From Planctomyces sp. (GTDB lineage: Bacteria; Planctomycetota; Planctomycetia; Planctomycetales; Planctomycetaceae): DNA of 32,839 nucleotides. The notes beneath the pieces were generated by a model. The model was not told the DNA's origin. It saw nothing but the letters and a program-made list of their open reading frames with translations, and searched no databases. The translations under genes and the position numbers were made by a program. How positions within the stretch are numbered: the first letter of the stretch is position 1; every line of letters starts with the position of its first letter. Shown here piece after piece: positions 1 to 32,839 of this stretch. The stretch is from the NCBI GenBank assembly GCA_027483405.1, contig JAIXUU010000354.1, forward strand, positions 1 through 32,839, in the 5' to 3' direction.

Positions 1-684
1 CCCATCCTCCTCGAAACCGGCTGCTATGCCGACTTCACGATGCCCAGCGCCCCCAGCGATACACAAACCACCACCATCAACAGCATTTATCACGCAGTCG
101 ATCGACCGGGGAAGAATTCGCACAATACCGGTACTTTGGCCCAAGCGGGCCAGGCACCGCCACCCGCAAGCCTCCTCATGATCCAGGGGCCACTCGTGCC
201 CGATTTTTCCCGTGTCAAATGGGGCCTCATTCCCAAAGTAGAAAATGGCGATCTTCTAGCCAGTCATCCCCCAGCTCTCCGCAGGTTACCACAGTGGCTT
301 AAAGCGGCTGTTACCCTTCACGGAAAGCCAAACTGGCGATTCATCAAGCTGCACACACACGGCTGCAAACCCGTCAACCAGCAGATGTGGCTCAGTGAGC
401 AGGTGGTGAACTTTCATCGCGATCTGGCCCGTTTCTGTGCCCAGCAGCCCCAGTACCGATTGCACTACGTCACTGCCTGGGAAATGGCACTTCTGGTTCG
501 TCTGGCTCAAAAGTTTCCACAGTTCTCGACCAACGAACAGATTCGCCTGATGCGTCAAATTGCTCGCGGTGGGCCATGGCCTATCCCAGCTTCTCTGGCC
601 AGTGATCAACAATCAGCCACATCTCCATCACCATCAGAATTCATCGGGGAAGCGGGATTACAACTGAGTGCGTGCTGCTCCTGA
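1..684 (+). CDS. Polysaccharide-deacetylase-like protein, C-terminal part (5' truncated by window edge)
   Basis: The frame is open from base 1, so the ATG at 40 in the ORF track is probably internal and the gene starts upstream of the window. The visible C-terminal part has the pattern [15 protein letters not shown], then NSIYHAVD, then [13 protein letters not shown], then HYVTAWEM. I recall this arrangement from a family of polysaccharide-deacetylase-like bacterial proteins of poorly known function. The catalytic N-terminal half is outside the window, so activity cannot be judged. Nearby surface-polysaccharide genes (the BY-kinase at 2300) make a cell-envelope carbohydrate role plausible, but this is inference. 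The gene ends with TGA at 682-684. The frame is secure; the family name is moderate. Confidence 0.55.
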
Positions 685-1014
685 AGCAATTTCCATCTGG
701 GCAGGATTGTGAAAGCTGAGCGATAAAAACGGATTCAACAGTTATTGCGATCCCAACGGAGGCTGACGAAGGCACATCCAGTGAAACATTGCCAAAGATA
801 TTGAACCCAAGGTTCGTTCGGGTCGAAGTTCTGCAATCCTTGCCGATCACAGGCAGTTTCAATGCAGTGCGATCACCATCAATCCGAACCAACCGAAGAC
901 ATACGAATTAAAAAAAGGCGGGCGCCCATTAACCCGGCCCCAAAAAAATCCCGGCATGAGCCGGTGCCAGTTCCCATGGACGGGGAATTCATCCTCCGCT
1001 AGTGGTCACTGCGA
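685..1014. other. Intergenic region with a short hairpin
   Basis: No convincing gene was seen in these 330 bases. The minus-strand ORF at 641-892 has no recognisable domain and overlaps the preceding gene. Between 901 and 970 there are A-rich runs around GC-rich blocks. A perfect short hairpin, CCGGC-ATGA-GCCGG, lies at 951-964. It could belong to the leader of the next gene or be part of a terminator, but no T-run follows on the plus strand, so its role is undetermined. Confidence 0.4.
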
Positions 1015-2190
1015 GTGAGCCAGTCATTGCATGAATCTGCTGCACGCACGGGTCGCCCGACATCTCCAGGCGCCATGGGCAGTCGTGTCTCTCGACAAAG
1101 CCACCGAGCTTCGCCCACCTGGGGCACACGGATTGTGGCCCTGCTGGCGATTGCCAATCTGGCCATGGTCATGTTCACCAGTTGGCTCGTCTGGAGTGTC
1201 TCCGAACGCTGGTGGTTAGGTTCTGTCGCCACCTACGCGCCGCGAGAATTGCTGCTCGTTTCCACCGGGTTGCTGGCACTGGTCAGCCTGCTCTGGCATC
1301 GTCCCTCACTCCTGTTTCACCTGTTTGCCGGGTTGTGGATCATCCTCGGCGTGGTTGACTGGTCACTGGCTCCTCTCCTGGAACCAGAACATGCCAGTCG
1401 TTTCCTTGAAGAAACGTTCGACGATGATAACGATCCTCCTCCCGAGCCCATGACGGGCCGACTCCGTGTCGCCTCCTGCAACGTTCAGGATTACCAACCC
1501 GCCTTCGGAGATGTCCTGCGAGACCTCGAAGAATTACCACCCGATGTCGTTGCGTTTCAGGAATCTCGCTCGATCAATCCCTTATGCGAAGACTACTTTG
1601 CCGACTGGCACAAGGTGCAGGTCGAGTACTTCTTCGTCGCTTCGAAATGGCCCCTCGAAGTCCTTGGCCATTGCGACGATTCGCCATTCGAACGCTCTTC
1701 GGGCCTTGTCGTCAAAGTCGCTCACCCCGAGCATCCCTTTGCACTGGCCAACATTCACCTGATGACCGCCAGACCCGGCCTTCGTGAACTCACCCCCGGC
1801 TCAATTCTTCGCGGCGATGGCCCGGCCGAACTGGCAGCGCTCACGCTCATGCGCTCCGAAGAAATGCAGCAACTCCGCCACTTCATCGAAAATGCTCGCA
1901 ATGGTCTCCCTCTCGTCGTCGTGGGAGATTTCAACACTCCCGCAAGCAGCCACGTCTTTCAGGAAGCCTGGGGAGATCTCACCGGTGGTTTCGAAACCGC
2001 TGCGATCGGGCCCTCCCATACAGCCCCCTGCCGACCAATCAGCTTCTGGCCGGGAACATGGCCCTGGTCGCGAATTGACCACATCCGCGTCACACCCGAA
2101 TGGAAATTCCATCAATTCGTGACTGGCGATCGCAATGGTTCCGATCATCGTCTCGTGGCCTGTGAACTCGAACTTCTGCCCTTCGATTGA
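1015..2190 (+). CDS. Membrane-anchored endonuclease/exonuclease/phosphatase (EEP) family protein
   Basis: The N-terminal third carries hydrophobic segments (about residues 40-65 and 75-120), followed by an acidic linker and a C-terminal EEP domain. The metal-binding and catalytic motifs are visible in order: ASCNVQDY (about residue 153), FQESR (about 182), GDFNTP (about 303), SRIDHI, and SDHR (about 375). Family members cleave phosphodiester or phosphomonoester bonds in nucleic acids, phosphoinositides or sphingomyelin, and the substrate cannot be read from sequence. The membrane segments and linker suggest a domain facing outside the cytoplasm. The track start is GTG at 1015. ATG at 1075 (MGSRVSRQ) is an equally plausible start, and neither has a strong ribosome binding site. 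The gene lies 109 bp upstream of the BY-kinase on the same strand. The family call is strong. Confidence 0.85.
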   Translation: MSQSLHESAARTGRPTSPGAMGSRVSRQSHRASPTWGTRIVALLAIANLAMVMFTSWLVWSVSERWWLGSVATYAPRELLLVSTGLLALVSLLWHRPSLLFHLFAGLWIILGVVDWSLAPLLEPEHASRFLEETFDDDNDPPPEPMTGRLRVASCNVQDYQPAFGDVLRDLEELPPDVVAFQESRSINPLCEDYFADWHKVQVEYFFVASKWPLEVLGHCDDSPFERSSGLVVKVAHPEHPFALANIHLMTARPGLRELTPGSILRGDGPAELAALTLMRSEEMQQLRHFIENARNGLPLVVVGDFNTPASSHVFQEAWGDLTGGFETAAIGPSHTAPCRPISFWPGTWPWSRIDHIRVTPEWKFHQFVTGDRNGSDHRLVACELELLPFD

Positions 2191-2299
2191 CGTGCCCTGC
2201 TCGAGATGAAGGCCATGCCATTTGATCATGGGCCCATTGACACACCGCCTTGAGAACTACGCGACTCGGAACGAATCCGAATCCATATCAGGATGAATT

Positions 2300-4636
2300 A
2301 TGCGTCAGACACCCCAGGATTCCGAATTGGCATCATCCTTCGAAACCGAAGGCGAAGGAGGCCTTTCGATTGACTGGATGAATCTGGTCTTCCGCTACCG
2401 CTGGTGGCTGTGTGCAGGTGTCGTGCTGGGTCTCGGTTTAGGGATCGCTGCCTACATAAAATTGGGGCCGGAATACATGGCCATTGGCCAGGTGATGGTT
2501 TCCCGCCGCAATGCCGTCCCGCTCAAAGAACAAAGTGCGATGGGGGACTGGGGTGAACGCAGCGAACACATCGCCTTGATCATGAGTCCCATGATTGCCA
2601 GCGAAGCCGTACGTCTTGGTCAGCTCGACAAGCTCAAAACGTTTGCCGGTGAGAGCGACCCTACGCAGATGGTACTCGATGACCTCAAGGTCAAACGCGT
2701 GGCCGGTCAGGATCGCTCCTACCTCAACGTGCTCGATGTCACGTTTCAAAGTGCCAGTGCCGACGATGCCCGTCACGTCGTCAAAGCCGTCATCGATGCC
2801 TATGCCAGTTATCTCAATGAATCCCGCAGTGAGAAAACCACAGAAGTTTTCAAAACCGCGCAGGAGGCTCACGATACTCTCCAGAAATCCCTGCGCGAGA
2901 AAGAAGAGGCGTATCTCAAGTTTCGCGAGTCGGCTCCTTTGCAGTGGAGGGCTCCCATTGGAGCGATTGCCGCCGATGGCACATCTGGTGCCACCAACGT
3001 CCATCAGGAACGTGTCATCGCTGTCGAGGAGCAGCGCCGGCTGAATCTGTTGCGACGGACAGAAATCAATTCACGCATGCAGGCTTTACAGAAAGCCCAG
3101 GATCAAGGCGAATCCACCTCGACGATGGAAATGCTCATCCGCCGCTTCATTGCCAACGATGGCTCGGGAGCTGAACTTCAACAGCAGCAACAGGAAATCT
3201 CCGCCTTCGAGAATCGTTTACTCCCTCTCATTCTCGAAGAAGAAAAGTTACTGCGAGACTTCGGGCCCGATCATCCCGAAGTCAAAGCCGTTCGCAAATC
3301 GATCGATACCACGCTCGATTTCTATCGCAAGCATGGTCTCCGTATGCCCGATGACATGACGCCCGGCCCCGATGGTAAGCCGCTCATTAAGGAACGTGCG
3401 AACCTCGTCCAGAACTACATGGAAACTTTGCGACAGCAGCTCAAAGAGCTCGACATCCGCGAACAGCAGCTCAATGTTCTCTTTGAACTGGAATCCAACA
3501 AAGCCAAAGAGTACGCGCGTTTTCAGGCCGAAGATCAGGCCATGACGGCCGAACTCAACCGCCTGCGCAGTCTCTGGGGTCAACTCGTCGATCGCATGAG
3601 TCAACTCACTATCGACAAAGAATCCAGCGGCTACACACTCCGCCAGACAGGCCCGATCAAAGACGAATGGGTCCTCAAACGACTACTCAAAATTGTCGGA
3701 GCAGGCATGGTGGCCGGGATGGGCCTGATCATCTCGTTGATTGTCCTCAAGGAGTTCCTCAGCAATCAGGTGCGTACAGTTCGAGAAGTGCGCCAATTGC
3801 TTCCCGAAGCCTATCTGGGGGCTGTGACCTCTTTCGATCCCGAGCAAAGCCGCCTCGACCCGGTACAGAATGTTCATCCTTCACTCAGATATCTAAGGTC
3901 GCCCGCCTCCATCGAAGCCGAGAATTACCGCACCATCCGCACGTCGTTGCTCGTCACTGCCGAAGCTCTGAACGCGCAAGTGATTCAGGTCGGCAGTCCC
4001 GAGCCAGGCGACGGAAAGACCACACTCGTCTCGAATCTGGCACTCGCACTGGCCAGCTCCGGCAAACGAGTCCTGCTCATCGATGCCGATCTCAGACGCC
4101 CTATGGCCACTCGGCTCTTTGGCTTAAGGCCCGATCCGGGACTTGTCGACGTTCTCCAGGGAGAAATTGCCCTCGAAAATGCCATTGTCGAAACCGTTGT
4201 CGAGGGCTTAACCATCCTCCCCTCCGGCAGACCGCCGCATAACCCGGCAGAACTGCTCGAAGGTGGGCCGCTGCGTCAGTTGATCGCCAAGGCTCGAACT
4301 TTGGCCGATATCGTGCTGATCGATGCCCCGCCCGTCCTCGCAGTGAGCGATGCCTGCATCATCGGCCAACACGTCGATGGCTATCTGCTCACTGTCCGCT
4401 TAGGGAAAAACCGTCGCCCCATGCTCAGGCGTTCGCGCGATCTCCTCCTGGCACATCACATCCCGATTCTGGGTGTGGTTGCCAATGGCGTCGAACCCAG
4501 CGACCGCGAGGAAATGGGCTACTACGCCGACTACAACCGCAATGAAGCCTTCTTTCCTCAAGACGAGTCATCGCCGGAGAAATCATCGACTCATCGAGAT
4601 TTGACCATATCAACCAGTCCCGTGAGGCAGCCGTAA
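2300..4636 (+). CDS. Polysaccharide biosynthesis tyrosine autokinase (Wzz chain-length domain fused to BY-kinase)
   Basis: The 778-residue protein has the classic Wzc-type layout. A Wzz N-terminal segment carries a first transmembrane helix (about residues 33-55), followed by a long coiled-coil-rich region facing the periplasm (about 190-440) and a second transmembrane helix (about 458-485). The cytoplasmic kinase domain follows. It shows Walker A (SPEPGDGKTT, about 567), Walker A' (LLIDADLRRP, about 593) and Walker B (IVLIDAPP, about 671). A modest C-terminal tyrosine cluster (GYYADYN, about 740) is the expected autophosphorylation tail, poorer in Tyr than E. coli Wzc. Such proteins control polymerisation and export of capsular or exopolysaccharide with a Wza-type outer-membrane porin, which is not in this window. 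ATG at 2300 is preceded by AGGA with good spacing. The call is secure; the exported polymer is unknown. Confidence 0.93.
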   Translation: MRQTPQDSELASSFETEGEGGLSIDWMNLVFRYRWWLCAGVVLGLGLGIAAYIKLGPEYMAIGQVMVSRRNAVPLKEQSAMGDWGERSEHIALIMSPMIASEAVRLGQLDKLKTFAGESDPTQMVLDDLKVKRVAGQDRSYLNVLDVTFQSASADDARHVVKAVIDAYASYLNESRSEKTTEVFKTAQEAHDTLQKSLREKEEAYLKFRESAPLQWRAPIGAIAADGTSGATNVHQERVIAVEEQRRLNLLRRTEINSRMQALQKAQDQGESTSTMEMLIRRFIANDGSGAELQQQQQEISAFENRLLPLILEEEKLLRDFGPDHPEVKAVRKSIDTTLDFYRKHGLRMPDDMTPGPDGKPLIKERANLVQNYMETLRQQLKELDIREQQLNVLFELESNKAKEYARFQAEDQAMTAELNRLRSLWGQLVDRMSQLTIDKESSGYTLRQTGPIKDEWVLKRLLKIVGAGMVAGMGLIISLIVLKEFLSNQVRTVREVRQLLPEAYLGAVTSFDPEQSRLDPVQNVHPSLRYLRSPASIEAENYRTIRTSLLVTAEALNAQVIQVGSPEPGDGKTTLVSNLALALASSGKRVLLIDADLRRPMATRLFGLRPDPGLVDVLQGEIALENAIVETVVEGLTILPSGRPPHNPAELLEGGPLRQLIAKARTLADIVLIDAPPVLAVSDACIIGQHVDGYLLTVRLGKNRRPMLRRSRDLLLAHHIPILGVVANGVEPSDREEMGYYADYNRNEAFFPQDESSPEKSSTHRDLTISTSPVRQP

Positions 4637-4828
4637 TCCCTCGTGATGGACCAACAGGAAATCCGTCCTTCCCGAATTTCAAAACCGTCGGCATCACACG
4701 CCATCCCGAGAGTCAATCACTCAGAAATCTCTCGAAAACATCAACTGGCGACGGCTTCGACACAGAATGCGAGCTATTCATTCAGTGTGGCCATAAAGGA
4801 TTCTTTTTCCTGATCGTTGATAGTCACC

Positions 4829-5779
4829 ATGAATTGGACGGATTTACGGCAGTCACTCATTGGGAAAGTTCCCCCAGTGGTTCTGCCACCATCACTGAAA
4901 CTGCCAGTCCTCCCCACCGCCGTGATTGAATTCAATCGCAAGGCCGACGACCCGAATGCGGGCGCTCACGAGCTCGCTAAAATCGTCGAAGCGGATGCCG
5001 GACTGACGTGTGAACTCTTGAAGCACGCCAACTCAGCCTCCATGGGTTTACGAACCAGAGTCAATGGTGCCAAACAGGCACTTTCTGTCCTGGGCATACG
5101 CAACGTCAAAATGCTCCTGATTTCGTTTGGCGTTGAAAGAGCTCTCAAAGCCTCGCAATCCAAACTGGTCAACTTTCAGGTTTTTGCCGCAGGTAATCTG
5201 GAGCGGGCACTCTTTGCACGCGAATTGAGTCGCCGGACGGGTGCCGATAGCGAACTTTCTTTTGCCGCTTCGATGCTCACAGACTTCCTGCTCCCCGCCT
5301 TAGGGAATGAACTGCTCGAAACCTATATGAGTTTCTTAAGTCTGCCCGATTCCACCCGGCCCGCACTGGTCCAGTTCGAGCGGAAGGCCTTCGGCTGGGA
5401 TCATGCACTGGCCATGGGTCAGATGATGCATTCGTGGAACTTCCCCGACGACCTCGTCTGCTCGGTACTGCTCCATCATGCCGGGCTGACACTCCTCAAA
5501 CATCCGCAGATGAAATCGACCAGTTGTGCAGCTGTGGCTTGCGCCTCACTCATCCCCGATCCACTCAAGCAGTCACCGGATGGACTGAAGCAGTTACTCG
5601 AACTCGAAGCGATCATCCCGAATCTGTCACTGCAAGAAATGGCCGAGAACGTTCAAAAGTCATTTCAGGAACTAGGCCAGGGGCTGAAAAACCCTTTCCC
5701 ACTGGTCAGACGATTGGAAAAACTGCTGGTCGCAGCGAGTCCTCCAGGCCAACTGACCACTGCCAGTTCCGGTCCATGA
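4829..5779 (+). CDS. HDOD domain protein, first of a tandem pair
   Basis: This is an HDOD-domain protein: the HD-hydrolase fold without a full catalytic metal site, found in bacterial signalling and regulatory proteins. Characteristic stretches are ELAKIVEADAGLTCELLKHAN, LSVLGIRNVKMLLISFG, and WDHALAMGQMMHSWNFPDDL followed by LLHH. It is a single-domain protein of about 316 residues with no receiver or GGDEF partner domain. The ORF track starts at TTG 4817. I prefer ATG 4829 because the product then begins MNWTDLRQ, aligning with MSNIDWSA of the neighbouring paralogue. Its stop codon overlaps an in-frame upstream ATG of the next gene, and the two are probably co-transcribed. The input or output partner is unknown. 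Confidence 0.85.
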   Translation: MNWTDLRQSLIGKVPPVVLPPSLKLPVLPTAVIEFNRKADDPNAGAHELAKIVEADAGLTCELLKHANSASMGLRTRVNGAKQALSVLGIRNVKMLLISFGVERALKASQSKLVNFQVFAAGNLERALFARELSRRTGADSELSFAASMLTDFLLPALGNELLETYMSFLSLPDSTRPALVQFERKAFGWDHALAMGQMMHSWNFPDDLVCSVLLHHAGLTLLKHPQMKSTSCAAVACASLIPDPLKQSPDGLKQLLELEAIIPNLSLQEMAENVQKSFQELGQGLKNPFPLVRRLEKLLVAASPPGQLTTASSGP

Positions 5780-5790
5780 GAGAGGTCAAC

Positions 5791-6756
5791 ATGTCCAACA
5801 TCGACTGGAGCGCAATTCGCGAAAAGGCGATGGGGCCTTTTCAATTGTCGGTTCTGCCTCCGACTCTCGAATTGCCGGCATTGCCGCATGCGGTCGCAGC
5901 ATTTCTGGATCGTTCACGAGATGAACAGACCGAAATGCGGGAACTCTCTTCGATCATCGAGACCGACTCTGGTTTGACAGTCGAACTGCTGCGCTATGCC
6001 AACTCATCGTTCATCGGTCTGCGAACGAAAGTGCGGACCGTCCTCCAGGCCCTGTCGATCCTCGGTTTTCGCCAGAGTAAACTTTTCGTGCTGACCAGTG
6101 GTGCTCAGGCAGCGATTCGCTCCCGAAAATCAAAGCTCATCCATCAGGCGAGCTTCTGGAATACCAGCCTGCAGCGAGCCCTCTTCGCCCGGGAAGTCGC
6201 CAGGCTGTTAGGTGCCGACGAAGATGGTGCCTTCGCCGGAGCCGTCATGCAGGATTTTCTACTTCCCGTCCTGACCAATGATCTCTTTGACCGCTACGCA
6301 CCCTTCACCAGCGACCGCGTGGCGCAACCGGATGGACTCGACGAATACGAACAGCGGGAGTTCGGCTGGGATCACGCACTCATTGCCGCCGGTCTGGCCA
6401 CTCGCTGGAAACTTCCCGACGATCTGATCTGTGGCATTCTCATGCATCATAAGGGCTTGAGACTCCTGGCAGATCCGATCCTGAGACGCACCTCTGTAGC
6501 TGCCATTGCCATTTCGTCATTACTGCCCGATGGTCTCAGGCAGCAGTACTCGGGTCTCGATCAACTGGTATTGCTCGAAACCAAGTGGAGTGCCTTCAAA
6601 CTCGCCGAGATCATTCAGAAAGTCGACACCGCTCACCAGGCCCTGGGCCTCGGCGTGCGTAACGACTACCCCCTCTCGCGGATCTGCCGTACGGCCCTGC
6701 AACATTCGGTCGTTCCCGAACTCTCACAACAGGTCGCCAGCCAGCTCCCCGCCTGA
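5791..6756 (+). CDS. HDOD domain protein, second of a tandem pair
   Basis: This is a paralogue of the preceding gene, with the same arrangement along its length: LPALPHAVAAF, ELSSIIETDSGLTVELLRYAN, LSILGFRQSKLFVL, WDHALIAAGLATRWKLPDDL, MHHKGL. The ORF track extends upstream to 5434, but that part overlaps the first HDOD gene in another frame. The ATG at 5791 has a clear purine-rich site (AGAGAGG at about 5779-5785). ATG 5776, inside the previous stop region, is an in-frame alternative adding five residues. The 321-residue product is probably translationally linked to its neighbour. It likely arose by local gene duplication; both copies look intact. The specific function is unknown. Confidence 0.85.
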   Translation: MSNIDWSAIREKAMGPFQLSVLPPTLELPALPHAVAAFLDRSRDEQTEMRELSSIIETDSGLTVELLRYANSSFIGLRTKVRTVLQALSILGFRQSKLFVLTSGAQAAIRSRKSKLIHQASFWNTSLQRALFAREVARLLGADEDGAFAGAVMQDFLLPVLTNDLFDRYAPFTSDRVAQPDGLDEYEQREFGWDHALIAAGLATRWKLPDDLICGILMHHKGLRLLADPILRRTSVAAIAISSLLPDGLRQQYSGLDQLVLLETKWSAFKLAEIIQKVDTAHQALGLGVRNDYPLSRICRTALQHSVVPELSQQVASQLPA

Positions 6757-6786
6757 AGCATTTTTGCATCCCATCAAGCGGCGAGA

Positions 6787-6839
6787 ACCCTCGCCCGCGT
6801 CTGCGTGGGAGAGGGTAGCACGAAGTGCCGGGTGAGGGT
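6787..6839. repeat. REP-like inverted repeat
   Basis: The arms ACCCTCGCCCG (6787-6797) and CGGGTGAGGGT (6829-6839) are complementary except at one position, where G faces T. A second small stem, GCAC-GAA-GTGC (6818-6828), lies inside. The shape and location between convergent genes fit a REP/BIME-type palindromic repeat or a bidirectional terminator. I did not recognise a second copy in this window, so 'repeat' rests on its palindromic form. Confidence 0.5.
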
Positions 6840-6966
6840 CTTTCCAATGGATGTGCAAGAGTCACCACGACTTCCGCAGGGTGCCCCTGCTGGCTTGTCC
6901 AGCAGTGCTCCTTCCACATCGCTTACGGCGTCAGTGCCTATCAATGACGACACGGGGTTAAAGTAC

Positions 6967-7038
6967 CACGTTGATCGAGCATCAAACACGTTCGAGTTCC
7001 CCTCATCCCAACCTTCTCCTGTCGGAACGGGAGAAGGA
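6967..7038 (+). repeat. Dispersed roughly 72-bp repeat, copy 1
   Basis: This segment begins CACGTTGATCG and ends with the hairpin CCTTCTCC...GGAGAAGG (7012-7037). It is strongly similar to the reverse complement of 26157-26229. Similarity is highest at the outer CACGTTGATCG, at CATCCC, and across the terminal hairpin, and it falls away abruptly on both sides. The hairpin has 11 paired positions including one wobble. It is a non-coding, REP-like element. See the inverted partner at the other side of the nuo-purQ block. Confidence 0.75.
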
Positions 7039-7170
7039 GCGACACCCTGACCTTGCCCTCTTCCCGGCAGACTGGACAAGGGTTCCAGAGCGGACACATG
7101 GCGCGGCTTCTTGCCATTGTGTGAAACACAATGGAGTTGGCCAGGCCACCCTCCCCAGGAATGAAACGCT

Positions 7171-7482
7171 TTACGCACCCCAGGAATCGAAGACGCGGAC
7201 ACGCTTCCAGGTGGGTTTGTGCTCTTCAATGAACTGCAGGTGGCTGGGGGCTGTCTGGTAAACGTCGTGATCGGCTTTTGTAGCGAAAGCGACACAGAGG
7301 GCCACTTGAAAGTCGCGCTGGTTGACAGGTCTGGCGAGTTCGTCCACCAGGCCGCCAGCGGCAAAGTACACCACTCCCGGGTGATCTTTGAGATATTTAT
7401 GGCAGGCTTCGGTCAGCTTGCGTGTGTTCTCAGGAGTGGGTTCGTGCAACTCGAAGTACACGACATGAACCAGTGGAGCCAT
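7171..7482 (-). CDS. Dabb-domain (stress-responsive alpha/beta-barrel) protein
   Basis: The 103-residue protein has the dimeric alpha-beta barrel pattern: an opening strand LVHVVYFELHEPT, a helix with ENTRKLTEACHKYL, a central VNQRDFQVALCVAFATKADHDVYQ, and a closing HLQFIEEHKPTWKRVRVFD. Dabb proteins are small, mostly uncharacterised proteins named after a plant stress-responsive member; some relatives bind or transform small hydrophobic molecules. It lies 78 bp downstream of nuoN on the same strand, so it may be read through from the nuo operon, but nothing shows a complex I role. ATG start at 7482. The family call is good; no enzyme activity should be assumed. Confidence 0.85.
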   Translation of the reverse strand: MAPLVHVVYFELHEPTPENTRKLTEACHKYLKDHPGVVYFAAGGLVDELARPVNQRDFQVALCVAFATKADHDVYQTAPSHLQFIEEHKPTWKRVRVFDSWGA

Positions 7483-7560
7483 GCTACGTCTCGAAACTGA
7501 AGGACCGGGGTATTCTGTTTTTGCAGCCGCGATGAAGCTTCTGCCAGGTCAAAGTGTTAA

Positions 7561-9069
7561 CTAACTGCTGCGGACGGTCTGCACCATGGTCCAGAGCCAG
7601 GTAGGCACAAAAAAGAGTGTGATCACCATAGCCATACAGGCGACAGAAGCGATGATGGGAGCTGGTGCGTGAGAGCCATGATGCTCGTCGAGTGGTTCAC
7701 GCAGATACATGGCTCCGACAACCCGCAGATAGTACCACGAACCCATGGCGGCGTTGATGACCATGAAGAGGGCCAGCCAGCGATTGGAAACATCTCCCTG
7801 TGCCCAGGCCGCGAAGAAGAGATTCAATTTGGCCAGAAACCCGGCAGTGGGTGGCATCCCCGCCAGGCTGAACATGAAGACCATCAGCATCAGAGCCAGA
7901 CCTGGCCTGACACGGTGGAGTCCGGCCAGTTGATCCAACGTTTCGAGCGGTTTGTTATCTCGTTCCGCAGCAATCAGAACGGCGAAAGCACCAATGGTCA
8001 TCAAGCCATAGACTGCGAGATAAAAGAGCAGGGCTTCAATACCATCTGGAACCGATGTCGTGTGATGCCCGACATTGAGACCAACCAGCATGTAACCCAC
8101 ATGAGCCACCCCCGAATAGGCGAGCATCCGGCGCAGATCGTTTTGCAGAATCCCCAGGAAGTTCCCGACAAACATCGTGATCACCGAGAGCCACCAGAGC
8201 ATCGGGAGCATGACATCGGCCAGCAGCAGGCCCGGAGCAGCATCGACAACAGGTTCCAGCAGACGAATCAGTGCGATAAACCCGGCGAGCTTCGGGACAA
8301 ACGAGAGCAGGGCAGCACCACTGGCAGCAGAACCTTGAAACACATCGGGTGCATAAAAGTGGAAAGGGACGGCTGTCAGACGGAAGGCCAATCCCGCGAC
8401 CACGAAGACCATTCCCAGAATGGCCAGCACTGGTGTTTGATTACTGTTGGACAGTGCTGTTTGAATGGCCGGGAGATCGGTTGTTCCGGCCATGCCGTAA
8501 ATCAGGCTGAAGCCATAAAGCATAATGGCTGATGAGAAGACGCTGAGCAGGAAGTATTTGACACCCGCTTCCTGTGTGGCAGCATCTTTTCGAGGCAAAA
8601 ACAGGAACAGATATGTCGGGATACTGATCAGTTCGAGTGCCAGAAACAACGTGGTGAGATCGTTGGCCAGTGCCACGAGGTTGACACCCGCAGTGATGGC
8701 CAGCAGGCAGGCATGGCTCTCGGCAGCTTTACCATCTTCAATCTGAGACCAGTTGACCAGCACCAGCAGCAGGGCGGCAATCAGCATGACGCCCCGCACA
8801 TACCAGACAATGTTATCGACGCGAAAAGGCCCGGTGGTGACGACTTCTGTTGAGCCTGTCCACCAGAGATAAAGGGCTGTGCAGAGTGCTGCGATGGCAA
8901 TACCACCCCAGCGATGCCTGAGCCCTGGAAGAGCTCGACCACTCGGTGAAACAAGAAACGGGCCCACCAGAAAATTGATGCAGACCGTCCCCAGCAGCAC
9001 CAGTTCAGGAATAACCTTTCCTGCAGCACTGGTCACTGAAGAAATCATTGCGGCATCTGGCTGGCTCAT
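7561..9069 (-). CDS. nuoN: NADH-quinone oxidoreductase subunit N
   Basis: NuoN is one of the three antiporter-like membrane subunits that move protons in complex I. The 502-residue, highly hydrophobic product shows LALELISIPTYLFLF with the conserved membrane glutamate, then LAFRLTAVPFHFYAPDVFQG, then LLSFVPKLAGF, then NDLRRMLAYSGVAHVGYMLVG. The position usually held by a pumping lysine (FKLS.VPFH in E. coli, from memory) is arginine here; the second lysine (VPKLAGF) is present. The ATG start overlaps the nuoM stop by 4 bp (ATGA), implying translational coupling. It is the last nuo gene, followed by the Dabb gene. Very secure. Confidence 0.97.
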   Translation of the reverse strand: MSQPDAAMISSVTSAAGKVIPELVLLGTVCINFLVGPFLVSPSGRALPGLRHRWGGIAIAALCTALYLWWTGSTEVVTTGPFRVDNIVWYVRGVMLIAALLLVLVNWSQIEDGKAAESHACLLAITAGVNLVALANDLTTLFLALELISIPTYLFLFLPRKDAATQEAGVKYFLLSVFSSAIMLYGFSLIYGMAGTTDLPAIQTALSNSNQTPVLAILGMVFVVAGLAFRLTAVPFHFYAPDVFQGSAASGAALLSFVPKLAGFIALIRLLEPVVDAAPGLLLADVMLPMLWWLSVITMFVGNFLGILQNDLRRMLAYSGVAHVGYMLVGLNVGHHTTSVPDGIEALLFYLAVYGLMTIGAFAVLIAAERDNKPLETLDQLAGLHRVRPGLALMLMVFMFSLAGMPPTAGFLAKLNLFFAAWAQGDVSNRWLALFMVINAAMGSWYYLRVVGAMYLREPLDEHHGSHAPAPIIASVACMAMVITLFFVPTWLWTMVQTVRSS

Positions 9070-10865
9070 CGCCGCTCTCCTGTCTGAATCGAAGAAATTG
9101 TCTCGACTGCATGGTCAGACGTCACAATCGATGTGGCACTCGTCATGGCGAATGAGGGCTGTATTGCAGCTTTTTTCTGAACGATGACCTCATCTGGCTC
9201 CTGATAAATCACGGCGAGGGCTTTGACATCCGGCTCGATGAGGTTAAGCAGTGTCTGAGGGAAAAGTCCCAATCCCAGGCAGGCCAGAGCCAGAGGCCAG
9301 ATTGCCAGGCCTTCGCGAACTGTCAGATCAGACACATGTGAGTGATCACCGGCGGGTTCGCGGAGTGGACCGAACAACCCGACTTGAACCATTCGCAACA
9401 GATACCATGCACTCAAGACGACGCCCGTGGTGCCAATAACGGCATAGACGGCACTGACCTGGAACATCCCCAGCAGTGAGAGGATTTCGCCAATAAAGCC
9501 ATTGAGGCCGGGCAATCCGATACTGGCAAACGAGATGAAAACAAGAAGTGCGGACAGCACGGGAATGCGACTTGCCAGACCACCCAGATCGGTCAGCGAC
9601 CTCGTGTGATATCGCTCATGAATCATGCCCACGAGGGAGAAGAGAGCACCCGTCGCCAGACCATGATTGATCATCATGCAGATCCCGCCACTCAAGCCTT
9701 CGGCATTCAGGGCGAACAACCCGAGCATGCAGACCCCGAGGTGAGCAATCGAGCTGTAGGCCACCATCCGCTTGATATCTGTCTGGTGATAAGCACAGAG
9801 CGAGCCATAGACCACGCCGATAACTGCCAGTATCGCCACCAGTGGTTGGCCCACGGTGAGACTGGCGTCGGGAAGCATAGGGATCGCAATTCGCAAAAAG
9901 CCGTAGCAACCCAGCTTCAGCAGCACACCCGCCAGATCGACAGAGCCGGCCGTAGGAGCTTCCACATGCACCAGTGGCAACCAGGTGTGGAAGGGGAACA
10001 TGGGAACTTTAATCAGGAAGCCGGTGGCAATCAGCAGGAACAGAATGGTTTGTGTCTCGACAGGTAATGGCTGATCCTGCAGAGCCCGCGCCATATCGGG
10101 CATGGAGAATGGTGTGGAGATGCCAGTCAGGCTCTGAGTTTCGACCACCAGAGAGACCAGCCCCAGGAGCATGACAAGGCTGCCAGCCAGTGTGTAGATA
10201 AAGAATTTGCCAGCCGCATAACGACGTTTGGGGCCACCCCAGACACCAATGGTGAGGAAGAGTGGCAGCAGGGTGAATTCGAAGAATGCGTAGAACAGAA
10301 TGAGGTCATAAGCGAGAAAGACGCCAATCAGACCGGCTTCGAGAATGAGAATCCCTGCATAAAACTCAGCGGATCGCTCTCGAATTTCACTCCAGGAGAC
10401 GAGGATGGCAGAAACACAGAGGCCTGTGGTCAGCAGGATCATGGCCATCCCGAGGCCATCCAGCCCGAGATAAAATTCGAGATTGATGAAGTCGCCACTC
10501 GGAGAGCGGGCTGTGGAAGGATCTTGAGGCTTCGAAGTGCTGGCGGGGTTCTTCGACTCTTCTGGCGATTGTCCGCGAGCCACGTCTGGCGAAAGAGCTT
10601 CATGATTGACAACTGTGGGGGCAGGTGCGGGACTGGCCAAAGTCAGCCAGGTGTGCCGCCATTCCCAGCGCGTGGTGACCGGGCCTGGCTGCTGAGAAGT
10701 CGCGGGCAATTGATAGGCCACACTCCACGAAAGAATCAGCGTGGCGACCGTTGCCACCAGAGCAAAACCCCGTGCCCGCGCTGCTGTGGCTTTGGCATCG
10801 AGCACCAGCATCAACACGGCGGCTATAGCTGGTAGCAGCAACATGGCAAAGACCAGCGTTGTCAT
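9066..10865 (-). CDS. nuoM: NADH-quinone oxidoreductase subunit M
   Basis: This is an antiporter-like proton-channel subunit of complex I. The 599-residue product is longer than E. coli NuoM (509). Conserved features: YAFFEFTLLPLFLTIGVWGG with the key glutamate, KVPMFPFHTWLP with the key lysine, APTAGSVDLAG, and TDIKRMVAYSSIAHLG. Much of the extra length is a Pro/Ser/Glu-rich insertion of about 60 residues (about 80-140) before FINLEFYLGLDGLG, in an early loop. The motif after WLP reads LVH where DAH is usual. The start is ATG 10865; the upstream gap to nuoL is 92 bp and contains a perfect palindrome. Secure. Confidence 0.97.
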   Translation of the reverse strand: MTTLVFAMLLLPAIAAVLMLVLDAKATAARARGFALVATVATLILSWSVAYQLPATSQQPGPVTTRWEWRHTWLTLASPAPAPTVVNHEALSPDVARGQSPEESKNPASTSKPQDPSTARSPSGDFINLEFYLGLDGLGMAMILLTTGLCVSAILVSWSEIRERSAEFYAGILILEAGLIGVFLAYDLILFYAFFEFTLLPLFLTIGVWGGPKRRYAAGKFFIYTLAGSLVMLLGLVSLVVETQSLTGISTPFSMPDMARALQDQPLPVETQTILFLLIATGFLIKVPMFPFHTWLPLVHVEAPTAGSVDLAGVLLKLGCYGFLRIAIPMLPDASLTVGQPLVAILAVIGVVYGSLCAYHQTDIKRMVAYSSIAHLGVCMLGLFALNAEGLSGGICMMINHGLATGALFSLVGMIHERYHTRSLTDLGGLASRIPVLSALLVFISFASIGLPGLNGFIGEILSLLGMFQVSAVYAVIGTTGVVLSAWYLLRMVQVGLFGPLREPAGDHSHVSDLTVREGLAIWPLALACLGLGLFPQTLLNLIEPDVKALAVIYQEPDEVIVQKKAAIQPSFAMTSATSIVTSDHAVETISSIQTGERR

Positions 10866-10903
10866 AGTTTTCCAACCTTCACTCGAACTACTGGCTCATT
10901 CAC

Positions 10904-10917
10904 TCTGATCGATCAGA
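10904..10917. repeat. Perfect 14-bp palindrome in the nuoL-nuoM gap
   Basis: TCTGATCGATCAGA is a perfect dyad with no spacer, centred between the nuoL stop and the nuoM start. It could be a protein-binding site or chance. As RNA it could not form a stable hairpin without sacrificing its centre, so a DNA-level role would be more natural. Confidence 0.45.
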
Positions 10918-10957
10918 ACCCGATTCGATTTGCTTGATGCGACTAAGAATTCAAATG

Positions 10958-13048
10958 TCAGGTCACACTGGCGATGGCTCTTAAAACACTGGCCAATGCC
11001 ACAATCACACCCAGCAGCATGACGGCTGCATACGAACTGACGAGTCCATTTTGTAATGGCCGAATCATCCCCCCCGCAATGATCGGGATGAGTCCGACGG
11101 CATCCACAATTTTGTCGAGGATCATGCGATCAACAAATTCACAGACAGCCGACAAAGTCGCCATAGGGCGGACAATCAAGGCTCCATAGAGCTGATCCAG
11201 GTACAGCCCGTTGAGGGAAACATTTTCCCACAGGTTGAGTGGTCGAGCATCTGAGTACTCGGCACGAGTGGCTTTACCATAGATGGTATATGCCAATCCG
11301 ATGCCACCCAGCGCCAGGATTGTGCTCAAAACCATCATGCCCACATTCATCCCTGCGGGAGCAGCCGTGGGGAAATTGGGGGTCATTTCAATGTAGTGAG
11401 CATAGATGTGTGTGGGGCCAAGAATCAGACCAGCGACAACAGCCAGTGCCGCCAGGATGTAGAGCGGAATGGCCATGGCCGGTGAGGCATCGTGAGGATG
11501 ATGACCGGCTTCTTCTGGAAATCGTTCCGGGCCATGGAAAGTGAGATAGTAAGCGCGGAATGTATAGAACGCGGTGAGAAGACTTGTCAGCAGACCGACA
11601 CCCAGGATCAGGTAGAAGTAGGTTTTGTAATCGCCGGTCTGAGTCGCTTCCCAGACCACAGCCAGAATTTCGTCTTTACTCCAGAAGCCGGAGAGGAGCG
11701 GGAAGCCAGCCAGTGCCAATGCCCCGCACAGGAAGGTGATATGCGTGATGGGAAGTGCTTTCCTTAAGCCGCTGAAGCGGCGCATGTCGATGACATCCCC
11801 CATGGCATGCATCACGCTCCCGGCTGCCAGGAAGAGAACGGCTTTGAAAAACGCATGAGTCAGCAGGTGAAACATGGCGAAGGTTTCGGCATGAGCCGCC
11901 AGGGCAGGACTCGCTGCGGCGGCTCCTAAAGCCATGAACATGTAACCGAGTTGACTGACTGTGGAGTACGCCAGCACGCGTTTAAGGTCGTACTGGCAAA
12001 GTGCTGTGATCGCCGCCACCAGAGCAGTGATTGCCCCCACACCGGCCACGACAAGCTGTGCAGTTGGCGAATGGACAAAAATCGGCGTGGTGCGGGCAAT
12101 CAGATAAACACCGGCAGTCACCATCGTGGCGGCATGGATCAGCGCACTGACGGGAGTGGGGCCTTCCATCGCATCGGGAAGCCAGACATGCAAAGGGAAC
12201 TGTGCCGACTTACCAATCGCCCCCAGGAGTAGCAGCAAGGCAATCGTGGTGATCAAGCCGGGCTGAGCAGCGGCCAGTTCGGCCAGCCTGGTGGGATCGA
12301 GAACAGTTTCAAAATCTACTGAGCCAAAGGTGCGGTAAATCAGGAAAATGGCCGTCATCAGACCGAAGTCCCCAATTCGATTCACCACAAAGGCCTTGCG
12401 GGCCGCTGCTGCGGCTGAAGGTTTGTGATACCAATGGCCAATGAGCAGATAGGAGCAAAGCCCGACAGCTTCCCAGAAGATAAAGACTTCAATGAAGTTC
12501 CCCGCCAGTACAAGCATGTTCATGGAGAAGACGAACAGAGCCATCGCTCCAAAGAAGCGGGGATAGCCTTTGTCGCCATGCATGTAGCTCGATGCAAAAA
12601 TCGCCACCAGCAGACTGACAAAGTTGACCATCACGAGCATGAGGGCTGTCATCGCGTCGGCTCGGAGCACGATATCGACAGTCAACCCGCCCACAGACAT
12701 CCAGCGATAGACTTCAAAAATGTAAGCTTTATGGGCTGGCCCATGATGCTCACCGGTTGCTGAAGCAGGGTTTTCCGAAGCCATCAACGAGACGGGCTTT
12801 ACCAGGCTTTCGCCAGATGTCTCGATGGGAGTTGTCTGGCTGTGAGCGGCGGGTGAATCGACGACTGAACCGGGAACGACGACGAAGAGGACATAGGCAG
12901 CCGCCACCAATGAAAGTGCCAGGGCGAGCACAACGGGCCGGTGGGCTGTTGTGCGGCGGACAACCTGAGCGACTGTGCCGCACCAGATGGCGGCAGCCAG
13001 AGGTGCAGCGGGAATCGTCGCCAGGGCGATGTCAGACCAGTTTGCCAC
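10958..13048 (-). CDS. nuoL: NADH-quinone oxidoreductase subunit L
   Basis: This is the distal antiporter-like subunit of complex I carrying the long lateral helix. Motifs: IFWEAVGLCSYLLIGHW (glutamate), GKSAQFPLHVWLPDAMEGP (lysine and following motif), TPVSALIHAATMVTAGVYL, and YDLKRVLAYSTVSQLGYM. The track ORF begins at 13159, but its first 37 residues are hydrophilic and unlike NuoL. I choose GTG 13048 (VANWSDIALATIP), preceded by the Shine-Dalgarno-like AAAGGAAGTAAGG. This gives 696 residues, still longer than E. coli NuoL (613). Part of the excess is a Ser/Thr/Pro/His-rich insertion (about residues 75-120) before YRWMSVGGL. There is a 217-bp gap to nuoK. Secure; the start is well supported. 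Confidence 0.96.
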   Translation of the reverse strand: MANWSDIALATIPAAPLAAAIWCGTVAQVVRRTTAHRPVVLALALSLVAAAYVLFVVVPGSVVDSPAAHSQTTPIETSGESLVKPVSLMASENPASATGEHHGPAHKAYIFEVYRWMSVGGLTVDIVLRADAMTALMLVMVNFVSLLVAIFASSYMHGDKGYPRFFGAMALFVFSMNMLVLAGNFIEVFIFWEAVGLCSYLLIGHWYHKPSAAAAARKAFVVNRIGDFGLMTAIFLIYRTFGSVDFETVLDPTRLAELAAAQPGLITTIALLLLLGAIGKSAQFPLHVWLPDAMEGPTPVSALIHAATMVTAGVYLIARTTPIFVHSPTAQLVVAGVGAITALVAAITALCQYDLKRVLAYSTVSQLGYMFMALGAAAASPALAAHAETFAMFHLLTHAFFKAVLFLAAGSVMHAMGDVIDMRRFSGLRKALPITHITFLCGALALAGFPLLSGFWSKDEILAVVWEATQTGDYKTYFYLILGVGLLTSLLTAFYTFRAYYLTFHGPERFPEEAGHHPHDASPAMAIPLYILAALAVVAGLILGPTHIYAHYIEMTPNFPTAAPAGMNVGMMVLSTILALGGIGLAYTIYGKATRAEYSDARPLNLWENVSLNGLYLDQLYGALIVRPMATLSAVCEFVDRMILDKIVDAVGLIPIIAGGMIRPLQNGLVSSYAAVMLLGVIVALASVLRAIASVT

Positions 13049-13147
13049 AGCCTTACTTCCTTTATTTTTCGACTCGAAACCAGGCTTCGAGTGGACTCTG
13101 CAATCTGCTTTTATGAACACTGCCTGTGAATCGAGGCCCACTCTGTG

Positions 13148-13193
13148 GGTTAAACTCATCAGGCTCTATCTTGAGGTTAAACCCATCGGACTC
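13148..13193. repeat. Two imperfect direct repeats in the nuoK-nuoL gap
   Basis: GGTTAAACTCATCAGGCTC at 13148-13166 is followed 27 bp later by GGTTAAACCCATCGGACTC at 13175-13193, matching at 16 of 19 positions. They lie upstream of the chosen nuoL start within the 217-bp nuoK-nuoL spacer, one of the longer gaps in the operon. Their role is unknown; they may be debris of a local duplication. Confidence 0.4.
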
Positions 13194-13265
13194 ATCTCAG
13201 TCGGGTCGATCGCTATGGACGACATAATGACCTGTGACCAGACAGACGCTTGGATTCGAATCTGT

Positions 13266-13742
13266 TCAGGCTTTGGCCCCCTTGCCACTCACCTGTGAAT
13301 TTGACAATACGGGTGTCACGACATGGCCATCGGCACCAATCACTGGACGGCGGCCGGCGGGAACAAGTTTGGGAAGTGGTTCTGCAGGAGGTTCAATTTC
13401 ACGCGATGCCGAATCGGCCATCGGTGGCATGAGTTCCTCTTCGCCCAAAGTCGTCCACAGCCGAATATCGAGCGAGCGGGTTCGCTGGTAGAGAGCCAGA
13501 ATAATCGCGAGTGATAAACCAGCTTCACATGCCGCAATGGTCAGGACAAAAATTGTCAGCGCCTGACCGTCATGCTGGCCATGATACTGGCTGAACGCGG
13601 TCAGGTTGACGGAGACACCGTGAAGCATCAGTTCCGATGAGAGCATCATCAGGATCAGATTGCGGCGTGTGAGAAAGCCGATTGCACCCAGGCCGAAGAG
13701 CAAGGCACCCACGACAAGGTAATGGGAAGGATCAGGACTCAT
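13266..13742 (-). CDS. nuoK: NADH-quinone oxidoreductase subunit K with long C-terminal tail
   Basis: The first 100 residues are a standard three-helix NuoK: YLVVGALLFGLGAIGFLTRRN, LILMMLSSELMLHGVSVNL with the conserved membrane glutamate, and LTIFVLTIAACEAGLSLAIILALYQ with the second glutamate. The protein does not stop there. It continues for nearly 60 hydrophilic, Pro/Glu-rich residues (LGEEELMPP to SGKGAKA), giving 158 residues against about 100 normally. The ATG start overlaps the nuoJ stop by 4 bp. Subunit identity is secure. The tail is not explained by overlap with nuoL and would lie outside the membrane. Confidence 0.95.
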   Translation of the reverse strand: MSPDPSHYLVVGALLFGLGAIGFLTRRNLILMMLSSELMLHGVSVNLTAFSQYHGQHDGQALTIFVLTIAACEAGLSLAIILALYQRTRSLDIRLWTTLGEEELMPPMADSASREIEPPAEPLPKLVPAGRRPVIGADGHVVTPVLSNSQVSGKGAKA

Positions 13743-14467
13743 AAACTCCCCTGTGGACGGCGAGGTGCAATCGCAATGGCACCAATGGTAGCCACGAGTA
13801 GAACTGTTCCAGCGAGTTCGACTGCAAACAAGTAATCGGTGAAGAGCGACCGGCCCACGCCACCTGGCGAACCGAGATCATTTTCAACGGGCAGTGAAGA
13901 AACGTGAAGTGCCGTTCGATCGACTGAAAGTCTGGAAGACTCTGGCCCGAAAGTTTTTTCGATCCCCAGGAGCATCGTCCCCACAAGCAGGCAGCCAAGC
14001 ACAGTGGCGAGGAAAGGTTGTTGAGGAATGCGATCGTAGCCTGATCCCTGCTCCTGCTGAGCCAGCATGATCACGAAGACGAAGGTGACGACGATGGCAC
14101 CGGCATAGACGATGATCGTGACAGCCGCCAGGAATGGGGCTGAGTTGATAACAAACAGACCACAGACTCCCAGTGTGGCGACAGCAAACCACAAGGCGGC
14201 ATAGACCGGATTTCGCTGAGTCGTCATCAGCAGGCCGCCCAGGACAGCCGTCCCGCCAGCCATGTAAAACAGGAGATCACGAACAATATCACCTGTCGGC
14301 TGTAGAAATACCCAACCTAGACCAGCCAATGTGACTGGCAGCAGGAGAAAGCCCGGAATCCCTGACTTGCGGCCAGTCGATGGAAACAACAGGAGAATGT
14401 TCGCCCCCAGCAGGACGAGCGTTACGATTAAAGCGATGTTCTCAGAAACCCAGTTCATAGACTGCAT
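13739..14467 (-). CDS. nuoJ: NADH-quinone oxidoreductase subunit J
   Basis: This is a five-helix membrane subunit of complex I next to NuoK and NuoH. Conserved features: a helix around MAGGTAVLGGLLMTTQRNPVYAALWF, then VCGLFVINSAPFLAAVTIIVYAGAIVVTFVFVIMLAQQ, which carries the signature YAGAI.V.F.FVIML. The 242-residue product has a hydrophilic loop before the last helix and a short basic tail. It overlaps nuoK by 4 bp and is separated from nuoI by 210 bp. Start at 14467. Secure. Confidence 0.96.
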   Translation of the reverse strand: MQSMNWVSENIALIVTLVLLGANILLLFPSTGRKSGIPGFLLLPVTLAGLGWVFLQPTGDIVRDLLFYMAGGTAVLGGLLMTTQRNPVYAALWFAVATLGVCGLFVINSAPFLAAVTIIVYAGAIVVTFVFVIMLAQQEQGSGYDRIPQQPFLATVLGCLLVGTMLLGIEKTFGPESSRLSVDRTALHVSSLPVENDLGSPGGVGRSLFTDYLFAVELAGTVLLVATIGAIAIAPRRPQGSL

Positions 14468-14677
14468 TCAAAGAGAAAGAGAAGTTCCGTCATTAAAACT
14501 GTGATGCAAGCATGAGCAAAGTTCTGCAAAGCGTTCCGGGAGTCCGACAGGCAAGGGACTTAGATCGAGTTCTGTGCCCCAGAGTATGTTCCTCCCGCTG
14601 CTCCCTCAAGTCATCCAAGGCAATTCATTCGCCAAATGAGAAGTTGATTCGAGAAATCAAAGGCGACTTGGCCATAT

Positions 14678-15346
14678 TCAGCCCTGCTTAATCACATCGG
14701 TGGATACGGGTTCGGAGGCCTTGTCACCTTGGGGAATCTGGGTGGCAGGGCCCACTTGAGGTAAGGAGGTGAAGTCTGAAGCAGGGCCCAGGATACCACG
14801 ATGAGTGCGGATGGGGTCTCGGGGGTTATCTTTGGTTTGATCAAAGACTTCGAGCAGCTTTTCTTTATTGAACTTCATTTCCTGGCGGGTCAGCCCCGTC
14901 AGATCGTAGATGTGGGTCAATTCGATGGAATCAACAGGGCAGGCTTCTTCGCACATTCCACAGTAAATGCACTTGAGTTCGTCAATGACGAAAGATTTGG
15001 GACGCTTGTCGCGGTCGGCCCAGAGTGGGTCATCTTTGGGAGCTTCTTCGGCGACAATATCAATGCAACGTGCAGGACAGGCGGTCGAGCACATCATGCA
15101 GGCGACGCATTTCACCCGGCCTTTGTCGTCGCGATTCAGGCGATGAACACCACGGTAATTCAGTGGCAGATCGGGCTTTTCCTCGGGGTATTGCTGTGTG
15201 ACAGGTTTGAAATCGGTCACATGCCGCAAAGAATTCTTGAGGCCACTGAAAATGGCGGGCAGAAATGTCGATTCCCAGAATCCCATTTCTGGCTCTTCCA
15301 TCCAGACGACATCGTCATTCGAGATCGGTGTGAGTTCTTCAGCCAT
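14678..15346 (-). CDS. nuoI: NADH-quinone oxidoreductase subunit I (two 4Fe-4S clusters)
   Basis: NuoI carries the two tetranuclear iron-sulfur clusters (N6a, N6b) that pass electrons toward NuoB. Both ferredoxin motifs are intact: CVACMMCSTACP (about residues 81-92) and CIYCGMCEEACP (about 130-141). The 222-residue product has an N-terminal stretch before the amphipathic anchoring region and a C-terminal extension (PASDFTSLPQVGP onward) beyond the usual core. ATG start at 15346, with a weak AGG upstream. A gap of 82 bp separates it from nuoH. Secure. Confidence 0.97.
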   Translation of the reverse strand: MAEELTPISNDDVVWMEEPEMGFWESTFLPAIFSGLKNSLRHVTDFKPVTQQYPEEKPDLPLNYRGVHRLNRDDKGRVKCVACMMCSTACPARCIDIVAEEAPKDDPLWADRDKRPKSFVIDELKCIYCGMCEEACPVDSIELTHIYDLTGLTRQEMKFNKEKLLEVFDQTKDNPRDPIRTHRGILGPASDFTSLPQVGPATQIPQGDKASEPVSTDVIKQG

Positions 15347-15428
15347 GGGGCACCTGAAAAATGTCTGCCTGTGGTTATGAGCAGTTTGATGTCAAAAAAG
15401 GATTACTGCGGAAATTGAAAATTTGCCA

Positions 15429-16601
15429 TCAGGAGTGAACGTGGACATAGCCTTCGGGCGATTCGCTGAAATCGACCGTCTGGTCGCTGACAATGAATTT
15501 CCCACTGGTGCCAATCAGACCTGCTGCCACGAAGATCGCCAGCGAACCTAACGGCAGTGTCCAGATGGGCCAGTCGAACTGTTTGGCAGTCATGACAACC
15601 AGAATGTTCATAGCAGCCATTGGAATCAGGCCCAGCCACGCCAGATTCATCAATTGATCGAAGCGGAAGCGGGGGATCGTCCAGCGGATAAACATGATCA
15701 GCAGAATGATCATCAGAACTTTTGTCAGCAGCACCACCACTTTGACCAGAGTTGCTCCCAGATACGCACTGTCGGCTTCCGCGATCAAAGGGAACTGCCA
15801 GCCACCGAAGAAGAGAATGGCAGTCAGGAAGCAGACGGTTATGATGTGTGCATATTCACCCAGGAAATAGAGGGCGAATTTCATCGAGCTGTATTCGGTA
15901 TGAAAACCACCGACAAGTTCCTGCTCACATTCGGAAAGGTCGAAGGGGAGGCGATTGGTTTCGGCCAGAGCGGAGACGAAGAAGATCAGCAGTGCGAGTG
16001 GCTGTGTCCAGACATTCCAGCCGAGAACGCCCTGATTCGCCTGATGCATGAGAATATCGTTGAGACTCAAAGAACTGGTCATCAGCACGACACCAATGAT
16101 CGACATCCCCAGAGGAATTTCATAGCTCACGACCTGAGCACTGGCCCGCATGGAGCCTAACGAACTGTACTTGTTGTTCGATGCCCAGCCGCCGAGAATC
16201 ACTCCATAGACACCCAGGCTGCCCACACAAAAAATGTAAATCATCCCGATGTTGACATCGGGAGCGATGACAAACCGCATCCATGAAGGTGCCTGATCGA
16301 CAGGTCCGAAGGGGACGATGGCAAAGCCGGCCATGGCAGTAAAGACGGCGATGCTGGGGCCCAGGATATAGAGCGTTTTGTTGACGTAACCGGGGATCAC
16401 GTCTTCCTTGAGCAGGAATTTGGCACCATCAGCAATGGGCTGCAGCAGACCGGCCCAGCCGACACGGTTCGGGCCGTAGCGGTCCTGAATAAAGGCGGCC
16501 AGACGTCGCTCGACCAGGATCAGATAGGCAATTGTGCCCATCAACCCCCCGAAGGCCACACCAATCGTTATCAACGTGACGAGGAAGAATTCCCAACTCA
16601 C
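15429..16601 (-). CDS. nuoH: NADH-quinone oxidoreductase subunit H
   Basis: NuoH is the membrane subunit forming the quinone-access chamber at the junction with the peripheral arm. Signature stretches: RYGPNRVGWAGLLQPIADG near the N-terminus, GWASNNKYSSLGSMRASAQ, VSYEIPLG, NRLPFDLSECEQELVGGF, and HTEYSSMKFALYFLGEY, all near-invariant quinone-site loops. The 390-residue length is slightly above E. coli (325). It starts with GTG at 16601 and overlaps the nuoG stop by 4 bp (GTGA), so it is translationally coupled. Secure. Confidence 0.97.
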   Translation of the reverse strand: MSWEFFLVTLITIGVAFGGLMGTIAYLILVERRLAAFIQDRYGPNRVGWAGLLQPIADGAKFLLKEDVIPGYVNKTLYILGPSIAVFTAMAGFAIVPFGPVDQAPSWMRFVIAPDVNIGMIYIFCVGSLGVYGVILGGWASNNKYSSLGSMRASAQVVSYEIPLGMSIIGVVLMTSSLSLNDILMHQANQGVLGWNVWTQPLALLIFFVSALAETNRLPFDLSECEQELVGGFHTEYSSMKFALYFLGEYAHIITVCFLTAILFFGGWQFPLIAEADSAYLGATLVKVVVLLTKVLMIILLIMFIRWTIPRFRFDQLMNLAWLGLIPMAAMNILVVMTAKQFDWPIWTLPLGSLAIFVAAGLIGTSGKFIVSDQTVDFSESPEGYVHVHS

Positions 16602-18307
16602 GATCGGCTACCTCCTGTAACAGGAACTTGTGTCTCAGAGTCGGCTGCAGAGGCCGTCTCACCTGCCGATTTCAGGAAAATCCCTTCATCGCCCAGGTCA
16701 CCCACAATCAATGCGGCCAGTGCAGGAATCTCACCAGCAATTTCCTGACGGATGGTGGGAGCGTGGAATATACCTGTCCGACCTGCCAGCTCAAAACAGA
16801 TCCGCCCATCGGGCCAGGCATCGCCCGGCGAACGTAAGCCGCGATGAATGGCTTGTGCCAGACCTGCGTGATTGACGAATGTGCCATCACGCTCGGCCCA
16901 CGAAGTGCCAGGCAACACAAATGTCGCCCAGGGAAGAGCGGGGGAATCGAGCAGATCCTGCACAATCACCAGTTTCGCCTTGGCCAGTGACTTGGCCTGC
17001 TCATCGGTGATCCAGCCTTCAGGGGATCCCGCAGTCAGATAGACCGCTTCGAGAGTTCCCTGAGAGACCTGCGCTAAAATCGAGTCGAGCGACTCGACTG
17101 TTCCTCCAAAGTGATGGAGTACCAGTTCCACACCAGCACGGTTCGGGGCTTTTTCGGCTCGAATGGTAAATTTGGGTTGAGGAGCGGCCTGCCCGCGCAG
17201 ATCTTTCGGATACGAATCATCTGCACCCACAACGGGGGCGGGTGTCATCAACAACCTGGCGGCAGGTGAGAGAGACTTCAGATATTTGCAGAGTAGGTAA
17301 GCCTCTTCGACCGTCATGAAGGGAGTCAGCACGACCGCCAGTTTTTCAGGAGCCCTTTTGGCAGCTTCTGTGAGGGCCTGTCGCAAAGCAGGAAGAATTT
17401 GTGGCCAGGAAACGGGGGTGATCCCTGCAGGGAGCTTCTGCATGGGGAACTTCAGGCGATGCTCGGAGTGAATGTACTTCCAGCCGAAGCGACCTTCGTC
17501 GCACATGAACTCGCCCTGTGCGAGCGGGTTTGAGCGTGGCTTGAGTCGGTAGACGACATCTTTGTTCTGATCGACGCGAATGCTGCAACCTGTGCTGCAA
17601 CCGGCGCAGACCGAGTTCTTCCCTTTCAGCCACCACACACGCTGCTCATAGAGAAAATCTTTGCTGCAGAGGGCACCGACAGGGCAGAGATCGACGACGT
17701 TGCCAGCCAGTTTGTTGTTGCAGGGCTTACCAGGGAAGATGTCGATTTCTTCGCCCGAGCCACGGCTGACAACCTGCAACTCAGCGGTGCCGGAGATTTC
17801 ACGGGTGAATCGCACGCAGCGGGTACACATGATGCAGCGATCAGTGAAGAGAGTGATCTGATCGCCGATATAAGGCTTGTCTTTTTTCTGGTTTTTGGGC
17901 TCTGCCAGACGACTGTAAGCCCGGCCGTACTTGAAGCTGAAATCCTGTAGACCACATTCGCCAGCCTGATCACACACGGGGCAGTCGAGAGGATGATTCA
18001 GCAGCAGGTATTCGAGTGTCCCTCGCTGGGCGGCCTGCACCTTGGGGGAATTGGTGACGATCACAGTGCCATCTTTAACGGGAGTCTGGCAGCCGGGGAC
18101 AACCTTGGGAACCATCGCGACGGTTCCATCGGGTTTTTTGTCACCAACTTCCACCAGGCACATACGGCAACTGGCGACGACTGACAAGCTGGGATGCCAG
18201 CAGTAGTGCGGGATTTCCACACCAGCTTTCTGAGCTGCCTGAATACAGTTCAGCCGTTCGTCTGGCTTGAGTTCGACAGGCTGATCGTTGACATAAACTG
18301 TGGGCAT
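16598..18307 (-). CDS. nuoG: NADH-quinone oxidoreductase subunit G
   Basis: NuoG is the largest peripheral subunit and carries electrons from NuoF/NuoE. Cluster ligands are visible in order. The [2Fe-2S] ligands are C36, C47, C50 and C73. A His/Cys cluster is in HPLDCPVCDQAGECGLQ. A 4Fe-4S cluster is in CIMCTRCVRF with a later CPVGALC. A further CxxCxxxCx27C motif (CAGCSTGC...MCDEGRFG) is the pattern of the off-pathway N7 cluster. The molybdopterin-oxidoreductase-like C-terminal part is short, so the protein is 569 residues versus about 900 in E. coli, with no sign of frameshift. Start at 18307 (MPTVYVNDQ). The upstream spacer holds the four-helix-bundle element. Secure. Confidence 0.96.
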   Translation of the reverse strand: MPTVYVNDQPVELKPDERLNCIQAAQKAGVEIPHYCWHPSLSVVASCRMCLVEVGDKKPDGTVAMVPKVVPGCQTPVKDGTVIVTNSPKVQAAQRGTLEYLLLNHPLDCPVCDQAGECGLQDFSFKYGRAYSRLAEPKNQKKDKPYIGDQITLFTDRCIMCTRCVRFTREISGTAELQVVSRGSGEEIDIFPGKPCNNKLAGNVVDLCPVGALCSKDFLYEQRVWWLKGKNSVCAGCSTGCSIRVDQNKDVVYRLKPRSNPLAQGEFMCDEGRFGWKYIHSEHRLKFPMQKLPAGITPVSWPQILPALRQALTEAAKRAPEKLAVVLTPFMTVEEAYLLCKYLKSLSPAARLLMTPAPVVGADDSYPKDLRGQAAPQPKFTIRAEKAPNRAGVELVLHHFGGTVESLDSILAQVSQGTLEAVYLTAGSPEGWITDEQAKSLAKAKLVIVQDLLDSPALPWATFVLPGTSWAERDGTFVNHAGLAQAIHRGLRSPGDAWPDGRICFELAGRTGIFHAPTIRQEIAGEIPALAALIVGDLGDEGIFLKSAGETASAADSETQVPVTGGSRS

Positions 18308-18343
18308 GTTAAGAAGCTTGTTTGAATAGGTGTAAGTAAAAAA

Positions 18344-18820
18344 GGGAAGAAGTAATGAAGGTAAGAAGCCAGAAAATGGGTTCAGAATCTAGATCAAGTT
18401 GCTGGCAATCGTCTGCCTGAAAGCAATGAGCATTCTTGAGACTTCATCTAAATTTGCCTGCATATTCCGGCAGTCACTTTCACTAATGTATCCCAGTTGT
18501 AATGCAATCTCCCAATGAGTATCGAGTTCTGCCAACGAACCAATCGCAATCTGCAGGAAATGAAGCATTGACCATACGCTTTTCCTTCCGAAATGTTCGC
18601 TGAAGCGGAAATTGATGCTCTTCGTATCTGACTTGTCAGTCCAAATTGCTCGTGTCGGGGAAACGCTTCGGTGATCTGATAACAAGCTTTCGCGATATCA
18701 ATCGATTTTTTCCAAACGATCAAATCCCGATGATCACCGACAGCCATGGAGATTCTCCGCTCATCGTGCCAAGTCAACACTTGATTGGAAAATCTGACTT
18801 TTCACCTTCATCCCTTCCCC
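18344..18820 (-). mobile_element. Candidate intervening-sequence-like element with complementary ends, inside the nuo operon
   Basis: The four-helix-bundle pseudogene is bracketed by inverted complementary sequences. In the minus-strand transcript GAUGAAGGUGAAAAGUCAG (18812-18794) can pair with CUGGCUUCUUACCUUCAUU (18372-18354): 15 Watson-Crick pairs, 3 G-U pairs and 1 mismatch over 19. The arms extend outward through a GGGAAG match after a small bulge. Intervening sequences in bacterial 23S rRNA are known to encode this protein type and to have complementary ends. Here the same architecture sits between two mRNA genes. The arms are purine-rich, so chance is not excluded. Boundaries are approximate. 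Confidence 0.45.
18389..18747 (-). pseudogene. Four-helix-bundle protein (23S rRNA intervening-sequence type), frameshifted
   Basis: Two overlapping minus-strand frames together make one typical four-helix-bundle protein. Frame one gives MAVGDHRDLIVWKKSIDIAK, then FGLTSQIRRASISASANISEG. Frame two continues FGRKSVWSMLHFLQIAIGSLAELDTHWEIALQLGYIS to the stop at 18389. The break falls exactly at the family's conserved NI.EG.GR junction. ATG 18747 is preceded by GGAG with good spacing. Inserting a second TTCGGAAGGA at the break restores ANISEGFGRKS perfectly, so one copy of a 10-bp direct repeat was probably lost. Intact proteins of this family accompany rRNA intervening sequences and other loci; their function is unclear. 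It sits in the nuoF-nuoG spacer. Confidence 0.8.
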
Positions 18821-18839
18821 TCTTCTCCCCTCATCACAA

Positions 18840-20171
18840 TTAGTGCGCCCCGATCAGTTCACATGGTTTAATTGTCGAGCGGCCGCTCTGGATGTACTCT
18901 TCGAATTCACTGCGGAATTTGCGGATGGCATTTTTCACAGGCCAGCCGGCACCATCGGCCAGACCGCAAATTGTTGTACCGGGCATCATCCCGATTCCAC
19001 CAGAAACTTCCAACAACAGGTCGAGATCTTCCATCCGGCCCTGACCGCTGCGAATCCGATGCAGAATTCGCTGCATCCAGTTCGTCCCTTCCCGGCAAGG
19101 GGTGCATTGGCCGCACGATTCGTGAGCGAAGAAGCGGGCCGTGTTGTAGACCACATCGACCATACTGGTCTGATCATCAATCACCACGACGGCAGCAGTT
19201 CCAAGACCCAGGCAACCGACCTTTCCTGGACCGTTGAAATCGAGAGGAGTGTCGAGTTCGGAGGGAGCGAGAAAGCCCATGCTGATCCCACCCGGGACGA
19301 CGGCTTTAATCCCGCGACCACCGGGAACACCACCACCATACTCTTGAATCAACTGACGAGCAGTGATCCCCAGCGGAACTTCGTAGCAGCCGGGCTTGTT
19401 GACATGGCCGGAGAGGCAGTAGAGCTTGGGACCATAGCTGCCGGCATCGCGAGGATTGTTCGGGTCAGGCGGTACGCCAATCGATTTGAACCAGTCGATG
19501 CCGCGCTTCAGAATTTGAGTCACGCAGGCCATGGTTTCGATGTTGTTGACGATCGTTGGCTTGCGGAAGAGGCCTTCGATGGCGGGGAAGGGTGGCTTGA
19601 TCCGCGGCCAGGCTCGCTTGCCTTCCAGGCTTTCGATGAGGCCGGTTTCTTCACCGCAGATGTAGGCAGCCGCACCACGGTGCAGGCGGACATCCAGATC
19701 GAAGCCCGAGCCGAAGACGTTCTTCCCGAAGATCCCTTTTTCATAACATTCAGCAACAGCCTTTTGCAGGGCTCGCCAGGCGGCTCCGTATTCATAGCGG
19801 AGGTAGAGGTATGCCGTATTCGAACGGATGGCGTAGCAGCTGATGGCAATCCCTTCGAGGACCTGGTGAGGATCTTTTTCAAGCAGGATGCGATTATTAA
19901 ATGTGCCGGGTTCGCTTTCGTCGCCGTTGACAGCGAGATAGATCGGGCCGGGATGATCTTTGGGGAGGAACGTCCATTTGAGGCCAGTGGGAAAGCCTGC
20001 GCCGCCGCGACCACGCAGGCCGGAATCTTTGACCAGAGTGGTGACTTCGACAGGCGTCATACCGAGCGCCTTTTTGAAGCTTTCGTATCCCCCATCGGCC
20101 AGATAGCTGTCGAGAGTATGACTCTGCTCTTTGTGGATGCGAGCCAGAAGGACAGGTTCATAGGTGGACAT
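18840..20171 (-). CDS. nuoF: NADH-quinone oxidoreductase subunit F (FMN- and NADH-binding)
   Basis: NuoF binds NADH and FMN and hands electrons to cluster N3. Evidence along the 443 residues: the glycine-rich GLRGRGGAGFPTGLKW near residue 50, the FMN/NADH segment VNGDESEPGTFNNRILLEKDP, GAAAYICGEETGLIESLEG, and the N3 cluster ligands ESCGQCTPCREGTNW followed by TTICGLADG. The ATG start at 20171 has only a weak ribosome binding site. Unlike a compact nuo operon, this gene is bracketed by extra modules: 56 bp upstream lies the small protein of the kinase pair, and downstream lies the four-helix-bundle element. Secure. Confidence 0.97.
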   Translation of the reverse strand: MSTYEPVLLARIHKEQSHTLDSYLADGGYESFKKALGMTPVEVTTLVKDSGLRGRGGAGFPTGLKWTFLPKDHPGPIYLAVNGDESEPGTFNNRILLEKDPHQVLEGIAISCYAIRSNTAYLYLRYEYGAAWRALQKAVAECYEKGIFGKNVFGSGFDLDVRLHRGAAAYICGEETGLIESLEGKRAWPRIKPPFPAIEGLFRKPTIVNNIETMACVTQILKRGIDWFKSIGVPPDPNNPRDAGSYGPKLYCLSGHVNKPGCYEVPLGITARQLIQEYGGGVPGGRGIKAVVPGGISMGFLAPSELDTPLDFNGPGKVGCLGLGTAAVVVIDDQTSMVDVVYNTARFFAHESCGQCTPCREGTNWMQRILHRIRSGQGRMEDLDLLLEVSGGIGMMPGTTICGLADGAGWPVKNAIRKFRSEFEEYIQSGRSTIKPCELIGAH

Positions 20172-20227
20172 GGGAAAGCATCCGTGTATCGATAAAGGAC
20201 AATATTTATTGAAGCGACTGGCGTTGT

Positions 20228-20482
20228 TTACTCGTGCGGAAGGTTCTGGATAGAGAGTTCTCGTTTGACCTGATTAGCAATCAATTCGTAGCAAGGCAGA
20301 TTTTTGATTTCTTCGTCTGAGGGCCAGACATACACAATCTTTCCGTCCTGCCACGTACTGGCCGGAATTCCATGCAACCAGTTCTCGCGAACTGCTTCCT
20401 GAACTGCTTCAAAGACAACCTCATCAAAAATGTCGTGGGTATTTTCAGGGTAACGCTCAATCAAATCGATGTGATCTTGCAT
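20228..20482 (-). CDS. Small acidic protein paired with a zeta-like kinase; putative antitoxin or partner
   Basis: The 84-residue protein has no domain I can name. It begins MQDHIDLIERYPENTHDIFDE, is rich in acidic residues, and includes ENWLHGIPASTWQDGKIVYVWPSDEE. The track starts at TTG 20512. ATG 20482 is better: it has GAGAG about 8 nt upstream and gives a 26-bp overlap with the kinase gene instead of 56 bp. The overlap implies coupled translation. Pairing with a zeta-like kinase suggests a toxin-antitoxin or accessory role, but gene order is the reverse of classical epsilon-zeta, and there is no visible resemblance to epsilon. The gene is well supported; its function is not. Confidence 0.7.
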   Translation of the reverse strand: MQDHIDLIERYPENTHDIFDEVVFEAVQEAVRENWLHGIPASTWQDGKIVYVWPSDEEIKNLPCYELIANQVKRELSIQNLPHE

Positions 20483-21053
20483 TGAAAAACTCTCGCCAGA
20501 GATGAGGTTCAAAAACTTCGATTTGTTGAGTTTGGATCCGCGCTATCAGTTTTTGAATACCAATGTTCCGGTTGTCATAAATTCGGCAACTATCCACAAG
20601 TGGTAGATAGATCTCGAATAGATTGTCTATCGTTCGAGAGTATCTACGCCTGACTGTTTCCTCAGGGATGTCGTGTCCTCCTTTGAGAACCCTTTGCCGA
20701 ACTCGTTCCAAAGCGAGTTCAACCGAAGGGAGCCATAGGAAGAACAGTTCGATCCGATAACCTTTCTCTTTCAATTGCTGCAGCCGAACCGCATGTGTCC
20801 TGCTTGAGAGCGTGGATTCAAAGGCGAAACTCACGTGAGTCTTAGCCAATTCCTCCAGACGACTGAGCATCAGCCGACTGGCTTCAATATGAACTGTACG
20901 ATCCGGTGCTTTTGATAATCCTTTCGCTATGACATCTGCATTCACAAATTCCTGAATGCTCAGAGCTGGCAGAATCTTCTCGGCGATTGTCGATTTTCCA
21001 GATCCATTCGGCCCGCCAAACACCACACATTTCGGTTGATCTGGCGGAACCAT
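20457..21053 (-). CDS. Zeta-toxin-like P-loop kinase (COG4185-like)
   Basis: The 198-residue protein shows a Walker A GGPNGSGKST at residues 13-22 and NADVIAKGL with a candidate catalytic Asp near residue 40. FAFESTLSS follows. The lid-like RVRQRVLKGGHDIPEETVRRRYSRT supplies arginines, followed by NLFEIYLPLVDSC and YDN. This is the pattern of the zeta-toxin-related predicted kinases. True zeta toxins phosphorylate UDP-GlcNAc and block cell-wall synthesis; whether this protein does so is unknown. ATG 21053 has a good AAGGA site. It begins only 30 bp after nuoE and overlaps the next gene, so it must be transcribed within the nuo mRNA unless it has its own promoter. All visible motifs are intact. 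Confidence 0.85.
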   Translation of the reverse strand: MVPPDQPKCVVFGGPNGSGKSTIAEKILPALSIQEFVNADVIAKGLSKAPDRTVHIEASRLMLSRLEELAKTHVSFAFESTLSSRTHAVRLQQLKEKGYRIELFFLWLPSVELALERVRQRVLKGGHDIPEETVRRRYSRTIDNLFEIYLPLVDSCRIYDNRNIGIQKLIARIQTQQIEVFEPHLWREFFNARSHRFD

Positions 21054-21083
21054 TGATCTGTTCCTTGACTATGCCCTTTGTGG

Positions 21084-21563
21084 CTAGGCCTTCAATTCAT
21101 TAATCAGTTTGTCTGCTATTTCATGAGTGACATTGTGGACGCAGTCTTCATCGACCAGAACACAGGGAGCCCCATCGCAGACGCCAAGGCATTCCGCGAA
21201 CTCGAGTGTGATCTTGCCATCCTCTGTAGTGCCGCCAGGCGTGACGTGGAGTTTCTCGCACATGTGAGCAAGCAATTCTTCGCCGCCGCGCAGACCACAA
21301 CTGATGCTCCGACAAACCCACACGCGATGCTTGCCCAATGGATTCTCTTCCGTACGGAAGAATTGGTAGAACGTCATCGTGTCATGAACTTCGGAGGGGT
21401 GCAGTTCGAGAAGTTCTGCTATCTCTTCGATCGCACCCGTCGAAACATGGCGGAGTTCATCATGCACTAAATGCAGCGCTGGGAGAGTAACCGCCCGCTT
21501 GTTCGGGTATTTCGGAAACTCCGCAACAATGCGTGCCCGTAAATCATCCGAAAGTACCGTCAT
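21084..21563 (-). CDS. nuoE: NADH-quinone oxidoreductase subunit E ([2Fe-2S])
   Basis: This is a thioredoxin-fold subunit that holds the binuclear cluster N1a beside NuoF. The 159 residues contain an N-terminal helical part (LPALHLVHDELRHVSTGAIEEIAELL), then HDTMTFYQFF, and the cluster ligands CRSISC and ECLGVCDGAP in the usual C-x4-C...C-x3-C arrangement. Its ATG overlaps the nuoD stop by 4 bp. It is followed after 30 bp by the zeta-like kinase rather than directly by nuoF. Secure. Confidence 0.97.
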   Translation of the reverse strand: MTVLSDDLRARIVAEFPKYPNKRAVTLPALHLVHDELRHVSTGAIEEIAELLELHPSEVHDTMTFYQFFRTEENPLGKHRVWVCRSISCGLRGGEELLAHMCEKLHVTPGGTTEDGKITLEFAECLGVCDGAPCVLVDEDCVHNVTHEIADKLINELKA

Positions 21564-22822
21564 CGATCCAACTCCGCAGCAATGATATTCAAACTACCCA
21601 GAATGGCTGGCACATCGCTGAGCATATAGCCCGGCATCAGGTGCTGGAATGTCGCAAAGTGGATGAACGAGGGTGGCCGGCATCGAGCCCGATAGGCACG
21701 CGGTTCTCCATCGGCGACTATATAAAAACCCAATTCCCCATTGGGAGATTCCGTACAGGCGTAAAGTTCTTCCACCGGAACTTTGAAGCCGCGATTGGGC
21801 ATAATCATCTCAAAGTGGTGGATCAAACCTTCAATACTTCGATAGACAGCGGGTTTGGAAGGCAGAACGGACTTCCCCTCCAACTCGACATTCACCGGGC
21901 CTGCGGGGATGTTTTCAATCGCCTGGTTAATAATTTTGATGCTCTCGAGCATTTCCTGCATACGGACTAAATAGCGGGCATAGCAATCGCCATTCTTGGA
22001 AGCGGCAATCTTGAAGTCGAGATCGGCATACGCCAGGTAGGGTTCATCTTTTCGCAGGTCCCGTACCACACCCGAAGCGCGGGCAATAGGGCCGGTGCAG
22101 CCCATGTTGATGGCATCTTCGCGGGAAAGAACACCCACACCTTTGACGCGATCCACAAAAATACGATTCTTCGTCAGCAGACGATCCACTTCGCTGTGAA
22201 TCTTGGGGAAGTTCTTCGCGAATGAGCGAACCTTATCTGCCCATAAGTTATTCACGTCGAAAAGCACACCCCCTACGCGGGTGTAGCTCGTGTGAAAGCG
22301 CTGGCCTGAGGCGTATTCCACAATGTCGTAAATCAATTCCCGCTGCTGGAAGAAATACAGAAAGGCTGTGAATGCTCCCAGGTCCAGAGCGACAGCGCCC
22401 ACACACAACAGGTGGTCATGCAGACGCATCAGCTCGGCCAGGATTGTTCGCAGATAGGTACAGCGGGGAGTGATCTCGATGCCGAGCAGCTTTTCGACCG
22501 TATGGTGCCAGGCAATTTCATTCGCCAGAGGCGAGATGTAATTCATGCGGTCAACAATGGTGACATACTGATTGAAATCGAGTGACTCCCCCAGTTTCTC
22601 AAAACCACTGTGGAGATAACCAATATCGGGTTCGGCCTTAACGACCTTTTCCCCATCGAGCGTCAGAACCAGTCGGAGCGTGGTGTGAGTGGCTGGATGC
22701 TGAGGGCCGAAGTTCAGCGTCCATAGATATTCAGAATTCGCCGCTTCGGCATGTGATGAGGCCGACCCGCCAGCCGCATTGCGGGACGTCGCCGGGTGGA
22801 GCGAAGAGGCAACAACGGGCAT
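21560..22822 (-). CDS. nuoD: NADH-quinone oxidoreductase subunit D
   Basis: This is the 49-kDa-type subunit, related to the large subunit of NiFe hydrogenases, lining the quinone pocket with NuoB. Motifs: LNFGPQHPATHTTLRL, then IGYLHSGFEKLGES, then VDRMNYISPLANE, a central LMRLHDHLLCVGAVALDLGA, and a C-terminal PSFIHFATFQHLM near the stop. The ORF track starts at TTG 22828. ATG 22822 (MPVVASSL) is preferred, with GAAGG 6-7 nt upstream. The first 28 residues are a Ser/Ala-rich extension before the conserved domain. It is a separate gene from nuoC, not fused as in E. coli. Secure. Confidence 0.97.
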   Translation of the reverse strand: MPVVASSLHPATSRNAAGGSASSHAEAANSEYLWTLNFGPQHPATHTTLRLVLTLDGEKVVKAEPDIGYLHSGFEKLGESLDFNQYVTIVDRMNYISPLANEIAWHHTVEKLLGIEITPRCTYLRTILAELMRLHDHLLCVGAVALDLGAFTAFLYFFQQRELIYDIVEYASGQRFHTSYTRVGGVLFDVNNLWADKVRSFAKNFPKIHSEVDRLLTKNRIFVDRVKGVGVLSREDAINMGCTGPIARASGVVRDLRKDEPYLAYADLDFKIAASKNGDCYARYLVRMQEMLESIKIINQAIENIPAGPVNVELEGKSVLPSKPAVYRSIEGLIHHFEMIMPNRGFKVPVEELYACTESPNGELGFYIVADGEPRAYRARCRPPSFIHFATFQHLMPGYMLSDVPAILGSLNIIAAELDR

Positions 22823-22925
22823 GGTCAACCTTCAATGAGTGAAGTTTCGCGGATCAGGTATGAAACAGGTTCGATGGTTTTGATCAATATCACCGGCAAG
22901 TCGTCAGGTGGCTGGCAGCGGGTGG

Positions 22926-23414
22926 TTAACTTTCGGCTCTGGTGATCACCGGGAAGTTATGTCGTTCTCCACGCCCTTTGAGTGGGTAATCTTTGCGGAG
23001 TGCGTGGCTTTCAAACTCTGGTGGGCAAAGGATTCGCTGCAGATTCGGGTGGCCGGTAAAGTGAATACCAAACAGGTCATAAACTTCGCGTTCCGTCCAG
23101 TCTGCAGTTTTCCAGTGGCGGTACATGGAGGGCAAAGTGGGTGATGGATCATTCACGAAAGTTTTGACGACAAGCCGCTCTCGAGTTTTGGTGTTCACCA
23201 CGACATAGATGACACCGTAGCGATCTGTGGCCCCGGGGTATTCCAGGTAATCACAGCAGGTGACATCACTGAGCATGTCGAACCCCAGGTGATGTTTGAG
23301 GTGAGACATAAGATCATCGAGTTGAGCTGCCGGGACGATCAGGCGTGTGTTGTCTCGGAAAGATTCCGATTTCAGGACACCGCCCAAATGCTCATTGAGT
23401 GCTGCGAAGTCCAC
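22926..23414 (-). CDS. nuoC: NADH-quinone oxidoreductase subunit C
   Basis: This is the 30-kDa-type peripheral subunit that structurally supports NuoD. The signature near the C-terminus is DWTEREVYDLFGIHFTGHPN followed by LQRILCPPEF and RKDYPLKG. The 162-residue length fits a standalone NuoC. It starts with GTG at 23414 (GTG-GAC-TTC), with GGTAGG about five bases upstream. The gap to nuoD is 103 bp and the gap back to nuoB is 137 bp, the latter holding a hairpin. Secure. Confidence 0.96.
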   Translation of the reverse strand: MDFAALNEHLGGVLKSESFRDNTRLIVPAAQLDDLMSHLKHHLGFDMLSDVTCCDYLEYPGATDRYGVIYVVVNTKTRERLVVKTFVNDPSPTLPSMYRHWKTADWTEREVYDLFGIHFTGHPNLQRILCPPEFESHALRKDYPLKGRGERHNFPVITRAES

Positions 23415-23481
23415 CGAAACCTACCCTTCTCAATGACGACTTTCCGAACAACTGTCGAGATTCATTTGGATTTGAAACTTC

Positions 23482-23510
23482 AGCGTCTGCTTTAATTTCA
23501 GATAGACGCT
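23482..23510 (-). repeat. Hairpin in the nuoB-nuoC spacer
   Basis: AGCGTCT (23482-23488) and AGACGCT (23504-23510) form a perfect 7-bp stem with a 15-base AT-rich loop in the 137-bp spacer. There is no U-run directly after it on the transcript strand, so a full terminator is unlikely. It may stabilise or mark processing of the mRNA. Confidence 0.45.
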
Positions 23511-23551
23511 ACTGTGCTGAACAGAAAACCAATCTGCTCGATTTCTTTGGA

Positions 23552-24244
23552 TTAAGCAGACCCCTCAAGAGCTGGATTCCCCCTTTTCAACGATGCGGGG
23601 AGCTCCAGCGGAGTGAGCTGCATCTGACCTTCTCGAATCCGGATAATCTCATCGGCATCGAACGGAGCGGGGCCCGTTGGTCGAGTTCGATACTGGAATT
23701 CCGTCCCCTGCATGGTTCCAGTCTTCTGCACCAGATCCTGAATCTGCATGATCCCGGCAATCAACTGTTCCGGGCGTGGTGGGCAGCCAGGAACATAAAG
23801 ATCGACCGGAATAAAGCGGTCAATTCCCTGCACGACAGCATAAGTATCGAAAACTCCACCCGTACAGGCACAGGCCCCCATCGAAATGCACCACTTGGGT
23901 TCGGGCATTTGCAGCCAGATGCGTTGCAGAACAGGCATCATCTTCATAGCGACGCGACCAGCGACAATCATCAGGTCGCACTGGCGGGGCGAAAATCGCA
24001 TGACTTCTGCACCGAAGCGAGCCAGGTCATGCCGGGATGAGGCGGTGGCCATCAGCTCAATCCCACAACAGGCTGTGGCAAAAGGCATCGGCCAGAGACT
24101 GTTCTTTCTTGCCCAGCTTGAAGCAGCATTGAGCGTGGTGAGAAAGACGTTATCAGGCAAGCCCTTTTGCGGATTCACAAAAGGGGCTGAGGAACCTGGT
24201 GTTGCCGAGGCTCCACCTGATCCTGGGGGTTGAGCTATCGCCAT
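23552..24244 (-). CDS. nuoB: NADH-quinone oxidoreductase subunit B (cluster N2)
   Basis: NuoB holds the terminal 4Fe-4S cluster N2 that reduces quinone. The cluster ligands are visible: the adjacent cysteines in [12 protein letters not shown], then [11 protein letters not shown], and [11 protein letters not shown]. The 230-residue product is longer than usual. It has a Gly/Ser/Pro-rich N-terminal stretch of about 30 residues and a C-terminal tail ([12 protein letters not shown] onward) beyond the domain. The ATG at 24244 overlaps the nuoA stop by 10 bp. Secure. Confidence 0.97.
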
Positions 24245-24618
24245 TTGAACACACCCTTTCGCCAGGCGTAGATGTAGGCAATTGCCAGAGTACCAAAGAA
24301 GACGAGCATGACGCCGTAAACTGTCGAGGAAAGCTCCGCAGGAACTCCGCCATCACCCTTGTAAGCAGCCACCGCCCAGGGGTACATGAACAAAAGCTCA
24401 ACATCGAAGATCAGAAAAAGAATCGCGACCAGATAAAATTTCACATCGAAGGGCTGGCGGGCATCTCCCACAGGATCCATGCCCGATTCGTAAGGCATCT
24501 GCTTAACGGCCGTTTTTTTGGTGGGCCCGATAATGTGAGTCAGAATCAGATTCGTGATCACGAACCCGACCAGCACTCCGGTATAGATCAGAACTGCGAA
24601 TAAGCCGTCCATTTCCAT
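24235..24618 (-). CDS. nuoA: NADH-quinone oxidoreductase subunit A
   Basis: This is a small three-helix membrane subunit near the quinone chamber. The 127 residues show [21 protein letters not shown], the conserved loop [24 protein letters not shown] with the cysteine replaced by Met ([13 protein letters not shown] is common), and [17 protein letters not shown]. It is the first gene of the cluster, so the promoter should lie between 24619 and about 25190. Start: ATG 24618 or the in-frame ATG 24612 two codons later. Secure. Confidence 0.96.
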
Positions 24619-25197
24619 CCATTCTGAAGACCGTGAATTGATCTATTCCGAGGTCAATAGTGCAGAGAAATCGAGAATGCCAAGCCGTGTTTTTGAAATC
24701 CTCGATTCAACTGCAGAGATTCATCCGATCAAGGTCTTGCGTGTCATTAACCTGTTAATTTGCAGTGAGTTCGCGCAATCTCAGTGAGCTTCAAGTTGTC
24801 CAGCGGATTCTAGTTGGAATCTCCAGTAACTTCAACCACCTGTGAGCGTAGCGTCTGAGAGGACGTGCCAGAAGATCAATCATTTTCAGGCATTTGCATG
24901 CGTCAATGGGCCGGTTCCTGTCGAATTTGTTGGCCAATCGCAGCTCTGTTGCTCAATTGAGCGAGTCGTTTCCCGCTTTGCTTAGGGAACCACGATTCCC
25001 CTCAGGAGTACGGCTGGAGAGTTCCATTTGTGATCAACACCTCGTGGAATCAACGCCTGAGCGGGAAATCTTGGTGGCGGAAGCCTTTGACGGCGGTTTC
25101 GATTGCAGTTGAATTGGTGTTCAGCCAGACTGTTCGTGAGAAGGCCTGCCCGGTGGTGGGTGACAAATGGTTCCGTTGAAATTCCTGCAGATGGTGG
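24619..25197. promoter_or_regulatory. Divergent intergenic region between nuoA and purQ
   Basis: These 579 bases separate the divergent nuo operon and purQ and should hold both promoters. A near-perfect dyad, ATTAAC-CT-GTTAAT (24746-24759), lies about 128 bp upstream of nuoA and looks like an operator. A weak minus-strand promoter candidate is TTGGCA (24683-24678), then 18 bp, then TATTGA (24659-24654); I would not rely on it. The short ORFs here (24894-25112 plus, 24982-25206 minus) have no domain and lack good starts, so I do not call them. Confidence 0.4.
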
Positions 25198-26079
25198 ATG
25201 ACCCACGCCATGATATCACCCCGCGTTTGTGTCTTGCGTGCCCCGGGAACAAATTGCGATCAGGAAACGGCCCACGCATTTGAGATTTGCGGTGGCGAGC
25301 CCGAAGTGCTGCACCTCAATCGAATTCTGGAAAACCCGGGGCGACTCAAGGATTACCAGATCCTCTGTATTCCCGGTGGTTTCAGTTATGGCGATGACAT
25401 TGGCTCGGGAGTGATCTTTGCCAGCCAGCTCAAAACCGCTCTACGCGAAGAAATCGGAGAATTTCTGGCCGGTGACAAGTTGGCACTGGGAATCTGCAAT
25501 GGCTTTCAAACACTTTTGAAAGCGGGCGTACTTCCCGATGGTGACGCAGGCTGGAATCAGCCAGTTGCTGGCAATCAGCCGGCCAAAGCGACGCTCACCT
25601 GGAATGAAAATGGTCGCTACACCGCCCGCTGGGTAAGGCTCAAAGTGACCTCCACAAACTCAATCTTCCTGCGCGGCATTGATGAAATCGACCTGCCGAT
25701 GGCTCATGCCGAGGGTCGGATTGCCGTTCGGGATGCAGCAGTGCTGACTGAGTGGGAAACACGCCAGCAAATGGCACTGGCTTACATTCCCTGGCGCAAG
25801 TACCACAACCCGGATCAGGTGACTGTACTCACCGCTCAGGCTGGTGGCGCGATCGAAACCCGGCGGGGAACTTCGGCTTTGATGGAACAGGCCAACCCTA
25901 ATGGTTCAATCGCGGATCTGGCTGGGCTCTGTGATCCCACCGGGCGTGTGCTGGGATTAATGCCGCACCCCGAGCGATTTCTCTTCGCGACTCAACATCC
26001 GAACTGGACTCGCATGAATCTCGCGGGGGATGGAGCCGGCAAGCAGATCTTTCAGAACGCGATCGATTACTTTGCATGA
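25198..26079 (+). CDS. purQ: Phosphoribosylformylglycinamidine synthase, glutaminase subunit PurQ
   Basis: PurQ is the class I glutamine amidotransferase subunit that releases ammonia for FGAM synthesis in purine biosynthesis. Evidence: an N-terminal VLRAPGTNCDQETAHAFE, the loop CIPGGFSYGDDIGSGVIFASQ, the nucleophile cysteine in LALGICNGFQTLLKAG (about residue 100), and the His-Glu of the catalytic triad in LMPHPERF (about 256-260). At 293 residues it is longer than the roughly 230-residue Bacillus-type PurQ but far smaller than fused PurL. purL and purS are not in the window. Start ATG 25198; ATG 25210 is an alternative. It is divergent from nuo. Secure. Confidence 0.94.
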   Translation: MTHAMISPRVCVLRAPGTNCDQETAHAFEICGGEPEVLHLNRILENPGRLKDYQILCIPGGFSYGDDIGSGVIFASQLKTALREEIGEFLAGDKLALGICNGFQTLLKAGVLPDGDAGWNQPVAGNQPAKATLTWNENGRYTARWVRLKVTSTNSIFLRGIDEIDLPMAHAEGRIAVRDAAVLTEWETRQQMALAYIPWRKYHNPDQVTVLTAQAGGAIETRRGTSALMEQANPNGSIADLAGLCDPTGRVLGLMPHPERFLFATQHPNWTRMNLAGDGAGKQIFQNAIDYFA

Positions 26080-26448
26080 TCGTCTTCCCGGCAATCGTTC
26101 GGAAGTCGAGAGTTTCCCTTAGGACCACCCGTCCCAAACGCAGGCGAGCAAAATTCTCCTTCTCCCGTTCCGACGGGAGAAGGCCGGGATGAAGGTAAGA
26201 TCGAACGCATTGGGCGTGCGATCAACGTGCCGCTTCATCTCAGAATGCTCTCCCATGCAGACGCTGATGAGGGTTTCAAAGGAGGCTCTCGTTGGTCGGG
26301 ATATGTCTCGCATATCCTATTTCTCCGACTTCATGGTACATAACCTGCACGAAGTTGTTCTGTGGTCATTTTTTTATTGGTAATTGCCGAACAATCGCTG
26401 TGTCGTGGAGAGTAAAGACTGTCAGAAACGTGAGGCTCAGGTGCAGAA
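26080..26448. other. Intergenic region between purQ and the PQQ-like protein
   Basis: No gene is supported in these 369 bases. They contain the inverted second copy of the roughly 72-bp repeat (26157-26229), whose strong hairpin may help end purQ transcription. An AGG about 7 nt before ATG 26449 is the likely ribosome binding site of the next gene. No confident promoter was identified. Confidence 0.45.
26157..26229 (-). repeat. Dispersed roughly 72-bp repeat, copy 2 (inverted)
   Basis: Read on the minus strand, this begins CACGTTGATCG and ends with the hairpin CCTTCTCCCGTCGG...GGAGAAGGA, strongly matching 6967-7038. The hairpin at 26158-26183 has an uninterrupted 11-bp stem (CCTTCTCCCGT/ACGGGAGAAGG). 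Where copy 1 has a T-G wobble in the stem, copy 2 has a C-G pair, which suggests the structure matters. The element is intergenic between purQ and the PQQ-like gene. Confidence 0.75.
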
Positions 26449-29400
26449 ATGAGCATGTTCTCGACAATCACTGCTCGGCAATCAGGCATCAAAAACCTGG
26501 AATCTGCGTTCGTTCTGCCTGCGTTTCTCACGTTTGCGGTGGTGGGCTTGGTGCTTTTGTTCAATTTGAGCTGCTTACCCGCAGCGGCATTTGCTCAAGA
26601 AAGCCAACCCGCTGAACAGGAGCGCGAGCTCTCGAATGCGAATGTGCCGGTTAGCTCCGCACCAGAAAGTTCTGTACTGGCGACGCTGGCCCGGCAGCTT
26701 CGCCCGGAGATCTCACCAGCCACCACACGTCAGTTGCGAGAACTGACCAATGCTCTGCGCACTGGAAATCGAGAGTTGTCGATTGTGATTGCCGACCGGG
26801 TGCTGGCCATCGATCCCAAAGCAGTCACGACAACTTCCGAAAACAGCTCGACTTTTCACGCTGTCTGGCGGCTCCGGCGAGAGTGGTACAGTCAGTTGTT
26901 GCCGTATCAACAGCAGAAGTTGTTGAAAGATTTCCAACTTGCGGCCGATCTGGCTTATCGCGAGTTGCCTTTAGATGAATCGCGGGGAGAACGACTGCTG
27001 CTATTTTGTCTGCAGTTTGACTTATCGGCCGCTGGGATCAAGGCATGGGAAGAACTGGCTGCCAGGGCTCGTGACCGCGGTCAGGCTGAGCTGGCGGCTT
27101 CGATTTACTTTGACTTGTCTCAGCATCCACTACTAATGATCGAAGACGTGGCCCGGCGAACGCAACTGACGCGAGCCCGTGGAGTGCTGAATGAACAGCC
27201 GAGCTTTGCAGCTCGATCAGGGCAGCGAGAACGTCGAGGCCATGCGCTGCGTCTCTTGAAAGAGCGCCTCAGCGACGAGATCTGGCCTGCACAAAAATCT
27301 GAGCAGAAAGTTCCCTCGCACATCGAGACAGTTCCCGATCAGACTGCGGTCATGAGCAGGAAGGTGATTTCTGAAGGCTCTCAACAGACTTTCTTATGGG
27401 AAAATCGAACGGCTCAAGTCCGGCATTACCTGCGATCCCGCGGGATCGCTACAGTCTCGATTTTGCAGCCCCTGATCACGGAAGATCTGGTGATCACACG
27501 CGATCCACTCAAGTTTGTGGCAAGAGATCGACGGACTGAAAAAACTGTCTGGACTCTGCCGGCACCATTGATCCGGAATGAAACCTGGGAACGTGGAGCG
27601 TTATCACTCCAGGATTGGCAAGCAATCGTGGGGCTGGAAAACTCGCAGACGATCTATGCCCAGATGACTCCGGATGATGATCGACTCTATCTGATTGACC
27701 GCATTCCTTCACGCACAGATGGTCGCCCTGCTCATCGACTGCTTAGTGCAGTGGAGATGACGACTGGTAAAGTCCTCTGGCGTCTGGGAAGCCAGAGCAG
27801 TGGTTCGACATATCCCTTCAGCGAGACCATGTTTCTGGGCCCTCCACTGCTGATTGACGATCAGCTCCTCTTTCTGACGGAGAAAAACCAGAATCTCGGG
27901 TTGTATGCGGTGGATCGGGAGCATGGGCGGTTGGAGTGGTCGCTGGGTTTAGGTCAACTTTCCCAATCGCCGGCTGTTCATCCCGTGCTGCAAAGAAGTG
28001 CTGTCGCGATGGTCTGGGATGGCACGAACTGCATTGTCACCACCGGCGTGGGCGAAGTGATTTCGATCCATCTGGCTTCGCGATCAATCGACTGGCGAGC
28101 TTCGCTGCCCATTCATACTCCGACCAGCCCATTTCAGCGGGCCGATCTTCCGCCGGGATATCTACCAGATGAATGGTGGCGAAGTTGGCGTGAAGCCAGG
28201 CTGCTCCTCTCGAACAATGTGTTAATTGGTACTTCACCAGAATCCAATCAATTGTCGGCCTGGTCCCTGAATGGACGACAGCTCTGGTCGAAGACGGTTC
28301 CCGATGGAGTTCTCGTGGCTGGTGTGACGAAAACCGGGCTGGATCAACAGTGTGTGATCGTGGTGACATCGCAGGGAATCAGGGCTTATCGGCTCCATAA
28401 CGGAGAGCTGATGTGGAATCGCTCCTCGCTGCTGGCCACAAATCCGGGAACGAATAGCTGGTGGCTTTCCGGTCGCCCTGTCCTGCTGCAGTGGACTGAT
28501 CTACAGGCATGGCTTCTGGCACCGCTGACGAACGGTCAGAAACTTCTGATATCGGCCACTACGGGAGAAGTTCGTGCTGTTTTTCCTGCAGAAAGCAACC
28601 AGGAATCAGCCACAGCGCTATTCGTTAAAGATCAGGAGTTGTGGTCGATCAGCCCGCAAGGATTGACTGTCGAACCTCGACCTGCCTTAGTATTCACTGC
28701 CAGAGAAAGTAGAGCCACTCAATGGTCGCGAGCAGTGGCTCAAGGTGACTTTCAAACAGGGTGGGAGATTCTTCAGCAACTGGCCGATGAAGACTTGCCT
28801 TCCCAACTGGGGCCATTGGCTCTGAAAGAGGCCATTGAACTTTTGCAACAGAAATTGTGCTGGGGAGATTTTACCACCCATCCACAAGAATTCAGAGAGG
28901 TTACCCGCAGACTCAGCGAACTGCTGGCGACGGCACCTGATCAGCATCTTCCGCTGCGGATTGAACTGGCCGGGTACTGGCTGGCATGCGATCTTCCTCA
29001 AGAGGCTCTCGCGACTTTAAAGTCGATCTCACTTCTGCAACTTCGTGAGGCGGATGCTCTGGAATCTTCCGGAGTGATGACGGAAAAATCTTTCCCGGGC
29101 CAACCACCCGCTATGAAAAATCCTTGGGGGCCTGTGATTACAGGCAGCGGGCCAGTGATTTCAGATAGCGGGCCTGTGTTATCCGGCGATAGGCCAGTGC
29201 AGGGCATCATCGATGGTGATGGGCGACGCGGGTTCATCGATGAGCGTGGGCAGAAGAGTTTTCTCACGTCAGGTCTGCAGGTCAGGCCTTCCCGCAGGGC
29301 TTTGGCAGTGGCCATGCGAGCTTATCACCAGACCACCAGAGGTCGAGAAGCCAGTGCAATTCGTGGAGAACCCATCGATTGGCCGGGATGGACTCACACG

Positions 29401-31338
29401 TTTGCTGATTGGTGCCAGTGCGATTCGTTCGATGCAGCCGACTTCTGGGTGGGGACAGCACTGGGAAGCTATCTGCAAAACCACCGGCTGACTTCAGATC
29501 AATCTCTCGCTGGAACAAAAGCTGCTGCGGACGTTGATCACTTGCAGAGCGAACTGGCTGCTCTGGCCATGATTGAGCGATTGCAGATAACTCCCGCAAT
29601 CTCGGCCACGAAGGCGGAAGCGCCACTGACTTCCGTCTGGAACCAGCTCGTCGACGACTGGAGAAAGCGTGGCCTGCTGGAGGATGCCCATGCCGCCGAG
29701 ATCTTGAAGCACCGATCATTGGCACGTCTGGCGACGAAAAGTTCTCGCAAGCCCGATTTGACTTTGCCAAAGAAAGTCGAGCCTGTCTCGGGTGTTCCTC
29801 AAGTCACTCGTGAAGGTTTTGTGCTCCCTTCCATTCGAGAGCGGAATGAAGAGGTCTATCAGTTTCCCATACCGGCGACCTCCTGGCCGGGACTGGTCGC
29901 TGACCGTCTCGATATCTCGTTAGCCCGCCCGGGGACGGCCATTCGCTTTGCCGGAGAGCATGTGGAATCGCCCTGGATTTATGGTCTGAAGCAACAGGAA
30001 GAGGATGAAATTCCCCTCTTAAGGCAGGCATGGACACTTCATCAGGCGACGGGAGTGGGTCGTCTGTTGATTTTGCAGGTAGGTGCCGAGGTGATGGCCA
30101 TTCAACCGCTGAATGCGGCCGGTGAGCCTCAGCCTCGCAAGTTATGGTCATACGAACTGGCGAGTGAGAGTCGGCATCCGCTCGATCAGTGGGTGCCGGC
30201 AGCACAGGCGCGTCGTCATCTGGCAGATCCGGTTTCGTTTGGTGTGGCCGATCCCTACGGGAATCTGATTGGTCAGGCAAAACTGATCACCCCGGAATTG
30301 ACCGCCTGGATTCGCGGTGCAGTGCTGGAAGTGATCGATACAGCGACCGGTTTACCGCGCTGGTCGCGTGCCGACATTCCTGCCCTGTCATTACTGGCGG
30401 GAGATTCGGACACCATCGTGCTGATCGATGTCGCTCGCGAATGGATTTATCGACTCGATGCACTGGATGGCACAGTGCTGGAGAAACAGGCGATGCAAGG
30501 CCGTTTTCCTGCACAGGCGACGTCGAAGAGGCGTCAATTGAGCAGCACAACGATTATGGGAGAAGTTCCCCGGGGCTGGTGGATCGAAGGCCGCTATCTC
30601 TTTGAAGAACGGGTGGAAACCCTTCAGCAACCCATACCTGAACAACCCATACCTGAAGGAGCAATGGCTCAGTCTTTGCCGGCCATACGCTATCAATTGA
30701 TCTGCCATGATCTGGTGACGGGAGAGAATGTCTGGGTGCATGCAGCCTCACAGATCTGCTATGCGTTTCCGCTCGATGCATGGACGATGGGTTTGATCCG
30801 CCGCACAGATTTATCGGGAGGAGGTGAACTGTTATTGCTCGATCAGCAGGCAGGGATGGCGATGGCACCTGCGATAGCCATCAGCTTGCCGGAAAAAGTG
30901 AGCCGGATAGTGGCCACTTTCGACAAGGATCGATTTTATGTCGGGGCTTCAAATGGCAGCCAGATGCGGCTGGAAGCTCCTTCGCTGCAGCTTAGGAATG
31001 GTTATCGACAACCTTATCTGGCGGGTGAGATGACTGCGATTGATCGAAAAACAGGCCGGGTCATGTGGCGGGTGGACGTCGATCAGGAGCCCTGGCCACT
31101 GGATGTATCGCGGGCTTACCCGGTGATTGTCCGCTGCTGGACAACTCCCGAAACAGCGGGGAGTCGCGGGGCTGTGGGACACCAGAGAATTCACTGGGCG
31201 ACGACAGGCGAGATGGCAGCGGCTGATGATGCGCTGTTTCTCAATGGTTATGTAACCATCGAGGCTGGCGAAGGAGATGAGCTGATTCTTCGTCGCGAGT
31301 TCTATTCGACGCGGATCCTGCCCCCCCGCACGAAGTGA
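26449..31338 (+). CDS. Large secreted PQQ-like beta-propeller repeat protein
   Basis: The 1629-residue protein starts with a long N-region, a hydrophobic core (about residues 21-40) and a likely signal-peptidase site after AAAFA (residue 49), so it should be exported. Two regions carry PQQ-type propeller blades (G.V.W patterns): an N-terminal set with GKVLWRLG, GRLEWSLG and NGELMWNR, and a C-terminal set with DGTVL and GRVMWRVDVD. Between them lies an alpha-helical region (about 760-1130) and a short 7-residue repeat (GPVITGS-like, about residues 894-917). It has no dehydrogenase catalytic motif that I recognise. Such giant propeller proteins are common in planctomycetes and mostly uncharacterised. 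ATG 26449 has AGG upstream; a second ATG follows at 26455. Confidence 0.8.
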   Translation: MSMFSTITARQSGIKNLESAFVLPAFLTFAVVGLVLLFNLSCLPAAAFAQESQPAEQERELSNANVPVSSAPESSVLATLARQLRPEISPATTRQLRELTNALRTGNRELSIVIADRVLAIDPKAVTTTSENSSTFHAVWRLRREWYSQLLPYQQQKLLKDFQLAADLAYRELPLDESRGERLLLFCLQFDLSAAGIKAWEELAARARDRGQAELAASIYFDLSQHPLLMIEDVARRTQLTRARGVLNEQPSFAARSGQRERRGHALRLLKERLSDEIWPAQKSEQKVPSHIETVPDQTAVMSRKVISEGSQQTFLWENRTAQVRHYLRSRGIATVSILQPLITEDLVITRDPLKFVARDRRTEKTVWTLPAPLIRNETWERGALSLQDWQAIVGLENSQTIYAQMTPDDDRLYLIDRIPSRTDGRPAHRLLSAVEMTTGKVLWRLGSQSSGSTYPFSETMFLGPPLLIDDQLLFLTEKNQNLGLYAVDREHGRLEWSLGLGQLSQSPAVHPVLQRSAVAMVWDGTNCIVTTGVGEVISIHLASRSIDWRASLPIHTPTSPFQRADLPPGYLPDEWWRSWREARLLLSNNVLIGTSPESNQLSAWSLNGRQLWSKTVPDGVLVAGVTKTGLDQQCVIVVTSQGIRAYRLHNGELMWNRSSLLATNPGTNSWWLSGRPVLLQWTDLQAWLLAPLTNGQKLLISATTGEVRAVFPAESNQESATALFVKDQELWSISPQGLTVEPRPALVFTARESRATQWSRAVAQGDFQTGWEILQQLADEDLPSQLGPLALKEAIELLQQKLCWGDFTTHPQEFREVTRRLSELLATAPDQHLPLRIELAGYWLACDLPQEALATLKSISLLQLREADALESSGVMTEKSFPGQPPAMKNPWGPVITGSGPVISDSGPVLSGDRPVQGIIDGDGRRGFIDERGQKSFLTSGLQVRPSRRALAVAMRAYHQTTRGREASAIRGEPIDWPGWTHTFADWCQCDSFDAADFWVGTALGSYLQNHRLTSDQSLAGTKAAADVDHLQSELAALAMIERLQITPAISATKAEAPLTSVWNQLVDDWRKRGLLEDAHAAEILKHRSLARLATKSSRKPDLTLPKKVEPVSGVPQVTREGFVLPSIRERNEEVYQFPIPATSWPGLVADRLDISLARPGTAIRFAGEHVESPWIYGLKQQEEDEIPLLRQAWTLHQATGVGRLLILQVGAEVMAIQPLNAAGEPQPRKLWSYELASESRHPLDQWVPAAQARRHLADPVSFGVADPYGNLIGQAKLITPELTAWIRGAVLEVIDTATGLPRWSRADIPALSLLAGDSDTIVLIDVAREWIYRLDALDGTVLEKQAMQGRFPAQATSKRRQLSSTTIMGEVPRGWWIEGRYLFEERVETLQQPIPEQPIPEGAMAQSLPAIRYQLICHDLVTGENVWVHAASQICYAFPLDAWTMGLIRRTDLSGGGELLLLDQQAGMAMAPAIAISLPEKVSRIVATFDKDRFYVGASNGSQMRLEAPSLQLRNGYRQPYLAGEMTAIDRKTGRVMWRVDVDQEPWPLDVSRAYPVIVRCWTTPETAGSRGAVGHQRIHWATTGEMAAADDALFLNGYVTIEAGEGDELILRREFYSTRILPPRTK
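29128..29199 (+). repeat. 21-bp tandem repeats inside the PQQ-like gene
   Basis: Three consecutive 21-bp units encode GPVITGS, GPVISDS and GPVLSGD, followed by a partial RPV. They keep the reading frame and sit in the linker between the helical region and the next segment, so they vary linker length without breaking the protein. Confidence 0.75.
30628..30657 (+). repeat. Perfect 15-bp tandem duplication inside the PQQ-like gene
   Basis: CAACCCATACCTGAA occurs twice in direct tandem (30628-30642 and 30643-30657), encoding QPIPE-QPIPE. Exact identity suggests a recent, in-frame slippage duplication in a loop between propeller blades. Confidence 0.85.
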
Positions 31339-31556
31339 CCAGCGGCTGGCTATGACAGCTGCTGTTTGCGTAAGGATTCCATCCCCACAAGATTGTGGTA
31401 TCCTGCCCGAGCCTCTGGTACGAATGACGAGTTAACATCATGCGTTGAACGTCACTCGGCCATACCTATCTAACGCTACAAGGCACACAGGTGTTGTTTC
31501 GCATGGCAGGGCGTATGAGTTCCTGAGAACGGAGGCATGCCATTGATTCTGCTCCT

Positions 31557-32839
31557 GTGAAGAATGAGAACCTCTCCTGGGCGAAAAGTGTGACAATACA
31601 CCGTCTGCTTCAACCGCTTGGCCCTCTGGCGGGAATTGTACTGGCTGGCTTGTTGTTTGCGATAAGTGCCACCTGGAGAGAATGCCTCGCCTACGTGCAG
31701 GTGTGGGTGGCTCCGATGTTGTGGTTGGGGCTGACAATTGTCGTCTGGAGGTCGATTCGACGAATTGACCCGTGGAATACAATTCGTGGCGCGAAATCGC
31801 ATCTTGGGCGTCACGAAGACATGCTTGCCCAGGGCAGCAAGCATGGCACGCAGCAAAGCACGCAAGGGTCGCTTGCGGCATGGCAAAAAGCTGTCGCCAC
31901 GTGGGTCTTGCCCATGCTGGTCCCTGCCATCGTGACGACCATCCTTTTAATACCACTGGCCGAGGCCTGGGTGAGACCGTCGCCTCATGGCAGTCTGATT
32001 GGTGGCATCCTGCCGTGGAGTGATGCCTCGGGCTATTACCAGGGGGCGGTCGAACTTCTTCAGGGAGAAAAGATCAGCTCGTGGCCGAGCCGGAGGCCTG
32101 TGAATTCGGCCTGGCTGGCTGTGCGCTATTCATTAGGCGGTTCGTGGGAAAGTGCGATTCTGCTGCAGACCATATTGCTGGCGTTGAGCTGGTGTGTCAT
32201 GGATCGAACATTTCAGATGGCAGGATTTCATTTCGGTGTGCGCTATGCCAGTTTTGTGATGATCGAACGTTTTGCATTTGAATCGACTCCCACCATGCTG
32301 TCGGAGCCGCTGGGATTAGTGCTGGCGATGCTGGCAATCCCGTGGATTGTGCCGGCTGTGCAAGCGGGATTGAAACCCGGTTCGATGGGCGTCTGTTATG
32401 CCATCGGGAGTGGCATCCTGGCACTGGGATTGTCGGCTCGTCCCGGGGCAATGTTTGTGCTGGTTGGTCAGGCCTTGTGGCCGCTGGTCTTGCTTTTTCC
32501 GGGATGGTCATGGCTGAGAAGCCGACTGAAAGTGGGCGTGGGGAAGCACACCCTGCATCGTCATGAGGCGGGGCTCTCTGTGCCGCATGGGGCGCATCCT
32601 GCCACTGTGACTCATGAGAGTTCGAAACCAGGAGCATTGGTGATGATTGGCACCAGTGCGGGAGCGTTGCTGGCGATGCTGATGGCGTTATCGATTCAAC
32701 CCATGCTCAACGGCTGGTATGGGCCCGGTTATTCGGTTGGTCAGGGAAGTTTTGCACATACGTGGTATGGGCTGGTGACTGGTCAGCCGGGATGGAATCG
32801 AGTCCTGATCGAGCATCCTGAAATCCGGGAACTGCCGGA
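31557..32839 (+). CDS. Polytopic membrane protein, possibly GT-C glycosyltransferase-like (3' truncated by window edge)
   Basis: This frame is missing from the ORF track because it runs off the window, but it is open from 31527 to 32839. It encodes several hydrophobic segments: GPLAGIVLAGLLFAIS, VWVAPMLWLGLTIV, LVPAIVTTILLIPLAEAW, ILLQTILLALSW, PLGLVLAMLAI. The loop WSDASGYYQGAVELLQGE and a later LALGLSARPGAMFVL resemble membrane glycosyltransferases of the GT-C type. I did not identify the family with certainty. The start is unclear: GTG 31557 is assumed, GTG 31590 is possible, and ATT 31542 has the only ideal Shine-Dalgarno (GGAGG, 31531-31535). A palindrome lies inside the coding region at 31820-31845. 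Confidence 0.6.
   Translation, partial: MKNENLSWAKSVTIHRLLQPLGPLAGIVLAGLLFAISATWRECLAYVQVWVAPMLWLGLTIVVWRSIRRIDPWNTIRGAKSHLGRHEDMLAQGSKHGTQQSTQGSLAAWQKAVATWVLPMLVPAIVTTILLIPLAEAWVRPSPHGSLIGGILPWSDASGYYQGAVELLQGEKISSWPSRRPVNSAWLAVRYSLGGSWESAILLQTILLALSWCVMDRTFQMAGFHFGVRYASFVMIERFAFESTPTMLSEPLGLVLAMLAIPWIVPAVQAGLKPGSMGVCYAIGSGILALGLSARPGAMFVLVGQALWPLVLLFPGWSWLRSRLKVGVGKHTLHRHEAGLSVPHGAHPATVTHESSKPGALVMIGTSAGALLAMLMALSIQPMLNGWYGPGYSVGQGSFAHTWYGLVTGQPGWNRVLIEHPEIRELP
31820..31845. repeat. Palindrome within a coding region
   Basis: CATGCTTGC (31820-31828) and GCAAGCATG (31837-31845) are perfect 9-bp inverted arms around an 8-base loop. They lie in a hydrophilic loop of the membrane protein (translated ...EDMLAQGSKHG...). 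The form is that of a REP-like hairpin that has been accommodated in frame. Confidence 0.6.

Follow-up and report, generated by a model that had tools for sequence, protein, structure and literature searches.

Inverted arms surrounding a small gene in the spacer between nuoF and nuoG of a Planctomyces sp. are real, and belong to a worn copy of a widespread and apparently undescribed type of small genetic element, in which a four-helix-bundle (4HB) gene of the PF05635/TIGR02436 family is enclosed by arms typically built from tandem 7- to 9-nt repeats that differ from locus to locus but share an AGK core. We came to this element through the analysis of a 32,839-nt stretch of DNA (contig JAIXUU010000354.1 of assembly GCA_027483405.1; hereafter the window), for which an initial annotation based on sequence alone had described 19-nt complementary arms at 18354-18372 and 18794-18812. 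That observation held up. In the minus-strand RNA, 18812-18794 (GATGAAGGTGAAAAGTCAG) pairs with 18372-18354 (CTGGCTTCTTACCTTCATT) through 15 Watson-Crick pairs, 3 G-U pairs and 1 A-C mismatch, exactly as described. On the same strand, nuoF (18840-20171), which has orthologues in 31 of 40 related genomes, and nuoG (16598-18307), identified in related loci by tblastn, are separated by 532 nt, and we found that the 19-nt arms are the inner parts of a longer stem of about 43 nt per side. The purine-rich 5' arm (18794-18837) begins about 3 nt after the nuoF stop codon at 18840 and its inverted complement, the 3' arm (18330-18372), ends about 22 nt before the nuoG start codon at 18307.

We next asked whether this stem exceeds what sequence composition alone would produce, a comparison against shuffled controls that the initial annotation had set as a condition for its claim. 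The best duplex between the two spacers flanking the gene has a predicted energy of -48.7 kcal/mol, whereas dinucleotide shuffles of these spacers give a mean of -38.8 kcal/mol (sd 4.5) and 49 of 2000 do as well, and the single stem is therefore only modestly unusual (about 0.02). When the whole 541-nt minus strand was folded, the arms formed its terminal stem and the fold was better than all but 1 of 100 shuffles (z = -2.84), whereas the plus strand gave z = -0.96. A search of the genome for further copies of the arms, likewise called for in advance, found none, with the 5' arm sequence occurring once even when 3 mismatches were allowed. No Rfam family was detected at the site. The decisive evidence that the arms are not accidental is comparative, as detailed below.

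Contrary to the initial annotation, which had described an open reading frame tightly enclosed by the arms, the 4HB gene (18389-18747, minus strand) is not a single reading frame. Profile positions 1-51 of PF05635 lie in one frame (18577-18729) and positions 40-105 in another (18425-18622), and the two halves score 64.4 and 49.9 bits against a curated cut-off of 33.8. By contrast, two congeneric genomes, G002 and G003, carry the gene intact at the same place with arms in the same position relative to nuoF and nuoG, and the G002 protein matches TIGR02436 with 117.6 bits (cut-off 24). Relative to G002, which reads GGTCAATCAAGGTCAAT at this point, the window lacks 10 nt between two GGTCAAT direct repeats, leaving a single copy at 18567-18573. 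We considered a programmed frameshift and rejected it because the intact orthologues lack the shift and the lost nucleotides lie between direct repeats, although the genome is a draft of 487 contigs and the frameshift could be an assembly error. No other PF05635 gene was found in this genome. Between G002 and G003 the protein is under purifying selection (dN 0.13, dS 1.29), and the arm cores are more conserved (88% and 74%) than the non-coding stretches next to the gene (51% and 38%). By eye, the whole element (18308-18839) is about 98% identical between the window and G002 (positions 2833-3373 of its locus), although nuoF is 94.6% identical with a dS of 0.23, suggesting either recent exchange or strong constraint. 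A third congener, G001, has a nearly identical NuoF but a 100-nt spacer that aligns to neither end of the element, indicating that its presence varies within the genus. In another genus (G004), the nuoF-nuoG spacer instead holds a HicB-like antitoxin gene (positions 2840-3060 of that locus), so this spacer seems open to small cargo genes. Elsewhere in the same operon of the window, between nuoF and nuoE (20228-21053, minus strand), lie a zeta-toxin-like kinase gene (PF06414, 54.7 bits) and a 94-aa open reading frame without a family match, which together resemble a toxin-antitoxin pair.

To determine if this arrangement extends beyond the window, we scored the best pairing between the 220 nt upstream and the 220 nt downstream of 69 PF05635 genes from 40 related planctomycete genomes. 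Pairs from the same locus had a median score of 20.2, compared to 10.6 when the upstream region of one locus was combined with the downstream region of another and 10.8 for 277 other genes, and 50 of the 69 loci exceeded the 99% mark of these control genes (16.4). We then examined 80 genes from Chloroflexota, Pseudomonadota, Bacteroidota, Acidobacteriota, Planctomycetota, Bacillota, Patescibacteria and others, of which 52 exceeded the cross-locus 99% mark of 17.2, compared to 8 of 266 control genes. The control genes in this second set have a heavy tail of scores reaching 69, probably owing to terminal repeats of insertion sequences, and their own 99th percentile of 34 is passed by only 1 of the 80 loci. 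In a hold-out set of 68 new genes, 58 exceeded their cross-locus 99% mark. Thus 65-85% of the PF05635 genes in these three sets are enclosed by inverted arms, compared to 1-3% of control genes, although homologous loci are not independent observations. Between 15% and 35% of loci show no strong arms. Four loci (L048, L049, L051 and L057) have both inverted arms upstream of the 4HB gene, enclosing a short stretch without an open reading frame, and three of these fall in one clade of the protein tree, from which L057 was absent. In one further locus (L047, genome G035), the 5' arm and the stretch up to the start of the gene are tandemly duplicated, and the 3' arm region looks duplicated as well.

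Inspection of the arms revealed a tandem-repeat structure that the initial annotation had missed. Inside arms, identity is 0.55-0.61 at a lag of 7 nt and 0.52-0.57 at a lag of 14 nt, against roughly 0.22-0.32 at most other lags (lag 8 reaches 0.31-0.36) and 0.27-0.31 at lag 7 outside arms or in control segments. Of 169 arms, 126 have a period of 7 nt, 22 a period of 8 nt (including those of the window's genus), 6 a period of 9 nt and 13 none. Array length centres on 4-5 units (median 33 nt) with a long tail. The repeat unit differs between loci, even within one genome, whereas the two arms of a locus mirror each other in register. By fitting all rotations of the units in the first two sets, we uncovered one shared core, A-G-T/G, on the sense strand of the gene with the other four positions nearly free. 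Because the core was fitted on these sets, only the hold-out, which comes from the same phylum as the first set, is a clean test, and there 27 of 40 unit consensuses carry AGK compared to 14.0 (sd 2.8) after column permutation (0 of 2000 as high) and 1 of 40 on the opposite strand. Arms of other period carry it too (21 of 30; null 15.2, sd 2.3, 12 of 2000 as high). In the window, the 5' arm contains five AGK triplets at 18831-18829, 18821-18819, 18815-18813, 18807-18805 and 18799-18797, the last three spaced 8 and 8. The window, G002 and G003 all have a best lag of 8 with AGK spaced 8 and 8, but the signal in a single arm is weak and does not decide whether the window's own arms are periodic in the manner of the class.

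We also examined where these elements reside. Using codon-usage gene calls, which are approximate, we found that 44 of 46 strong planctomycete loci have a co-directional upstream gene and that the 5' arm usually begins within about 15 nt of its stop codon. Among low-GC loci of the wide set, 20 of 21 arms start between -10 and +24 nt of the stop codon and 17 of 21 end between -1 and +28 nt before the next start codon, and the hold-out shows the same tendency with more scatter. Elements typically fill operon spacers, from one gene's stop codon to about 10-20 nt before the next start. At one such site, between aldehyde dehydrogenase (ALDH) and EutN genes, several genera carry the element with unrelated arms, others have spacers of a few nt, and one genus has only the arms, in spacers of about 100-113 nt with AGK spaced mostly 9 nt and no gene (L125, L127 and L128), which may be solo stems or deletion remnants. 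The protein tree, which has few columns, places one of the loci considered here (L045) in another well-supported clade and did not settle whether the ALDH-EutN insertions have a single origin. Comparison with strains lacking the insert, proposed beforehand as a means of defining its ends, yielded no clean empty site, since the G001 spacer is unrelated and, of two ALDH-EutN spacers from one genus (17 nt in G043, an element in G084), the letters differ. No target-site duplication could be read from these comparisons, leaving undecided whether one was made. Phage carriage was also considered and set aside, as only 39 relatives were found in the viral collection.

Given that G-U pairs should outnumber A-C pairs among imperfect pairs if pairing is selected in RNA, we next tested the inference drawn from the three wobble positions, which had been put forward as pairing in the sense of the nuo transcript. 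Pooled across the three sets, imperfect pairs comprise 320 G-U and 330 A-C, and so the wobble argument fails in general and nothing shows selection for pairing in the mRNA sense; the mirror copy may arise and be kept at the DNA level. The proposal that the element moved from 23S rRNA also has no support, since none of the 149 4HB loci checked carries conserved 23S motifs in its flanks and intercistronic spacers look like the usual home. Overall, the interpretation offered in the initial annotation is partly supported: it correctly recognized an element resembling an rRNA intervening sequence (IVS), with the same protein family, ends that pair and a position in an mRNA spacer, and the element's limits do coincide with the spacer and the arms, but the gene in the window is a frameshifted remnant, and the suggestion that RNase III cuts the stem to separate the NADH-module messages was not examined.

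Collectively, we consider it somewhat more likely than not that the window holds a decayed copy of an element that works as follows. Our data establish with high confidence the anatomy of the element (one 4HB gene enclosed by two inverted arms, each usually of about 4-5 units of 7 nt, or 8 nt in this genus), its periodicity, AGK core and position, its spread across phyla, and purifying selection on the intact protein in this genus. What the protein does with the arms is inferred, and we advance it only tentatively. Solved relatives 2GSC (XCC0516) and 2RLD have five chains each, which suggests, but does not prove, a pentamer. We propose that such a 4HB ring binds the AGK array on the transcript, or on single-stranded DNA, with roughly one unit per subunit. 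In this view, the inverted 3' arm brings the ends of the element together so that it folds into a closed stem that can be bound or cut out of the host mRNA, for instance by RNase III, without harm to the flanking reading frames, which would explain why it survives in operon spacers as rRNA IVSs survive in 23S loops. The arm letters would then be free to change at each locus except for the AGK core and the mirror copy, and the element might perhaps move between operon spacers. Because the protein is broken in the window, only the passive stem could still act there. Binding, cleavage and movement were not assayed, and the absence of a G-U excess, an array length that is not sharply five units, similar tracts and hairpins away from 4HB genes, the loci without strong arms, the clade with its inverted arms upstream of the gene and the weak repeat signal of the window itself weigh against the model. 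If correct, it would nonetheless give a concrete handle on what this protein binds, may explain heptamer repeats described without explanation in other bacteria, would connect rRNA IVSs, operon-spacer hairpins and the Avd family, and may reveal a new way of reading nucleic acid. PF05635/TIGR02436 genes are very common, occurring in about half of 294 Planctomycetota genomes sampled with up to 15 matches per genome and with at least 570 relatives in one collection scan, yet outside 23S rRNA and retroelements no role is known to us.

Of the alternatives, the one that survives best, though we consider it unlikely, is that the arms act at the DNA level, with the 4HB protein or a host enzyme recognizing a hairpin or the G-rich strand during replication or transposition and template switching keeping the arms complementary, such that pairing in RNA is a by-product. 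Equal numbers of G-U and A-C pairs are expected for neutral decay of DNA repeats, and the mirroring of the two arms in register despite changing units also fits this view. However, the sense-strand location of the AGK core and the nearly always co-directional upstream gene point to something read in the transcript. Somewhat less likely is that the hairpins are a host repeat class of their own, like the GGGAATC tracts of Xanthomonas, which form about 70 inverted pairs per genome near stop codons, and that the 4HB gene is a secondary passenger or a recruited host factor. Repeat tracts and solo hairpins do occur without the gene, both at L125, L127 and L128 and in a 400-kb stretch of one relative (G016), on which our repeat counts rest and which also contains several palindromes sharing ACAAGCC(C)G-type ends, a REP-like family. 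Nonetheless, most 4HB genes in many phyla are enclosed by arms while control genes almost never are, and solo hairpins can equally be deletion products, as the shared ALDH-EutN site suggests. That a 23S rRNA IVS jumped into the nuo spacer and now makes an RNase III site there is very unlikely given the absence of 23S sequence at the site and of 23S motifs at the loci checked, despite the shared protein family and pairing ends. Chance pairing of purine-rich and pyrimidine-rich spacer ends, weakly plausible for the window alone, is refuted for the class by the comparative sets, including the hold-out, and is countered by arm conservation between G002 and G003.

Literature searches on TIGR02436, heptamers, S23 and Avd found no description of the arms and no paper linking heptamers to the 4HB gene, although these covered only openly licensed papers, not subscription journals or preprints, and an earlier description cannot be excluded. 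With regard to known systems, TRAP offers an analogy for the proposed way of working, in that a protein ring reads one short triplet per subunit along an RNA array, but it is an unrelated protein and its triplets are spaced about 5 nt rather than 7-9 nt apart. REP sequences with RAYT (TnpA-REP) genes similarly comprise a gene flanked by inverted repeat units that also occur alone in spacers, whereas here only PF05635, and no Y1 transposase, was found in the two frames between the arms and units are not shared between loci. Unlike an IS or MITE, whose copies share one terminal repeat sequence, the arm sequence is private to each locus. Avd of diversity-generating retroelements is a related 4HB protein, but the match to its equivalog model (34.5 bits) falls below the curated cut-off of 80, and no reverse transcriptase or template repeat was found next to the element in the window. 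The TAACTGA repeats of Beggiatoaceae (MacGregor 2015, PMC4679880) are also intergenic tandem heptamers next to start and stop codons, but they are direct repeats of one unit, almost never inverted, and we found no mention of a 4HB gene. The 23S rRNA IVSs with an S23/IVP open reading frame in Leptospira and Coxiella (PMC4990558) share the protein family, the enclosure of one gene by inverted terminal repeats that pair in the host transcript (a pairing that is predicted here) and a scattered distribution. The Coxiella IVS has a 28-bp stem cut by RNase III, cleavage that has not been shown for the present element, which sits in an operon spacer rather than in 23S rRNA and has arms of tandem 7-9 nt arrays with an AGK core. 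Finally, the GGGAATC repeats of Xanthomonas and GGGGAYT repeats of Nostoc (Rehm 2015, PMC4692102) are tandem heptamers near stop codons on the sense strand, between aligned genes and often as inverted pairs, about 70 per genome in Xanthomonas, with no link to mobile elements; there, one unit is shared across a genome and no gene was linked to it, whereas here the unit is private to each locus and encloses a 4HB gene.

What the first reader, a model, noticed from the sequence alone, without database searches (positions are those of the whole stretch)
20228..21053. Zeta-toxin-like kinase and small acidic partner embedded in the complex I operon between nuoE and nuoF
Seen: an intact P-loop kinase gene (GGPNGSGKST, GGH.IPEE lid motif) and an 84-residue partner fill the nuoE-nuoF junction with gaps of 30 bp, a 26-bp overlap, and 56 bp. 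Each has its own ribosome binding site, and both would be co-transcribed with respiratory genes. Known: zeta-family kinases can be toxins controlled by an antitoxin, usually encoded upstream; here the small gene is downstream and unlike epsilon. Inference: either a mobile toxin-antitoxin-like module stabilised by an essential operon, or a kinase recruited to link energy status with growth or envelope synthesis. Coupling of such a module to nuo would be unusual.
Basis: partly seen in the sequence, partly recalled or inferred. Interest (0 to 1): 0.72.

Follow-up and report, generated by a model that had tools for sequence, protein, structure and literature searches.

The report
Toxin-like kinase pair inside nuo operon
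A probable toxin-antitoxin pair (a zeta-toxin-like kinase and a small partner protein) sits inside the respiratory complex I operon of a planctomycete; related bacteria have lost the kinase, carry the pair in unrelated operons, or carry other toxin-antitoxin pairs at the same spot, so it looks like a lodger in the operon rather than a part of respiration.

Summary
Between nuoE and nuoF lie an intact 198-aa P-loop kinase and an 84-aa acidic partner, with spacings of 30 bp, a 26-bp overlap and 56 bp. The kinase is Pfam Zeta_toxin (1.1e-14); its predicted fold (pLDDT 90) matches AvrRxo1, zeta and PezT best. The partner matches no Pfam, NCBIfam, PADLOC or PDB entry, but is a family of its own: in the host family 39 of 50 partner hits lie directly downstream of this kinase, and an Opitutaceae protein fuses the two. 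It is probably a toxin-first toxin-antitoxin module that lodges in operons, not a nuo regulator. Three congeners keep nuo but have lost the kinase: two retain an intact orphan partner, one a broken partner. The pair occurs at this junction in six genera of the family (seemingly not one clade, AU p=0.036), in 0 of 68 comparable genomes outside it, and in unrelated operons. The nuoE-F and nuoF-G junctions of relatives hold other toxin-antitoxin genes (BrnT, ParE, MazF/PemK, HicAB, PIN); none were recognised in the atp and ribosomal-protein operons of largely the same genomes. Toxicity, neutralisation, substrate and co-transcription are untested.

The parts
20457..21053 (-). Zeta-superfamily P-loop kinase, 198 aa (putative toxin)
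   Evidence: Pfam PF06414 Zeta_toxin 1.1e-14; AlphaFold2 pLDDT 90.3; Foldseek best matches AvrRxo1 4z8q 8.8e-09, zeta 1gvn/3q8x, PezT 2p5t
20228..20482 (-). 84-aa acidic partner (putative antitoxin); modelled as helix plus beta-hairpin, low confidence
   Evidence: No Pfam/NCBIfam/PADLOC match, no PDB match above chance; family shown by profile, 39 of 50 hits directly downstream of the kinase; fused to the kinase in L013
20457..20482 (-). 26-bp overlap of the kinase 3' end and partner 5' end (possible translational coupling)
   Evidence: ORF coordinates; short overlaps are usual in relatives
21062..21066 (-). AAGGA Shine-Dalgarno sequence of the kinase
   Evidence: sequence read directly
21084..21563 (-). 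nuoE, upstream flank
   Evidence: PF01257 1.9e-41
18840..20171 (-). nuoF, downstream flank
   Evidence: PF01512 1.2e-43, PF10589 2.3e-31
18389..18780 (-). Second accessory gene, in the nuoF-nuoG junction: four-helix-bundle (PF05635) gene split over two frames
   Evidence: PF05635 hits on both frames, 1.3e-17 and 4.1e-13; intact in G092 and G094, absent in G093

Best explanation
The pair is a toxin-antitoxin-type module with the toxin first: a zeta-superfamily small-molecule kinase followed by a small partner that neutralises it, translated from an overlapping start. It has lodged in the spacer between nuoE and nuoF, where it can be expressed from the nuo promoter and can resist loss because losing the partner before the kinase would be costly. 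Shown: intact kinase with the catalytic core of the zeta fold, conserved kinase-partner co-occurrence and one fusion, kinase lost with partner still present in congeners, and presence in several unrelated operons. Inferred: toxicity, neutralisation, co-transcription with nuo, and that the substrate is a nucleotide-like metabolite other than UDP-GlcNAc.
For: Zeta_toxin family and fold; the closest solved structures are toxins of toxin-antitoxin pairs. The Walker A lysine and catalytic Asp of zeta align with conserved K20 and D40. Profile of the partner: 39 of 50 hits directly downstream of a kinase; fusion of kinase and partner in Opitutaceae L013, E 4.7e-09. Order of decay fits a toxin with its antitoxin: G093 has a roughly 430-bp deletion that removes most of the kinase with the partner intact (96% aa identity, dN 0.015, dS 0.179); G094 has an intact 89-aa orphan partner with an AAGGAG site and no kinase; G092 has a broken partner only. 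The same pair sits next to sucD, a Gfo/Idh oxidoreductase and a MoxR ATPase in other genomes. Lower GC than nuo. Unrelated toxin-antitoxin genes occupy the nuoE-F and nuoF-G junctions of relatives but were not recognised in atp or S10/spc/alpha operons.
Against: No functional test. The partner model is weak (pLDDT 65) and gives no structural match, so binding to the kinase is not shown. Orphan partners exist (11 of 50), so the partner may have another role. [quoted passage not shown]
Confidence: 0.62

Rival explanations
1. A kinase recruited into the nuo operon to couple respiratory or energy status to growth or envelope synthesis, with the partner as its regulator.
For: Found at the same nuoE-nuoF junction in six genera of one family, including two single-contig genomes (G090, G091); no internal promoter- or terminator-like signal in the window.
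Against: Absent from most nuoE-nuoF junctions of the family; lost in three congeners with intact nuo; in genus g5 only G008 has it, not G007 or G009, and in g51 only G135 does; same pair in unrelated operons; no association with NuoE in 68 kinase-bearing genomes outside the family that have a PF01257 match.
Confidence: 0.1
2. A kinase that modifies RNA, nucleotides or sugars, with an accessory protein; not toxic and not an addiction module.
For: The P-loop kinase fold also matches polynucleotide kinase, adenylate kinase and gluconokinase, more weakly; UDP-GlcNAc residues mostly not conserved; orphan partners are retained.
Against: Patchy distribution, frequent decay and scattered contexts are unlike a housekeeping enzyme; the best structural matches are toxins of toxin-antitoxin pairs.
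Confidence: 0.16
3. An anti-phage defence cassette in which the kinase is the effector.
For: Toxin-antitoxin modules can act in phage defence (general knowledge); variable presence.
Against: No PADLOC model matches beyond weak P-loop similarity; the neighbours examined are metabolic genes, not defence genes.
Confidence: 0.07
4. A decaying passenger with no current role that inserted into a permissive spacer.
For: Kinase lost in three of four congeners; the four-helix-bundle gene next door is also broken.
Against: In the window both genes are intact with a conserved active site; the partner shows low dN relative to dS.
Confidence: 0.05

Closest known systems
AvrRxo1:Arc1 (zeta-superfamily toxin with downstream antitoxin; PMC4938570)
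   Same: Best structural match (4z8q); toxin gene first, small partner downstream; AT-rich relative to host; toxin inactivated or lost while the antitoxin is kept; UDP-GlcNAc residues mostly not conserved
   Different: Kinase is 198 aa, not about 420; partner lacks the Arc1 motif KExFD(x25-27)(Y/L)ExxYY; no effector context
epsilon/zeta and PezAT
   Same: Zeta_toxin Pfam family and fold; Walker A lysine and catalytic Asp aligned
   Different: Partner is downstream and has no match to a known antitoxin family; at least three of the five UDP-GlcNAc-binding residues not conserved
Mycobacterium Rv0366c-Rv0367c (non-canonical PezAT; PMC6362051)
   Same: Zeta/PezT-like kinase reported to lack the UNAG-binding site
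   Different: Its antitoxin is upstream and has an RHH domain
Toxin-antitoxin genes in the nuo junctions of related planctomycetes (BrnT, ParE, PemK, HicAB, PIN; found here)
   Same: Occupy the same or the next junction
   Different: Unrelated toxin families

Membership tests
epsilon/zeta (PezAT) toxin-antitoxin | Zeta_toxin domain with Walker A lysine and catalytic Asp (zeta K46, D67) | tested here: met
   PF06414 1.1e-14; K20 and D40 align with K46 and D67 and are invariant in A1
epsilon/zeta (PezAT) toxin-antitoxin | LID arginine (zeta R158) | tested here: inconclusive
   R117, R121 and R137 are invariant in the family, but the profile alignment to zeta stops before the lid, so equivalence was not shown
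epsilon/zeta (PezAT) toxin-antitoxin | UDP-GlcNAc-binding residues E100, T118, R120, T121, T128 (list from PMC4938570) | tested here: not met
   By the profile alignment T118 has a conserved counterpart (T81); E100, R120 and T121 do not; T128 was not judged. Residue-level mapping is approximate
epsilon/zeta (PezAT) toxin-antitoxin | Epsilon/PezA-type antitoxin encoded upstream | tested here: not met
   Upstream gene is nuoE; partner is downstream with no Pfam match
epsilon/zeta (PezAT) toxin-antitoxin | Toxicity and neutralisation | not testable with these tools
   needs expression assays
AvrRxo1:Arc1 | Kinase fold closest to AvrRxo1 | tested here: met
   4z8q top Foldseek match, E 8.8e-09, TM 0.72 by query; zeta 3q8x is close behind, TM 0.71
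AvrRxo1:Arc1 | Toxin first, small partner downstream | tested here: met
   same order in relatives
AvrRxo1:Arc1 | Arc1 motif KExFD(x25-27)(Y/L)ExxYY in the partner | tested here: not met
   Motif absent from the 84-aa sequence and from the aligned partners, read by eye
Type II toxin-antitoxin in general | Two adjacent genes with conserved pairing | tested here: met
   39 of 50 partner hits next to a kinase
Type II toxin-antitoxin in general | Partner protein binds and inhibits the toxin | not testable with these tools
   complex not modelled; partner model weak

The most novel reading that the evidence does not exclude
In this planctomycete family the nuoE-nuoF and nuoF-nuoG junctions are preferred lodging sites for toxin-antitoxin modules of several unrelated families, a form of operon addiction, and orphan partners are kept under purifying selection after the kinase is lost, as protection against its return.
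Probability: 0.33. Interest if true: 0.7.

Novelty: new variant of a known kind. Interest (0 to 1): 0.5.

Why it matters
It shows a probable toxin-antitoxin pair with an uncatalogued partner family, living inside a core respiratory operon, with sister species caught at different stages of losing it. If the junction is a real hotspot, it gives a natural system for asking whether toxin-antitoxin modules persist by sheltering in important operons, and whether orphan antitoxins are kept as immunity.

Tried and rejected
Nuo-specific regulation: rejected as the main reading because of the patchy distribution and the losses. Single ancestral insertion of the six nuo-embedded kinases: not supported, AU p=0.036, but marginal and with weakly supported branches. 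Association with nuo outside the family: none found among 80 kinase-bearing genomes, 68 of which have a PF01257 match; many of these assemblies are drafts, so contig breaks could hide some. Target-site duplication or flanking repeats at the module: none evident in the window, and comparison with module-free junctions gave no clear boundary. Partner structure search: no match. Literature searches for such modules in nuo, for COG4185, and for zeta toxins in planctomycetes gave nothing relevant in the library held.

Full report
Observation. The two ORFs are as described: kinase 20457-21053 (-), 198 aa, and partner 20228-20482 (-), 84 aa, between nuoE (21084-21563) and nuoF (18840-20171), with a 30-bp gap, a 26-bp overlap and a 56-bp gap. 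NuoE and NuoF were confirmed by Pfam. The kinase has an AAGGA Shine-Dalgarno; the partner's is weak. No promoter- or terminator-like site for the operon strand lies in 18300-21600, which fits co-transcription but does not show it. The module has 46% GC against 52-57% for the nuo genes measured.

The kinase. Pfam gives Zeta_toxin at 1.1e-14. A profile of 35 relatives reaches zeta (1gvn, 9.7e-05) and PezT (2p5t, 1.1e-04) in the PDB. The AlphaFold2 model has mean pLDDT 90.3; the best Foldseek matches are AvrRxo1 (4z8q, 8.8e-09), zeta and PezT. In the profile alignment zeta K46 and D67 correspond to K20 and D40, both invariant among the 35. Of the UDP-GlcNAc-binding residues listed in PMC4938570, T118 has a conserved counterpart (T81), while E100, R120 and T121 do not. 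Carrying over UDP-GlcNAc as the substrate is therefore not justified.

The partner. No match in Pfam, NCBIfam or PADLOC, nor in the PDB by sequence (two chance-level hits) or fold (from a weak model). It is nonetheless a family: many relatives of the kinase, in planctomycetes, Bacteroidota and Omnitrophota, have a small overlapping or adjacent downstream ORF with a helix followed by a short motif around [DN]G. The profile match is clear for the planctomycete, Omnitrophota and a few other loci and weak for most Bacteroidota loci, so the latter are only probable members. In 170 genomes of the family a partner profile (A5) gave 50 hits at E<=2.5e-05, 39 of them directly downstream of a kinase hit (one of the 39 is the kinase remnant of G093). 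In Opitutaceae locus L013 the kinase and partner form one protein.

The neighbourhood in sister species. The three other genomes of the genus have the same nuo order. G093 lacks kinase codons from about 14 to 156 through a roughly 430-bp deletion with a few bases of shared sequence at its ends, and keeps an intact partner (dN 0.015, dS 0.179 against the window). G094 has no kinase and an intact 89-aa partner with an AAGGAG site (dN 0.226, dS 2.1 over 55 codons; dS is near saturation). G092 has a partner with an in-frame stop and no recognisable original start. The counts are small and these paths include time with the kinase, so constraint on the orphans is suggestive only.

Distribution. In the family, 68 of 170 genomes have a match to the kinase at 1e-06 or better, some of them fragments. 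NuoE and NuoF lie next to each other in 70 genomes. The kinase-partner pair fills that junction in six genera: the window, G060, G090, G091, G008 and G135; G135's kinase has GKP in place of GKS/T in the P-loop and may be inactive. It is absent from G007 and G009 of G008's genus. A tree of 40 kinases does not unite the six; the AU test of one clade gives p=0.036, which is marginal. Outside the family, of 80 kinase-bearing genomes, 68 have a PF01257 match, and my reading of the coordinates found none next to the kinase. Other pairs lie beside sucD, Gfo/Idh oxidoreductase and MoxR genes.

The junction as a lodging site. In relatives the nuoE-F junction also holds BrnT (1.2e-28), ParE (4.5e-05) and a weak PIN match (0.0039, below its cut-off); the nuoF-G junction holds PemK/MazF, PIN, HicA with HicB, HicB alone and ParE. 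Counting Pfam-supported toxins I get 13 across nuo junctions. For control I took 40 genomes, of which 37 gave an atp region and 38 an S10/spc/alpha region. Large inserts: 41 of 345 junction-genome pairs in nuo, 17 of 269 in atp, 16 of 739 in the ribosomal operons. I recognised no toxin-antitoxin genes in the atp or ribosomal inserts; this was judged by eye on the ORFs, not by a family search. In atp, genes that look like four-helix-bundle proteins recur. Fisher tests: 13/345 against 0/1008, p=1.6e-08; against atp alone 0/269, p=0.0008; nuoE-F junction 9/64 (this count includes the weak PIN) against atp 0/269, p=2.2e-07. These p-values overstate the case: the 40 genomes were chosen partly because they have nuo inserts, genomes are related, and the hotspot idea arose from the same data. 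I treat it as a lead.

Reading. The best explanation is a toxin-first toxin-antitoxin-type module lodged in the nuo operon. Function is inferred from fold, pairing, fusion and the order of decay. The claim that it belongs to epsilon/zeta proper fails on antitoxin and substrate residues; the claim that it belongs to AvrRxo1:Arc1 fails on the Arc1 motif. It works like them at most. From memory, and untested, the 5,423,075-bp chromosome of G093 recalls Planctopirus limnophila.

Noticed in passing
window 18389-18780 (-): Four-helix-bundle (PF05635, 23S rRNA intervening-sequence protein) gene between nuoF and nuoG is split over two frames; intact in G092 and G094, absent in G093.
   Followed up: partly
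L258, L260, L261, L283 (atpG-atpD junction; L283 also atpA-atpG): ORFs that look like four-helix-bundle (PF05635-like) genes are lodged in the ATP synthase operon of G060, G090, G008 and G005 (recognised by eye, not by a family search).
   Followed up: partly
L195 nuoB-C, L217 nuoC-D, L219 nuoH-I: Uma2-like nuclease genes in nuo junctions of G154, G008 and G107; only the G008 copy was tested, PF05685 5.4e-31.
   Followed up: partly
L103 and L111: In two genera (G001, G048) the kinase pair sits in what looks like the same context, between a similar upstream protein and a CxxCH protein; Pfam gave no match for the latter.
   Followed up: partly
L158: G135's nuo-embedded kinase has GAGKPT in its P-loop, so it may be inactive although its frame is open.
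   Followed up: no
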